Assembly (NCBI GenBank): GCA_020059045.1
Contig: JAGVCW010000023.1
Span: 1-50,188, forward strand
Reading direction: 5' to 3'
Source: Minisyncoccota bacterium
GTDB lineage: Bacteria > Patescibacteriota > Minisyncoccia > Phycocordibacterales > Zambryskibacteraceae
Length of the DNA stretch: 50,188 bases
Below, in pieces: positions 1-50,188 of this stretch. A program made the position numbers and the translations under genes. Under the pieces are notes generated by a model. The model worked only from the letters and a program-made list of their open reading frames with translations. It was not told the origin of the DNA and did no database searches. Numbering within the stretch: the first letter of the stretch is position 1; every line of letters starts with the position of its first letter.

Positions 1-172
1 CTCTTTAAGTGTTCTACAGTGGACATGGCGATAAGCTGTGTTTATGCCCCGTAGCAGGGCCACTCTGGCTTGAGCAACCAGAGATGAAGCTTGGACGTGT
101 CCTTTGGGCTTGCCCTTTGGACGTGATCCAAGAAAGCCAACAATGCTCACTTTGGGTGTAGAGGAAGTGGTG

Positions 173-306
173 TGCTACCGTAGAGGCATGCTACCGGAGT
201 CAGGTGTGCTACATCCTCCCCTCCGGTATATGAGCATGCTACCAACTCGGGACATGGCGTGCTACCTATTAGCCGTGGTGTGCTACACCAAGGGCAGGTA
301 TGCCAC
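173..306 (+). repeat. TGCTAC hexamer array
   Basis: Six exact copies of TGCTAC start at 173, 189, 207, 237, 260 and 281, usually preceded by GTG or CAT and followed by C; a variant TGCCAC starts at 301. Spacing is irregular (16-30 nt), so this is not a simple tandem repeat or a CRISPR array. It lies inside the candidate structured RNA. Confidence 0.6.
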
Positions 307-316
307 AGTATCCAAT

Positions 317-342
317 AGTCGCTAACATGAGCGGCTTTTTTT
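317..342 (+). terminator. Intrinsic terminator of the upstream RNA
   Basis: Stem AGTCGCT (317-323) pairs with AGCGGCT (330-336, one G-U) across loop AACATG, followed by a run of T to 342. It ends the transcript just before the parB promoter. Confidence 0.85.
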
Positions 343-360
343 GTACCTTGTACTTAAACA

Positions 361-388
361 TTGTGACCGTTCATGTGTGTGTTAAAAT
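361..388 (+). promoter_or_regulatory. parB promoter, leaderless type
   Basis: TTGTGA (361-366), 16-nt spacer, TAAAAT (383-388). The -10 ends 6 nt before the ATG at 395, so transcription should start at or next to the start codon. Confidence 0.55.
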
Positions 389-394
389 ATTTGT

Positions 395-1387
395 ATGTCG
401 CAATTTTATCAAGACTCAATATTTTGGATTGACGTAGGGAAGATTGAACCCAACCCCTATCAGCCACGAAAAGATTTTAGTGAGGCTGAGCTCCAAAGTT
501 TATCAGACTCAATACGTCAGTACGGTGTCCTACAGGCACTAGTCGTAACTCGTCAGGAATACGAAAAGGAGGACGGCGGTCTTGCTGTTCGCTATGAGCT
601 CATAGCTGGAGAGAGGCGCTTACGTGCATCTCGCATGGCAGGTCTTACTCAAGTCCCCTGTCTTATTAAGACTGGTGACGACACTGACTTAATGAAACTT
701 GAGCTCTCTATTATAGAGAACATTCAACGTGAAGATTTGAATCCGGTAGATCGTGCTAGAGCATTTGAACGTCTGGCAAATGAGTTTGGTTTCAAGCATC
801 ACATCATTGCGGAGAAGATTGGCAAGAGTCGTGAATATGTCTCGAATACAATGCGTCTTCTCATTTTGCCTCCCGAAATCCTCGACGCACTCTCTCGAAG
901 TAAAATTTCTGAAGGGCATGCACGCCCTCTCATGATGCTTAATGACAGACCCGATGAGCAAATGGTTTTGTTTAAGGAAATTACATTTAAAAAACTTACA
1001 GTGCGTGAAGCAGAAGGTATTGCGCGACGAGTGGCAGTAGACAAGGTACGGAAGAAGGAGAGAGCCATAGATCCAGAGATAATAGATCTTGAAGAGAAGC
1101 TAAGGGAAGTGCTTGGCACACGAGTACAGATTGAGCGAAGAGATGTGGGCGGCAAGATAATGATTGATTTCTTCTCTAATGAAGATTTAAGAAGTCTACT
1201 TTCAATAATAGATAATCAGTCCAAGGGGGTCGCGAGAAATCCGAATGAATCACTAGAGAAGTATGAATCAGAAAATCCTATTCCTAAGGTTCAAAATACA
1301 GAGACAATAAATACTCCAATTGATGACAGCACTAAAGATGATGAGAAGGATGTAGAAATGTATTCGGTGAAAAACTTTACGGTTTAA
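395..1387 (+). CDS. parB: ParB/RepB/Spo0J family chromosome-partition protein
   Basis: ParB binds parS sites, uses CTP to close as a sliding clamp on DNA, and works with a ParA ATPase in chromosome segregation. The 330-residue product has the family order: an N-terminal ParB/sulfiredoxin-like domain with the CTP-binding motif GERRLRA (residues 72-78) and the ENIQRE motif (108-113), a central helix-turn-helix DNA-binding domain (about 120-210, with SEGHARPL), and a poorly conserved acidic tail. Length is a little above the usual 280-300 because of this tail. The start is fixed by a -10 box 6 nt upstream. There is no ParA gene in the window, and I found no parS-like palindrome here. Transcription ends at a hairpin just after the gene. 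Confidence 0.92.
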   Translation: MSQFYQDSIFWIDVGKIEPNPYQPRKDFSEAELQSLSDSIRQYGVLQALVVTRQEYEKEDGGLAVRYELIAGERRLRASRMAGLTQVPCLIKTGDDTDLMKLELSIIENIQREDLNPVDRARAFERLANEFGFKHHIIAEKIGKSREYVSNTMRLLILPPEILDALSRSKISEGHARPLMMLNDRPDEQMVLFKEITFKKLTVREAEGIARRVAVDKVRKKERAIDPEIIDLEEKLREVLGTRVQIERRDVGGKIMIDFFSNEDLRSLLSIIDNQSKGVARNPNESLEKYESENPIPKVQNTETINTPIDDSTKDDEKDVEMYSVKNFTV

Positions 1388-1416
1388 TTGGACAGGAGTT
1401 GTTTTGGGTCATGAAT

Positions 1417-1442
1417 AAAACTGTTTCATCAAACAGTTTTTT
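1417..1442 (+). terminator. Terminator of parB
   Basis: AAAACTGTTT (1417-1426), loop CATC, AAACAGTTTT (1431-1440), then TT. A 10-bp perfect stem located 29 nt after the parB stop. Confidence 0.8.
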
Positions 1443-1618
1443 CGCGATTATTACATAATCTGTCCACTCATTGGATCTTTTATATAAGCTCTCAATGAGT
1501 CTTGCGAAGCTCCAAGTTTTCGCTTCTCACCCGACTCGGTATCTCGCGTGCTCGCTCGATAAACCTCCGTCTCACTAAAACTATTTCCGTACACAACGTA
1601 GGTTGTGTACTTTCCAGA
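1443..1618. other. Non-coding stretch with inverted repeats
   Basis: No gene is supported here. Two inverted repeats are visible: CTCATTG with CAATGAG around 1467-1499, and a perfect GTACACAAC (1589-1597) / GTTGTGTAC (1602-1610) with a 4-nt loop. The stretch between them is GC-richer. It lies between the parB terminator and the topA-tail remnant and may be decayed sequence from the same lost gene copy. Confidence 0.5.
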
Positions 1619-1690
1619 TTATTTCTTTAACTTGTGTGGTTTATGGTTAGAACAGTTTTTTTGAACACCTCTCAGGAATAGTTTTAGGTC
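1619..1690 (-). pseudogene. Remnant of a duplicated topA 3' end
   Basis: Read on the minus strand, this segment encodes the tail of a second TopA: TIPERCS, then after a one-base insertion in an A run NCSNHKPHKLKK and a TAA stop. The functional topA ends TIPERCSNKNCPNHNPHKLKK and a TAG stop. The last 40 bp match topA bases 1821-1860 at 35 of 40 positions, and several differences are synonymous, which suggests the copy diverged while still coding. Upstream (1690-1800) similarity fades and an in-frame TGA appears. I infer that a topA paralogue or tandem copy was lost, leaving only this end. A partial-duplication origin is equally possible. Confidence 0.65.
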
Positions 1691-1818
1691 ACAAATATTT
1701 TGCTCGCTGCCGCTTGCAAAATTTTGCGACCCCGGCTCACCATTTTCTTCTGCTAAAGAAAATATGGCTGCGCCTCACACAGACCTCGTGCGTACAAAAC
1801 AATTTGGACGCTTCAAAA

Positions 1819-4017
1819 CTATTTTTTCAACTTGTGTGGATTATGATTAGGACAGTTTTTGTTACTACAACGCTCTGGAATGGTCTTCGTGCCTTGCATC
1901 ATGAGGCTACCGCACATTTGGCAAATTTGTCCCGTAGGTTTAGCTTTTATTGCATTTTTGCATTTAGGATAGTTACTACAGGAGTAGAAAATTCCAAAGC
2001 GTCCCCGGCGTTCCATCATTTCTCCCTCGCCACATGTTGGGCATTTGACTCCTGTTAGAAGTTTTTTCTTAGCTTCAGGGTCTTCTTTCACAAATTTACA
2101 TTTTGGGTATCTTGCACAAGCAATAAATCTTCCGTATCTACCGTCCCGCTCAAAGAGATTGCCTTTGCCGCACTCTGGGCAGAGCTCACCAGTATCTTTA
2201 GGCCCTGCAAGCTCCTCACCATCAATGGTGCGTGCACCAGCGCAGTCAGGGAATTTTTCACAAGAAAGGAATTTTCCTGTTTTACTCAATTTTATTATCA
2301 TTCCACCTCCACACTTGGGACATTTCCATTTATCGTCTGCTTTCCCAAGATTTGTAATCTTTTCTATTTTATCTTTAGCTTTAACTTCTTTAGTAAATGG
2401 AGTATAAAAGTCTTTGAGTGTCTTTTCATACTCACGTTTACCACTTGCAATATCATCAAGCTCGTCTTCCATCTCTGCAGTAAATGAGTCACTAATATAA
2501 TCGGTAAAGTTATTTTCAAGAAATGTGCTTACCACGTCTCCAGTGTCCGTGGGGACAAGTGACCTGTCTATTTTGTCCACATAACCTCTATCTGCAAGTG
2601 TTTTCATTATGCTTGCATACGTTGAGGGTCTGCCTATACCTCTTTTTTCAAGTTCTTTTATAAGACCAGCTTCTGAGTAGCGAGGTGGAGGAGTAGTTTC
2701 TTTTTCTAGAGCAGTGATGTCTTCTAGTGTGAGTGGATCGCCGCTTGCGCATTTTGGAAGCTCAACGTCGTCTTGGCGTGCGCGAGGATCTGCAATAAGC
2801 CACCCATCGAATAAAATGCGAGAGCCGTTTGCAACAAAATCCGGTATAGATTTACTTTCTATATTTGCGCTGATTCTCGTACGCAGTGTCTTAGCGTCTG
2901 TCATTTGAGAAGCAAGAGTTCTCTGCCAGATGAGATTGTAAAGCTTTTCCTGTTCATTGTTTGCTCCAGCAGAACTTTTTGAAAAGTTAGTAGGTCTTAT
3001 CGCTTCATGGGCTTCTTGAGCATTCTTGCTTTTTCCTTTGAATACGCGGTTTTGCAGATATTCTTTTCCGTACTTCTTCTCAATTGTTTGTGAAATTTGA
3101 GATATGGCTTGCGCACTAAGAGTGGTACTGTCAGTTCTCATGTAAGTTATATGCCCTTCTTCATAGAGCTTTTGAGCTATACCCATGGTGCGTGAAGGTG
3201 AGAGACCGAGCCTTGATGACGCGGCTTGCTGAAGAGTGGATGTTATAAATGGGGGTCTAGGTGAGCGTTTGACCTCAGTTTCTTTAACCTCGAGAACATT
3301 CCATTTTTCTTCCTTTGCCTTTGCGAGTATTGTATCAACTTCGGATTGCTCCTTCGGCTCCTTGATACACGTAAATGTAATTTGTTCGTCTTTCTTTGTC
3401 TTGAAGTTTCCTTCAATTGTAAAAAACTTCTCAGGCTTAAATGCTCTGATCTCTCTTTCGCGTTCCATGATTATGCGTAGTGCGGGAGACTGTACACGTC
3501 CGGCCGAAAGACCATATCGAACTTTTTTCCAAATTAATCCAGATAAGTCATAGCCGACTAGGCGATCAAGAACTCGTCTTGCTTCTTGGGCTCGACGCAA
3601 ATTCTCATCAATTGATCTCGGATGAGTCAAGGCTTCTTCTATGGCTTCCTTTGTTATCTCATGATATGTGACACGTCTAATATTTTTTATGCTCTGTGTT
3701 TTATTTTTCGTATCTTTTTTTAAAAGTTCGCTTAAATGCCAGGCTATTGCTTCCCCTTCACGGTCCGGGTCAGTTGCAAGTATTATCTCTTCTGAATGTG
3801 CTGCTAATTTTCTTATTTCTGTAATTACCTTTTCTTTACCTTTGGATATTTCATAATTTGGGATAAAGCCAGCCTCTATATCTATAGCTTTCTTGTTTGA
3901 CTTCGGTAGATCACGAACGTGCCCAATGGAAGCAACCACATGATAATCACTACCAAGGTATTTCCCAATGGTTTTCGCTTTTGCTGGTGATTCTACGATT
4001 AAAAGTTTTTTACTCAT
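1819..4017 (-). CDS. topA: DNA topoisomerase I (type IA) with four zinc-ribbon modules
   Basis: The enzyme relaxes negatively supercoiled DNA by nicking one strand through a tyrosine ester. The 732-residue product has an N-terminal Toprim domain (LLIVESPAKAKTIGKYLG at the start, TDPDREGEA at 82-90) and the catalytic tyrosine in ITYMRTDS (about residue 292). The C-terminus carries zinc-ribbon modules: three of the CPxCGxG..CxxxPxC type and a fourth with CQMCG..CSNKNC. The start is set at the ATG at 4017 (MSKKLLIVES), which fits the family N-terminus. The frame is open for 45 more codons upstream but that extension is not family-like. Downstream, a decayed copy of its own 3' end is present. Confidence 0.97.
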   Translation of the reverse strand: MSKKLLIVESPAKAKTIGKYLGSDYHVVASIGHVRDLPKSNKKAIDIEAGFIPNYEISKGKEKVITEIRKLAAHSEEIILATDPDREGEAIAWHLSELLKKDTKNKTQSIKNIRRVTYHEITKEAIEEALTHPRSIDENLRRAQEARRVLDRLVGYDLSGLIWKKVRYGLSAGRVQSPALRIIMEREREIRAFKPEKFFTIEGNFKTKKDEQITFTCIKEPKEQSEVDTILAKAKEEKWNVLEVKETEVKRSPRPPFITSTLQQAASSRLGLSPSRTMGIAQKLYEEGHITYMRTDSTTLSAQAISQISQTIEKKYGKEYLQNRVFKGKSKNAQEAHEAIRPTNFSKSSAGANNEQEKLYNLIWQRTLASQMTDAKTLRTRISANIESKSIPDFVANGSRILFDGWLIADPRARQDDVELPKCASGDPLTLEDITALEKETTPPPRYSEAGLIKELEKRGIGRPSTYASIMKTLADRGYVDKIDRSLVPTDTGDVVSTFLENNFTDYISDSFTAEMEDELDDIASGKREYEKTLKDFYTPFTKEVKAKDKIEKITNLGKADDKWKCPKCGGGMIIKLSKTGKFLSCEKFPDCAGARTIDGEELAGPKDTGELCPECGKGNLFERDGRYGRFIACARYPKCKFVKEDPEAKKKLLTGVKCPTCGEGEMMERRGRFGIFYSCSNYPKCKNAIKAKPTGQICQMCGSLMMQGTKTIPERCSNKNCPNHNPHKLKK

Positions 4018-4192
4018 CCCGTACGAAACAGGTCGCGAGGAGCGAACTCTGTTATAAAATATCTTGTAATAGAATTGAATTTTGTACCTGTACCTTACTT
4101 TATGTATTGAAACCGCGACCGCGGTTTTGTGCGGGACAGGTTCAGCTAACATTAGTACTATAAAGATTTTTATAATGCAAATGAGTGTGATG
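4018..4192. other. topA upstream region with GC-rich palindrome
   Basis: The intergenic region ahead of topA contains AACCGCG (4111-4117) and CGCGGTT (4120-4126), a palindrome with a two-base centre that could be an operator. No clear promoter was resolved. No gene is supported. Confidence 0.4.
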
Positions 4193-4216
4193 AAAAAACA
4201 AGCATTTCTGCTTGTT
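4193..4216 (-). terminator. Terminator after the small membrane protein
   Basis: On the minus strand AACAAGCA, loop GAAA, TGCTTGTT, followed by TTTT. It lies 59 nt beyond the stop of the 4562-4275 gene. Confidence 0.85.
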
Positions 4217-4274
4217 ACTATTGAATGTACTACATGTTTTGGAAACAGGTTTCACTGATCCTCTAGAATTCACT

Positions 4275-4562
4275 TTACACTCTTCGTTGCCCCTTAGGAG
4301 GATTGTACCAGCGACCAAACAATGCAAAGCCTATAACCCACCCGGTAAATGCAGTAAGCACTTTCCACCAACTTGTACCAGGAGCTGAGGTACCAATAAA
4401 AAATGTTGCAAATACTGACATCACGAAAAGTAAATGTTCAATTAGCCTATAAAACCCTATGGATATTCCGCCTCTACTTACTCTCCCCATAAGTTGCAAC
4501 ACGTATTGAAAGAGAATAGCGAGCGAAATAGTTGAAAATAAAAGAACAAGAAAAGTGAGCAT
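4275..4562 (-). CDS. Small membrane protein, three predicted helices
   Basis: I do not recognise this 95-residue protein. It has three hydrophobic segments (about 1-22, 40-60 and 68-84) separated by short basic loops, and a basic C-terminus ending PPKGQRRV. A GGAGG ribosome-binding site lies 4 nt before the ATG. A TATAAT-like -10 on the minus strand (4604-4609) with TTTACA (4625-4630) gives it a possible promoter of its own between it and dprA. It sits between dprA and topA on the same strand and ends at a strong hairpin terminator. Role unknown. Confidence 0.75.
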   Translation of the reverse strand: MLTFLVLLFSTISLAILFQYVLQLMGRVSRGGISIGFYRLIEHLLFVMSVFATFFIGTSAPGTSWWKVLTAFTGWVIGFALFGRWYNPPKGQRRV

Positions 4563-4603
4563 CCTGCCTCCAGCGTTTAAGTGACAAGAATTTTCTACTT
4601 TTA

Positions 4604-4630
4604 ATTATATATAAATATAGAGATTGTAAA
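4604..4630 (-). promoter_or_regulatory. Possible promoter of the small membrane protein
   Basis: Minus strand TTTACA (4630-4625), 15-nt spacer, TATAAT (4609-4604). The spacer is short but the -10 is consensus. Confidence 0.4.
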
Positions 4631-4649
4631 ATGGACTATTGTGTCTATA

Positions 4650-5519
4650 CTAATTTAGTCTTATTTCTCCCATTTCTTCCTTTATAACTCCTTTTATTTC
4701 CATAGCGCTAATAATCATATTTGTTTTACTTGTGGACCATGCAAGAGATCGTATCAAGTCATCACGTGATGTAGGTTCGTGAAGTAGATCGATAATCTGC
4801 TTTTCATCACTTGTTAAATCAATATAACTAGAATTTAATCTTTCTCCTTGATTCAAACTAAGGGTCTCAAATCCTAGTGCATTTATTAGGTCAAGAGGAC
4901 TTGTTATAGGTGTTGCTCCAAGACGAATAAGCATATGAGGACCAGCAGAAGTAGGAGAGAATACTGAGCCAGGCACTGTGAGCACATCGCGATTATACTC
5001 TGTAGCTAGGCGAGAGGTTATTAGAGTTCCAGATTTTATTGCTGACTCTATTACAAGAACAGCGTGACTCATGCCAGCCATAATGCGGTTTCTGCGTGGG
5101 AAGCTCCAAAGTGTAGAACGAAAATTATTTTCAAATTCTGACAGAAGTCCTCCACCCCTCTCCACTATTTCTTCTGCTAAGTGAAGATGCGATCGTGGGT
5201 AAAGCGTGGCATGTCCTAGACCTGATCCAGGCACTGCAATGGTTTCTATATTATTTGAAAGAGCCGCCTTGTGTGCAAGGGAGTCTGTACCAAGTGCAAG
5301 ACCAGAAACTATTGTAACCGGATAACCTCGCAGACCCTTTATGAGGTTTTCACAGACCTCCTTGCCATAACTTGTAAACTTGCGTGTTCCAACGACGCAA
5401 AGAATTTTGTTTTGAGATTGCGGCAGGTTACCTGCACAAAATAGGCGTTTCGGTGAGTCTGGAATCTCATGCAAAAGTGGTGGAAATTCCTCGTGTTTTA
5501 GCTCTCGAATAGAATACAT
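4650..5519 (-). CDS. dprA: DNA processing protein DprA/Smf
   Basis: DprA loads RecA on incoming single-stranded DNA during natural transformation. The 289-residue product has the Rossmann-fold core with VGTRKFTSYG, SGLALGTDSLAHKAAL, the PRRNRIMAG motif, IKSGTLITSRLATEYNR and a VPGS motif. The C-terminal part (about 225-289) is a winged-helix-like tail. An N-terminal SAM-like domain, seen in longer homologues, is absent, so this is the short form. It reads away from the 5572 gene across a 52-bp divergent spacer. It is consistent with competence, which CPR genomes often keep, but no other com gene is in the window. Confidence 0.95.
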   Translation of the reverse strand: MYSIRELKHEEFPPLLHEIPDSPKRLFCAGNLPQSQNKILCVVGTRKFTSYGKEVCENLIKGLRGYPVTIVSGLALGTDSLAHKAALSNNIETIAVPGSGLGHATLYPRSHLHLAEEIVERGGGLLSEFENNFRSTLWSFPRRNRIMAGMSHAVLVIESAIKSGTLITSRLATEYNRDVLTVPGSVFSPTSAGPHMLIRLGATPITSPLDLINALGFETLSLNQGERLNSSYIDLTSDEKQIIDLLHEPTSRDDLIRSLAWSTSKTNMIISAMEIKGVIKEEMGEIRLN

Positions 5520-5557
5520 AGTATAATTAACTACCTGTATTAATGAGTAATATAGAT

Positions 5558-5563
5558 TAAAAT
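5558..5563 (+). promoter_or_regulatory. -10 box of the 5572 gene
   Basis: TAAAAT ends 8 nt before the ATG at 5572, the leaderless or near-leaderless arrangement seen at several genes here. Confidence 0.45.
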
Positions 5564-5571
5564 ACTTAACT

Positions 5572-5901
5572 ATGGAAGCCCTTGATAATTCATCTGAAGA
5601 AAGTGGTGAAAGAGATGAATATTCTGAAGAAATTCAAGCAGAAGCTCGTGAATTTTCAAATTTAGTTGAATCGTCAGAGACTAGTGGTGAGAGATTAGAA
5701 ATTATTCGTAAGATGATACTTTTACAAAAACTAGAAAAAAATTTAGGGAGTATTAAAGTAGAGATTGATATAAATGAAAAATTGGGAGGAACGGATTTAG
5801 AAAGAAAGCGATTAGTTCAAATCATGAGTCAAATCATAGTTAGTATCAATCAAGTAAGAAATAGAATTAACTTACCACCCAAATACCCAGAAAATGTTTA
5901 A
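5572..5901 (+). CDS. Hypothetical acidic helical protein
   Basis: The 109-residue product is not recognised. The first 45 residues are strongly acidic and serine-rich (EESGERDEYSEEIQAEAREF). The rest alternates charged and hydrophobic residues and probably forms two helices (LEIIRKMILLQKLEKNLG and the segment near IMSQIIVSINQVRNRI), so a small helical bundle or coiled coil is likely. No signal peptide or membrane segment is seen. It lies between divergent dprA and serS, 28 nt ahead of serS. Confidence 0.7.
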   Translation: MEALDNSSEESGERDEYSEEIQAEAREFSNLVESSETSGERLEIIRKMILLQKLEKNLGSIKVEIDINEKLGGTDLERKRLVQIMSQIIVSINQVRNRINLPPKYPENV

Positions 5902-5929
5902 ATTGGACCAGTAAATAATTGTTACAATC

Positions 5930-7198
5930 ATGCTCGATATTAAATTCATTCGCGAAAATAAAGATTTAATTACTGAGGCGGCCCGCAAGAAGCGGATTAA
6001 ATTTGATGTAACTAAGCTCATTGATATTGATGAAGAGAGAAGAAAGATCTTGGCACAAGTTGAGTCAAAGCGAACAGTGCAAAACGATTTTAGTATGAAG
6101 ATTTCAAGTGAAGCAAACTCAAGCCTCAAGCTTCAATATATAGAAGAGATGAGAGTACTTAAGGAAGAACTTCAAAAAGAAGAGGAAAATTTAAAAAATG
6201 TAATGAAGAATTGGCAGAATTTGATGCTACAGGTTCCAAATATGCCAGATGTCTCAGTGCCAGAAGGAGAAAGTGATCAAGACAACAAGGAGATAAAGAA
6301 ATGGGGGGATATTAAAGAATTTAGCTTTAAGCCAAAAAGTCATATAGAAATAATGGAGGCGCTTCACATGGTTGATTTCGACCGAGGAACCAAGGTTGCC
6401 GGGTTCCGGGGGTATTTTCTCAAAAATGCTGGAGCACTTCTCTCATATGCGATATGGAACTATGCAATGGAATTTTTCTTAAAAAAAGATTTCGCTCCTT
6501 TTATTGTGCCTTCGCTTGTGCGAAAAGAAAATCTTTTAGGTACTGGTTTTATTCCACAAGGTGAAGAGGATTTATATAAAACTCAAGATGGAGATTATCT
6601 TGCAGGTACGGCAGAAGTAGCAACTATGGGGTATCACTCTGGGGAAACGCTCTCCCTCAGTGATCTACCAAAGAAATATTTGTCGTTCTCACCGTGCTTC
6701 AGAAGAGAGGCGGGAAGTCATGGCCGGGATATAAAAGGGTTAATAAGAGTTCACGAATTCTACAAGCTCGAGCAAGTAATACTGTGTGAAGCAAATCACG
6801 AAACGTCTGTCAGCTTTCACGAGGAGCTAAATAGAAATACTGAAGAATTTATAGAATCACTCGGTATTCCTTACCACACAGTAGTTAACTGTGGTGGAGA
6901 TCTAGGGTTAGGTCAGGTAAAAAAATACGACATCGAGCTTTGGGTTCCCCTTGAAAACACTTATCGCGAGATTAGCTCAGCATCCTATTTTCACGATTTC
7001 CAAACCAGGAGATTGAATATTCGCTACAAAGATGCCGATGGTAAGATGAAATTTGTTCATTCGCTTAACAGCACTGCGATTCCAACTCCACGAATATTAG
7101 TTTCACTTGTTGAGAATTTTCAAGAGGCTGATGGATCAATAAGGATTCCAGCTGTTCTACAGAAATACATGGCTGGGAAATTGGCCATATCCAAATAG
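5930..7198 (+). CDS. serS: Seryl-tRNA synthetase
   Basis: Charges tRNA-Ser with serine in the cytoplasm. The 422-residue class II synthetase starts with the usual LDIKFIRENKDLI and a long coiled-coil tRNA-binding arm (about 27-105), followed by the catalytic core. Motif 2 is clear (SPCFRREAGSHGRDIKGLIR followed by VHEFYKLE). Motif 3 is present but unusual: HSLNSTAIPTPRILVSLVEN rather than the common NGS-A-GR form, keeping the arginine. The LAGTAEVAT segment replaces the typical PTAEVP. Length matches the family. TACAAT ends 1 nt before the ATG, too close to serve as its promoter, so it may be cotranscribed with the upstream gene. ftsQ follows after 5 nt. Confidence 0.96.
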   Translation: MLDIKFIRENKDLITEAARKKRIKFDVTKLIDIDEERRKILAQVESKRTVQNDFSMKISSEANSSLKLQYIEEMRVLKEELQKEEENLKNVMKNWQNLMLQVPNMPDVSVPEGESDQDNKEIKKWGDIKEFSFKPKSHIEIMEALHMVDFDRGTKVAGFRGYFLKNAGALLSYAIWNYAMEFFLKKDFAPFIVPSLVRKENLLGTGFIPQGEEDLYKTQDGDYLAGTAEVATMGYHSGETLSLSDLPKKYLSFSPCFRREAGSHGRDIKGLIRVHEFYKLEQVILCEANHETSVSFHEELNRNTEEFIESLGIPYHTVVNCGGDLGLGQVKKYDIELWVPLENTYREISSASYFHDFQTRRLNIRYKDADGKMKFVHSLNSTAIPTPRILVSLVENFQEADGSIRIPAVLQKYMAGKLAISK

Positions 7199-7203
7199 TA
7201 GCA

Positions 7204-8010
7204 ATGCGTCATTTAAGATCAGCAAATTTACGCAAAAGAAGAGCGCAGCGGCTTACTTTGAGAACCCTTTTAGTTTTTATAGTAGTTGTTTTTATTATTG
7301 GTGTACCTATATTTCTCTCTAGACTTTCTACACTTCGGATAAATACAATAGAAATTAGTGGTAATACTATAGTTAGGGAAAACGATGTTAGAGCTCTGGC
7401 AGAGAAAGAAGTTTCTGGTAGTTATATGATGGTATTCCCAAAATCTAATTCGATAATTCTTTCGAAAAAGAAAATCAAAGAGGATATTCTAGCTAGTTTT
7501 CCGAGAATTCTTTCTGTTGAAACTGATGTAAAGAAATTTACAAAACTTGTGATCAATATTGTCGAAAGAGAACCCTCATATTTATGGTGTGCAAGTGCTT
7601 TAAATAATAATTGCTTCCTAGTAGATAGTGAGGGTTTTGTATTTGATGAAGCCCCAGTATTTAGTGGGGATCTGTATTTTATCTTTCGTGAAGGGCTTCT
7701 GGAAAACCCAATTGGTCAATATATTCTTCCTGAAGGTAAGTTTAAATTAGTTACAACTTTTTTAGACAAAACAAAAGAACTTGGCCTTAGAGCAGATTCA
7801 CTCGTGCTTAAGGATACAGACGAGTATATACTTGAAACTAAAGGCGGAGGCAAAATTGTTTTCTCGCTTGAGGAAGATGTTAATCACACACTATCTAATC
7901 TTGAATCGGTGCTTCTTGATAAGGATCTAGGTGTGTATGAGAATGGTGAGCTAATCGTAAAGATGATTGACCTGCGTTACGGCAATAAGGTGATAATAAA
8001 AAGGGAGTAA
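7204..8010 (+). CDS. ftsQ: FtsQ/DivIB-type cell division protein
   Basis: FtsQ is a bitopic membrane protein of the divisome that links FtsL/FtsB and later proteins. The 268-residue product has a basic cytoplasmic head (RHLRSANLRKRRAQR), one transmembrane helix (about 20-40), and a POTRA domain beginning LRINTIEISGNTIVRENDV. The beta domain that follows includes VEREPSYLWC. The start is 5 nt after serS, so the two may be cotranscribed. No mur or ftsA/ftsZ gene is nearby, which is unusual for ftsQ. Assignment rests on architecture and the POTRA signature. Confidence 0.82.
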   Translation: MRHLRSANLRKRRAQRLTLRTLLVFIVVVFIIGVPIFLSRLSTLRINTIEISGNTIVRENDVRALAEKEVSGSYMMVFPKSNSIILSKKKIKEDILASFPRILSVETDVKKFTKLVINIVEREPSYLWCASALNNNCFLVDSEGFVFDEAPVFSGDLYFIFREGLLENPIGQYILPEGKFKLVTTFLDKTKELGLRADSLVLKDTDEYILETKGGGKIVFSLEEDVNHTLSNLESVLLDKDLGVYENGELIVKMIDLRYGNKVIIKRE

Positions 8011-8033
8011 GTGACGAATGAGTGTTCACGAAC

Positions 8034-8039
8034 TATAAT
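8034..8039 (+). promoter_or_regulatory. Internal -10 box TATAAT before the 8047 gene
   Basis: A consensus TATAAT ends 7 nt before the ATG at 8047, so the membrane protein and Clp-like pair may have a leaderless promoter separate from ftsQ. Confidence 0.5.
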
Positions 8040-8046
8040 AATGAGT

Positions 8047-8433
8047 ATGAAATTTCTACTATTCTTGCCTTATTATGTGCAATGGCACTATACTCGGGGC
8101 ATACAGGATTTAAGGATAAACTTAAGTAATATTGTGAAGTTTGTTTTTAATTACTTTTCTATTTCCGTTTTAATCCACACAATATTTTATCCCTGGCGTA
8201 GGTTGGCAGAGAGTTATAGCAAAGGATTTGATCCTAGTGATTTCTTCGCAACGCTCATAGTTAATACACTTATGCGCGTGCTCGGTTTCGTCATACGCAG
8301 TGTCGTCATAGTTATTGGTCTAGTGGCAACAATTCTTAGTGCGGCTTTGGCGACTGTTTTTTTCGTGGGTTGGATATTTTTCCCACTTGTTATCGCATTT
8401 TTTATCGTACAAGGGCTAAGTAATCTAATATGA
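8047..8433 (+). CDS. Membrane protein paired with the Clp-like ATPase
   Basis: The product from the ATG at 8047 is 128 residues (MKFLLFLPYYVQWHYTRG). The frame is also open from a GTG at 8011, directly after the ftsQ stop, but the TATAAT at 8034-8039 favours the later start. It has two or three hydrophobic segments: a middle one (VFNYFSISVLIHTIFY) and a long C-terminal stretch (VIRSVVIVIGLVATILSAAL onward). No domain is recognised. Its stop overlaps the next start (ATGA at 8430-8433), so the two proteins are translationally coupled and probably act together in the membrane. Confidence 0.78.
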   Translation: MKFLLFLPYYVQWHYTRGIQDLRINLSNIVKFVFNYFSISVLIHTIFYPWRRLAESYSKGFDPSDFFATLIVNTLMRVLGFVIRSVVIVIGLVATILSAALATVFFVGWIFFPLVIAFFIVQGLSNLI

Positions 8434-10799
8434 CACGGGAAGAATTTGAAAAAAGTTTGAATGATTTTAGAGGAGCAGTATTGCTTGAAAGCATCGTTCC
8501 GCATCGTTTGAGAAGACTACTCAAGAATATAATTTTTGTTTTGGTACTCATTGCGTTTGTACTTGGATCTGGAATTATAGTACCCCCAAGCGCATCAGTT
8601 ACAGGGCTATTTTTTCTTCTTTTGTCAGTCTGGCTTATAGTTGTCGCACTTGATGCGTTTTTCTACTCTATATATTTTAAGGCTAGAGATGAGGACCATT
8701 TGTTTGAACTTGCTTTGATAGTTTTTGCCCCTGGAGAGGATCCTGTTAAAAGTTTTATTACTTCGCCCCAAGGTAAGAACATCCTTATGCGTCTTGGTGT
8801 AGATGATAATACTTTTCAAGATTATATCTCACAAAAAAAGCTTTCTATTTCAAAGAAAGATTTGGTTTACGGAAACGAGGAAACTTTAGCCGCACAATAC
8901 TTTAATGCACTGCTCAGAGGAGATGAAGAATTTAAGAATTTTCTGCTTATTCACAATATAAATACAGATTTACTCTTGCGTACCACAGAGCTAGTATTTG
9001 ATCTTGAAAGAAAAAAACTAGAAGGGGAATGTTGGTGGAATGAAGATCGTTTAGTATCGATTAAAAAGATTGGTAGGGACTGGGACTATGGTGAAGCAAA
9101 TACTCTTGCAAGATGGAGCTATCCAATACGCTACTCTATGGATCGTAAGAAGGAGTTGCATGCTGAGGAAATTAAGGAATTAGAAACTCTTATTTCAAAA
9201 TCTAGTGGGGGAAACGTTTTAATTGTCGGTGAAGAAGGATCTGGCAAGCTTGAGGTAGTAGAAGGACTTCAAAGACTCATAAAAAAAGGAGAAACATCAC
9301 CACTGTTGCTTGATAAAAAGATATATGCGCTTGATACGGTCGGAATCAGTACAAGTGCCCCAAATAAATTTGAATTTGAAAAACTTTTTATTCAACTACT
9401 TACAGATACTGTAGTGTCTGGAAATATTATTCTAGTTATTCCCAACCTGCCTGCACTTGTTATGGACGCACGGGCTTTGTCCATTGATTTTTCTGCACTT
9501 ATTGTTCCTTTTCTTAGTTCTGGAAACGTTAATATCATCGCTTTGTCTGATCAGGATGAATTCAATAAAGTTCTTGAATCTAAGACTGAAATTCTCACAC
9601 ACTTCGAAAAACTTGTGGTTAAGGGTGAAGATACAAATAGAGTGCTTACAATTTTCGAAGATGAAATAAACGAACTTGAAACTCGAGAAGGTGTCATTTT
9701 CTCATATCCAGCACTACTTGAGGCTGTACAAGGTGCAGAAAGATATTTTGTTGGAACACCACTCTATAGTACTGCAAGTGACCTTTTACTTGGCTCGGCA
9801 AGCGTAGCTCGGCAGGAAGGTAGAAAGTTAGTGACAAAAGAAGATTTGCTTGCGCTTATTAAGACAAAAACAGGTGTACCAACGGGTGATATTCGATCTG
9901 AAGAAAAGGAAAAATTAATTAACCTCGAATCTCACATGCATGAGCGCATTGTGGGACAAGATGAGGCGATTAGTGCACTAAGCGGGTCACTGCGTAGATC
10001 TCGTGCTGGTATTAGCAATCCCAAAAGACCAATTGGCTCCTTCCTGTTTCTCGGTCCCACAGGAGTAGGGAAAACGGAGACGGCTAAGGCTCTTGCAGAA
10101 GTGTTCTTCGGCCAAGATGGTAAGGTCTTGCGTCTTGATATGAGTGAATATAACTCTCCTGACGCACTCTCTCGGCTAATAGGAGCCTTTGATGGAGAGA
10201 ATCCCGGAGTACTCTCGTCAATGATTCGTGAGAACCCTTATGGTGTGCTTCTTCTAGATGAATTTGAAAAAACTGACAGTCGTGTTCTTGATCTTTTCTT
10301 GCAGATAATAGATGAAGGCATGTTTTCTGATGTCTTGGGGAGAAAAGTTAGCGCTCGTAATATTATTATTGTTGCCACATCAAACGCTGGTAGTCAGATA
10401 ATTTTTGATATTGTTGCACATGGTGGGAGCCTACTTAACGAGAAGGATCATGTAATTGATCTAATCGTAAAAGATGGAGTATTCAAACCCGAGCTAATTA
10501 ACCGATTTGATGCCGTCGTATTGTTCCACCCACTAGTCGATGAACATTTAAAAAAGGTTGCTCGACTTAAGCTGGAGGAACTTGCATGGAGACTTAAGGA
10601 AAAGGGAATAAATCTTTTGGTAACTGATATGCTAGTAGATTTTCTAGTAAGTAAGGGAAGTGACCCTAAGTTTGGTGCAAGACCTTTAAACCGTGCAATA
10701 CAGGATACTCTTGAAAAAGTTATTGCCGACAAAATAATAGCAGGGGATCTCCACCCTGGCTCAGAGCTTGAATTTACAAAAGAGGATCTTTCAATATAG
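8430..10799 (+). CDS. Membrane-anchored ClpA/B-family AAA+ ATPase with degenerate first ATPase domain
   Basis: The 789-residue protein has two N-terminal transmembrane helices (about 32-52 and 57-80) and then two AAA+ domains. Domain 1 has a degraded Walker A, GEEGSGKL (267-274), without the Ser/Thr after Lys, and where Walker B should be there is ILVIPNLP with no acidic pair, so it probably does not hydrolyse ATP. Domain 2 is intact: GPTGVGKT (542-549), LLLDEFEK (DE about 610-611), sensor 1 ATSNAGS, arginine finger FKPELINRFD, and FGARPLNRAI for sensor 2. The Clp N-domain is missing. The ClpP-docking tripeptide IG(F/L) normally between sensor 1 and the arginine finger is not present. I infer a membrane-tethered unfoldase that does not work with ClpP. 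Confidence 0.85.
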   Translation: MTREEFEKSLNDFRGAVLLESIVPHRLRRLLKNIIFVLVLIAFVLGSGIIVPPSASVTGLFFLLLSVWLIVVALDAFFYSIYFKARDEDHLFELALIVFAPGEDPVKSFITSPQGKNILMRLGVDDNTFQDYISQKKLSISKKDLVYGNEETLAAQYFNALLRGDEEFKNFLLIHNINTDLLLRTTELVFDLERKKLEGECWWNEDRLVSIKKIGRDWDYGEANTLARWSYPIRYSMDRKKELHAEEIKELETLISKSSGGNVLIVGEEGSGKLEVVEGLQRLIKKGETSPLLLDKKIYALDTVGISTSAPNKFEFEKLFIQLLTDTVVSGNIILVIPNLPALVMDARALSIDFSALIVPFLSSGNVNIIALSDQDEFNKVLESKTEILTHFEKLVVKGEDTNRVLTIFEDEINELETREGVIFSYPALLEAVQGAERYFVGTPLYSTASDLLLGSASVARQEGRKLVTKEDLLALIKTKTGVPTGDIRSEEKEKLINLESHMHERIVGQDEAISALSGSLRRSRAGISNPKRPIGSFLFLGPTGVGKTETAKALAEVFFGQDGKVLRLDMSEYNSPDALSRLIGAFDGENPGVLSSMIRENPYGVLLLDEFEKTDSRVLDLFLQIIDEGMFSDVLGRKVSARNIIIVATSNAGSQIIFDIVAHGGSLLNEKDHVIDLIVKDGVFKPELINRFDAVVLFHPLVDEHLKKVARLKLEELAWRLKEKGINLLVTDMLVDFLVSKGSDPKFGARPLNRAIQDTLEKVIADKIIAGDLHPGSELEFTKEDLSI

Positions 10800-10816
10800 A
10801 AATTTGTAAATTCTTA

Positions 10817-10845
10817 TTGACGGTACAGATGCAAAATGATATAAT
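10817..10845 (+). promoter_or_regulatory. Promoter of the 10889 gene
   Basis: TTGACG (10817-10822), 17-nt spacer, TATAAT (10840-10845). It predicts a leader of about 38 nt before the ATG at 10889. Confidence 0.8.
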
Positions 10846-10888
10846 GTTGTTAGATCCATTCCTTTCACATTCTCTATAGGACCTCACG

Positions 10889-11149
10889 ATGCTACTACGT
10901 GCATTGTTTTTGCTAGGATGTGTCGTTGTACTCTTTTCTCCTATTATTCAAAGAACCATGATAGGGGGATTGGTTTGGTTTCTCGGTACCACTACACTTG
11001 TAGTGACTCTAATCCAGATCAATCAAATCCGAAACGAACCACAGATCACACTATCTGTAATCTTTCTCTTGTGTATGGTTGTAAGCATTATGCTATGGAT
11101 TGTAATTACTCGGCGCAGGGCTAGGCCTGGCAATCCGAAGGGGATATAA
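10889..11149 (+). CDS. Orphan small membrane protein
   Basis: The 86-residue protein is not recognised. It has three hydrophobic segments (about 3-22, 25-43 and 54-76) and a basic tail (TRRRARPGNPKGI), which should face the cytoplasm. It has its own near-consensus promoter and terminator, with a weak AGGA before the start. The next gene (11307-11549) has the same size, topology and single-gene arrangement, so the two may be distant relatives. No function can be proposed. Confidence 0.75.
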   Translation: MLLRALFLLGCVVVLFSPIIQRTMIGGLVWFLGTTTLVVTLIQINQIRNEPQITLSVIFLLCMVVSIMLWIVITRRRARPGNPKGI

Positions 11150-11163
11150 GATATGTAGATCGC

Positions 11164-11193
11164 AAGCGCTTCCTAAAACGATGCGCTTTTTTA
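11164..11193 (+). terminator. Terminator of the 10889 gene
   Basis: AAGCGC (11164-11169) pairs with GCGCTT (11183-11188), followed by TTTT. Confidence 0.75.
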
Positions 11194-11242
11194 TTTATGC
11201 ATTTGACATTGTGTAAACTATAAAGATGTTTGTACGTTTGTA

Positions 11243-11271
11243 TTGTAAAACTTAATTAATTATGATATAAT
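11243..11271 (+). promoter_or_regulatory. Promoter of the 11307 gene
   Basis: TTGTAA (11243-11248), 17-nt spacer, TATAAT (11266-11271). A TTGACA at 11203-11208 lies too far upstream to pair with it. Confidence 0.7.
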
Positions 11272-11306
11272 CATCAAAGATTTCACACCACTCACGGAGG
11301 AAACCC

Positions 11307-11549
11307 ATGTACCTACTGTACTTTATTGGAATGTTTACAATGACAATTCCAATATTTGTCACGCTCAAAACGATGCCAAAGTCAATTTTATGGCTACTCG
11401 GTTTAATTCTTATGTGTATGGGAATTGTAAGAGTGAATGAAGCAGGGGATATGGCTTTCACTATTTGGATGGTATCAATGCTACTTGTCTGGATACTACT
11501 GACTTTTGTTTGCTGGCTAGGGGTTAGTCGACTTCAGAAATTTAGATAG
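11307..11549 (+). CDS. Orphan small membrane protein
   Basis: The 80-residue product has three hydrophobic segments (about 3-20, 27-42 and 50-72) and a short basic C-terminus. It is not recognised. A GGAGG (11296-11300) stands 6 nt before the ATG, a textbook ribosome-binding site, unlike the leaderless core genes. The gene is monocistronic, with its own promoter and terminator, as is its neighbour at 10889. Confidence 0.75.
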   Translation: MYLLYFIGMFTMTIPIFVTLKTMPKSILWLLGLILMCMGIVRVNEAGDMAFTIWMVSMLLVWILLTFVCWLGVSRLQKFR

Positions 11550-11571
11550 TCAAGAAGAAAATCTTTTTATG

Positions 11572-11606
11572 GCGCGCTCAAAGAAAACTTAATAGCGCGT
11601 TTTTTT
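11572..11606 (+). terminator. Terminator of the 11307 gene
   Basis: GCGCGCT (11572-11578) pairs with AGCGCGT (11594-11600), followed by a run of T. Confidence 0.85.
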
Positions 11607-11659
11607 ATTTACTTTACACAACACTCCTTATTCTTTATTCTTCACGCATCCCCACTAGA

Positions 11660-12670
11660 ATGTCTTTTTGGAAAAAATTAGAAAAACCGATACTTGTTCT
11701 TGCTCCAATGGCTGATGTCACAGATATGGCTTTTCGACGTATCATTGCAAAATACAGCAAAGTTTCCGGGGGCCACCCATTTGTTATGTGGACTGAGTTT
11801 GTATCAGCAGATGGACTTGTCAAAGCCCTGGAGGCAGGAAAGAGGAAGTTGCTTAAAGGTTTGGCATACACAGAAAGTGAAAGACCAATAGTTGCACAAC
11901 TTTTTACTGGTAATCGAGATGTAATGAGAATTGCTGCGAAGCTTGTGGCAGAACTCGGGTTTGATGGGCTCGATATAAACATGGGATGCCCAGATAGAAG
12001 TATTGAAAAATCAGGGGCAGGAGCTGCACTGATAAAAGATTCAAAAAAAGCTCGAGATATAATCCGTGCAGCTAGAGAAGGTATTAGTGATGCAGGTAGC
12101 AATATACCAGTGTCAGTGAAAACTCGGATTGGTTATAACAGAAATGAAATTGAAACATGGATTCGAGATGTGCTAGAGGAGAAACCAGATGTGCTTACTG
12201 TGCATTTACGGACCCGCAAAGAAATGTCACTTGTCCCGGCTCACTGGGAAGAGATGCAAAAAATTTTAAAACTAAGAGACGAGATTAGTCCGGAGACCCT
12301 AATATTTGGTAATGGAGACGTAAAGGATTGCGTGGAAGCACTTAGTAGAGTTGCGGAGACCGGATGCGATGGAGTGATGCTTGGCCGAGCAATATTTGGC
12401 CGTCCGTCATTATTCTCTAATTCTCGAGAATTAGAGAATAAGAATGAGAGCGTGGCCCAGAAAAAGATATTAGAAATACTTCTAGAGCACAGTGAGCTGT
12501 ATGAAAATTTGTTGGGTGATACAAAGTCATTTGCAATTATGAAAAAACATTTCAAAGCCTATGTGTCAGGGTGGGAGGGAGCGGCACCACTGCGACAAAA
12601 ACTAATGCTTGCAGAAAATAGTGTCGATTTGAAGCAAACTATAGATGAGTATATTGGCAACTGTGGATAA
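11660..12670 (+). CDS. dus: tRNA-dihydrouridine synthase (Dus family)
   Basis: Dus enzymes reduce uridines in the tRNA D-loop to dihydrouridine using FMN. The 336-residue product is a TIM barrel beginning LAPMADVTDMAFRR, with QLFTGN, DINMGCPDRS (catalytic Cys about 110) followed by SGAGAALI, VKTRIG, TVHLRTRKEM, FGNGDV and DGVMLGRAIFGRP. The C-terminal helical domain (about 265-336) is the tRNA-binding part. Odd feature: residues 251-261 are encoded by a 32-bp perfect palindrome (12410-12441), directly after the barrel. The gene is monocistronic; the following gene belongs to the GC-richer, separately promoted class. Confidence 0.93.
   Translation: MSFWKKLEKPILVLAPMADVTDMAFRRIIAKYSKVSGGHPFVMWTEFVSADGLVKALEAGKRKLLKGLAYTESERPIVAQLFTGNRDVMRIAAKLVAELGFDGLDINMGCPDRSIEKSGAGAALIKDSKKARDIIRAAREGISDAGSNIPVSVKTRIGYNRNEIETWIRDVLEEKPDVLTVHLRTRKEMSLVPAHWEEMQKILKLRDEISPETLIFGNGDVKDCVEALSRVAETGCDGVMLGRAIFGRPSLFSNSRELENKNESVAQKKILEILLEHSELYENLLGDTKSFAIMKKHFKAYVSGWEGAAPLRQKLMLAENSVDLKQTIDEYIGNCG
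12410..12441. repeat. 32-bp perfect palindrome inside dus
   Basis: The half-site TTATTCTCTAATTCTC (12410-12425) is followed directly by its exact reverse complement (12426-12441). It is read in frame as part of the Dus protein. No second copy was found in the window. Confidence 0.9.
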
Positions 12671-12672
12671 CC

Positions 12673-12701
12673 TTTACTTTTACTCTCGGGGGTGATATAA
12701 T
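12673..12701 (+). promoter_or_regulatory. Promoter of the 12765 gene
   Basis: TTTACT (12673-12678), 17-nt spacer, TATAAT (12696-12701). The start of transcription near 12708 leaves a leader of about 57 nt and argues for the ATG at 12765 rather than the upstream GTG at 12711. Confidence 0.7.
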
Positions 12702-12764
12702 AATAGAAGAGTGCAGTTTGGCTCTTTGTCTTCAACCGAAAACCACGCTACCGGGAGAGTGGAA

Positions 12765-13259
12765 ATGCAAAAGTTCAATGCTGCGTCTCAACCAGAACGA
12801 CGGCGGGCTCCACGCAGGAGTGCGGAATTGCCAAAAGATCTGCCTCCCGTGATACGGGGGAGTGATCTCCACCCGATCATTGATCGGGACATTCCGGCTG
12901 CAAGAGGAGGTTACGAAGGACTCCTACCGCTACCTGGAGCTACAAGCGGAGCATTCCGTCGCTTCGCCCCACCTCTCGATGAGGTAAAAACAAGGGACGT
13001 GGTGGAGGCTGTTTTCGACAGTTCCACCGAGGACGTAGTGGATGATTCTGATCAAGAAAGTGGAGAGGAATTGGTGTCTCCAGGTGTCGTCCTTTTCCAG
13101 AGAGACGGACTGTCTCGCTTGGGATACGGGATTTCTCCTTTCGTGCATCAGATCATGAACAAGATGGAAGAGGAGCCTGGGAAAGAAGAGGTCGTATGGT
13201 CAGCTATTCACAGCGACGAAAGGATTGAGAAAGCGCAAGGGAGAGTACGAGAGTACTAA
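12765..13259 (+). CDS. Orphan hypothetical protein, GC-rich gene
   Basis: The 164-residue soluble protein is not recognised. The N-terminal third is basic and proline-rich (QPERRRAPRRSAELPKDLPP), the middle is acidic (STEDVVDDSDQESGEE), and the C-terminal third is amphipathic and acidic. Most of it is probably disordered. An upstream in-frame GTG (12711) lies at the transcription start, so I take the ATG at 12765, which has a GGAGAG 7 nt away. Base composition is much richer in G+C than in dus or dnaX. The gene has its own promoter and terminator and stands next to the structured RNA candidate. Confidence 0.65.
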   Translation: MQKFNAASQPERRRAPRRSAELPKDLPPVIRGSDLHPIIDRDIPAARGGYEGLLPLPGATSGAFRRFAPPLDEVKTRDVVEAVFDSSTEDVVDDSDQESGEELVSPGVVLFQRDGLSRLGYGISPFVHQIMNKMEEEPGKEEVVWSAIHSDERIEKAQGRVREY

Positions 13260-13279
13260 CCTTCGCGACCAGTTCGAAT

Positions 13280-13312
13280 GGGCCGACGGTTATCCACCGT
13301 TTGCCCTTTTTT
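13280..13312 (+). terminator. Terminator of the 12765 gene
   Basis: GGGCCGACGGT (13280-13290) pairs with ACCGTTTGCCC (13296-13306) with two internal mismatches, followed by six T. Confidence 0.85.
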
Positions 13313-13329
13313 ATTTATGAAGATTCTTC

Positions 13330-13335
13330 TATAAT
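13330..13335 (+). promoter_or_regulatory. -10 box of the structured RNA
   Basis: A consensus TATAAT lies 6 nt before the first stem of the RNA candidate. No good -35 is visible, because the T tail of the previous terminator occupies that position. Confidence 0.5.
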
Positions 13336-13341
13336 CAATCT

Positions 13342-13579
13342 ACTGGGGCCCGGCATGCCAGTCGGGAAGCTCAGAGTAGTACAGGTCTCATCGTTTCCCT
13401 AACCGGAGAGATGGATGAAGCAGCCTGAAGCACGAGCGGCCCCTGCCAAGAGGCAGGAGACGCGACGGCCAGCGGTAGTGAACATGAACCTTCGGCCGCT
13501 CGACAGCGGTTGATCTGATCGCAGATCGGGGTTCATGATATGCGGCACCTTCCCCCGGGGAGGTGCCGCATTAACCTTT
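13342..13579 (+). ncRNA. Candidate structured non-coding RNA, about 240 nt
   Basis: No reading frame is supported, base composition is GC-rich and stems are dense. Visible elements in order: ACTGG (13342-13346) with CCAGT (13358-13362); a long irregular hairpin closed by CAGG (13382-13385) and CCTG (13424-13427); CCTGCC-AAGA-GGCAGG (13442-13457); and a three-way junction closed by ATGAACC (13484-13490) with GGTTCAT (13530-13536), holding CCGCT-CGAC-AGCGG and GATCTG-ATCG-CAGATC. It ends at a strong terminator hairpin. A TATAAT stands just upstream. GAAGCAGCC (13417-13425) recalls the SRP RNA loop but the rest does not fit well. Class unknown. Confidence 0.7.
13540..13579 (+). terminator. Terminator hairpin of the structured RNA
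   Basis: ATGCGGCACCT (13540-13550) pairs perfectly with AGGTGCCGCAT (13561-13571) across a 10-nt loop; the downstream run is only TTTT after TAACC, so it may act as a stable 3' end as well as a terminator. Confidence 0.75.
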
Positions 13580-13649
13580 TATAGGAGTACATACTAGAAA
13601 TGCCCTAATTTCCTTGAAAATAGGGCAATTAATTTGAATAATTTTCTCC
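13580..13649. other. Spacer with inverted repeat
   Basis: Between the RNA and the next promoter, TGCCCTA and TAGGGCA (within 13600-13630) form a 7-bp stem. No gene is seen. Confidence 0.4.
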
Positions 13650-13677
13650 TTGACAAAGAGACAGAATATGATATAAT
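13650..13677 (+). promoter_or_regulatory. Promoter of the 13728 lipoprotein gene
   Basis: TTGACA (13650-13655), 16-nt spacer, TATAAT (13672-13677), consensus in both boxes. Confidence 0.85.
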
Positions 13678-13727
13678 AGTAGATAGAGCTCTGTAACAGC
13701 TTTTCCAACCCCTTCTGAGGACTACCA

Positions 13728-14198
13728 ATGTCGCTCCTTCGCAACTTGTGCTTGATCTTCCTCGCTCTTGTCCTCACCACAGCCTGTGGTGTGGACAGCG
13801 CTACCGGTCCGAGCACGACTGAAGAAAACCAACCGAACCATGTGTCAACCGTACAGTTCGGCAACGGCGACTTCAGCCCCACAACTTTTTACCAAACAGT
13901 GGGGGAGGAGTCGTGGTGGTCCGGGACCGGCAAAATCATCGGGAAGACTCGCCTGGATGCTCGTGACACACTGCGTGTCAGCGTGGAGGACACAAAGGTT
14001 GTCGAGCTCGTACGACGGGTACGAACGATGGTCGACGACTTGTGGAATCCTGATCTCGGCGTCGCCTACGTCGAGGTTCACGAGCTTTACCGGCTGCGAA
14101 CACTTGCGCCCGGCGAAACTCGGATCATCGTCCGTTTCGGTGAAGCTGCCGACACGGTCCAGGTGAAGGCTACTATCTTTGGTCAGAAAGGCGACTGA
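13728..14198 (+). CDS. Orphan lipoprotein
   Basis: The 156-residue product starts with a signal peptide ending in the lipobox LTTAC (Cys at about 20), so it should be lipid-anchored on the outside of the cytoplasmic membrane. The mature part is beta-rich and has no domain I recognise. Its last third (LAPGETRIIVRFGEAADTVQVK) has the alternating pattern of an Ig-like strand pair, like the next gene. GAGG stands 7 nt before the ATG. The gene has a consensus promoter and its own terminator and is GC-richer than the core genes. It probably belongs with the lipoprotein at 14415. Confidence 0.8.
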   Translation: MSLLRNLCLIFLALVLTTACGVDSATGPSTTEENQPNHVSTVQFGNGDFSPTTFYQTVGEESWWSGTGKIIGKTRLDARDTLRVSVEDTKVVELVRRVRTMVDDLWNPDLGVAYVEVHELYRLRTLAPGETRIIVRFGEAADTVQVKATIFGQKGD

Positions 14199-14222
14199 GG
14201 ACAGGAGTCAGAGGAAAAGTGA

Positions 14223-14249
14223 GCGGATCCGATTTTCGGGTCCGCTTTT
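14223..14249 (+). terminator. Terminator of the 13728 gene
   Basis: GCGGATCCGA (14223-14232), loop TTT, TCGGGTCCGC (14236-14245), then T-rich. Confidence 0.85.
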
Positions 14250-14260
14250 CTTTTACAAAG

Positions 14261-14318
14261 CAAACTTTGAAGTTTGTCAGAAGCTCGGCTTAAAGACTCA
14301 AAGAAGCCGAGCTTCTTG
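14261..14318. repeat. Two adjacent inverted repeats between lipoprotein genes
   Basis: CAAACTT-TG-AAGTTTG (14261-14276) is followed by a 12-bp stem, GAAGCTCGGCTT paired with AAGCCGAGCTTC (about 14280-14315). Neither has a T run on the plus strand, so they are not obvious terminators. Confidence 0.6.
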
Positions 14319-14336
14319 GCCAAAAAAAGTCTTCAT

Positions 14337-14364
14337 TTGACATTCATATGGGAAGTTGTATTAT
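14337..14364 (+). promoter_or_regulatory. Promoter of the 14415 lipoprotein gene
   Basis: TTGACA (14337-14342), 16-nt spacer, TATTAT (14359-14364). Confidence 0.8.
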
Positions 14365-14414
14365 ATGGAAAGAACGTTTGTACCCAATACACAACCCATT
14401 TCTCGGAGAAATCC

Positions 14415-15113
14415 ATGATATACCGCTTTGAAGTTTCGCGACTCATTGTGGTCGCACTCCTTCTTGCCGCGTGCAAGAAGGACAGTAAGAGTGTCACCTC
14501 ACCTCCGCCGCCCGTGAAGACCCCTGTGTTTCTCGTATCAGCAAGTATGAGCGAGGACACGATTGTGCCGAATCAGAAAATCGGGGCTTCTGTTTTTGCA
14601 GTCGGGCGAGCCACTGACAGTTTGGTTGTCAGGAACTCAAGTCCAACCACGATTGAGCTGTCGGTGGATCCACCGAAGAGGACTCCGTCCGCGGAGGGGA
14701 TGGACCTTGCCCAAAACATTCACATTAAGGGAAAAGCGCCGGGAGTTGCAACTGTAAAGTTCCTACATTCTGCTGACACCACGAAGGTTGCAGTGATGAA
14801 GGTAGTTGTATACGGTAACCTCGCAATACGGATGTCACCCGACTCGTCGAGAGTGAAGGTGGGGGTATCAAGCGATCTTCCTGTATCAGTTTTTAGCGGG
14901 CTTCCGAGTTCTCTCCGAACATTTACATGCCAGACTGGGGACCCTGCCATTGCTATCGTTACTGTCTCTGGACAGTCATGCAGAGTTACGGGGATTTTCT
15001 CGAAGAGAGTAGGTACGCACATTGTGCCGGTTATCATAACGGCGAAAACTATGGCAGTTGATCCTGGAGAAGGTCAACGCACAAGTTCTGTGCGGGTATA
15101 TGTAGATCCATAA
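14415..15113 (+). CDS. Orphan lipoprotein with Ig-like repeats
   Basis: The 232-residue product from the ATG at 14415 has a short basic start (MIYRFEVSR), a hydrophobic stretch and the lipobox LLAAC. The mature protein begins with a Pro-rich linker (SPPPPVKTP) and continues as two or three beta-rich segments (LAIRMSPDSSRVKVGVSSDL and the segment near VIITAKTMAVDPGEGQ), resembling bacterial Ig-like (Big_2-type) surface domains. The frame extends to a TTG at 14274, but the promoter lies inside that extension and a GGAG stands 6 nt before this ATG, so the later start is right. Lipid-anchored cell-surface protein of unknown function. Confidence 0.8.
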   Translation: MIYRFEVSRLIVVALLLAACKKDSKSVTSPPPPVKTPVFLVSASMSEDTIVPNQKIGASVFAVGRATDSLVVRNSSPTTIELSVDPPKRTPSAEGMDLAQNIHIKGKAPGVATVKFLHSADTTKVAVMKVVVYGNLAIRMSPDSSRVKVGVSSDLPVSVFSGLPSSLRTFTCQTGDPAIAIVTVSGQSCRVTGIFSKRVGTHIVPVIITAKTMAVDPGEGQRTSSVRVYVDP

Positions 15114-15128
15114 GGCAGTGGAGTGTAT

Positions 15129-15160
15129 GCAGAGAGGTCAACACGACTCTCTGCTTTTTT
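15129..15160 (+). terminator. Terminator of the 14415 gene
   Basis: GCAGAGAGGTC pairs with GACTCTCTGC (one bulged base), loop AACAC, followed by six T. Confidence 0.85.
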
Positions 15161-15180
15161 GTATTTTGGGTATAAATTTA

Positions 15181-15186
15181 TATAAT
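15181..15186 (+). promoter_or_regulatory. -10 box of dnaX, leaderless type
   Basis: TATAAT ends exactly 6 nt before the ATG at 15193. Confidence 0.6.
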
Positions 15187-15192
15187 TGCGGT

Positions 15193-16260
15193 ATGAAGAA
15201 ATCTACAGATAGTAAGAGTGAATCAAAGCAAGTTCTCTATCGTAAGTATAGGCCTGAGACTTGGGAAGATGTAATTGGTCAAGATCATATAGTGAAAGTG
15301 CTTCAGGGTGCAATAAAACTTGGCAACATTTCTCATGCCTATCTTTTTGCCGGCTCACGAGGAACCGGGAAGACCTCGGTTGCTCGCATAATAGCAAGAG
15401 AGCTTGAGGTAAACCCAGTGGACTTGTATGAAATAGATGCGGCCTCAAACAGAGGAATTGACGATGTTAGGGATATCCGCGATTCGGTGGGAACTCATCC
15501 TTTTGAGTCGAAGTACAAGTTATACATTGTCGATGAAGTTCACATGCTGACAAAAGAAGCATTTAATGCACTACTTAAAACTCTTGAGGAGCCACCAGAG
15601 TATGTGGTGTTTGTTCTAGCTACAACTGAAATTGAGAAGATCCCGGACACAGTTCTCTCACGGTGCCAAGTGTTCCAGTTCCGAAAACCAAATCAGAAGA
15701 TTCTTAAAGACATTGTTCTATCAATTTCAAAGAAAGAAGGTTTTACTATCGAGCCATCTTCTGCAGATCTTATAGCTACTCTTGCCGACGGATCATTCCG
15801 TGATGCGCAGGGAATTCTTGAAAAAGTTCTGAGTTTCACTAAAGATACTAAGATTTCAAGGGAAGAAGTTGAAAGTGTGACGGGTGCACCAAGAAGTGTA
15901 ATGGTGAATGACTTTGTTACCGCACTTTCTGATAAAGATCTTCCGAAATCATTGCAGGTTATACGCAAACTTTCAGAAAGTAATGTGGACCCCAAGATTT
16001 TTCTCAAGCTTGCACTTCTGAAAGTGAGGCTCATTATGCTTATGAAATATGCTCCGGAGGATGCTCGAGATTTTTCTAATGAAGTTTCAGAAGATGACTT
16101 AGTTTTTTTGAAACAATTGAGTGTGAAAGAGGGAAGTGGAATCAATTCACAACTACTGGTGGAATTGCTTACTTCTTATGAAAGTATTGGCAGAGCATAT
16201 ATAAAAGAGCTTCCCCTTGAACTTGCATTGGTTAAACTTTTTGGTCCAACAGCTAGCTAG
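15193..16260 (+). CDS. dnaX: DNA polymerase III clamp-loader subunit (gamma/tau), short form
   Basis: DnaX is the ATPase subunit that loads the sliding clamp. The 355-residue product has YRKYRPETWEDVIGQDHI at the start, Walker A GSRGTGKT, Walker B LYIVDEVHML, sensor 1 VLATTEIEKIPDTVLSRC with the SRC motif, sensor 2 GSFRDAQ, and the collar domain at the end. It stops where gamma stops, so the tau tail is absent. The cysteine-containing zinc module normally between Walker A and EIDAASNRG is missing: ARIIARELEVNPVDLYEIDA runs straight through. The start at 15193 is supported by a TATAAT 6 nt upstream. Its 3' end overlaps a small minus-strand frame by 8 bp. Confidence 0.95.
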   Translation: MKKSTDSKSESKQVLYRKYRPETWEDVIGQDHIVKVLQGAIKLGNISHAYLFAGSRGTGKTSVARIIARELEVNPVDLYEIDAASNRGIDDVRDIRDSVGTHPFESKYKLYIVDEVHMLTKEAFNALLKTLEEPPEYVVFVLATTEIEKIPDTVLSRCQVFQFRKPNQKILKDIVLSISKKEGFTIEPSSADLIATLADGSFRDAQGILEKVLSFTKDTKISREEVESVTGAPRSVMVNDFVTALSDKDLPKSLQVIRKLSESNVDPKIFLKLALLKVRLIMLMKYAPEDARDFSNEVSEDDLVFLKQLSVKEGSGINSQLLVELLTSYESIGRAYIKELPLELALVKLFGPTAS

Positions 16261-16378
16261 TGGCCACAAGAATTACAATAGACCAAAACACAAGCGCCAC
16301 GATGTGCGCTTCTATGAAATATAGGTAGGCTTTCCTTTCCTTTTTCCTTTGTGCTTTCAGATCCTCAATCTCTGACAT
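16253..16378 (-). CDS. Possible 41-residue membrane microprotein
   Basis: A short minus-strand frame starts 2 nt after the stop of the surface-protein gene (16381-18870) and ends inside the last codons of dnaX. It encodes MSEIEDLKAQRKKERKAYLY followed by FIEAHIVALVFWSIVILVAT: a charged, basic N-terminal helix and one membrane helix. The spacing suggests coupled translation with the large gene. The membrane-protein logic is good, but no homologue is known to me and it could be chance. Confidence 0.45.
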   Translation of the reverse strand: MSEIEDLKAQRKKERKAYLYFIEAHIVALVFWSIVILVATS

Positions 16379-16380
16379 TC

Positions 16381-18870
16381 TTACATTAATATTTCTTTAA
16401 TTCCAAGAATTACTCTTGTTACGAATACTCCAAGTATTCCTACGAAAAACATTATAGAAGAAGTGTCGTCGGGTGTGCTAGTGGCATCTACACTTTCTGC
16501 AGCCTCGGCTTCTTCGATACCCAGGCTCTCTATTAGAGACGTAACACTTGGCACAACTTGGTTTTCTTCAGCTACTGCAGTTTCCTCACTAGTCGTATCA
16601 TTTTCCCTTAGAGATATGAAACCATTAGCGATATAGTCACTTTTTGGTACGTTTACCCCCCAAACTACAGTAGAAAGTATATATGTGCCGGCTTGCGCAC
16701 TATCACTAAAGTTGAGGTCGTAAGTTACTGTAATCTCTTCGTTCGGTAGAATATCACCGAAATCCCATACCTCCTCATGTATTAAGTCGCCATTTGGATT
16801 TCTTAGGGTGTCATGTAGCACTACTGATTTTGCTTCCAAGTTGTTAGTATTTTTTATTACTAGCTCTTGAGTCATCATCATTTTGTCACGGTATAGTATT
16901 ACGTCGCTATTAGTTCTATTTATACTTAAGTTGAGGTTGGTAAGCATCTCACCCAGGACTTCGCCACGGGGAGTGGAACGGGTTCTTCCACCAGAAGAGC
17001 TTTTCATTGTTCTGACTGAGGCTGTGTCAGTGTTATCAAGGGTGTTATTGTCTGTTTCGTGAGCACTTACTGTAACTATGTTTGTGATTTCAGTGTCTGG
17101 GGAACTATTCACAATTCTGGCACGATAGCTTACTTCTGTACCTTTACCAGGGGGAAGATTGCCAAGGTCCCACACCAAGTGACCGTTCTCATTTTCTGAA
17201 TATTGTAGGGTGGAGTCGACTATTTCAATGTGAGATCTGTCGAAACTGTCTACGAGTCTCGTGGCACTTGCCGGTGAGTCCCCATTGTTTAAAACGGTGA
17301 ACTTGTATGTAAGTAGAGATCCGTTTGTGACATCGCTTGGTGTAGTCACTTGCTCACCAACCCAAAGATCAGGTCGACCGAACGCGATGTTACCCTCGAA
17401 GTCTCCGAAAATATTTATAACCGCCATTATCCAGTTTCTCCCAACAATATTTGAATTGGCTATGTTTACAATATTTGCACCTGCATAAGCGTTCCCAGTT
17501 GATATGAGTCCTGTACCCGCACCACTAATCTCGTTTTCACCGGTTAGCGCTATGACACTTACATCGTTATGTATCAAAGTATTGTTTACTCCGTTTATAT
17601 TAACTGATGATGCCACTCCGTTTGAAGTGGTTCCCGAACCTGATTCTATGTCGAAGAGATACACCCCCCCATCGGGGCTCTCTGTCCAAGCAAGATTACT
17701 AGGCGCACCGAATATTTCTCCTGCCCAGCTACCATGCACACGAAAGAGGATGGATATATTAGCACCACCGATAAGATTGGAGTTTAACTGATTGAAAACA
17801 TTTGATGAGGAATATGCATCACCACTCTCGATTCCACCGCCACTTGCGTTTACAGTATTTCCTCCAGAGTTTGAGATAATATTTGCATTGTTTTGAAGAT
17901 TCCCGTTATTTGTAAGATCTATATCCACAGGAGATGATGCGGAACTTGCTAAATTGCTGAAAAAGTTTGAAAGACTTGGGAAGACTATGTCACCCTGTAC
18001 CCCCTCGAAGGCATTCAAAGTTACAAGAAGATAGTTTGAGTCCACGAAGTTTGTGTTTGCAACATTTACAAGGTTAAGTCCCGCATATGCATTGCCAGTG
18101 GTAATGGTCGAAGTGGCTCCACCACCTATCACATTTTCACCGCTTGAAGCATTGAGCAGTATGGAGTTCTCAATATGTGCATCATTTGAAACATTTACAG
18201 ACACTTGGTTGCCAGTGCAATTGAGAAGACCACATGCTCCATCAAAAAGAGAGGATGACCCACCACGAAGATCAAGGGTGCTCTGTACTAAGTCATAAAA
18301 GTTTGAGAAAAGAATCACACCGTTTGAGTTTACAAAATTGGTATTAACCAAGTTTAAAATATTTGCTAGCGCCACTGCCTCACCAGAAACAATAGTAGGT
18401 GTGCCAGTTGCAGACATCTCCGCTGGGGTGGTGGTGGAAAATATATTAAGTCCCGCTTCACCCCCGAGCGTAGAACTAAGTACAGGAAGAGTATCGGATG
18501 GGGTAGTGGTGGCGGATTCATCCGGTGAAGTAATGGGGCTTTCTTCGCCCACTGATATTGTAGTTGTAGCAACGTTGTCGGGGCTCGGCAAGCTCACTGT
18601 TACTTCATTATTCTCCTCTTCACTCAGCTCGTTAGTACTTGGGCTCTCGTCATTGTTACCTGCAACCTCGGTACTTGCCGGAAGCTCCTCTTCTGTTAGT
18701 ATATCTTCTACACTATTCCTTTCCTCTATATTTTCGCTAATTGTTGGCGGTGGCAGGGCACTTTCACTGGCTTCGGTATCTCCCCATACCACTGCCGGCA
18801 TTGCAGTCTCGAAAATTATGGCAAGTACAAGTATTAGTACCGGAAGATTTTCAAGAATTTGTTTTTTCAT
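16381..18870 (-). CDS. Large secreted/anchored surface protein with repeat modules and DUF11-like domain
   Basis: From the ATG at 18870 the product is 829 residues: signal peptide (MKKQILENLPVLILVLAIIF), a 130-residue acidic Ser/Thr/Pro linker, then four copies of a module of about 100 residues whose signature is TGNAYAGxNLVNVANTNFVDSN followed by a hydrophobic strand (SGEAVALANILNLVNTNF, TGNAYAGLNLVNVANTNF, SGDAYSSSNVFNQLNSNL, TGNAYAGANIVNIANSNI). A DUF11-like cell-wall domain follows (LTYKFTVLNNGDSPASATRL), with a second beta domain, and a C-terminal membrane helix (SIMFFVGILGVFVTRVILG). It is likely a cell-surface stalk or S-layer-associated protein. An in-frame ATG at 18900 is possible but adds a non-signal-like leader. 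Confidence 0.8.
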   Translation of the reverse strand: MKKQILENLPVLILVLAIIFETAMPAVVWGDTEASESALPPPTISENIEERNSVEDILTEEELPASTEVAGNNDESPSTNELSEEENNEVTVSLPSPDNVATTTISVGEESPITSPDESATTTPSDTLPVLSSTLGGEAGLNIFSTTTPAEMSATGTPTIVSGEAVALANILNLVNTNFVNSNGVILFSNFYDLVQSTLDLRGGSSSLFDGACGLLNCTGNQVSVNVSNDAHIENSILLNASSGENVIGGGATSTITTGNAYAGLNLVNVANTNFVDSNYLLVTLNAFEGVQGDIVFPSLSNFFSNLASSASSPVDIDLTNNGNLQNNANIISNSGGNTVNASGGGIESGDAYSSSNVFNQLNSNLIGGANISILFRVHGSWAGEIFGAPSNLAWTESPDGGVYLFDIESGSGTTSNGVASSVNINGVNNTLIHNDVSVIALTGENEISGAGTGLISTGNAYAGANIVNIANSNIVGRNWIMAVINIFGDFEGNIAFGRPDLWVGEQVTTPSDVTNGSLLTYKFTVLNNGDSPASATRLVDSFDRSHIEIVDSTLQYSENENGHLVWDLGNLPPGKGTEVSYRARIVNSSPDTEITNIVTVSAHETDNNTLDNTDTASVRTMKSSSGGRTRSTPRGEVLGEMLTNLNLSINRTNSDVILYRDKMMMTQELVIKNTNNLEAKSVVLHDTLRNPNGDLIHEEVWDFGDILPNEEITVTYDLNFSDSAQAGTYILSTVVWGVNVPKSDYIANGFISLRENDTTSEETAVAEENQVVPSVTSLIESLGIEEAEAAESVDATSTPDDTSSIMFFVGILGVFVTRVILGIKEILM

Positions 18871-18949
18871 TTTTATTTGTGGTGGCTTATAAAATATCAA
18901 AAGGTTTCTGTTTTCATATAAATCCTTAAGAGGTCTTCAGGACTTATTT

Positions 18950-18972
18950 GAAAACAGGATTTCCCTGTTTTC
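18950..18972 (-). terminator. Hairpin after the serine-rich surface gene
   Basis: Minus strand GAAAACAGG, 5-nt loop, CCTGTTTTC, starting 9 nt past the stop at 18982. No long T run follows, so it may attenuate rather than end transcription into the large surface gene. Confidence 0.5.
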
Positions 18973-18981
18973 ACTTCTATA

Positions 18982-20007
18982 TTAGTTGCGTACAACGCGA
19001 GTCATTGTGCGGCCGCTTACATTTACAATGTCAGCTACTCCCTCACCGTGACCACTAGTTACATCGCCACCCATTCCGCCCCATCCACCATGTGCACCGT
19101 TACCCGCAGATCTTGATCCATCTTCTTCAAGAGACCCGGTAGTGTTTCCGCCTTCACCTCCCGTGCTTCCGTTTCCACCTCTTGAGTGGTTATCGCCAGT
19201 GGAAGCGGCAACTGAAATGCCGTTAGCAAGAGACGCATCATTTGAGTTAGATACATTTATTGAGTCCGTTCCTCCGACATATGTGCGAGTATAATGAAGC
19301 TCTAGGTTGTCATGTTCTTCCTCTGCATTCTGCTCGGAACTTGATTCATCACTTGAAACTGATCCTGATTCTGAACTCGATGTGCTACTTGAGCTTTCGT
19401 CAGAACTTGTTGAACTAGAGCTCGAGCTGTCAGATGATGAACTTGATGAAGATTCGTTGTCTCCATCTTCGCTTGAGTCATCAGAATCAGACTCAGAAGA
19501 TTCCTCGTCTGAGCTTTCGGATGAACTTGATTCGTCACTGTCGTAGTCGTTGTCCCACTCTTCATCGTAACTTGAACTATCTGAAGATGATGAAGATGAG
19601 GATGATCCTTCTGAAGATAGAATGTCTAATGTCTCATTGTATCGGTCACATGAGCATCCCATGTCTTCGACTGTGGTATCTGTAGTGTTTGCCTCATTGT
19701 AAATTGAGACTAGACCGAAAGCGTTGCCGCTGTTTACAGATCCACCTGCTCCACCATCACCACCTGTTCCACCCATACCTGCGCTTTGTGAGCCACTACC
19801 AGAGCCTGTAGTATTGCCGCCATCACCACCGTCTGCACCATTTCCACCCCATGAACTGTTACCACCTGTACTTGCAGAAACTGTAATGGCGTTTGATATT
19901 TCTGCATTGTTATCGTTCGTTACACTAATCGAATCCGCATATGCAATAGGGGAGCCAGCGAGAACGAGAAGCCCCAAGATTGCTAGTACTGAAGTTGCTT
20001 TATACAT
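18982..20007 (-). CDS. Secreted Ser/Asp/Glu-rich surface protein
   Basis: The 341-residue product has a signal peptide (cleavage after SPIAYA), then two copies of a module of about 90 residues flanking an acidic, serine-rich linker of about 100 residues (SSEGSSSSSSSSDSS and similar). Each module reads DSI-V-N--AS--N-I-VAASTG, a Gly-rich loop (WGGNGADGGDGGNTTGSGSG), then VNSGNAFGLVSIYNEANT or VTSGHGEGVADIVNVSGRT. The pattern NDA.I.N.I...AS.GEN and SGNA.......N.ANT is shared with the next gene on the strand, so the two belong to one surface-protein family. No membrane anchor is visible at the C-terminus. Probably exported and intrinsically flexible. Confidence 0.8.
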   Translation of the reverse strand: MYKATSVLAILGLLVLAGSPIAYADSISVTNDNNAEISNAITVSASTGGNSSWGGNGADGGDGGNTTGSGSGSQSAGMGGTGGDGGAGGSVNSGNAFGLVSIYNEANTTDTTVEDMGCSCDRYNETLDILSSEGSSSSSSSSDSSSYDEEWDNDYDSDESSSSESSDEESSESDSDDSSEDGDNESSSSSSSDSSSSSSTSSDESSSSTSSSESGSVSSDESSSEQNAEEEHDNLELHYTRTYVGGTDSINVSNSNDASLANGISVAASTGDNHSRGGNGSTGGEGGNTTGSLEEDGSRSAGNGAHGGWGGMGGDVTSGHGEGVADIVNVSGRTMTRVVRN

Positions 20008-20234
20008 AATTATTTGATTTGCCTAAAATACTAATTAATAAATTTTGATAACTTTTTTTGTTTTTTAACCGTTTTATCGACCTTTCGTATCAAAAACTAT
20101 AAAATTAAGTCAATGAAGCCCACGTGAATGGAAATTTGCAAATTTCAGGCATTTCTGTTCTGGTCAGAAATGATAGATAGAGAATTTAAATCAGTTTTAC
20201 GGGTAACTTCAAAAGGTGTGATATGCTATCTGTA
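20008..20234. other. AT-rich divergent intergenic region
   Basis: This stretch separates the surface genes (minus strand) from the 20253 gene (plus strand). It is very AT-rich with T runs and contains short inverted repeats such as GAAATTTGCAAATTTC near 20130. No gene is seen and no single clear promoter could be assigned. Confidence 0.4.
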
Positions 20235-20248
20235 GGTAGTGTCCTACC
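20235..20248. repeat. Hairpin matching the tRNA-Gln D-arm in inverted orientation
   Basis: GGTAGTGTCCTACC lies 4 nt before the ATG at 20253 and is part of a small hairpin (GTAGG/CCTAC). Its reverse complement, GGTAGGACACTACC, matches 20953-20966 in the tRNA-Gln D-arm region at 12 of 14 positions, with the first ten contiguous. The ORF is therefore flanked by a short inverted repeat. Confidence 0.45.
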
Positions 20249-20252
20249 TTAT

Positions 20253-20951
20253 ATGAAGTTAAAACTAAAAGAAAAAGCAGAAGCAATACAACTACGTAAG
20301 CAGGGAAAAACGTACTCAGAAATACTCCATAAAGTTCCTGTTGCAAAGTCCACTCTTTCGATTTGGCTACGTGAAGTCGGCCTTGCAAAAAAACAATTCC
20401 AGCGGATTACGAGGAAAAGGTCGGAAGCAAGTAAACGTGGGGGTAAAGCACGAAAAGATCAGAGAATTGAGTTGACTCAGAAAGTGATAAGTGACTCGAG
20501 GTCAGAAATCAGATCCCTATCAAAGAGAGAAAGGTGGATAATTGGTATTGCTCTCTACTGGGCGGAAGGGTCCAAAGAGAAAGAATGGCGTCCCGGATCT
20601 AGAACAGAGCTTACAAATTCTGATCCACTAATGATTTCTGTATTTTTGAAATGGTTATTTGATTCCTGTGAGGTGGCAAAGGAAGACGTGTCTTTCGAAA
20701 TATATATTCATGAACATAAGAAAGAATCTATTAATTTGGTGAAAAAATTTTGGTCAAGCACGACAGGTTTTCCTATACAACATTTTGAAAAGGTGTATTG
20801 GAAAAAGAATAAAGTTAATGCTAAACGGAGAAATATTGGCAACTTGTATTACGGTAATTTGCGGGTTAGAGTAAAGGCAAGCTCAATCTTAAATCGGAAA
20901 ATAGCAGGCTGGACACAAGGTATTGTTGAGCAGTATTGCCGGATCGTCTAA
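20253..20951 (+). CDS. HTH plus LAGLIDADG-like protein overlapping tRNA-Gln
   Basis: The product from the ATG at 20253 is 232 residues. The N-terminal 50 form a helix-turn-helix (AIQLRKQGKTYSEILHKVPV, then AKSTLSIWLREVGL), typical of resolvase or transposase recognition domains. After a basic linker (KRSEASKRGGKARKDQR) comes a segment with IGIALYWAEGSKEKEW and ELTNSDPLMISVFLKWLF, which resembles the first half of LAGLIDADG-fold endonuclease domains (xALYxAEGSK...F-NSDPxxI). I have seen this pattern in hypothetical proteins of CPR genomes; I do not know a proven function. The last 15 bases of the gene are the first 15 of tRNA-Gln. The frame is open 10 codons further up to 20223. Confidence 0.7.
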   Translation: MKLKLKEKAEAIQLRKQGKTYSEILHKVPVAKSTLSIWLREVGLAKKQFQRITRKRSEASKRGGKARKDQRIELTQKVISDSRSEIRSLSKRERWIIGIALYWAEGSKEKEWRPGSRTELTNSDPLMISVFLKWLFDSCEVAKEDVSFEIYIHEHKKESINLVKKFWSSTTGFPIQHFEKVYWKKNKVNAKRRNIGNLYYGNLRVRVKASSILNRKIAGWTQGIVEQYCRIV

Positions 20952-21010
20952 TGGTAGGACACCACTCTTTGGAAGTGGGTATTTTGGTTCGAATCCAAGT
21001 CCGGCAGCCA
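20937..21010 (+). tRNA. tRNA-Gln (anticodon TTG)
   Basis: Acceptor TGCCGGA (20937-20943) pairs with TCCGGCA; the anticodon stem CCACT/AGTGG encloses loop CTTTGGA, giving anticodon TTG; T-arm TTTGG-TTCGAAT-CCAAG. The U1-A72 pair and G73 fit Gln identity, and CCA is encoded (21008-21010). The gene overlaps the end of the preceding ORF and its 3' end is the start of a direct repeat found again at 22161. Confidence 0.96.
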
Positions 21011-21043
21011 ACTCGTGATAGGTTATCGCGCTCGAGGCGCGTC
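21005..21043 (+). repeat. Direct repeat copy 1, starting in the tRNA-Gln 3' end
   Basis: These 39 bp, beginning CAGCCAACTCGTGATAGG, match 22161-22199 at 38 of 39 positions. They begin with the last bases of tRNA-Gln, as in tRNA-associated attachment sites. The first 12 bases after C (AGCCAACTCGTG) recur at 23752-23763. The distal part contains the core GCGCTCGAG shared with the other repeats. Confidence 0.85.
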
Positions 21044-21067
21044 GTTTAGCAAAATCACCAGAAGCGA

Positions 21068-21073
21068 TATAAT
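21068..21073 (+). promoter_or_regulatory. -10 box of the 21080 gene
   Basis: TATAAT ends 6 nt before the ATG. The 12-mer GCGATATAATTA (21065-21076) recurs at the 22263 gene (22248-22259). Confidence 0.65.
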
Positions 21074-21079
21074 TATGTT

Positions 21080-21610
21080 ATGGAAAAAGAACAATCAAAG
21101 ATAGGGGTTGCAATACTAATCACAGCCATTGTAGTTGGTGGAGCTGTTTATTATTTTACTAATTCCAAGACAGTATCAGAAACTACGGACACAAAGCAGG
21201 AGAATAGTTCTTACAATCAAAGCTCAAAGGAATACGCCGTAATGAGTCGTGAGCTCTGGAGTGCGTTCTCGTGTTCTACTTGGGCCTCCCATTTTGGAGA
21301 CGAGAAAGAAGCCGAAAGATTGTTCTTGTTTGGTTATGAGCAAGGGGAGAAATTCTTAGGCGCGGCGAGGGCGGGGGAAATTACTGACGAGGATTTTCAG
21401 TTAGAGGTTCCAATCGGAGTTAGCTGGTCACTTGCTGGTCCAAATAATGATTTCGTTCTCGGTGTACTTTATACAAACGCTCAAGAGGATGCACTGGAAG
21501 AAGTGTTTTACACAAATTACGACAAAACAAAACTTAATTCCGATGATCTACAAAAATCTATAGCAGAAAATAAGTACCGCGATGGCAACTGTCAGCTAAT
21601 TGGGCAGTGA
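21080..21610 (+). CDS. Hypothetical membrane-anchored protein
   Basis: The 176-residue product has one N-terminal membrane helix ([19 protein letters not shown]), a short polar linker and a soluble extracytoplasmic domain ([20 protein letters not shown], then [16 protein letters not shown] and [20 protein letters not shown]). Two cysteines (in FSCSTWAS and DGNCQLIG) could form a disulfide. Its pattern recalls unnamed proteobacterial proteins, which would fit acquisition by transfer. It is the first gene of the first repeat-bounded module and its GTG-overlapping neighbour suggests a two-gene unit. Function unknown. Confidence 0.75.
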
Positions 21611-21630
21611 CCTTTAATTTACTAACAATC

Positions 21631-22068
21631 ATGTCTGACCCAAATACAAGAGATATGACAGTTGATCAGCTTGTTGAATTGGCAGGAGAAACAGTTATTG
21701 GAACTCCAAGTGGTTTGAAATCTCAAAAGGCACAAGCTGAAATTAATCGTCGACTTATAGAGGCACTAAATGAATCGCGAGATTCAACAAATAAATATAA
21801 TGAAAAACTCCTGTTTTTAACTTGGGTGCTACTATTTCTGACAATTATTTTGACAGTATTAGCTATTCAAACTTTCAAGCTTCAAAGACTGCAGACGAAA
21901 TATACAGAAATCCAAAGTATCCCAGAACAAATAAATCAAGCCAGATCAATTAATGGGGCTATTGAATTGTGTAACAGTTCACCAGAACTAGAAGATTCAG
22001 GGCTGTATAATATTTCTACAGGGAAACCGGCACCATGTTCTCAAGTTCTAAATCAGTATAAAAAGTAG
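21631..22068 (+). CDS. Hypothetical protein with one membrane helix
   Basis: The 145-residue product from the ATG at 21631 ([20 protein letters not shown]) has a soluble N-terminal half, a strong membrane helix ([20 protein letters not shown]) and a C-terminal region with two cysteines. The frame also extends to a GTG at 21607 that overlaps the previous stop. The TVDQLVELA...[20 protein letters not shown] stretch resembles unnamed membrane proteins found in varied bacteria. It forms a unit with 21080 and is followed within 5 nt by the next repeat. Confidence 0.65.
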
Positions 22069-22072
22069 CTAA

Positions 22073-22126
22073 GCGCTCGAGATCTGTCGTTTAAGGTGCT
22101 AAAATTTAGTCAATTCCGTCAAGCAG
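22073..22126 (+). repeat. Dispersed repeat, copy B
   Basis: A 54-bp segment beginning GCGCTCGAGA matches 23176-23229 at 45 of 54 positions. It shares the core GCGCTCGAG-4 nt-GTCGTTT with 21028-21047. It starts 5 nt after the stop of the preceding gene. Confidence 0.8.
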
Positions 22127-22160
22127 GGCTTGGTCCACTATGGTTCGAGCTCGAGACGGC

Positions 22161-22199
22161 CAGCCAACTCGTGATAGGTTATCGCGCTCGAGACGCGTC
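22161..22199 (+). repeat. Direct repeat copy 2 of the tRNA-Gln end
   Basis: Matches 21005-21043 at 38 of 39 positions, but without a tRNA attached. It lies between copy B and the promoter of the 22263 gene, marking a possible boundary between two integrated modules. Confidence 0.85.
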
Positions 22200-22250
22200 C
22201 ATATAATACTTCACAAACTTTGCATAGAGTGGTATTTTATGGTTCAGCGA

Positions 22251-22256
22251 TATAAT
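22251..22256 (+). promoter_or_regulatory. -10 box of the 22263 gene
   Basis: TATAAT ends 6 nt before the ATG at 22263, in a 12-mer identical to that ahead of the 21080 gene. Confidence 0.65.
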
Positions 22257-22262
22257 TAATTT

Positions 22263-22730
22263 ATGAACTGGAAGAAAATGTTAATTGGTGTCTCTGTAAT
22301 TTTTATAGGATATTTTTTATTAGTTACTTACTTTTATCCTGACGCAACTCGCCAAGGTCAGTTTGGGGACATGTTTGGTGGTCTCAACACATTTTTCTCT
22401 GGGCTAGCTTTTCTTGGTGTTATATACGCAATTATTCTTCAAAGAGAAGAATTGAGTCTTCAAAGAAAGGAACTTGAACTAACAAGGGAGGAATTAAAAA
22501 GGACTGCTTAGGCTCAAGAAAAATCAGAAAGAGCTCTTTCAAAACAAGCAGCATCATTAAAGATTACCGCCAAACTAAATGGAAAGAGTGCTATTCTTCA
22601 GCATTACAACACTCTTATTGAGATGACTAATTCACCCAAATTTGGTATTGATGAAAGAAAGTTTAATGATAATAAACTGAAGGCGGACAATGTTATTGCT
22701 GAAATAAACACACTTATCCAAGATAAATAA
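22263..22730 (+). pseudogene. Membrane protein gene broken by an in-frame TAG
   Basis: The first 82 codons encode a protein with two membrane helices and a charged coiled-coil start (LQREELSLQRKELELTREEL). A TAG at codon 83 is followed in the same frame by 72 more codons without a stop (AQEKSERALSKQAASLKITA to NVIAEINTLIQDK), ending TAA at 22730. The two halves form one coherent helical protein of about 155 residues, of a kind common as an unnamed protein in many bacteria. A single C-to-T or G-to-T change explains it. Either a recent pseudogene or a truncated product that still anchors in the membrane. The NADAR gene starts 2 nt later. Confidence 0.8.
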
Positions 22731-22732
22731 GC

Positions 22733-23173
22733 ATGTATCCTTTAGAAAAATTTTATATATACCTTTCTCCTTACACTGCCCACGCATTAGTTATCTATGG
22801 AATCGTTTATCCTACGCTTGAGCATGCATATCAATGTAGGCGTTACACTGATTCAGAAATTATTGAAGAGATTAGAAAAGCCAGAAGCCCAGTAAAAGCA
22901 TGGGAAGTATCTTCAAAATATAAACACCTTCAAATCCCTGAGTTTAAAAGTGAAGAATATAGGCTAGGAGTAATGAAAGAGCTTATGAGACTCAAAGCGG
23001 AACAGCATCAAGAAGTACAACAAGCCTTGATTGATTCTGGGGATTTAAAAATTGTTAAACACATTGTTACTTATCCCCCAGGAGACGACTTTTGGGATGA
23101 TGGAGAAGATGGGGCCGGATTAAACCATACCGGCAGACTCTGGATGGAGATCAGAGAGGAATTAAAAAAATAG
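22733..23173 (+). CDS. NADAR (YbiA-like) family protein
   Basis: NADAR-domain proteins are N-glycosidase-fold enzymes linked to NAD/ADP-ribose chemistry: some act on riboflavin intermediates and some remove ADP-ribose from nucleobases. The 146-residue product has the family pattern: VYPTLEHAYQCRRYTD near the start, RSPVKAWEVSSKY, MKELMRLKAEQHQEVQQALI, and DFWDDGEDGAGLNHTGRLWM with EIREEL at the end (family form DxxWGxGxxGxGxNxLGxxLMxxR). The usual WG is WD here. It starts 2 nt after the broken gene, so it was cotranscribed with it from the leaderless promoter at 22251. A Nudix gene follows across the next repeat. Confidence 0.85.
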   Translation: MYPLEKFYIYLSPYTAHALVIYGIVYPTLEHAYQCRRYTDSEIIEEIRKARSPVKAWEVSSKYKHLQIPEFKSEEYRLGVMKELMRLKAEQHQEVQQALIDSGDLKIVKHIVTYPPGDDFWDDGEDGAGLNHTGRLWMEIREELKK

Positions 23174-23175
23174 AC

Positions 23176-23229
23176 GCGCTCGAGACCAGTCGTTTTGGAT
23201 GCTAAGATTTAGCTAATTCTGTCAAGCAG
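23176..23229 (+). repeat. Dispersed repeat, copy C
   Basis: Matches 22073-22126 at 45 of 54 positions, starting GCGCTCGAGA 2 nt after the NADAR stop. The sequence to 23290 is non-coding. Confidence 0.8.
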
Positions 23230-23294
23230 CTTAGCCCACCAGGGCAATGTTTCAATAAGCTCAAGATAAGTAACCCGAGACGACAAGCTCGTGG

Positions 23295-23300
23295 TATTCT
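23295..23300 (+). promoter_or_regulatory. -10 box of the Nudix gene
   Basis: TATTCT ends 6 nt before the ATG at 23307; the intervening AGAGGA could alternatively serve as a Shine-Dalgarno. Confidence 0.5.
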
Positions 23301-23306
23301 AGAGGA

Positions 23307-23732
23307 ATGACTGAAGTTCAAAGACAGCTTGTCGCTGCACGCGCCATTATTGAGAAGGATGGTAATTTTTTAATTATCCGGGAGTCTAGTCGATATGATG
23401 ATGGCACGAAAACAGGAAAATACGATTTCCCTGGTGGAAGAGTTAAGGTTGGAGAATCAATCCAGGCTTCTTTAGAGAGGGAAACTGAAGAAGAGGTTGG
23501 ATTGAAAGTAAAAGTCGGCAGACCATTCTTTGTCGATGAATGGAAACCGGTGATCAAGGGCGAGCAAGTTCAAATTATCGGAATATTTTTCATATGTGAG
23601 ACTTTTAACACAGAAGTCAAACTTAGTACTGACCACGACGATTACAAGTGGGTATCACTTTCTGAGTACGACCAGTTTCCTCTGGTTCTAGAGGTGAAGA
23701 AAGCTTTTGATGTCTTGGTATCTTCTAGATAA
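23307..23732 (+). CDS. Nudix hydrolase
   Basis: Nudix enzymes cleave nucleoside diphosphates linked to another group, such as oxidised dNTPs, ADP-ribose or NADH. The 141-residue product has a perfect Nudix box, G-x5-E-x7-REUxEExGU, in GRVKVGESIQASLERETEEE followed by VGL. ARAIIEKDGNFLIIRESSRY precedes it and DFPGGRV leads into the box. The substrate cannot be read from the sequence. It stands alone between repeat C and a 12-bp repeat at 23752. Its position beside a NADAR gene makes an ADP-ribose-related substrate a reasonable guess. Confidence 0.93.
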   Translation: MTEVQRQLVAARAIIEKDGNFLIIRESSRYDDGTKTGKYDFPGGRVKVGESIQASLERETEEEVGLKVKVGRPFFVDEWKPVIKGEQVQIIGIFFICETFNTEVKLSTDHDDYKWVSLSEYDQFPLVLEVKKAFDVLVSSR

Positions 23733-23751
23733 GTGTAACTTTGTACCACGT

Positions 23752-23763
23752 AGCCAACTCGTG
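23752..23763 (+). repeat. 12-bp repeat AGCCAACTCGTG, third copy
   Basis: Identical to the first part of the repeats at 21006-21017 and 22162-22173. It may be the distal boundary of the island. Confidence 0.55.
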
Positions 23764-23811
23764 CATTACCTGAAACGCAGAATCTAATTGTAAGACTTTT
23801 CTTAAAAAAAT

Positions 23812-23842
23812 AAAAAAACCGTCAAACCCCGAAGATTTGACG
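23812..23842 (-). terminator. Terminator of the 24207 gene
   Basis: Minus strand CGTCAAA (23842-23836), loop, TTTGACG (23826-23820), then GTTTTTTTATTTTTTT. Confidence 0.85.
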
Positions 23843-23859
23843 ACCGACTGAGAAAAGAT

Positions 23860-24207
23860 TCATGACCTACTTGCTTCAGGTTCACGCATACGATAGTGAT
23901 AGGGATGTTTGTTGTTTGCTACTTCTTCGTTCTCAATATCAGTGAGTTTTGCCTCGCATAGAGAACGAGTCACAGCATCTCCTCTGAACTGAAACGTCAA
24001 GGGGCTACCATATACCTTGATAAGATCCTTTCGCTCGAGTCTGTAGGCGATCTCGCATAGCTTGATATTATCGAAGCCGGTATTCTTCATGACGTCTGTG
24101 TAAAGAATTTCAAGACCACTCACCTTCGGCAGTTCATGAGCCATGGCTAGGAGGAAAAGTCTTTCCTCGGTTGTCAGCTCTAGCCACAGTCTTTGGTTTT
24201 TGAGCAT
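23860..24207 (-). CDS. Hypothetical protein, winged-helix-like
   Basis: The 115-residue product starts at the ATG at 24207 (MLKNQRLWLELTTEERLFLL), which has a GGAG 7 nt upstream; an ATG at 24246 is also in frame but has no such site. The segment VMKNTGFDNIKLCEIAYRLE followed by RKDLIKVYGSPLTFQFRG has the look of a small winged helix (helix, helix, wing), so DNA binding is possible. The tail is polar. The gene is monocistronic with its own terminator and a TTGACA at 24264-24269 as a probable -35. Family not recognised. Confidence 0.65.
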   Translation of the reverse strand: MLKNQRLWLELTTEERLFLLAMAHELPKVSGLEILYTDVMKNTGFDNIKLCEIAYRLERKDLIKVYGSPLTFQFRGDAVTRSLCEAKLTDIENEEVANNKHPYHYRMREPEASRS

Positions 24208-24336
24208 GAGGATTCTCCGTGTAAGATTGGTTCTTAGGCCAGACAAATAATTTACAACTTGAATGTCAAATGTTTATTATTAGAGGATGAGATCACAACC
24301 ATTCTAAGAGCTATTCTCCAAAGCACACAATCTTTC

Positions 24337-24615
24337 ATGAAATATTTTGTTTATATACTGGAGTGTAGAGACAAGTCCTTTTATATCGGATGTACAAATA
24401 ATTTGAATAAAAGAATAGGTGAACATAATAATTCGAAACGGGGTGCACACTACACAAAATTACGTAGACCAGTAAAAATAAAGTATTCAGAAGAATACGA
24501 AACTATTGCGAAAGCAAGAAAAAGAGAAGCAGAACTTAAGAGGTGGAGAAGAAGCAGGAAGTTAGAATTAGTTAAGAAAAGTCTAGATAGTAAAGTAAGC
24601 GGAGTAAAATTTTAA
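24337..24615 (+). CDS. GIY-YIG nuclease superfamily protein (UPF0213/YhbQ-like)
   Basis: The 92-residue single-domain GIY-YIG protein begins MKYFVYILECRDKSFYIGCT, with the GIY (here VYI) and YIG motifs, then NNLNKRIGEHNNSKRGAHYT and the arginine region KRWRRSRK. This family has the catalytic fold of UvrC and of homing nucleases; a role in DNA repair is assumed but unproven. The frame extends to a TTG at 24259, but the family start is the ATG at 24337. CPR genomes often carry several copies. It lies at the edge of the accessory island. Confidence 0.88.
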   Translation: MKYFVYILECRDKSFYIGCTNNLNKRIGEHNNSKRGAHYTKLRRPVKIKYSEEYETIAKARKREAELKRWRRSRKLELVKKSLDSKVSGVKF

Positions 24616-24694
24616 GAGTTTTTGCCAAGTGTTTTGACTTTGGAGAGTTTATATTTATATGAAAGCTTTTAACCAATCAAAACGGCCAATATGT

Positions 24695-24700
24695 TACAAT
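24695..24700 (+). promoter_or_regulatory. -10 box of the 24709 gene
   Basis: TACAAT ends 8 nt before the ATG at 24709, again leaderless or nearly so. Confidence 0.5.
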
Positions 24701-24708
24701 CACTTTCT

Positions 24709-25620
24709 ATGAAAAAAATATTAATAGGGATAGTAGTAATTCTTGTTCTAATTGCTGGTTTTTATGCGCTTAACGCGTATATTTACAATGAAAAGCAAGG
24801 CTCCGCGGCAGAAGATTACAAAGATGCTGAATATGTTATTGATGGCGTGCGTGTAAAGCTTGAAAACGGCTTTGCAGAAACAGAAAGCGCACCAGGCTCT
24901 GCATCAAAGGCAACTACCCGATACTTCGGAAATGAGATCAGATCTGATCTGAATAGTGATGGACGAGAGGATATTGTATTCCTGCTCACACAGGAGACGG
25001 GAGGAAGCGGAGTATTTTATTATGTTGTAGCTAGTCTAAATACTGATCGTGGGTATGTCGGAAGTGAAGCACTATTCTTAGGGGATCGTATAGCTCCTCA
25101 AACTACAGAAAAAGGTAATGGAAAGATAATAGTAGTTAATTACGCTGACAGAAAATTGGGTGAGGATTTCAGTATTGAGCCCTCTCAAGCCAAAAGTATT
25201 TGGTTGCTTCTCGATGCAAGCACAATGCAGTTTGGTGAAGTGGAGAAAAATTTCGAAGGTGAAGCAGACCCTTCAAGGATGTCACTTGGCATGAAAAGCT
25301 GGACATGGATATCAGCGTTGTATAACGACGGGCGAGAAGTAAAACCGAAAAAGTCTGGAGTGTTTACAATTAGTTTTGGAAATGATGGAAATTTTTCAGC
25401 TACTACTGATTGTAATAGTATGGGTGGAAAATATACTACTGATACTCTGAATAAAACAATTAATTTTTCGGAAATAATGAGCACAAAAATGTATTGCGTC
25501 GGGTCTCAAGAGGAAGAGTTTGAAACACTACTTCAAAATACTCAAAATTACCACTTCACTTCTCGGGGAGAACTAGTGCTAGATTTGAAATTTGATAGCG
25601 GTTCCGTAATATTTAAATAG
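24709..25620 (+). CDS. META-domain (HslJ-like) exported protein
   Basis: The 303-residue product has a signal anchor (KKILIGIVVILVLIAGFYAL), then a middle domain with DLNSDGREDIVFLLTQETGG and GVFYYVVASLNT that resembles an FG-GAP-like or adhesin-type fold seen in CPR secreted proteins. The last 110 residues form a META domain (SWTWISALYNDGREVKPKKS, then FTISFGNDGNFSATTDCNSM and MSTKMYCVGSQEEEFETLLQ), as in the E. coli heat-shock lipoprotein HslJ. The two cysteines probably pair. Extracytoplasmic, function unknown. The in-frame ATG at 24691 overlaps the -10 box, so 24709 is preferred. Confidence 0.88.
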   Translation: MKKILIGIVVILVLIAGFYALNAYIYNEKQGSAAEDYKDAEYVIDGVRVKLENGFAETESAPGSASKATTRYFGNEIRSDLNSDGREDIVFLLTQETGGSGVFYYVVASLNTDRGYVGSEALFLGDRIAPQTTEKGNGKIIVVNYADRKLGEDFSIEPSQAKSIWLLLDASTMQFGEVEKNFEGEADPSRMSLGMKSWTWISALYNDGREVKPKKSGVFTISFGNDGNFSATTDCNSMGGKYTTDTLNKTINFSEIMSTKMYCVGSQEEEFETLLQNTQNYHFTSRGELVLDLKFDSGSVIFK

Positions 25621-25721
25621 GTAAATAGGTCTTTTGTTAAAAAATGGAGGACTATTGCTGCAATTACTATCTATGCTAGTCTATATTTAGAAGTCCCCAC
25701 CACTCTTAAGAGGAGGGCTGA

Positions 25722-26048
25722 ATGGTACAAATTCTTTTCTATCTCGATCAGAATATTCAAGGTGCAGTAGCAATAATGTATCCAGAGGAAACAGAGAAAG
25801 AAGCTCTTATGCGTGTCGAAGGAAAGGAGACAAGAGGTGTGGCAAAAATTGAGGGAAAAGTTGGGAATTTACTCTCCGATTGTATAGAGAGAGGTTCTTT
25901 GTCTGAAAGAGATGTGAATTGGTTCATACAGGATCTTATTCAGGAGGGATATGCTGGTAATCGTCCGACAAGTTGGATGACTGTGGATGACTTGAATAGA
26001 CTTGTACAAGTTGTGTTTAAGCGAGAAATCACTATTGTTCCGGAGTAG
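25722..26048 (+). CDS. Hypothetical small protein
   Basis: The 108-residue soluble protein is not recognised. It begins with a hydrophobic beta-type segment (MVQILFYLDQNIQGAVAIMY) and continues mostly helical with mixed charge. The GAGGAGGG about 4 nt before the ATG is a strong ribosome-binding site. The gene is single, with a terminator directly after the stop. No signal or membrane segment is convincing. Confidence 0.7.
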   Translation: MVQILFYLDQNIQGAVAIMYPEETEKEALMRVEGKETRGVAKIEGKVGNLLSDCIERGSLSERDVNWFIQDLIQEGYAGNRPTSWMTVDDLNRLVQVVFKREITIVPE

Positions 26049-26075
26049 CCGCTACTTATTTAGGCGGTTTTTTTG
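26047..26075 (+). terminator. Terminator of the 25722 gene
   Basis: AGCCGCTA pairs with TAGGCGGT with a bulge, followed by a run of T, and begins at the stop codon. Confidence 0.75.
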
Positions 26076-26112
26076 TTTTCAATTTGAGAGATTGTGGTAA
26101 AGTACATTTTCT

Positions 26113-27624
26113 ATGAAAAAGGCAATATCACTTAAAAAAATTGAATATTCAGTCCAAGAAAAACCGATTTTACTGGACGTTTCTTTCAGTTGTAATGTGG
26201 ACGAACGACTTTGTATATTCGGTGAAAATGGTGCCGGCAAATCGACTTTACTTAAGATAGTGTGTGGCAAGCTCGAGCCCGATCATGGCACAATCGAAAG
26301 ACAAGGACATGTCAGATTTGTGTATGTACCACAGGAGTTTGATCCAGATTATAAAGAAAAGACACTTGAAGAATACATCAAGGGTGAGGGTGTAGAAGCG
26401 CTGAGCAAAAAGATATTTTCAATTGCCAAAAATTTAGGATTCAATGTTGAGGCTAATATAGAGAAATTGTGTGGGAAACTATCGGGTGGTCAACAAAAGA
26501 TTTTAGTATTAAGCGTGGCGTTTGCCACTAGCCCAGATTTCATTCTTCTTGATGAACCAGAGAACCATCTCGATATTGTAAGCCGAGTGACTCTTATCTC
26601 TCTTATGCAAGAGTTTAAGGGCGGTATTATATTCATTTCACATGATCGGCTAATTATTGATAAAGTCGCGACGAAGATAGCAGAAATAGTAGGAGGTAAG
26701 CTCTATATATCAGAAGGCGGCTATGATGATTATATAGAGATGAAGATGGAGCGAATAGGAGGAATGCAGCGTAAGTATGATGCAGAATCGAAAAGAATAC
26801 AGCAACTTTCTAATTCAATAGTCATTCTCCAACAGAAAGCTTTTAGAGGAAAAGAAATATCAGCTTATCGCAGAGCAAAAGAAGAGCTTGACCGCCTTAA
26901 GAAGGAACATAGAGAATCAGGTCGGCCAGATGACAAGAAAACCAAAATTAGAATTGAGCAAGCAAATGAGAAACTTCACAATGGGAAGTTACTATTTCGC
27001 ATAAAGAACGGAATGTTTAAATATCCGGAAGCTAAAGCAAGAACCTTCGAAGATGCAAATCTTGAGATAAGATCTGGTGACAGAATAGTTCTTCTGGGTA
27101 GAAATGGCTCAGGGAAGTCTACATTTCTTAAATGTATGACAGGGAAAAGTGAGCTAAATAGTGGCGAGGTAAGTTGGGCAACAGGCATAAAGTGGGCCTA
27201 TTTTGACCAACACGCAGAATTTAGTCCAGAGGTTAGCCCAATAGAGGTGGTTATGGAAAAACTGCTGTGCACAGACACTGAGGCTCAAGCTGCACTTGGA
27301 GCGATGAGGTTCGATGTTGCCCGAATGAAAACTGTAACTAAAAACCTTTCAGGAGGAGAGAGGATGAGACTTCGCTTTGCCATTACTTTCGGACTTAAGC
27401 CCGAACTTATAATACTTGATGAACCCACCAACCACATTGATGAAGTGACATGGGAGATACTGCTTGATGGTTGTCTCAATTCTAAGAGTTCGATACTTCT
27501 TGTTACTCATGATTATGAGTTCATCCAAGCATTCAAGCCAAATCTATTTTGGGTAATGAATCATCAGAAGATTCTCGCTCGGCACAAAGATTTAGAAACA
27601 TTATTTGAAGAATTGAGTGGGTGA
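26113..27624 (+). CDS. ABC-F family ATPase
   Basis: ABC-F proteins have two ABC domains and no membrane part, and most act on the ribosome as translation factors or antibiotic-protection factors. The 503-residue product has Walker A GENGAGKST (38-46), signature LSGGQQ and Walker B FILLDEPENHLD in the first domain, a charged helical linker (about 215-300, with REEL-like coiled coil), and GRNGSGKST, LSGGERMRLR and LIILDEPTNHID in the second. All catalytic residues are present. Which subfamily (Uup, EttA, resistance type) cannot be decided by eye. It is followed by a separately promoted membrane protein. Confidence 0.93.
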   Translation: MKKAISLKKIEYSVQEKPILLDVSFSCNVDERLCIFGENGAGKSTLLKIVCGKLEPDHGTIERQGHVRFVYVPQEFDPDYKEKTLEEYIKGEGVEALSKKIFSIAKNLGFNVEANIEKLCGKLSGGQQKILVLSVAFATSPDFILLDEPENHLDIVSRVTLISLMQEFKGGIIFISHDRLIIDKVATKIAEIVGGKLYISEGGYDDYIEMKMERIGGMQRKYDAESKRIQQLSNSIVILQQKAFRGKEISAYRRAKEELDRLKKEHRESGRPDDKKTKIRIEQANEKLHNGKLLFRIKNGMFKYPEAKARTFEDANLEIRSGDRIVLLGRNGSGKSTFLKCMTGKSELNSGEVSWATGIKWAYFDQHAEFSPEVSPIEVVMEKLLCTDTEAQAALGAMRFDVARMKTVTKNLSGGERMRLRFAITFGLKPELIILDEPTNHIDEVTWEILLDGCLNSKSSILLVTHDYEFIQAFKPNLFWVMNHQKILARHKDLETLFEELSG

Positions 27625-27686
27625 AAACGCTCATTCCTCCATTCTAGGAGAAACCGCCATATGTGTGTGCACATTACCCTTAACTA

Positions 27687-27714
27687 TTGACAAATCACCA
27701 GACTGTATTATCCT
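27687..27714 (+). promoter_or_regulatory. Promoter of the 27749 gene
   Basis: TTGACA (27687-27692), 16-nt spacer, TATCCT (27709-27714). It predicts that the open frame upstream of 27749 (to a GTG at 27617) is not translated. Confidence 0.65.
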
Positions 27715-27748
27715 GCTTAGCAGACTCCTTCCTAAACCCAAAAGGAAT

Positions 27749-28324
27749 ATGCCAAAGTTTATGACCAATGCTGGTCGGTCGAGCCTTTCCCTGCTTATCA
27801 TTTGTTGCATTCTCGTAATAAATGTTGGAGTAATCCTTACAATGGCAAATCGCGGCCCCATCCATATTTATCATACGATTGGTCAGAGCTTGATAGTTAT
27901 TGCTTCACTACTGCTTGGGGCAACAAGTGTGTACCTTATTTTTTCAGAGGTCACTTCGGAAGATTTCGAGAAGGCAAGACTTGAAGCTAAAACTCGCGAG
28001 GATAGGTCTTTAGAAATTGCAAAGGTTATGACTTCTGTTGTGTATTCTTTCAAGGAACTGTCATTGCTCGATAAAATGAAGGAAATGGGTGGCTGGGCTC
28101 TTGCACTTTTTTTCCTGATTATGGCGGTGCTTGTTAGCTTTGGAATCATCGCATACCCGCCGACAAAAGAAGGAGATCCTTTCTTCATTACTCGGGTAGG
28201 GTTCTTGATACAGATGTATTTTGGAGCAGTTTTTATGGCAGGTATAACATCAGTCATTCGAGTTAAACGAGTACATAAGTTCCAGAAAGCCTATATGGAG
28301 TTACAGCGTGAAATGAAGTTATGA
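27749..28324 (+). CDS. Hypothetical membrane protein, four helices
   Basis: The 191-residue product starts at the ATG at 27749 (MPKFMTNAGRSSLSLLIICC) or the in-frame ATG at 27761. Four membrane segments lie at about 15-32, 40-63, 114-135 and 150-175, with a charged cytoplasmic segment between the second and third (EDFEKARLEAKTREDRSLEI). No domain is recognised. It has its own promoter and terminator, and composition is GC-richer than the ABC-F gene before it. Confidence 0.75.
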   Translation: MPKFMTNAGRSSLSLLIICCILVINVGVILTMANRGPIHIYHTIGQSLIVIASLLLGATSVYLIFSEVTSEDFEKARLEAKTREDRSLEIAKVMTSVVYSFKELSLLDKMKEMGGWALALFFLIMAVLVSFGIIAYPPTKEGDPFFITRVGFLIQMYFGAVFMAGITSVIRVKRVHKFQKAYMELQREMKL

Positions 28325-28341
28325 TTGTTTAGTGTAAGTTG

Positions 28342-28371
28342 AGCCGATACCTTGGTGGTTATCGGTTTTTT
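28342..28371 (+). terminator. Terminator of the 27749 gene
   Basis: CCGATA pairs with TATCGG across a 9-12 nt loop, followed by six T. Confidence 0.75.
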
Positions 28372-28454
28372 AATTGCCAAATATTTTAAATTTTTACACA
28401 TTATGGCTAATAATATGCATAAATTTTGAGCCTGCAATTTAGCGTCGGGTATGC

Positions 28455-28460
28455 TAAAAT
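28455..28460 (+). promoter_or_regulatory. -10 box of the 28469 gene
   Basis: TAAAAT ends 8 nt before the ATG at 28469. Confidence 0.45.
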
Positions 28461-28468
28461 AGGATTAT

Positions 28469-29368
28469 ATGAAAAAAATCATTATTGTGCTTGTTATTAT
28501 TATCATTGCAGGTCTTGGTTTCGTGTACTTCAAGAAAGGAGCTCCCGATGACACCTTGCCACCGACTGGGCAGAACAACGCCACTTCAACACCTACAGGT
28601 GAGCAGACTGGTGAGACGGTAGATAATACAAAAACGGTTATAGGTAAAACTGTGGAAGCTCGTGATATTACTGCGTATCACTACGGTACAGGAGATACTG
28701 AACTATTATTTGTTGGTGGTATCCATGGCGGATATGAATGGAATACAGTTCTTGTAGCCTACGAAATGATGGACTATTTGGAAGAAAATCCAAATGTTCT
28801 ACCAAAGAACGTAAAAGTAACAGTAATCCCGGTACTTAATCCTGATGGTCTAAACAAGGTTGTAGGTAAGGCTGGTCGCTTTTCTCCATCTGACGTATCG
28901 GCATCACAGACTACTGTAGTGTCCGGTCGCTTTAACGCAAACACTGTCGATCTCAATCGCAATTTTGACTGTGATTGGCAATCAACTGGTACATGGCAGA
29001 ACAAGGCTGTAAGTGGTGGAAGTAAAGTATTTTCTGAGCCAGAAAGTCTTGCTGTGAAAAACTATGTAGAATCACATACACCAGCTGCTGTCATAGTCTG
29101 GTACAGTGCGGCAGGTGGCGTGTACGCATCAAGTTGTCACAGTGGTGTACTACCAGAGACACTTGCTATTACTAACGCATATGCAAAGGCATCTGGCTAT
29201 CCAGCACATGAAAGCTTCGATTTCTACGAAATAACTGGTGATATGGTGAATTGGTTTGCCAAGAACAAGATTCCAGCGATTAGTGTACTACTTACTAATC
29301 ACACTGATATTGAATGGGACAAGAACAAGGCGGGCATAGACGCATTGCTTAAATACTACACAAAGTAA
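28469..29368 (+). CDS. M14-type zinc carboxypeptidase-like protein, probably inactive
   Basis: The 299-residue product has a signal anchor (IIIVLVIIIIAGLGFVYF), a Thr/Pro linker and an M14 metallopeptidase fold: FVGGIHGGYEWNTV, VIPVLNPDGLN, and VDLNRNFDCDW. In this copy the position of the third zinc ligand is Tyr (WYSAAGG, residue 212) where the next gene has His, and the position of the catalytic Glu is Leu (SVLLTNHTDIEW, residue 274) where the next gene has Glu. Fold residues are kept, so it may bind rather than cut peptidoglycan or peptides. It is 12 nt ahead of its paralogue, a tandem duplication. Confidence 0.88.
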   Translation: MKKIIIVLVIIIIAGLGFVYFKKGAPDDTLPPTGQNNATSTPTGEQTGETVDNTKTVIGKTVEARDITAYHYGTGDTELLFVGGIHGGYEWNTVLVAYEMMDYLEENPNVLPKNVKVTVIPVLNPDGLNKVVGKAGRFSPSDVSASQTTVVSGRFNANTVDLNRNFDCDWQSTGTWQNKAVSGGSKVFSEPESLAVKNYVESHTPAAVIVWYSAAGGVYASSCHSGVLPETLAITNAYAKASGYPAHESFDFYEITGDMVNWFAKNKIPAISVLLTNHTDIEWDKNKAGIDALLKYYTK

Positions 29369-29380
29369 CGTACGTAAAGA

Positions 29381-30268
29381 ATGAGTTCTTTTTTCTCTAA
29401 GCGAGTTGTTGTAATTATACTAACGCTTGCCATAGTTGGTGCAGTAGTATTTGTCGTGTCGAATAAAAAGGATGCCGAACCAGGACTTTCACCTGCAACT
29501 GAGGAAAATAATATTGATCCGAAACAGACGGTAATTGGTACATCCGTCGAAGGTCGGGCAATAGATGCATATTCGTTTGGAAGCGGAGACAGGCACATTG
29601 TTTTTGTAGGTGGTATTCATGGTGGGTATGAATGGAACAGCGTGGTTCTAGCATATGAGTTTATTGGCTATTTTCAGGTAAATCCTATGGTAGTGCCGGA
29701 AAACACGAGAGTTACAGTTATTCCCTCCGCAAATCCTGACGGCGTGTACAAGGTGGTTAGCAAAGTTGGTCGCATAACACTTGCAGATATTCCTGTCGTC
29801 ACAAAAGAAGTTTCTGTGTCTGGCAGGTTCAACGCTCGGAGTGTTGATCTCAATCGTAACTTCGATTGTAAGTGGAAACCGACAAGTACGTGGCAGAGTA
29901 AAACTGTAAGTGCTGGTACAAAAGCATTCTCTGAACCAGAAGCTAAAGCTCTACAAAATTTTGTTTTAGAATCTAGCCCAGACGCAGTTATTTTCTGGCA
30001 TAGCCAAGCGAATGCTGTGTATGCTTCAGAGTGCGAAGAAGGAATTCTTCCAGAGACCCTAGATATTATGAATGCATACTCTGTTGCATCAGGTTACCCG
30101 GCAGTGGAATCATTTACAGCTTACTCTATAACTGGAGATGTAGAAGGGTGGCTGGCTTCTATAAATATTCCAGCAATCACAGTTGAGCTTAAAACTCATG
30201 AGACGATTGAGTGGGAGAAAAACCTGGCTGGTGTTAAGGCCATTTTCAAATACTACAGTCAAAAGTAG
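29381..30268 (+). CDS. M14-type zinc carboxypeptidase-like protein, active form
   Basis: The 295-residue paralogue of the previous gene has a signal anchor (VVVIILTLAIVGAVVFVV), then the same domain with VGGIHGGYEWNSV, VIPSANPDGVYK and VDLNRNFDCKW. Unlike its neighbour it keeps His in WHSQANA (residue 207) and Glu in ITVELKTHETIEW (residue 269), so it should be an active metallopeptidase of the M14 type. Extracytoplasmic; likely substrates are peptides or the peptide stems of the wall, but this is an inference. Twelve nt separate it from its paralogue and both are probably on one transcript. Confidence 0.9.
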   Translation: MSSFFSKRVVVIILTLAIVGAVVFVVSNKKDAEPGLSPATEENNIDPKQTVIGTSVEGRAIDAYSFGSGDRHIVFVGGIHGGYEWNSVVLAYEFIGYFQVNPMVVPENTRVTVIPSANPDGVYKVVSKVGRITLADIPVVTKEVSVSGRFNARSVDLNRNFDCKWKPTSTWQSKTVSAGTKAFSEPEAKALQNFVLESSPDAVIFWHSQANAVYASECEEGILPETLDIMNAYSVASGYPAVESFTAYSITGDVEGWLASINIPAITVELKTHETIEWEKNLAGVKAIFKYYSQK

Positions 30269-30368
30269 GTAGTTTAGAGCACTCAGTCTTCCAAGTATTC
30301 CTATTGAGAACTCAGGCATCGCGCAATGGGATTAAAATTGTAATAATTTAAATCACACACAATAATCC

Positions 30369-30755
30369 ATGAAGACAAAGCAAAATAAATCAAGCAAGAA
30401 GTTCACAACAATAAGTGGCTATATAAGCTTATTTCCAAAGGATGTTAAGGCAAAACTTGAGACCATTCGTAAGATGGTCAAAAAGCTTGTGCCTCAAGCA
30501 GAAGAGAAAATAAGTTATCAGATTCCTTCATTTAAGCTTAACGGTGCTTATCTAATATATTTTGCAGGGTGGAAAGAGCATATATCGCTCTATCCAATAT
30601 CAGGTAACTTACCTCTATTAAAAAAAGATTTAGTAGGTTACAGAACCTCTAAGGGAACTGTACAATTTCCACTTGATAAACCATTACCGCTAGCGCTTAT
30701 TCGTAAAATTATTTTGTATCGCGTAAGGGAAAATGGCAAAAAAGTAGTAAAGTAG
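30369..30755 (+). CDS. DUF1801 / YdhG-type protein
   Basis: The 128-residue protein matches the DUF1801 family: ISGYISLFPKDVKAKLETIR near the start, AEEKISYQIPSFKLNG and AYLIYFAGWKEHISLYP, then SKGTVQFPLDKPLPLALIRK and IILYRVREN. The Bacillus relative is an iron-chaperone frataxin-like protein; whether that applies here is unknown. The gene ends inside a three-copy 8-bp tandem repeat. It begins a series of small soluble proteins that continues to 33862. Confidence 0.85.
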   Translation: MKTKQNKSSKKFTTISGYISLFPKDVKAKLETIRKMVKKLVPQAEEKISYQIPSFKLNGAYLIYFAGWKEHISLYPISGNLPLLKKDLVGYRTSKGTVQFPLDKPLPLALIRKIILYRVRENGKKVVK

Positions 30756-30765
30756 TAAAGTAGTA
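30742..30765 (+). repeat. Tandem repeat AAGTAGTA x3
   Basis: Three exact 8-bp copies (30742-30765) overlap the last codons and stop of the DUF1801 gene; copy-number change would alter only the last residues or downstream spacing. Confidence 0.8.
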
Positions 30766-30801
30766 AGTAAGATAGAGCAGTTTATTATTTCGCTAAATCA
30801 T

Positions 30802-31260
30802 ATGCAAAAAATACATTTTAAAACATTTATAAGTGCACCAAGAGAAAAAGTTTGGAACACAATGCTTGATGATGAAACATATCGAAAATGGACAAGTGCA
30901 TTTAACCCAGGTTCATACTATAAGGGTGATTGGAATGAAGGGTCGAAAATCTTATTTCTCGGACCTGATCCAACGGATCCTGCCATTGAAGGTGGGATGG
31001 TTAGTAGGATTAAAGAAAATCGTAAATACGAATTTATTTCTATTGAACATTTGGGTCTAGTTAAAAATGGTGTAGAAGACACGACAAGTGATGAGGCGAA
31101 GAAGTGGACACCTGCTTATGAGAATTACACTTTTACTGAATTGGATGGTGGAACAGAACTTATAATAGATATGGATATAGAAGATGCGTATAAGGGAATG
31201 TTTGAAGAAATGTGGCCGAAAGCACTGGAAGCTCTCAAGAAACTTGCTGAGACTAACTAA
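30802..31260 (+). CDS. SRPBCC (AHSA1-like) domain protein
   Basis: The 152-residue single-domain protein has the SRPBCC pattern: IHFKTFISAPREKVWNTMLD, WTSAFNPGSYYKGDWNEGSK, an acidic beta stretch (FTELDGGTELIIDMDI) and a C-terminal helix with WPKALEALKKLAE. Such proteins bind hydrophobic ligands or, in the AHSA1 group, regulate chaperones. A second SRPBCC protein (33434-33862) lies in the same stretch. Cytoplasmic; ligand unknown. Confidence 0.87.
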   Translation: MQKIHFKTFISAPREKVWNTMLDDETYRKWTSAFNPGSYYKGDWNEGSKILFLGPDPTDPAIEGGMVSRIKENRKYEFISIEHLGLVKNGVEDTTSDEAKKWTPAYENYTFTELDGGTELIIDMDIEDAYKGMFEEMWPKALEALKKLAETN

Positions 31261-31300
31261 CGAGGACCTTCATAAGCAGGTAATTTGAAACAATATAAAA

Positions 31301-31801
31301 ATGAATAAAAATATTTTTGGACAAGAGTTTTCTAGAGAGTTAGAAACAGAAATTATGGCGAGCCGTAAATGCTTGGAAAGAATTGATGAAAGTCTCTTTG
31401 ATTACAAACCCCACGAAAAATCAATGCAGATGGGCTACCTCGCTCTTCTTGTGGCCGATATCCCCAAGTGGATAGCTGTTACAGTAGAAAAAGGAGAAAT
31501 TGATTTGGCAACTTGGGAAAAATTTAAGCTAACAAGTAAGGATGAGCTTGTAAAGTATTTTGATCAAAACATTGAGACTGCAAAGCAGGTGTTACAAAAC
31601 ACCAATGACGAAGCGCTTGAAGAAATGTTTTATCTTAAGATGGGAGGAAAGGAACTTATGAAATCTTCGAAAAAGGAAAGTGTAAGCAGCTCTCTAAACC
31701 ATTGGGTTCACCATCGTGGGCAGCTTACTGTATATATGCGTCTTAACAATCTTCCAGTTCCATCTATATACGGGCCATCTGCAGACGATAAATCTTTTTA
31801 A
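31301..31801 (+). CDS. DinB-fold (YfiT-like) protein with altered metal site
   Basis: The 166-residue product belongs to the DinB/YfiT four-helix family of metal-dependent thiol-transferase-like proteins: YKPHEKSMQMGYLALLVADI PKW near residue 36 and SLNHWVHHRGQLTVYMRLNN LPVPSIYG near the end. The C-terminal histidines are kept. The first metal ligand (His in the usual LATHxAEIPxW) is replaced: LLVADIP. Metal binding may therefore be weak or absent. It is unrelated to the polymerase gene dinB at 38206. It belongs to the stress-type cluster with the SRPBCC and VOC genes. Confidence 0.87.
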   Translation: MNKNIFGQEFSRELETEIMASRKCLERIDESLFDYKPHEKSMQMGYLALLVADIPKWIAVTVEKGEIDLATWEKFKLTSKDELVKYFDQNIETAKQVLQNTNDEALEEMFYLKMGGKELMKSSKKESVSSSLNHWVHHRGQLTVYMRLNNLPVPSIYGPSADDKSF

Positions 31802-31845
31802 CGTGTTATTGTCAGAACAAGTTGATTTTTTTGCCCAAATTATAG

Positions 31846-31874
31846 TTGACAGGTGGGTACCTATGGTGTATACT
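31846..31874 (+). promoter_or_regulatory. Promoter of the 31927 gene
   Basis: TTGACA (31846-31851), 17-nt spacer, TATACT (31869-31874); near-consensus. Confidence 0.85.
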
Positions 31875-31926
31875 ATTTAATAGTGTTCTTTGAAGTTTCT
31901 TCTCACTTCTTCCAGAGGTCTTACTC

Positions 31927-32790
31927 ATGGGTCGCTCATTTGCAGCATCCGTAGGAGCATTTGTTGGAGCAATCTCTACCTTGCAGTTTGGTGGTGGCTA
32001 TATTGCGACCGCTCTCTCAATGTTCGTGGGTGGGCTGGTTGCGTGGATTGTGTGCGACGTCCGCGCACTCGCTTTTGGCATCACTCGCGCCTTCCGTGAA
32101 AGCTTCACTCGGCTTGCCAATTGGCGACCCGATAGACAACGTGCACACTGGGCTTTTTCACATGGTCTAAGTCACGTGATGCGATTTTATTCTGTCATTC
32201 TGACACCCATATTCTTGCTTGCAATTTGGCATATGGGGTTCGCCGCGACCATCCATGAGATAGTGACTCTTCAATCAGGGTTTACCATTACCTTTGGGTT
32301 CGTCTCAATCTTTGCCGCAGAGGTTGGTGTCTTGGTGGGTCACGATACCTACAAAGGCGAAAAGAAAGAAACACGAGGTCGGCGTGCACAAGTTACTGCA
32401 CGAAGAGGGTGGAGAAAATTTTTCTATCAAGGGAACCCTGTTGTTTGGTCGTTCTGGGTGGCTGGCTGCTTGCTCCAGGGCAGTATCTGGGCCTTGAAGT
32501 TCGTGACCCAAGTCCCGTCTCTTGCACTCAAGGCAACCGGGGCTTTATGGAGATTCCTTCAGCTTTCATTTGCTTATACGCATACCGACGAGAGAAGGTT
32601 GTGCTTTCTTGATGCGGTGATCGGAGGAGCTGTAGGTATTTACTACGGCAACCCGGCAATAGGATCGGCAGTGGGGGGCGTTGTTGGTTACTTGTATGCG
32701 CCTTTTACTCAAGATGTTGCACTACGTTTGCAGGCGAGATTCGAGGTTGAAAAGCTTCGTCTCGCGGAAGCAGTTCTTGTGGAGAGGTAG
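31927..32790 (+). CDS. Orphan multi-helix membrane protein, GC-rich gene
   Basis: The 287-residue protein is not recognised. Hydrophobic segments lie at about 5-45, 85-108, 112-137, 172-200 and 230-260, separated by basic loops (KGEKKETRGRRAQVTARRGW). The last hydrophobic region is glycine-rich (VIGGAVGIYYGNPAIGSAVG), like channel or holin-type helices. AGAGG stands 8 nt before the ATG, with its own near-consensus promoter and terminator. Composition differs from the flanking AT-rich genes, and it interrupts the small stress-protein cluster, so it may be an insertion. Confidence 0.75.
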   Translation: MGRSFAASVGAFVGAISTLQFGGGYIATALSMFVGGLVAWIVCDVRALAFGITRAFRESFTRLANWRPDRQRAHWAFSHGLSHVMRFYSVILTPIFLLAIWHMGFAATIHEIVTLQSGFTITFGFVSIFAAEVGVLVGHDTYKGEKKETRGRRAQVTARRGWRKFFYQGNPVVWSFWVAGCLLQGSIWALKFVTQVPSLALKATGALWRFLQLSFAYTHTDERRLCFLDAVIGGAVGIYYGNPAIGSAVGGVVGYLYAPFTQDVALRLQARFEVEKLRLAEAVLVER

Positions 32791-32803
32791 TAAAATTGGT
32801 AGG

Positions 32804-32832
32804 GCGTGAGTTTACAACTCGCGCTCTTTTTT
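32804..32832 (+). terminator. Terminator of the 31927 gene
   Basis: GCGTGAGTT (32804-32812), loop TAC, AACTCGCGC (32816-32824), then TCTTTTTT. Confidence 0.88.
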
Positions 32833-32934
32833 GTAACAAAGAAAGCTTGGTATGAATGTAGAACTTTATTCCCAAAAGAATTATAATGACATTCTATTAT
32901 AAGTAACTTCTCGATAAACTCGAGACGACAAACA

Positions 32935-33372
32935 ATGGCAAAAGTAAGCACATACCTTAATTTCCCGCGTAATACAGAAGAAGCATTCAACTTTTATAAA
33001 TCCGTTTTTGGTGGAGAGTTTGTAGGTGGCATACATCGTTTCTCGGAAGTGCCTTCGCAAGTTGGACAACCTTCTATGAAAGAAGAGGACAAAAACTTGG
33101 TTATGCATGTAGCTCTTCCTATCCTTGGTGGCCACATGCTTATGGGAACTGACGCACCAGAATCGATGGGATTCACTGTTAAATATGGCAACAATATTTA
33201 TATTAATCTTGAGCCAGATACACGCACCGAAACGGAGAGGTTATTCAATGCTTTGTCAGAAGGTGGCAAAGTGGAAATGAAGCTGCAAGAAATGTTCTGG
33301 GGAGACTACTTTGGCTCTTGCTCTGACAAATTTGGAGTACAGTGGATGTTTAACTGTTCGTCCAAAAACTAG
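32935..33372 (+). CDS. PhnB-like VOC superfamily protein
   Basis: The 145-residue glyoxalase-fold protein begins with the family signature (STYLNFPRNTEEAFNFYKSV FGGEF), followed by MHVALPILGGHMLMGTDAP and the C-terminal WGDYFGSCSDKFGVQWMFN. This group is often annotated as PhnB or 3-demethylubiquinone-9 methyltransferase-like; real substrates are mostly unknown and can include drugs bound for protection. It is part of the run of small stress-type proteins. Confidence 0.9.
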   Translation: MAKVSTYLNFPRNTEEAFNFYKSVFGGEFVGGIHRFSEVPSQVGQPSMKEEDKNLVMHVALPILGGHMLMGTDAPESMGFTVKYGNNIYINLEPDTRTETERLFNALSEGGKVEMKLQEMFWGDYFGSCSDKFGVQWMFNCSSKN

Positions 33373-33433
33373 TTGATAAACGATGATAATTTTGTATTTT
33401 CCCGCCATACACTGAGCATAAATAAAAGTATTT

Positions 33434-33862
33434 ATGAATAACACATATATTGCTACGTCATCAGTTGGGATCAAAGCTACTAAAGGCAAGGTGTGGGAGG
33501 CACTTGTAGCACCTGAGCTTATAAAAGAATATTTGTTTGGGACTAATGTTAAATCAGATTGGAAGATTGGGAGTCCAATTACATACGAAGGGATGTGGGA
33601 AGGTAAGTCATACGAGGACAAAGGGACCATTGTTAATATCGTGCCGGAGGAAATACTTGAAACAACATATTGGAGTAGCGTAGGAGGGCTCCCAGATCAG
33701 CCAGAGAATTACAAGAAAGTCATATATAAATTGGAAGAGATAGATGAAGGAACGAAACTTACGATTACGCAAGACAATAATCCAACCGAGGAATCAAGAG
33801 ATCACTCAGAGAAGAATTGGGGAATTGTGCTAGATAGTTTAAAAAAACTTCTTGAAAAATAA
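33434..33862 (+). CDS. SRPBCC (AHSA1-like) domain protein
   Basis: The 142-residue single-domain protein has SSVGIKATKGKVWEALVAPE, KEYLFGTNVKSDWKIGSPIT, YKLEEIDEGTKLTITQDNN and a closing helix with NWGIVLDSLKKLLEK. It is a second member of the SRPBCC family in this cluster, only distantly similar to the 30802 gene. It is closest in pattern to the ATPase-activator-of-HSP90-like group of stand-alone bacterial proteins. Ligand unknown. Confidence 0.87.
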   Translation: MNNTYIATSSVGIKATKGKVWEALVAPELIKEYLFGTNVKSDWKIGSPITYEGMWEGKSYEDKGTIVNIVPEEILETTYWSSVGGLPDQPENYKKVIYKLEEIDEGTKLTITQDNNPTEESRDHSEKNWGIVLDSLKKLLEK

Positions 33863-33949
33863 GCTTTGCTTCTAAGAAAAGCAACTTATGAAAAATTAGG
33901 GTAATTTGATATGATTGAAGAGTAAAAATTATTACTAAATATACCTAAT

Positions 33950-34729
33950 ATGCCTCCACTTTTGACTGGTTTTCTCATATTCGTAGCGGTGATCATTATA
34001 ATCAGTCTTCGGCAGATTAATCAGTTTGAGAGAGGTCTTAAGTTCACGATGGGACGGTTTACAGGCATTATGGAGCCGGGGTGGAGAATAGTAATACCAA
34101 TATTTCAAGGGTATAAGAAAGTAGACATGCGTGTAAAAGCTGTTGATGTACCAGATCAGAAAGCAATTACTAGAGACAATGTTTCGGTAACTGTCAATGC
34201 TGTTATATATTACAGAGTGCAATCTGCTGAAAAAGCAATTCTTGAAGTGGAGGATTTCCGCTATGCGATTTCTCAGTATGCTCAAACCACGATGAGAAAT
34301 ATTGTGGGAGAAGTAACTTTGGATGAGCTACTCGCAAACAGAGATAAACTTGCAGAGAGGATTCGTGAAATTGTAGACAAGGAAACAGATGCTTGGGGGC
34401 TTAAGGTAAACAATGTGGAATTAAAAGATGTTAGCCTGCCTGGAGATATGGAGAGAACCATTGCAAAGCAAGCAGAGGCAGAACGAGAAAAAAGAGCGGT
34501 TATAATTAACTCTGAGGGGGAGCTTGCGGCTGCTCAAAATATGGCTGAAGCTGCGAAGATACTTGGTGCGGTAGACGGGGCATTGCACTTACGAACGTTG
34601 CAGTCTATTAACGACGTGTCTTCAGATGAATCAAATACTATTATATTCACTGTACCCCTCGAGATTCTTAAGTCTTATACAGGATACGGACGGTCAGAAG
34701 TAAAGAAAGAAACACATCATACGGTCTAG
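33950..34729 (+). CDS. Stomatin/SPFH (slipin-type) membrane protein
   Basis: The 259-residue product has an N-terminal membrane helix (FLIFVAVIIIISL) followed by the SPFH domain: INQFERGLKFTMGRFTGIME PGW, then KAVDVPDQKAITRDNVSVTV and LDELLANRDKLAERIREIVD, ending in a helical oligomerisation region (EAEREKRAVIINSEGELAAA). Slipins form ring-like scaffolds in membrane microdomains and in many bacteria pair with an NfeD protein; no NfeD gene is nearby. Length matches the family. Confidence 0.95.
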   Translation: MPPLLTGFLIFVAVIIIISLRQINQFERGLKFTMGRFTGIMEPGWRIVIPIFQGYKKVDMRVKAVDVPDQKAITRDNVSVTVNAVIYYRVQSAEKAILEVEDFRYAISQYAQTTMRNIVGEVTLDELLANRDKLAERIREIVDKETDAWGLKVNNVELKDVSLPGDMERTIAKQAEAEREKRAVIINSEGELAAAQNMAEAAKILGAVDGALHLRTLQSINDVSSDESNTIIFTVPLEILKSYTGYGRSEVKKETHHTV

Positions 34730-34777
34730 CTAACCCGGACGTACTAAGCCCAAGTAAAATATAGGTCTATCTATAAA

Positions 34778-35095
34778 ATGAAAACTTTTAGCCAAAAAGT
34801 GGTTCTGCTTGCGCTATCTATTCCGAAAGGAAGAGTTACAACATATGGACGTATTGCTCGTGCGGCCGGAGGTGGGAGCATGGCCTCACAAAGTGTCACA
34901 GCAGTTCTTGGTAAAGCATATGACGCGGGTGAGAAGCAAATTCCGTTTCATAGAATAGTGTATGCAAACGGCCGAATATGGGTTAGCCCAAAGTACCGTA
35001 AAGACAGAATGCGGATGTACAAAGCGGAAGGAATAAAAGTTGACAAACAAGACAAAATTGTAGATTTTGGAAAACTACTATTTGAATTTAAATGA
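34778..35095 (+). CDS. atl: Alkyltransferase-like protein (ATL)
   Basis: ATL proteins bind O6-alkylguanine in DNA but cannot transfer the alkyl group, and direct the lesion to nucleotide-excision repair. The 105-residue product is the DNA-binding domain of O6-methylguanine methyltransferases (VVLLALSIPKGRVTTYGRIA, HRIVYANGRI), but the active-site PCHR is PFHR (56-59), Cys to Phe; characterised ATLs usually have Trp there. The base-flipping arginine position appears to be Gln (ASQSVTAVLG), which would be unusual and should be checked by alignment. The helicase gene starts 4 nt after the stop and the nuclease follows, so it forms a repair operon. Confidence 0.9.
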   Translation: MKTFSQKVVLLALSIPKGRVTTYGRIARAAGGGSMASQSVTAVLGKAYDAGEKQIPFHRIVYANGRIWVSPKYRKDRMRMYKAEGIKVDKQDKIVDFGKLLFEFK

Positions 35096-35099
35096 TTGT

Positions 35100-36833
35100 A
35101 TGGCAGAGTCTATACAAATGACTCAACAGGATGCACTTAAAATACTTAAAACAGGAGCAAATGTCTTTCTAACTGGAGAGCCAGGATCGGGGAAAACGTA
35201 TACAGTTAATGCGTTTGTTTCACATTTACGCGATTACGCTATTGAGCCAGCCATTACCGCTTCGACTGGTATTGCGGCTACTCATATCGGCGGGATGACC
35301 ATACACTCATGGGCAGGTATAGGTATAAAGAGCAAGTTGGATAAATACGAGCTAGACAGGATTGCATCAAGCGAGCATATCGCAAAGCGTATTCGGCGAG
35401 CTCGGGTGCTTATTATTGATGAAATATCAATGCTTCCACCAGAGACTCTGTCTATGGTCGACGCAGTGTGTAGAGAGGTGAAGCAAACAAGTGAGGCCTT
35501 TGGAGGACTGCAAGTAGTATTTGTCGGTGACTTCTTTCAGCTACCACCCATAATAAAAAATTTGTCACGAGACCAAAATGAAAGTGATTCCCAGGAGGAG
35601 CTTTTTCTAGAAGAAGTAAAAAGGTTTGCTTATGACTCACCTGCATGGCTTGCAGCTAAGCCCCTAGTGCTCTATCTAACCGAACAACACAGACAGGATG
35701 ATGGAGATTTTCTTTCAGTTCTGTCTTCTATTAGGGACAACACTTTTGATGAAACGCATCTTAAAACTGTGGGGACACGTAAGTATGTAATGAAGGATAT
35801 AAAGGATAATATTCCAAAACTGTTTTCACACAATGCCGATGTTGACTCTGTGAATCTAGACAAACTCTCACAGATCAATATGGATGAGAAAAAGTTTGTT
35901 ATGGCCTATGAGGGGAGAGAAGGTCCTGTAGCTGCACTCAAGAAGGGGTGTCTCTCCCCAGATGAACTTAGTCTTAAAGTGGGAGCTCAAGTTATGTTTA
36001 CAAAAAATAATGTTAACGCTGGGTTTGTAAATGGAACGCTTGGGGTGGTAAAAGAATTTGATAGTCTAGATGGCAAACCGGTAGTTCTCACAAGAAGTGG
36101 TCGGTTGATTACGGTTAGTGAGATGGATTGGACAGTGGAGGAAGGTGGAAAAATAAAAGCGCGAATTTCACAAATTCCACTCAGACTTGCCTGGGCAATA
36201 ACAGTTCACAAAAGCCAGGGAATGAGCTTGGACGAGGCCGTCATGGACCTGAGTGACGTCTTCGAATATGGGCAGGGCTATGTGGCACTCTCAAGAGTAC
36301 GGCGACTAACCGGTCTATATATTATAGGTTGGAATGACATGACTTTCCGGGTTCATCCGGAGGTTCTAGAAAAAGATACCGAATTTAGAACTCTATCAGA
36401 GGCAGCATGCAAAGCTTTTGACGAAATTGCATCAGTAGAGTTAAGCACAATGCATGAGAACTTTATAAAGGCCTCGGGTGGCAGGTATGTTCAAAACAAA
36501 AGAAAGAAAACAAAAGGCTTGAAAAGAGAAATGGGAGATAGTGCGAATGTTACTATGCAGTATATAAAAGACGGCAAGAGTGTCAAGGCAGTAGCTTCCG
36601 AAAGGGGACTTGTTCCTACAACAATAGTTTCCCATATTGAAGAACTTTTTGAATCTGGCAAACTTGTGCGTGACGATATAAGGCACTTAGCGTCTGGCAC
36701 ACTGAAAGATTTAGAAGTTTTACAAAATGAGCTTCGCAAAGATGAAAAAATGAAATTAAAACCAGTGTTTGAAAGATTTGATGGTAAGTACTCCTATGAG
36801 GATATACGTGTTGCACGATTGCTTTTAGAATAA
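35100..36833 (+). CDS. Pif1/RecD-like helicase with C-terminal helix-turn-helix domain
   Basis: The product from the ATG at 35100 is 577 residues of SF1B helicase: Walker A GEPGSGKT, ASTGIAATHIGGMTIHSWAG, Walker B VLIIDEISML, GDFFQLPP, TEQHRQ, VHKSQGMSLD and VALSRVRRL, in the correct order. The last 120 residues hold a helix-turn-helix unit (KDGKSVKAVASERGLVPTTI VSHIEELFESG), as in RecQ-type and other CPR Pif1 helicases. It unwinds DNA 5' to 3' in the family. The frame also opens at 35067, inside the ATL gene, and at 35118, which gives the common MTQ start. It lies between ATL and nuclease with 4-nt gaps on both sides. Confidence 0.92.
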   Translation: MAESIQMTQQDALKILKTGANVFLTGEPGSGKTYTVNAFVSHLRDYAIEPAITASTGIAATHIGGMTIHSWAGIGIKSKLDKYELDRIASSEHIAKRIRRARVLIIDEISMLPPETLSMVDAVCREVKQTSEAFGGLQVVFVGDFFQLPPIIKNLSRDQNESDSQEELFLEEVKRFAYDSPAWLAAKPLVLYLTEQHRQDDGDFLSVLSSIRDNTFDETHLKTVGTRKYVMKDIKDNIPKLFSHNADVDSVNLDKLSQINMDEKKFVMAYEGREGPVAALKKGCLSPDELSLKVGAQVMFTKNNVNAGFVNGTLGVVKEFDSLDGKPVVLTRSGRLITVSEMDWTVEEGGKIKARISQIPLRLAWAITVHKSQGMSLDEAVMDLSDVFEYGQGYVALSRVRRLTGLYIIGWNDMTFRVHPEVLEKDTEFRTLSEAACKAFDEIASVELSTMHENFIKASGGRYVQNKRKKTKGLKREMGDSANVTMQYIKDGKSVKAVASERGLVPTTIVSHIEELFESGKLVRDDIRHLASGTLKDLEVLQNELRKDEKMKLKPVFERFDGKYSYEDIRVARLLLE

Positions 36834-36837
36834 TTCT

Positions 36838-37560
36838 ATGAAGAATGCTCACAATATAGTATTGGTGAGTGTACTCAAAAGTAGGAGAGATGAGAGACTG
36901 CTTATAAAGGGGCATTGGTATAGAATTCCTCTAACAAGCTTACCTAAAAAGAAATTTAAATATATTGCGTTTTATAAACCAGCCATTTTTGGTAAAAGCG
37001 GAAAGAGAATCGAGTATTATTCTAAAGTAATAAAAAAAGATTTACATAAACGAATTGAACTTCTACCAAGGGAGGTCTTACATCCACAAGCAAACGAAAC
37101 TTATGTTAAGTTTACTCTAGATGATGTAGTGCGACTTAATAAACCAATAAAAAACATAATTCCACGCAGAATTTCCTTCGGCTTCACAACACTTAGTAGA
37201 CTACTTGGTTCAAAGGATATTTTGGAATTATATGGTGTAACACCAACTGAGCAAATTGTCAGGCTCGCTCTTCGAAAGAGGGGTATAAAGGTTGTTCGTG
37301 AGCACGGTGTTTCGTATAAAGGAAAAAGATATAGAATCGACCTTGCTCTAGTATGCAAGAATGGCAAAATCGCAATTGAGTGTGACAATCTGAAAGCTCA
37401 CAAGACCAATAGCCAAATTAGAAAGGATATAGCGAAGAATAGAGACCTTAGACTTCTTGGCTGGAAGGTAGTAAGACTCAAGGAGAAAGATGTTTTAGAA
37501 AATTTAGAATGGTGTATAGATAAAATAGTGGCTAGTGTCAGTGTTTTTGAAAGCTTTTAA
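36838..37560 (+). CDS. DUF559/Vsr-type endonuclease-fold protein
   Basis: The 240-residue product has an unrecognised basic N-terminal half (KSRRDERLLIKGHWYRIPLT). The C-terminal half is a nuclease fold of the PD-(D/E)xK type: EHGVSYKGKRYRIDLALV, IAIECDNLKAHKTNSQIRKD, then NRDLRLLGWKVVRLKEKDV, which follows the DUF559/Vsr order (D, ExD, His, Rxx..GW-V-R). It begins 4 nt after the helicase stop and ends near a minus-strand terminator. With ATL and a helicase it makes a plausible unit for processing alkylated or mismatched DNA. Confidence 0.82.
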   Translation: MKNAHNIVLVSVLKSRRDERLLIKGHWYRIPLTSLPKKKFKYIAFYKPAIFGKSGKRIEYYSKVIKKDLHKRIELLPREVLHPQANETYVKFTLDDVVRLNKPIKNIIPRRISFGFTTLSRLLGSKDILELYGVTPTEQIVRLALRKRGIKVVREHGVSYKGKRYRIDLALVCKNGKIAIECDNLKAHKTNSQIRKDIAKNRDLRLLGWKVVRLKEKDVLENLEWCIDKIVASVSVFESF

Positions 37561-37613
37561 ACAAACGACCTTCTTCCCGCATACCTCTGTACAGTCGTAC
37601 GGGGTTTCCTGGC

Positions 37614-37648
37614 AAAGAAAAACCCGCCAAGTCCGAAGACGTGGCGGG
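37614..37648 (-). terminator. Terminator of the 37990 gene
   Basis: Minus strand CCCGCCA (37648-37642), 12-nt loop, TGGCGGG (37629-37623), followed by TTTTTCTTT. Confidence 0.88.
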
Positions 37649-37672
37649 CATACTCTCTAGCTGATCTCTTCT

Positions 37673-37990
37673 CTAAAGCTGGGGCAAGGTTTCGCGAACG
37701 AAGTACCCGCCGTCGTTTGAGTGTGGAACATACACTCCGTGTCTTGCATTGTGCTCGAGGAGTGTATTTCGTAGTTCCCCACGAACACTTACCAGCTCAA
37801 CAGCACGTGCAATCCAGGGGCGTCCGTTTTCGTCGTAGACGACGGTTACACCGTTGTTGCTTCCATATGTGTTTGGCTCGCCGCGTTTGACAACGTTCCA
37901 GTCACCCATACCCGGACCAACTCGCTCGAGTGTGCCCAGTGCAGAGAAGAATCCGAGATCAATCAACATGTGTGAGAGCTTTGTACCCAT
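37673..37990 (-). CDS. Orphan hypothetical protein, GC-rich gene
   Basis: The 105-residue soluble protein is not recognised. The middle is a mixed-charge beta-type region (NNGVTVVYDENGRPWIARAV ELVSVRGEL) and the C-terminal part contains NARHGVYVPHSNDGGYFV. An AAGGAGG stands 6 nt before the ATG, and the promoter is consensus (TTGACA-17-TATAAT), so it may be strongly expressed. It has its own terminator and higher G+C than the flanking repair genes. Confidence 0.72.
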   Translation of the reverse strand: MGTKLSHMLIDLGFFSALGTLERVGPGMGDWNVVKRGEPNTYGSNNGVTVVYDENGRPWIARAVELVSVRGELRNTLLEHNARHGVYVPHSNDGGYFVRETLPQL

Positions 37991-38057
37991 CGCGCGCCTC
38001 CTTAGGCATCATGCGGGTTTTTTTGTGCTTAAGATTGTCTTAAGACACTGTATTTCT

Positions 38058-38086
38058 ATTATATCAAATAAATACTATTATGTCAA
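38058..38086 (-). promoter_or_regulatory. Promoter of the 37990 gene
   Basis: Minus strand TTGACA (38086-38081), 17-nt spacer, TATAAT (38063-38058): fully consensus. Confidence 0.88.
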
Positions 38087-38169
38087 GTAGTACGTAAACG
38101 TAATTTAAATACCTAGAATCGAGCCTATAAATAAGGTTTTATAGACGCTTTATTAAATTATGAGAAATA

Positions 38170-38199
38170 TTGACTAAGTGAACCCTAGTTCACTATTAT
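38170..38199 (+). promoter_or_regulatory. Promoter of dinB, leaderless type
   Basis: TTGACT (38170-38175), 18-nt spacer, TATTAT (38194-38199); the -10 ends 6 nt before the ATG at 38206. Confidence 0.75.
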
Positions 38200-38205
38200 A
38201 TATGG

Positions 38206-39462
38206 ATGTCGGAACCATATTCTCTTAGAAGTTTTTCTCGGGCCATTATGCATATAGATGGAGATGCATTTTTTGCATCTGTAGAAATTGCTAAGAACCC
38301 AAGCCTTCGTGGTAAACCCGTTGTAGTGGGCAAAGAACGAGGTATTGCCTCAGCCTTCTCTTATGAGGCCAAAGCTCTTGGTATTACACGTGGGCTTCCG
38401 ATTTATCAAATACACAAGCGTTTCCCGCAAGTTGTGATACTTCCAGGCGATTACATTTCATATACAACTTATTCAGAAAAAATGTTTGATATTGTTCGGC
38501 GCTACACAGATAACCTAGAGGAATACAGTATTGATGAATGCTTCGCGGACCTCACTGGTTGGGATAAACCACTTAAAATGAGTTATGAGAAAATTCTTCT
38601 AAGAATTCAAAATGAGATAAAGGAAGAGCTTGATATAAGTGTATCCATCGGGCTTGCCTCGACAAAAGTGCTTGCCAAAGTAGCTTCAAAGTGGAGGAAA
38701 CCTGGAGGAATTACACTCATTCCCGATAACTTGGTTTACGAATTTTTGATTAAAACTCCAATTGAGAAAATTTGGGGAATAGGCAGAAGGACAAGCGTTT
38801 ATCTGAACAAGAAAGGAATTATAACCGCATATGATCTAGCAATAAAAGATGAAGCTTGGGTGACACACATTCTCTCAAAGCCTTATATAGAAATTTGGAA
38901 AGAACTTAATTGTATTCTAGTAAGCAAGGTTGATCCTAGAAAAAAAGATACGTATGCCTCAATACAGAAAACAAGAACTTTCTACCCGCCCACAAGTAAT
39001 CCAGAGATGCTTATGTCTCAAATCTCCAAAAACTTGGAAGGAGCATGTAGTAAGGCACGTCATTATTCTCTCAGAGCCTCTAGGGTTGCGATTTTTTTGA
39101 AAACCCAAGAGTTTAGATACTATTCCTGTGAGATCTCACTCCTTGCACCATCGAATATCCCTGAGATTATATTACCAATTGTTCGTAAAGAATTTCCAAA
39201 AGTTTTTAGGAGTGATCGAGTTTATCGTACTACAGGAGTAACCTTACGAGATCTTGTTTCGGGAGAGATGCGACAGGAAAGTTTGTTCGGTGAGGACAAA
39301 AAGGACAAAAAATTTGAAATCATACACAAGGAAGTAGATGCTCTGGTTGAAAAGTTTGGGGTAGGGGTAGTACACCTTGCTTCTACCAATAAAGCATTTC
39401 GCAAGCAGACTAGGGGAGCTACTGATACAGATGATTTAGATAGAAATTTGCTATTTTTATGA
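38206..39462 (+). CDS. dinB: DNA polymerase IV (Y family)
   Basis: Y-family polymerases copy damaged templates with low fidelity. The 418-residue product has HIDGDAFFASVE (first metal-binding Asp), EYSIDECFADLTG (catalytic Asp-Glu pair), SIGLASTKVLAKVASKWRKP GG, the helix-hairpin-helix IWGIGRRTSVYLNKKGI and the little-finger domain. RQESLFGED near residue 360 is a clear beta-clamp-binding motif (QxxLF). The leaderless promoter is well defined. It lies after the ATL-helicase-nuclease operon and reads in the same direction, so the stretch is a DNA-damage block. No LexA box was seen before it. Confidence 0.96.
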   Translation: MSEPYSLRSFSRAIMHIDGDAFFASVEIAKNPSLRGKPVVVGKERGIASAFSYEAKALGITRGLPIYQIHKRFPQVVILPGDYISYTTYSEKMFDIVRRYTDNLEEYSIDECFADLTGWDKPLKMSYEKILLRIQNEIKEELDISVSIGLASTKVLAKVASKWRKPGGITLIPDNLVYEFLIKTPIEKIWGIGRRTSVYLNKKGIITAYDLAIKDEAWVTHILSKPYIEIWKELNCILVSKVDPRKKDTYASIQKTRTFYPPTSNPEMLMSQISKNLEGACSKARHYSLRASRVAIFLKTQEFRYYSCEISLLAPSNIPEIILPIVRKEFPKVFRSDRVYRTTGVTLRDLVSGEMRQESLFGEDKKDKKFEIIHKEVDALVEKFGVGVVHLASTNKAFRKQTRGATDTDDLDRNLLFL

Positions 39463-39487
39463 AAATTATAGAGTGTATTTTGGCCAA

Positions 39488-39515
39488 CAAAAAAAGCCGA
39501 GAATATATCTCAGCT
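39488..39515 (-). terminator. Terminator overlapping the stop of the 39812 gene
   Basis: Minus strand AGCTGAGA (39515-39508), loop, TCTCGGCT (39502-39495), then seven T. The first arm contains the TGA stop. Confidence 0.85.
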
Positions 39516-39812
39516 TGTGGCACTTAAAACTGGTTTGCTAGTAGGGGCAGCAAGTGGAGAGCTCGTAATCCTTCCAAGACCCTTATCAGTCAGCACGTAA
39601 TATCTTATTGGCTTAACTTCACCCAAGATATTAATTTGGCCCAGACGACTTGTTATGTATGATCCATGTTCCAAGTTGTCTAGGCACTGATGTGCAGTCT
39701 CACAGCTAAAAGTTGTTTTTCCGTGTTCGGTAATATTTATTGGTGTTAATTCTTTCGGAATATTGTCAAAAAATATTTGAAGCACAAGAATTTCGTCGAC
39801 ATTTAGCTCCAT
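39510..39812 (-). CDS. Hypothetical protein, winged-helix-like
   Basis: The 100-residue product starts at the ATG at 39812 (MELNVDEILVLQIFFDNIPK), which has a GGAG 6 nt upstream; an ATG at 39839 is also in frame. The order helix (DEILVLQIFF), TTFSCETAHQCLDNLEHGSY, ITSRLGQINILGEVKPIRYY VLTDKGL has the shape of a winged helix with a wing strand and terminal LTDKG, as in PadR/MarR-like regulators, so a transcription-factor role is possible. It has a promoter and a terminator of its own. Confidence 0.65.
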   Translation of the reverse strand: MELNVDEILVLQIFFDNIPKELTPINITEHGKTTFSCETAHQCLDNLEHGSYITSRLGQINILGEVKPIRYYVLTDKGLGRITSSPLAAPTSKPVLSATS

Positions 39813-39842
39813 TGTCTTCTCCGGGGTAAAGAGCACCACAAG

Positions 39843-39871
39843 AGATTAAATGCTTGGACAACATAAGTCAA
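39843..39871 (-). promoter_or_regulatory. Promoter of the 39812 gene
   Basis: Minus strand TTGACT (39871-39866), 17-nt spacer, TAATCT (39848-39843). Confidence 0.65.
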
Positions 39872-39980
39872 GGAGCTTATTAGATGAAAATTATATGAAT
39901 AAAATAGTTTATTAAAGTAGAAATACTATTGTGTAATTAAATATACGAAACATGTTGCGCTTCCGAGCGTCTTATTATAT

Positions 39981-40196
39981 GTGGGAATAAAAAAAATATT
40001 AAACTCAAAAAGAACTAAGCACTTCGGCTTCCTAGTACTTGCTGTAGGATTTCTGGTGCTTTCTGGTTTTCTCATATACGCCTTTATAGACTTACTAAAC
40101 AACACTTCCTACAGATTTGTAGCTATCTTTGTTTCATTAATTCTACTTTCAAACATATTAGCAAAAGTTGCAATTAAGTATATTGAAGTCAAATAG
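39981..40196 (+). CDS. Small membrane protein ahead of the glycosyltransferase
   Basis: The 71-residue product starts with GTG at 39981 and has two membrane helices (FGFLVLAVGFLVLSGFLIYA and FVAIFVSLILLSNILAKVA) with a short outside loop. It ends 2 nt before the glycosyltransferase gene, so it is likely cotranscribed and may be an accessory subunit of the synthase, as small membrane partners are in other polysaccharide synthases. The start codon is uncertain. Confidence 0.65.
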   Translation: MGIKKILNSKRTKHFGFLVLAVGFLVLSGFLIYAFIDLLNNTSYRFVAIFVSLILLSNILAKVAIKYIEVK

Positions 40197-40198
40197 TC

Positions 40199-41575
40199 AT
40201 GAAAAAAATAAATTTTTGGAAAAAGGTACTAGTATACGGAGTCCTATATTTACTTACTGCCGTTATTATTGCTTCAATATTTTTATTTTCGCCCACAGAG
40301 GAAAACAAGTACCCAATTATTCGTCTTTTCATTATTGGTTTTGCAAGCGTGCTTCTTATGAAGTACTTTGTTTATATGAGCTTAAGCCCCTGGTACGACG
40401 TTTTGGTTCGACTAAAGCTAAAAAAGAAGGAAAGAAGTAGAAATTTAAATCTGTATACTCCCAAGGTTTCTGTTGTTATCCCCGGCTGGAATGAAGAAGT
40501 TGGCTTACTTCCAACTGTCAAAACAGTTCTTAATAGTGAATATAAAAATATAGAAATCGTTGTTATAAACGATGGGTCCACCGATAATTCCCATTCAATT
40601 ATGACTAGTTTTCTTTCTGATTATGAAAGAGCTAATTTGGACAAAAGTAACAAAATACCGATCATTTATCACTATGTAGAAAATGGTGGAAAGGGGAGAG
40701 CTCTCAATAGAGGTATAGCTGTTTCATCAGGCCAGCTCATAATTTCAATCGATGCCGATTGTGCTCTTCTTCCAGATACGGTCAGTAATTTTGTAAAACA
40801 TTTTGAAGACAAAAAAGTAATGGCTGCTGTGGGTAATGTGAAAATTGGTAACCCTGAGTCCATACTTGGGACACTGCAGTATCTTGAATTTCTATTTTCG
40901 TTTTACTTTAAGAAGGCTGACTCTTTGCTAAACACAATATACATTATTGGTGGGGCCGCAGGGGCATTCCGCAGAGAAGTCTTTGATAAGGTTGGTTTTT
41001 ATAACCACAAGAATATAACAGAGGATATAGATCTTTCGGTTCGTATACAAGATGCTGGTATGAAGATAGTGTATGCCCATAATGCCATTGTATACACTGA
41101 AGGAGCAAACACTGTAAATGGTCTTGTTAAACAAAGACTACGTTGGAAAGGTGGTCGTTTCCAAACTTTTTTTGATCATAGACACTTGTTCTTTAGCACT
41201 AACCCAAGACACAATAGGTTGTTAACCTGGTTAATACTTCCTCTTGCAATATTTGGGGATACACAGCTTTTTTTTGAAGTTTTGTTTCTGCTTTTCCTTT
41301 ATGTATACTCATTTATGACTCACGACTTCTCGTCATTTATTTCTGGAATTCTGATTGTTAGCTCAATGTTTGCTGTTCAGATTTTTGATGATAGGCGTGG
41401 GGTTCATAAAGGTCTTTATATCCTTGCCCCAATTGGCTGGTTACTGTTCTACTTCACGACAGTAGTGGAATATCACGCACTTATTAAGTCCATTTGGGGT
41501 ATTGTATCTAAGCGCAAATTTGTATGGCAGAGGTGGGAGAGGAATGGGTGTTTGCCTGCAGGGAATCAAGTATAA
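40199..41575 (+). CDS. Processive family-2 glycosyltransferase (PgaC/IcaA-like)
   Basis: The 458-residue membrane enzyme has two N-terminal membrane helices, a GT2 domain and several C-terminal helices. GT2 motifs: VSVVIPGWNEE, VVINDGSTDNS, SIDADCALL (DxD about 185), TEDIDLSVRIQDAG (the base), and QRLRW (about 312), the signature of processive beta-linked polymer synthases such as poly-N-acetylglucosamine or hyaluronan synthase. It should make a cell-surface polysaccharide and export it through its own membrane domain. The next gene (TIM-barrel protein) starts 8 nt later. Confidence 0.9.
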   Translation: MKKINFWKKVLVYGVLYLLTAVIIASIFLFSPTEENKYPIIRLFIIGFASVLLMKYFVYMSLSPWYDVLVRLKLKKKERSRNLNLYTPKVSVVIPGWNEEVGLLPTVKTVLNSEYKNIEIVVINDGSTDNSHSIMTSFLSDYERANLDKSNKIPIIYHYVENGGKGRALNRGIAVSSGQLIISIDADCALLPDTVSNFVKHFEDKKVMAAVGNVKIGNPESILGTLQYLEFLFSFYFKKADSLLNTIYIIGGAAGAFRREVFDKVGFYNHKNITEDIDLSVRIQDAGMKIVYAHNAIVYTEGANTVNGLVKQRLRWKGGRFQTFFDHRHLFFSTNPRHNRLLTWLILPLAIFGDTQLFFEVLFLLFLYVYSFMTHDFSSFISGILIVSSMFAVQIFDDRRGVHKGLYILAPIGWLLFYFTTVVEYHALIKSIWGIVSKRKFVWQRWERNGCLPAGNQV

Positions 41576-41583
41576 AAAACGAA

Positions 41584-43128
41584 ATGTTTGATAATTATAA
41601 AAAAGTAAATAAAAAGCTAGTCTTTTTCCTTTTTGGTCTGCTTGTTTTTATAGGTATAGTATTTTTCTTTGGTCTTGGATATTTTAATAGCACAATATTT
41701 CTTCATGTCGAGGATAACCCACAAAGCTCAAATGTGAGTATAGAAAGTGGGAGTAATTCATCAGATCTTTTGCTCCAAAATACGCTTCGAAACAAGGACA
41801 CAAATTCTATAATTGGTGCACCTACGGCGCTTCTTCCTGGGTGCTCACTTTCTCTTATATTTGCACCATCTTATAAAGTCGTAACTCCAGGGGGTGAACT
41901 GCTTTATGATGTTACGTTGAGAAACAGAGGAGAGGAAGCCTGTAAAAATGTTAGCATCTCCCTCTATTATTCTTCCCTAGAGGAATACACAGATGCAACA
42001 CGTTCCCCAACCGCAAGTAATTATTATTGGTCTATCGGGGATCTTGTTTCTAGGGGTGAGTATAAAACAGAGGTTTGGACTAAAGTTTCCTTAGATGGAA
42101 ATCAGATTGAAAACGAAGGTTGTGCAACTGCCAATAACGGTAGTGATGTTTGTGTTAGTAATGCGATTTTTGTAAAAGATGGGCCAATGAATCTAAGAGA
42201 TCAAACGAGCTTTCAAGTCGGAGAGTATTTGCCAGGCAAAACGGGAAAAGAGTTTGGCACTTGGATTTGGGATTCTCCTATCCAAATGGCTCCAGGGTAT
42301 GCCAATCTAATGCTATCGGAGGCGAAGAGAAATGGTTTTAATGTGGTATATGTGACGATTGATGATTATATTAAAATTGCGGAAATGGAAAAAGGGGCGG
42401 AGCAGACCGAGAAAAAGGATGTATATTTTAAAGCTCTTGCAGAATTTATATCTATCGCAAGGCAAAACAATATTGCTGTTGATGTAGAAGGTGGTTGGAG
42501 GGATTGGGGAGTGCCGGATAACCGTATGAATGGGTTTATCTTGATTGATTTTGTAAAAGAATACAATACAAAATATAGTGAACTTAAGATTCGAGGATTG
42601 CAGTATGACGTAGAGTCCTATTTATTACCAAATTATGAAAGCAATAAAGCCCAAGTTCTTATAGAGTATGTGGAATTTATAGATGAATCAGTGGATCGTA
42701 TAAAGGATACGCAAGTATTGTTTTCCATCGTGATACCGCACTTCTATGATTCAAAGCAGGCATGGACCCCACAAATTAACTATAATGGAAAAACTGCTCA
42801 TACATATACACATCTGCTAGATATACTTGAGAAAAAACCAAATAGCCAAGTTATTATAATGGCATATAGGAATTCGTTTGAGGGTGCAAATGGTACAAAG
42901 GAGATTTCAGATGTCGAAATGAATGAAGCAAAACAAAGTACTAAATCCACGAAAATTATTATTGCTCAAGAAACGGGGAATGTTTTACCAGAATATGTAA
43001 CATTTCATGGTCTATCGAAGAGTAGCCTACTAGATTCCCTTAAAATGGTTGAAGACATATACGGACCTAATAAAAATTTTGGAGGAGTCGCAGTGCATTA
43101 CATAGATACCTTTCTGAAGCTTGAATAA
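41584..43128 (+). CDS. Membrane-anchored TIM-barrel hydrolase-like protein
   Basis: The product from the ATG at 41584 is 514 residues; an in-frame start at 41524 would overlap the glycosyltransferase gene. It has one N-terminal membrane helix (LVFFLFGLLVFIGIVFFFGL), a DUF11-like beta domain (about 90-200, VTPGGELLYDVTLRNRGEEA), and a C-terminal domain from GTWIWDSPIQ (about 225) with IRGLQYDVESY (D/E about 341-343), VLFSIVIPHFYD and VIIMAYRNS. This looks like a TIM-barrel glycoside-hydrolase fold and its role beside a PgaC-like synthase recalls PgaB, whose C-terminal domain is a hydrolase. No deacetylase domain is seen. Convergent with the kinase gene. Confidence 0.8.
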   Translation: MFDNYKKVNKKLVFFLFGLLVFIGIVFFFGLGYFNSTIFLHVEDNPQSSNVSIESGSNSSDLLLQNTLRNKDTNSIIGAPTALLPGCSLSLIFAPSYKVVTPGGELLYDVTLRNRGEEACKNVSISLYYSSLEEYTDATRSPTASNYYWSIGDLVSRGEYKTEVWTKVSLDGNQIENEGCATANNGSDVCVSNAIFVKDGPMNLRDQTSFQVGEYLPGKTGKEFGTWIWDSPIQMAPGYANLMLSEAKRNGFNVVYVTIDDYIKIAEMEKGAEQTEKKDVYFKALAEFISIARQNNIAVDVEGGWRDWGVPDNRMNGFILIDFVKEYNTKYSELKIRGLQYDVESYLLPNYESNKAQVLIEYVEFIDESVDRIKDTQVLFSIVIPHFYDSKQAWTPQINYNGKTAHTYTHLLDILEKKPNSQVIIMAYRNSFEGANGTKEISDVEMNEAKQSTKSTKIIIAQETGNVLPEYVTFHGLSKSSLLDSLKMVEDIYGPNKNFGGVAVHYIDTFLKLE

Positions 43129-43143
43129 ATGTTTGGAAATATT

Positions 43144-44316
43144 TTACTTGCCTCTCTTCTTAAGAAAATCAACTGATATTTCATTTAGCCTAGTTTTATC
43201 TATAGTAGGCTTGTTTTCTTTTATGTATGGGAAAAATATTGTTACGGTGGTCCCACGATTTATGGCACTTTTAATTGTAATCTTGCCGTTATGAAGTCGT
43301 AGTAGCTCACTTACAATAGTTAGGCCAAGACCACTTGATCCAAGCTGGCGATTGCGAGAACGCTCTGCTCTATAGAACGGCTCAAATATATGAAACAGGT
43401 CTTTTTGTGATATGCCAATACCATTATCTTGAACCATAAGCATAATATGCTCCGTATTTCCTCTGTAATCTGGGCCGACAATTATGTTTATGTTTCCTCC
43501 ACTAGGAGTGTAGTTTATAGAGTTTTTAAGAAGGTTCACAACGATTTGTTCTAGAGCAGTCATGTTCCCCCATACCAAACGGGGGCCAGTTTTCTTAATT
43601 ATCATTTGGATATGCTTGCTGTGTGCCAAGCTTTCTAATTTTGAAGTAGCACTGTCAATCACAGCTCCTAGGTCAACGTTTTCAAAGTTTACTTGCTCAG
43701 GCCTCACTAGGCTACTAAGTGTCAAAAGATTGTTAATGATTTCGGAAGCACGATCAAGTTCTTCAATGTTGCTCTTTATAGCTTTCTTTAGTCGTGAACT
43801 TATAGATTCGTCTAGAAGAGTTACTTCACTATTTGTCTTAATAACAGATAGGGGAGTACGTAATTCGTGTGCTACATCACTAATAAATCTTTTTTGCGAG
43901 GATAGTGCGTTGCGTGTGGGTACTAGTGCTACTCGAACTATGAAATATCCAAACACGGCTGTAGTAAGAGTTGTAAATAACAAAACTACAATGAAATAAT
44001 TTGATTTTATTGACTCTACTGCAGAAATAATTTCCGCCGGGGTCTTAGTCACTCCCAAACTGCTTATACTACTCACTACATTTTCAACAAGTGAGGCAGT
44101 AATGTCTCTAAAGAGGTAATTAAATGCAACAGCAACAATTAGAAGAATAGAGAAAGCAAAAAATATCTGTAGTGAAATAATATTGGATTCAGTTCTGAAG
44201 AATGGATCCTGTCGGTACTTACTCCTTAAGGCGATACCCAACCCCCCTAACCGTTTCCAAAAGGCCTTGGCCGTTGTTGTCACCGAGTTTTTTTCTAAGG
44301 TTTTTGACATGAACAT
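43144..44316 (-). CDS. Sensor histidine kinase
   Basis: Two-component sensor paired with the regulator before it. The product has two membrane helices (about 50-66 and 108-128) bracketing a short extracytoplasmic loop of about 40 residues, then the HisKA domain FISDVAHELRTPLSVI (His150 by this start), N box NLLKNSINYTP, G1 DNGIGIS, F box IFEPFYRAE and G2 GLGLTIV. A HAMP is not obvious. The exact start is uncertain: the ATG at 44316 lies 98 bp inside the regulator gene, and the first 30 residues may be a shadow of it. The true start is probably near the regulator stop (44219) at an unusual codon. Confidence 0.9.
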   Translation of the reverse strand: MFMSKTLEKNSVTTTAKAFWKRLGGLGIALRSKYRQDPFFRTESNIISLQIFFAFSILLIVAVAFNYLFRDITASLVENVVSSISSLGVTKTPAEIISAVESIKSNYFIVVLLFTTLTTAVFGYFIVRVALVPTRNALSSQKRFISDVAHELRTPLSVIKTNSEVTLLDESISSRLKKAIKSNIEELDRASEIINNLLTLSSLVRPEQVNFENVDLGAVIDSATSKLESLAHSKHIQMIIKKTGPRLVWGNMTALEQIVVNLLKNSINYTPSGGNINIIVGPDYRGNTEHIMLMVQDNGIGISQKDLFHIFEPFYRAERSRNRQLGSSGLGLTIVSELLRLHNGKITIKSAINRGTTVTIFFPYIKENKPTIDKTRLNEISVDFLKKRGK

Positions 44317-44893
44317 CTACTACATTACTAAAGGATGCGTAATTAAAGTCCCACAAGTGTGTAAGCAGCTCTTCTCTATTAATCACCTTGTTTGGATGTC
44401 TTATAAAGTATTCTAGCAGGACAAACTCCTTTAGGGTAAGGTCTATGGGCTTATCATCACGTTTTACTGTGCGTTCCACTATATTCATCTCTATGTCTCC
44501 GGCTCGCAATATTGCAGGGACAATCTCGCTTGGTCGCCGCAGGATAACTTGGATCCTCGCACAGAGTTCCTCAAAAGAAAAGGGCTTAACCAGATAGTCA
44601 TCTGCGCCAGCAAGTAGAAGATTGATTTTACTTTCAACTTCATTGCGTGCAGTGAGAATAAGTATGGGAGTAGTAATGTTATATTCACGTGCCCGCTTGC
44701 ATATAGTCTCACCATCCATACCAGGCAACATAAGATCAAGAATTATTAGGTCGTAGTCCGCGTGATTAAGGGAAATACGATCAAATGCTTTATCTCCTCT
44801 ATGAAGTATGTCCACTGCATAACCCTTTTGGGTTAGACCTTGACTTAAGGCCTTAGCAAGTTTTTCCTCGTCCTCAACTAGTAATAATCTCAT
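44219..44893 (-). CDS. OmpR/PhoB-family response regulator
   Basis: The 224-residue product has a receiver domain with phosphoacceptor Asp53 (DLIILDLMLPG), Thr81 and Lys103, and a winged-helix DNA-binding domain (LTLKEFVLLEYFIRHPNKVI, VVDVHVKNLRKKLG, VRGVGYRL). The start is placed at the ATG at 44893 (MRLLLVEDEE), the family start; the frame is open to 44944. It precedes the kinase gene on the minus strand and overlaps it or nearly so. It is convergent with the polysaccharide genes, so control of them is possible, but no binding site was seen. Confidence 0.95.
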   Translation of the reverse strand: MRLLLVEDEEKLAKALSQGLTQKGYAVDILHRGDKAFDRISLNHADYDLIILDLMLPGMDGETICKRAREYNITTPILILTARNEVESKINLLLAGADDYLVKPFSFEELCARIQVILRRPSEIVPAILRAGDIEMNIVERTVKRDDKPIDLTLKEFVLLEYFIRHPNKVINREELLTHLWDFNYASFSNVVDVHVKNLRKKLGDNNGQGLLETVRGVGYRLKE

Positions 44894-44944
44894 ACTCTTT
44901 AAATTAATTTTAAAATTTGCAATCACCAAATCAGCTTCTGTCAC

Positions 44945-45147
44945 CTTGCAAATGTATACACAGTATCCTATTAGTAACGTGAACGCTTCATGAAGATTAC
45001 TTCATTTTATTAGAAACATACACTGTGGCTAATAATAAGGATAAAAGTGTAAAGAGTGATTAAGTAGGGGAATTGATAAATAAGGTTTTATTTTAAAAGA
45101 TTGACAATCCTAGTGTAGATGGTATAATACATAGGTAGGGTAATAAT
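44945..45147. other. AT-rich divergent intergenic region
   Basis: It separates the two-component genes (minus) from the 45148 gene (plus). No gene is seen; it holds the promoter listed for 45148. Confidence 0.5.
45101..45128 (+). promoter_or_regulatory. Promoter of the 45148 gene
   Basis: TTGACA (45101-45106), 16-nt spacer, TATAAT (45123-45128), followed by AGGTAGGG as a possible ribosome-binding region. Confidence 0.85.
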
Positions 45148-45492
45148 ATGACTAATCAAAACAAAAGTAAGCATTTGGAGGCACTCTGTCTCTCAATGCA
45201 AAAGGATGTTGAATCTATTTTAGAAACAACGTGGAATTATTTTGAGGAAAAAGATGACGACTCGACACGGGTACATCTGGATGTAGATTTGGTATTAAAT
45301 AAAAAACTGTATAGGACAGTTTTCCATAAACCTAGATCAGTCTCTAAACCACAAAGTAATACTACTGTTGCAAGAGCAAATAAGGATTTACTCACACATC
45401 CAAAATTGTACGATGCGGATTCCTATCTAATACGGGAGAAAAGGCCGACTTTAATCGAAAGATTCCTTGGAACTAAACGTTATAAGTTCTAA
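45148..45492 (+). CDS. Hypothetical soluble protein
   Basis: The 114-residue protein is not recognised. The first half is acidic and helical (LCLSMQKDVESILETTWNYF EEKDDDS), the second half basic (KTVARANKDLLTHPKLYDAD and the end LIERFLGTKRYKF). It has a consensus promoter and ends before a 19-bp perfect hairpin. No signal or membrane segment. Confidence 0.7.
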   Translation: MTNQNKSKHLEALCLSMQKDVESILETTWNYFEEKDDDSTRVHLDVDLVLNKKLYRTVFHKPRSVSKPQSNTTVARANKDLLTHPKLYDADSYLIREKRPTLIERFLGTKRYKF

Positions 45493-45497
45493 AGATT

Positions 45498-45539
45498 GTA
45501 TTACAAAACACATGGGGAGACCCATGTGTTTTGTAATAC
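45498..45539. terminator. Long perfect hairpin, possible bidirectional terminator
   Basis: A 19-bp perfect stem (GTATTACAAAACACATGGG, 45498-45516, and its reverse complement at 45521-45539) with loop GAGA. It contains a TTTTG stretch on both strands, so it may end transcription in both directions, although both flanking genes read on the plus strand. Confidence 0.75.
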
Positions 45540-45588
45540 TTGATATAAAATAACCAGATTCTTGTAAGTCATTTAGCAGTTAAAATGT

Positions 45589-45594
45589 TAAAAT
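45589..45594 (+). promoter_or_regulatory. -10 box of the 45601 gene, leaderless type
   Basis: TAAAAT ends 6 nt before the ATG at 45601. Confidence 0.5.
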
Positions 45595-45600
45595 AGTTAA

Positions 45601-46227
45601 ATGCATAAGTTTTTAAAGGAGTTTCCCAACAAATATCTGAATATATTCAAAAAACTGGACAATCCGATGAAAATTCAGGATTTTGTGGAAACTCTTACTT
45701 TTAATTTTGAGGAAAGTGGTGAAACAATAATGTCGCCAAAAAGAGTGCTTGAAGAAAAAAAAGCTCATTGCCTAGAGGGGGCACTATTTGCCGCTGGGGT
45801 ACTCCTTTATCATGGAGAATCGGCAATACTTTTGGACCTCGTGACAACAGATAAGGATGACAGCCATGCAGTTGCATTGTTTAAAAGGAGTGGTCGATGG
45901 GGAGCAATTAGCAAAACCAATCATTCAGTACTACGTTATCGTGACCCAGTTTACAAATCTCCGAGAGAACTTGCTATGTCATATTTTCACGAATATTTTC
46001 TTGATAGTGGTGAAAAGACACTCAGGTCATATGGAGTACTTGATCTGAGCAAGATAAAAAAGAATTGGACGACGGACAATAAGGATTTGTGGTACATAAA
46101 CTCGAGCCTAGACAAAGCAAAACATCATGACATCTTAGGAAGTATGAAAACGACATTTCTCCGCTCAGCTGATCCGATAGAAAGGCAGACAGGTAAATTG
46201 ACAGTCTGGAAAGCTAAAAAGAAATAA
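45601..46227 (+). CDS. Transglutaminase-like cysteine-protease-fold protein
   Basis: The 208-residue product contains KKAHCLEGALFAAGVLLYHG, then DDSHAVALFKRSGRWGAISK and TNHSVLRYRDPVY: a Cys (in HCLEGA), His (in SHAVAL) and an acidic or Asn residue in the order of the transglutaminase-like (papain-fold) superfamily. The first 45 residues are helical. It looks soluble and cytoplasmic. Substrate unknown; such proteins act as peptidases or amide-exchange enzymes. Confidence 0.78.
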   Translation: MHKFLKEFPNKYLNIFKKLDNPMKIQDFVETLTFNFEESGETIMSPKRVLEEKKAHCLEGALFAAGVLLYHGESAILLDLVTTDKDDSHAVALFKRSGRWGAISKTNHSVLRYRDPVYKSPRELAMSYFHEYFLDSGEKTLRSYGVLDLSKIKKNWTTDNKDLWYINSSLDKAKHHDILGSMKTTFLRSADPIERQTGKLTVWKAKKK

Positions 46228-46254
46228 TTGACTTACCAAGGTAAGTTACTAAAT

Positions 46255-46476
46255 CTAAACAGCAGATAATTCGTCTGATTCTGCCTCTGCTGCTGTCAAG
46301 TTGGCTAGAGCAACTTCTAGCTCACTTCTTCTTTGATTTAGCCGATTCTCCCAAATAGAAGATTTCTCAGGGGTAGCTCCTCTCAATTCCTGTTCTGCTT
46401 GTTCCACAGATCTTCTTTGGTTCTCCACCCTTGCTTTAAGTAATTCTATGTCTACACCTCCATCAAATGATTCCAT
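46255..46476 (-). CDS. Short coiled-coil protein
   Basis: The 73-residue product is almost entirely a charged helix (IELLKARVENQRRSVEQAEQ, ELEVALANLTAAEAESDEL) with heptad-like spacing, so a coiled coil. TAAAAT ends 8 nt before the ATG on the minus strand (46490-46485). It is convergent with the transglutaminase-like gene, 27 bp away. Not recognised. Confidence 0.65.
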   Translation of the reverse strand: MESFDGGVDIELLKARVENQRRSVEQAEQELRGATPEKSSIWENRLNQRRSELEVALANLTAAEAESDELSAV

Positions 46477-46532
46477 AGTTGTATATTTTACTCGCTAATT
46501 TTGAATACAGATTAATAATACCAAAAGACTGG

Positions 46533-47405
46533 TTAATCAAAAATGTTGACTAAGTACTTGTCTATCTCCCTTTGGTCTACATCATAGAAATTTTCGCCTC
46601 GGTTGTGTAATTGGGTTGCAAGGGCTATGCCTACATAACGCCAGTGCCATGGTTCGAATTGGTAGTAAGCATTTTCCTCTGGATAAGAAAGAATGAAACC
46701 GTACCTATGAGCGTTATTCCTTAGCCATTTATATGATTCCTCTGAATTAAACTTGGAAAAGTCGGAACCGAGTATTGGTGTGGTGAAGTCCACTGTAGTT
46801 CCAAGCTGATGTTCAGAGTAACCCTGATCAGCAGAGAATGTATTTGCTCCTGATCCATATACAACAGTGTAGCTTGATTTGAGGGACACCTGAGTGTCAA
46901 ACGATCTATAAGCAGATATTATACTTAATGGCACTCCATTTGCTGTTGCGTCATTCATAAGTTTAGTGAGGTGAGGGTAAACCCGGGTGTGTATGTGCTC
47001 TTCTTGGTTGTCGTAAGTAAACTTAGGATCGATTAGAGAGATTTCTTGGGGAATGAAGTGTTCATTTAAGAAATATACTTTTGAATATTTCTGTAGTAGC
47101 TCCTTGTCAGTCTTACTAAGTTTATCTAGAATCCCTACTGTGCCAGCTATTTCACTGATTTGAGCGGAGAAGGATTCGTTTATACCCTTTTCCTTTTGGA
47201 GTTGATATACAAGCATTTCGTTTTCACTCACTAGATTTATAATATTAGTTTCAAGCTCAACAATTTTGTTGTTACCCGATTCTAAGTTCTTAGTCAGTAT
47301 TTTGTACTTGCCCCATCCGTAATACAGGTATCCTGCAAGAGCTAAAATAAGTACCACTAATACTACAATTGTTGCAATGATTTGAGGGTGGGTATGTTTT
47401 TTCAT
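46533..47405 (-). CDS. VanY-type D-alanyl-D-alanine carboxypeptidase
   Basis: These zinc enzymes (M15B) remove the terminal D-Ala of peptidoglycan stem peptides. The 290-residue product has a membrane anchor (about 8-30), a coiled-coil stalk (about 35-75), and the catalytic domain with SAYRSFDTQ, QGYSEHQLGTTVDFT (SxHxxGxxxD zinc motif) and EPWHWRYVG (catalytic Glu and third zinc His). Length is normal for an anchored VanY. TACAAT ends 7 nt before the ATG on the minus strand (47418-47413). It should act on the cell wall outside the membrane. Confidence 0.93.
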   Translation of the reverse strand: MKKHTHPQIIATIVVLVVLILALAGYLYYGWGKYKILTKNLESGNNKIVELETNIINLVSENEMLVYQLQKEKGINESFSAQISEIAGTVGILDKLSKTDKELLQKYSKVYFLNEHFIPQEISLIDPKFTYDNQEEHIHTRVYPHLTKLMNDATANGVPLSIISAYRSFDTQVSLKSSYTVVYGSGANTFSADQGYSEHQLGTTVDFTTPILGSDFSKFNSEESYKWLRNNAHRYGFILSYPEENAYYQFEPWHWRYVGIALATQLHNRGENFYDVDQREIDKYLVNIFD

Positions 47406-47412
47406 TGAAAGG

Positions 47413-47418
47413 ATTGTA
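47413..47418 (-). promoter_or_regulatory. -10 box of the VanY gene
   Basis: Minus strand TACAAT (47418-47413) ends 7 nt before the ATG at 47405. Confidence 0.45.
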
Positions 47419-47481
47419 TCATGCTTTGAAGTTAATTTTGAGTGAAATAATATACTAAACTTTTTGTATACATCGAGGCAA

Positions 47482-47516
47482 TAAAAAAACCGTCCAGAAT
47501 GTTAGCTACTAGACGG
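47482..47516 (-). terminator. Terminator overlapping the stop of the 48305 gene
   Basis: Minus strand CCGTCTAG (47516-47509), loop, CTGGACGG (47497-47490), then seven T. Confidence 0.85.
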
Positions 47517-48305
47517 ATTGCAAGAAACTGTTTGAAGTTGCTCAAGTGATCTTATAAGGTAATTTGCAGACATGTCCCAATCAATCGGGTCCAGTGCATC
47601 ACCACTTGGTCGGAGCTTCCCTTGTGCATCCCAGCTTATGTCAGGAATTGCTCGAAGCACTGGCTCTATCAAGCCAACTGAATCCGGTCCAAGACCACCA
47701 GCGGCAACAAGCTTAAGATCAGGGAACCTCTCTTTTATTGCAAGAGCGTACGGAAGAAGTGCCTCTGCATTCATGCTAAGACCTTTTCCCATACTTTTAT
47801 CAAGAAGAACACGATGTATGACGCCGTCATAATCCTCAAGTTTGCGAAGAAGGTTTTGAGGATTATTGTCGACCCTTTCAAAGGCAAGTTCACCAATTTG
47901 AAGTATTACCTCAATCTTCTTTCGTGCTATGTGAACTGCCTGTGCAATTTCACCAGGGGCAGGCCACACCATGTCTAGCTGTAATGCGTTAATACCTGTA
48001 CCCCCATAAAAAATTGCTCTACTAAGATTGTCAGCAAGACCTGGCATGTTGTCGTAGTCAACATAATGCAAACAGTTCATTACATCGCTTGATCCAAAGA
48101 TGCCCGCAAACAATTCCTTGTCAGGGAAAGCAGTGGCGTATCTCGTCTTCACTCCATTGATCTTCTTGTAGCTTGTCATTACACCCACATGAAGTACACG
48201 ATCACAAGAGTCAGGTAGGTGCCATTTGAAAACCTCGAGCATACGCTTAACCTGCCTGAAACCTGTAAAGTCTGTGATTCCAATGTATGGCCTAAGCCAC
48301 ATCAT
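47502..48305 (-). CDS. TIM-barrel protein resembling phosphoribosylanthranilate isomerase
   Basis: The 267-residue product looks like a TIM barrel: IGITDFTGFRQVKRML at the start, INALQLDMVWPAPGEIAQAV in the middle, and LLDKSMGKGLSMNAEALLPY followed by LKLVAAGGLGPDSVGLIEPV, which has the order of TrpF (LLD-G-G, LAGGL-P-NV). The TrpF catalytic Cys and Asp are not clear, and no trp gene is near, so the function may differ. A GGAG stands 6 nt before the ATG. It has a promoter TTGCCA-16-TAGTAT and its own terminator. Confidence 0.65.
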   Translation of the reverse strand: MMWLRPYIGITDFTGFRQVKRMLEVFKWHLPDSCDRVLHVGVMTSYKKINGVKTRYATAFPDKELFAGIFGSSDVMNCLHYVDYDNMPGLADNLSRAIFYGGTGINALQLDMVWPAPGEIAQAVHIARKKIEVILQIGELAFERVDNNPQNLLRKLEDYDGVIHRVLLDKSMGKGLSMNAEALLPYALAIKERFPDLKLVAAGGLGPDSVGLIEPVLRAIPDISWDAQGKLRPSGDALDPIDWDMSANYLIRSLEQLQTVSCNPSSS

Positions 48306-48331
48306 TTTCTTCTCCTTTGGGTTCTATCTCA

Positions 48332-48359
48332 ATACTACTTATACAGATTGTAATGGCAA
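48332..48359 (-). promoter_or_regulatory. Promoter of the 48305 gene
   Basis: Minus strand TTGCCA (48359-48354), 16-nt spacer, TAGTAT (48337-48332). Confidence 0.6.
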
Positions 48360-48369
48360 GAAATTGTAT

Positions 48370-48663
48370 CTACCAAACCTGAAATATTTCTCTTGAGCCA
48401 GTAAGATACATCTCATGGTAGCCTTTCATTTTTTCGTTCATTTTTTTTGTTTCCTCAGTGTCCTCTTTATATTTATCCCAACTTTTCTGATAGGCAACTA
48501 GATCTTCATACTTACTTACCATTATTACGCGATTATACTGCCCGGTCATGTCCGTCATTATATTTACAAGCTCACTATTTCCAGCCATCATTTCCTTAAA
48601 CATTTTGGCAAGTTTCGAGGCGTTCCCTGGCTTACAAACAAATGTGTCATGTATGATAATCAT
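48370..48663 (-). CDS. Small alpha-beta protein, possibly ABM/NIPSNAP-like
   Basis: The 97-residue product begins with a beta strand (MIIIHDTFVCKPGNASKLAK), then a helix, then a second strand (YNRVIMVSKYEDL) and a long charged helix. This order and length fit a dimeric alpha-beta barrel such as antibiotic-biosynthesis monooxygenase-like or NIPSNAP-like proteins, but no diagnostic residue confirms it. A TATAAT on the minus strand (48696-48691) gives a leader of about 25 nt. Confidence 0.6.
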   Translation of the reverse strand: MIIIHDTFVCKPGNASKLAKMFKEMMAGNSELVNIMTDMTGQYNRVIMVSKYEDLVAYQKSWDKYKEDTEETKKMNEKMKGYHEMYLTGSREIFQVW

Positions 48664-48721
48664 AAAAATTTAATTAGTAGTAAGTAAATAATTATATCAA
48701 AAGTGACTTTTTAGATTATAA

Positions 48722-48757
48722 AAACGCGCAGAGGAGTTCTCCGTGCGGCGTGATGAT
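48722..48757 (-). terminator. Terminator of the 49078 gene
   Basis: Minus strand CGCACGGAG / CTCCTCTGCGCG hairpin with mismatches, followed by TTTTT. Confidence 0.7.
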
Positions 48758-48784
48758 CATTTGAAGATAGTGGATAATGTACCA

Positions 48785-49078
48785 TTACGTCCAAGGCTCG
48801 TTGTCTGTTGCAATAATTTTCTTACCATCCTTCCTCTTTAACAGAACCCATTTAAGTACCTTAAGCCCAGCAATTACTATTGCTCCAGCGGAAGCGTCGG
48901 GGGCAAGGGTTTGGATCTCTCTTACTAACTTCTCAGCAGGACTATTTTGCTCAAGAGAGTTATTACTGAGAGAGTGAAGAAGGTTGTTAACTATCTTTCT
49001 GGTTTGCCATTTCCATCCAAAATAGAAACCGATGGTAAACACGATGATCAGTGCTATCACTAAGAGAAAAATGTTCAC
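48785..49078 (-). CDS. Small protein with N-terminal membrane helix
   Basis: The 97-residue product starts with GTG at 49078; GGAG stands 8 nt upstream. It has one N-terminal membrane helix (IFLLVIALIIVFTIGFYFGW), a positively charged boundary (KWQTRKIVNN), then a soluble helical part. Topology is probably N-out with the rest in the cytoplasm. Not recognised. A single-gene unit with its own terminator. Confidence 0.68.
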   Translation of the reverse strand: MNIFLLVIALIIVFTIGFYFGWKWQTRKIVNNLLHSLSNNSLEQNSPAEKLVREIQTLAPDASAGAIVIAGLKVLKWVLLKRKDGKKIIATDNEPWT

Positions 49079-49198
49079 AAGCGTTTCTCCGTAAGATGTC
49101 CGTATTGAATGAAAGCATTATGAATGTCTGGTGTCAATATTAGAAAATTTATACCAAAAAACTACTCTGAGGTTGAATCTTTCTCTGTAAATTAAAAT

Positions 49199-49228
49199 AC
49201 CTTTAAGGAACGAAGTCCCTAAAGGTAG
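49199..49228 (-). terminator. Terminator of the 49473 gene
   Basis: Minus strand TACCTTTAGGGA, loop CTTCG, TTCCTTAAAGGTA, then TTTTAATTT. Confidence 0.75.
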
Positions 49229-49233
49229 TAATG

Positions 49234-49473
49234 CTAACCAAACGTTGTGTTCTGAGCCTGGTGCTCATGGATCAGCACCCCAACAAGATTCTCCGTTTTA
49301 GGCTCAACTCGCCGTCCGGTGGGTAGGTCGCGCCATACTTTCCCGGCCCCCTTGAACTTCATAGTCCTAACGGTAGCCCCGAAGAATGCGGCAAATCGTC
49401 CAGGGGTCTTCTCGACAGTGATCACATCCTCTTCTCCCACTCTTTCTGAGTTTACAATTCTATAGGTTGCCAT
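49234..49473 (-). CDS. Orphan hypothetical protein, GC-richer gene
   Basis: The 79-residue soluble protein is not recognised. It has a beta-type start (ATYRIVNSERVGEEDVITVE) and a basic middle (RFAAFFGATVRTMKFKGAGK VWRDL). GGGAG stands 4 nt before the ATG, with promoter TTGCCA-16-TATACT and its own terminator, the same arrangement as the other orphan units. Confidence 0.68.
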   Translation of the reverse strand: MATYRIVNSERVGEEDVITVEKTPGRFAAFFGATVRTMKFKGAGKVWRDLPTGRRVEPKTENLVGVLIHEHQAQNTTFG

Positions 49474-49513
49474 GGGGCTCCCAAGTGAGGTTTGAGAAAA
49501 CAGCTCTTCAAGA

Positions 49514-49541
49514 AGTATACCAGATAATAATAATTTGGCAA
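49514..49541 (-). promoter_or_regulatory. Promoter of the 49473 gene
   Basis: Minus strand TTGCCA (49541-49536), 16-nt spacer, TATACT (49519-49514). Confidence 0.75.
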
Positions 49542-49551
49542 GGCCTCAAAA

Positions 49552-50019
49552 TTAGAGTATTTTGAGGCGGGAATATAGCCCGACTATCTCAGCTTTCTCC
49601 AAAACATGGTCATGCATTGCATTTTCAAGATCTGCCTTAGTGGTGCCTTCTACTAAATTGAGTTCTATATCTAGTGAGTAGGACTTGAAGAAATATTTGT
49701 GCTCTCCTTTTTGTGGACAGGGTCCGCCATATCCAAGCTTGGCCCAACTATTCATACCTCTTACTCCCTTCGGTTCTGATCCCTCTTCAATCAAGAGTGT
49801 CACTTCCTCACCGTCAACCCGCGGTATTAAAATGTTAAACACAACCCAGTGGTCCCAGGTGTCACCAGGAGAATCAGGATCGTCCATGACTAGAGCAATT
49901 GATTTAGCATTTTCAAGAATTCCAGAAATCTGCAATGGGGGACTAACGTTCTCGCCGTCACAAGTATACTTGCTTGGAATTCTTGCCATGTGTTCAAATG
50001 ATGGGCTTACGATTTTCAT
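49552..50019 (-). CDS. PEBP / YbhB-YbcL family protein
   Basis: The 155-residue product is a bacterial phosphatidylethanolamine-binding-protein homologue: IPSKYTCDGENVSPPLQISG near the start, MDDPDSPGDTWDHWVVFNIL (ligand-pocket DPD and DHW) and YGGPCPQKGEHKYFFKSYSL (GPCPP-like motif). The family binds anionic ligands in a shallow pocket; the bacterial role is unclear. The start has a TAGAAT ending 6 nt upstream on the minus strand. Length is normal for the family. Confidence 0.94.
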   Translation of the reverse strand: MKIVSPSFEHMARIPSKYTCDGENVSPPLQISGILENAKSIALVMDDPDSPGDTWDHWVVFNILIPRVDGEEVTLLIEEGSEPKGVRGMNSWAKLGYGGPCPQKGEHKYFFKSYSLDIELNLVEGTTKADLENAMHDHVLEKAEIVGLYSRLKIL

Positions 50020-50025
50020 CCTTCC

Positions 50026-50031
50026 ATTCTA
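50026..50031 (-). promoter_or_regulatory. -10 box of the PEBP gene, leaderless type
   Basis: Minus strand TAGAAT (50031-50026) ends 6 nt before the ATG at 50019. The 12-mer CTATCATTTTTG (plus strand) is repeated at 50029-50040 and 50059-50070. Confidence 0.55.
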
Positions 50032-50100
50032 TCATTTTTGCATTTCATGCCTATTTTGCTATCATTTTTGTGTTCTGGATTAAATTTAAACAGGACATAT

Positions 50101-50173
50101 TCCGCGATAGCTCAGTCGGTAGAGCGCCTCCCTGTTAAGGAGGATGTCCCAGGTTCGAGCCCTGGTCGCGGAG
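50101..50173 (+). tRNA. tRNA-Asn (anticodon GTT)
   Basis: Acceptor TCCGCGA (50101-50107) pairs with TCGCGGA (50166-50172); D-arm GCTC/GAGC; anticodon stem CCTCC/GGAGG with loop CTGTTAA, anticodon GTT; T-arm CCAGG-TTCGAGC-CCTGG; discriminator G at 50173. The following bases are CCC, so CCA is not encoded, unlike in tRNA-Gln. Confidence 0.97.
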
Positions 50174-50188
50174 CCCTAAAAATCTTAA

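Follow-up and report, generated by a model that had tools for sequence, protein, structure and literature searches.

Three closely spaced genes of a Patescibacterium encode an ATL protein, a Pif1-like helicase and a Vsr/DUF559-type nuclease. Do they make up one DNA repair pathway, or is the functional unit smaller than the gene cluster? The stretch of DNA analysed here (50,188 nucleotides, hereafter the window) is one of the 30 contigs of a 0.90-Mb genome. The original prediction for this locus was a self-contained pathway, in which the ATL senses a lesion, the helicase unwinds the DNA and the nuclease cuts it. The open reading frames match that prediction exactly as to number of genes, coordinates and spacing (Table 1). 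The ATL gene ends with TGA at 35095 and the helicase gene starts with ATG at 35100, while the helicase gene ends with TAA at 36833 and the nuclease gene starts with ATG at 36838, leaving a gap of 4 nt in both cases. Such gaps on one strand imply co-transcription of the three genes. The identities assigned to the ATL, to the helicase with its helix-turn-helix tail and to the DUF559-type nuclease were confirmed with Pfam.

Table 1. Features of the locus, in window positions
Feature	Position	Strand	Basis or remark
ATL, 105 aa	34778-35095	+	PF01035 3e-12; PFHR replaces PCHR; Gln at arginine-finger position
Pif1-like SF1 helicase, 577 aa, C-terminal HTH_40	35100-36833	+	Pfam profiles and motifs
PUA-like and Vsr-fold nuclease, 240 aa	36838-37560	+	Pfam, alignment, AlphaFold, Foldseek
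Nuclease, predicted N-terminal PUA-superfamily (ASCH/YTH/EVE-like) domain, ~residues 1-125	36838-37212	+	AlphaFold, Foldseek, conservation
Nuclease, C-terminal Vsr-like PD-(D/E)XK domain (MTES_1575/DUF559), ~residues 137-240	37246-37557	+	Pfam, alignment, Foldseek
Convergent ORF, 105 aa, no Pfam family	37673-37990	-	Between nuclease and dinB
Pol IV (dinB)	38206-39462	+	Outside the unit

The ATL protein and its neighbourhoods in related genomes

The first protein of the cluster is homologous to the MGMT DNA-binding domain, and phmmer matched it to the known ATLs vpATL (2kif, 1e-7) and Atl1 (3gva, 2e-5). Alignment bore out the predicted change of PCHR to PFHR. The active-site Cys is replaced by Phe or Trp in 19/19 members of the ATL subfamily, which was defined at E < 1e-20 in 197 genomes of the order, and the general MGMTs of the ATL-bearing genomes keep PCHR. 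The genome of the window has a second MGMT-family gene of its own (G000:C8:106001-106258), which is canonical, with PCHR and an arginine finger. The window ATL thus shares the MGMT DNA-binding fold and the replaced active Cys with Atl1, vpATL and the E. coli ATL; it differs from them in having Phe for the usual Trp, in the Gln at its finger position and in lacking linkage to NER genes. A review lists the arginine finger and a Tyr as conserved in ATLs and gives Trp as the usual substitute for the Cys (PMC10779285). The window ATL keeps the Tyr, that of TTYG, and departs from this pair of residues in its Gln, which it shares with eight other members of the subfamily, Arg being found in nine and Met in one. 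A single-sequence structure model of the protein was poor (pLDDT 48) and was left unused. The genome offers an ATL its usual partners, since it encodes UvrA (1164 bits with neighbours) and a UvrC-like protein that scores below the family cut-off. None of the papers in the library searched joined ATL with CPR.

Conservation of the three-gene order had been proposed as a test of the prediction, and in the genomes sampled the order was confined to this one. The ATL subfamily occurs in 19/197 genomes of the order, and the 18 relatives of the window ATL (43-70% identity) have neither the helicase nor the nuclease nearby (within several kb, or less than 6 kb per side on short contigs), nor any recurring neighbour gene family. 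Full-length nuclease relatives occur in 7/197 genomes of the order, of which none but that of the window has the ATL subfamily, and an ATL of this kind is absent from 49 nuclease loci found elsewhere in GTDB genomes. The family of the window comprises 31 genomes; the 30 others contain neither a close ATL nor a full-length nuclease. In a 380-genome sample of the phylum (E <= 1e-15), the ATL subfamily was found only in the window. The neighbourhoods of the ATL relatives, the 49 nuclease loci and the 31 family genomes together led us to reject an ATL-helicase-nuclease module. The ATL is probably a neighbour by chance, standing outside the module, and would have no role in a unit formed by the helicase and the nuclease.

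These results bear directly on the pathway originally predicted, in which the ATL would bind O6-alkylguanine and hand the lesion to the linked helicase and nuclease, as a self-contained alternative to NER. The co-transcription implied by the 4-nt gaps speaks for such a pathway, as does the fact that seven other genomes, from four families, carry MGMT/ATL-family genes no more than 3.5 kb away from the helicase. These latter genes, however, are canonical MGMTs located downstream of the helicase, partly as a matter of local synteny, while the ATL relatives share no neighbour with one another and none of the nuclease loci has such an ATL. Moreover, UvrA and the UvrC-like protein exist in the genome, the arginine finger listed as conserved in ATLs is a Gln here, and the nuclease bears a reader-like domain of its own. 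We therefore regard the pathway as very unlikely. The unwinding and cutting half of the prediction finds support in the recurrent adjacency described below, and the half that made the ATL the sensor does not, for want of linkage in relatives.

The canonical MGMTs were also observed in their own right. Each is encoded on the helicase strand, at a distance of between 29 nt and 3.5 kb on the downstream side, and they are 59-71% identical to the PCHR-bearing MGMT of the window's genome. By our estimate one or two genomes with an MGMT/ATL-family gene near the helicase would be expected, against the seven found. In four loci (L137, L138, L139 and L143) the helicase is followed by a canonical MGMT, in several cases together with an EVE-domain gene and rpoB, and the proximity is partly local synteny with these two genes; this gene order recurs in some families of Patescibacteria. 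The proximity points, if faintly, to a common repair neighbourhood, in which the enzymes bear the Cys and are not ATLs.

Recurrent pairing of the helicase and the nuclease

The helicase belongs to the Pif1-like proteins, with matches to PIF1 (PF05970, 7e-34) and Pif1_2B (PF21530, 1e-8), and a C-terminal HTH_40 (2e-17). Its motifs are intact, from Walker A (GEPGSGKT) and Walker B (IIDEISM) to the later SF1 motifs GDFFQLPP, TVHKSQG and YVALSRVR. It was found in 134/197 genomes of the order and, in another count, in 278/397 genomes, and is thus near-housekeeping. Since it mostly occurs without an adjoining nuclease, it need not be dedicated to the nuclease. Conversely, all 7 nuclease-bearing genomes of the first sample of the order possess the helicase.

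A same-strand helicase adjoins the nuclease in 11/49 other nuclease loci (L090, L092, L095, L096, L103, L104, L106, L110, L114, L122 and L126), where about 0.1 would be expected by our estimate, taking two flanking genes out of some 900. Both orders are represented, with the helicase upstream in seven of the loci and downstream in four. The gap between the two genes, 4 nt in the window, measures 16-57 nt in L095, L096, L104 and L126, and in L103 the two are separated by a winged-helix gene. The association recurs across Patescibacteria lineages, the titles of the paired loci naming Taylorbacteria, Sungbacteria, Paceibacter, Jorgensenbacteria, Brennerbacteria, Uhrbacteria, Nomurabacteria and Wolfebacteria. 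On a tree of 47 nucleases, adjacency to the helicase requires eight changes, at least six of which are forced by well-supported branches; the pairing is therefore not one inherited arrangement. A further pair was found in L163, one of 40 helicase neighbourhoods, seven of which had been chosen for a nearby MGMT. The remaining 38/49 nuclease loci are without an adjacent helicase, some of them ending at contig ends. The gene order suggests that the helicase and the nuclease may come into physical contact.

The only other frequent neighbour of the nuclease is a short gene for an ArsR/MarR-type winged-helix protein, present in 18 loci by loose clustering and equally or more frequent than the helicase. 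In L097, L099, L103, L109, L121, L124, L125 and others, this gene lies 40-105 nt from the nuclease. Its product is a possible regulator.

Domain structure of the nuclease

The C-terminal part of the nuclease matches MTES_1575 (6e-15) and DUF559 (3e-6). The presence of catalytic residues, a further test proposed for the prediction, was confirmed in an alignment of 47 sequences: D168, E181, C182, N184 and H188 are invariant and D183 is conserved in at least 90%, so that D168, E181-x-D183 and H188 are all invariant or nearly so. Judged from the alignment, these residues are the expected Vsr/DUF559 core. Foldseek matched the same part to I-Bth0305I (3r3p, TM-score by target 0.73) and to 3hrl, both of which were found again as weak matches in a profile search of PDB sequences. 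The predicted Vsr/DUF559 fold was thus upheld, whereas a separate PUA-like domain in the first ~125 residues had been missed. This region matches no Pfam family, yet it is conserved as strongly as the C-terminal part, with W27, Y28, P31, Y46, R72, Y89, N106, R110, R111, F114 and F116 invariant. AlphaFold, run with relatives, gave a confident two-domain model (pLDDT 92.3), and Foldseek matched the N-terminal part to the ASCH domains 5y6c and 5gus (E 5e-4 to 1e-3), the YTH domain 4u8t (2e-3) and the N-terminal domain of S. marinus McrB (6n0s, 2.5e-3), the modification-reading part of an archaeal protein. These matches are moderate (TM-score by target ~0.5). By model and Foldseek, the protein is a fusion of a PUA-superfamily domain with a nuclease. 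The fold suggests that the N-terminal domain may read bases. Of its invariant residues, W27, Y28, Y46, Y89, F114 and F116 are aromatic, candidates for a pocket around a flipped base.

An RNA target deserves mention here, as ASCH and YTH domains, the best Foldseek matches, include many that act on RNA, and as Pif1 helicases are known for their link to RNA-DNA hybrids. The N-terminal domain might then bind modified RNA or R-loops, where the nuclease would act while the helicase removes the hybrids. Against this, the catalytic domain is Vsr/DUF559-like, which is a DNA nuclease fold, and its D/E-x-D/H residues are conserved. We consider this explanation improbable, DNA being the presumed target of the nuclease. 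One member of the ASCH group, ZmASCH, is a ribonuclease acting on single-stranded RNA, to go by a title cited in PMC7641849.

Proposed model: a base-reading nuclease assisted by a helicase

The best explanation of the locus, to which we give about an even chance as a whole, is that the functional unit consists of the helicase and the nuclease without the ATL, the nuclease depending on modified or damaged bases and the helicase assisting it. The catalytic residues and the adjacency of the two genes are direct evidence; the mechanism that we propose is conditional. The N-terminal domain would bind an altered base, be it an epigenetic or phage modification or a lesion, and the base would presumably be flipped into a pocket, by analogy with the EVE, YTH and SRA readers. 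The Vsr-type domain may then cut or nick the DNA nearby, and the HTH-tailed Pif1-like helicase would probably load at the nick or remodel the DNA around the marked base, leading to removal of the strand. The ATL gene would have arrived upstream of the pair through gene shuffling and, if functional, would act apart, perhaps with UvrA/UvrC.

Parts of this arrangement have precedents. Many modification-dependent endonucleases are fusions of a PUA-superfamily sensor with a nuclease (PMC7897488), and the two parts of PvuRts1I are a Vsr-like nuclease and an SRA-like reader (PMC4157451). The window nuclease has in common with the 5hmC-dependent endonucleases PvuRts1I and AbaSI the Vsr-like PD-(D/E)XK nuclease and the PUA-superfamily reader. 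It differs from them in that its reader is N-terminal, the reverse of their domain order, and closer to ASCH, YTH and the McrB N-terminal domain than to SRA, in its length of ~240 aa and in the adjoining helicase; by Foldseek it does not have the N-terminal nuclease and C-terminal SRA-like reader of the PvuRts1I family. With EVE-HNH endonucleases such as VcaM4I it shares an N-terminal PUA-superfamily sensor and a C-terminal nuclease (PMC7897488), the nuclease being of Vsr fold instead of HNH and having a helicase neighbour. ProA, Hhe and PDC-S37 (MTES_1575/DUF3320) possess a Vsr-type nuclease of the same family, with SF1 helicase and winged-helix parts, whereas the window has separate short genes, a Pif1-like helicase in place of the large fused one and the added PUA-like domain. 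In the MTES_1575 protein itself, from which the family takes its name, one chain carries a Vsr REase, an SF1 helicase and winged-helix domains (PMC3710099), and so unites the same functions.

A rival explanation is antiviral restriction, in which the PUA-Vsr protein would cut modified incoming DNA, the helicase would aid its degradation and the winged-helix proteins would act as regulators. The nuclease is patchily distributed (7/197 genomes of the order) relative to the broadly distributed helicase (134/197). Its nearest named profiles are those of antiphage ProA (2e-8), PDC-S37 and Hhe, relatives of the MTES_1575 type occur in DUF3320 helicases on plasmids, and a PUA-nuclease architecture is found in Type IV enzymes (PMC7897488). 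However, the recurrent neighbours, judged by sequence and not by a full defence scan, include no prominent known defence genes, the helicase is near-housekeeping, and the searched viruses and plasmids held no copies of the full-length nuclease. We consider restriction a possible reading, if on balance an unlikely one.

Whichever altered base the nuclease may recognize, it belongs to a small family with a predicted base reader that occurs across the ultra-small Patescibacteria, recurrently in the company of one helicase. None of the papers in the library searched named DUF559 with Patescibacteria. It is tempting, if rather doubtful, to regard these PUA-Vsr nucleases as an undescribed Patescibacteria family of base readers with a new PUA-like domain, which together with the Pif1-like helicase provides a compact excision pathway for modified or damaged bases alongside NER. 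The family offers a concrete target for asking how genomes so reduced detect and eliminate altered bases, or withstand phages whose DNA is modified. The locus also illustrates that a tight three-gene operon in a single genome can conceal a real two-gene association plus one passenger.

Genes flanking the cluster

DNA polymerase IV does lie downstream on the same strand, as had been noted, but it is not a member of the unit. The convergent ORF between the nuclease and dinB has an AAGGAGG Shine-Dalgarno sequence and a perfect (12/12) extended sigma-70 consensus at 38086-38058, and dinB has a promoter-like site of its own at 38170-38199. The convergent gene with its perfect promoter consensus cuts dinB off, making Pol IV a separate unit and ruling it out as a fourth gene. 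A perfect 18-bp palindrome, AGTGAACCCTAGTTCACT, at 38177-38194 overlaps the promoter-like site of dinB, its core corresponding to the Gram-positive LexA-like GAAC-N4-GTTC. It is the sole perfect copy in the genome, and its interpretation as a genome-wide SOS box was rejected. Upstream of the cluster, 28469-33862 holds a run of small stress and small-molecule genes that looks acquired, encoding two M14 carboxypeptidases, a DUF1801 protein, two AHSA1 proteins, a DinB-family (YfiT-like) protein and a glyoxalase-like protein.
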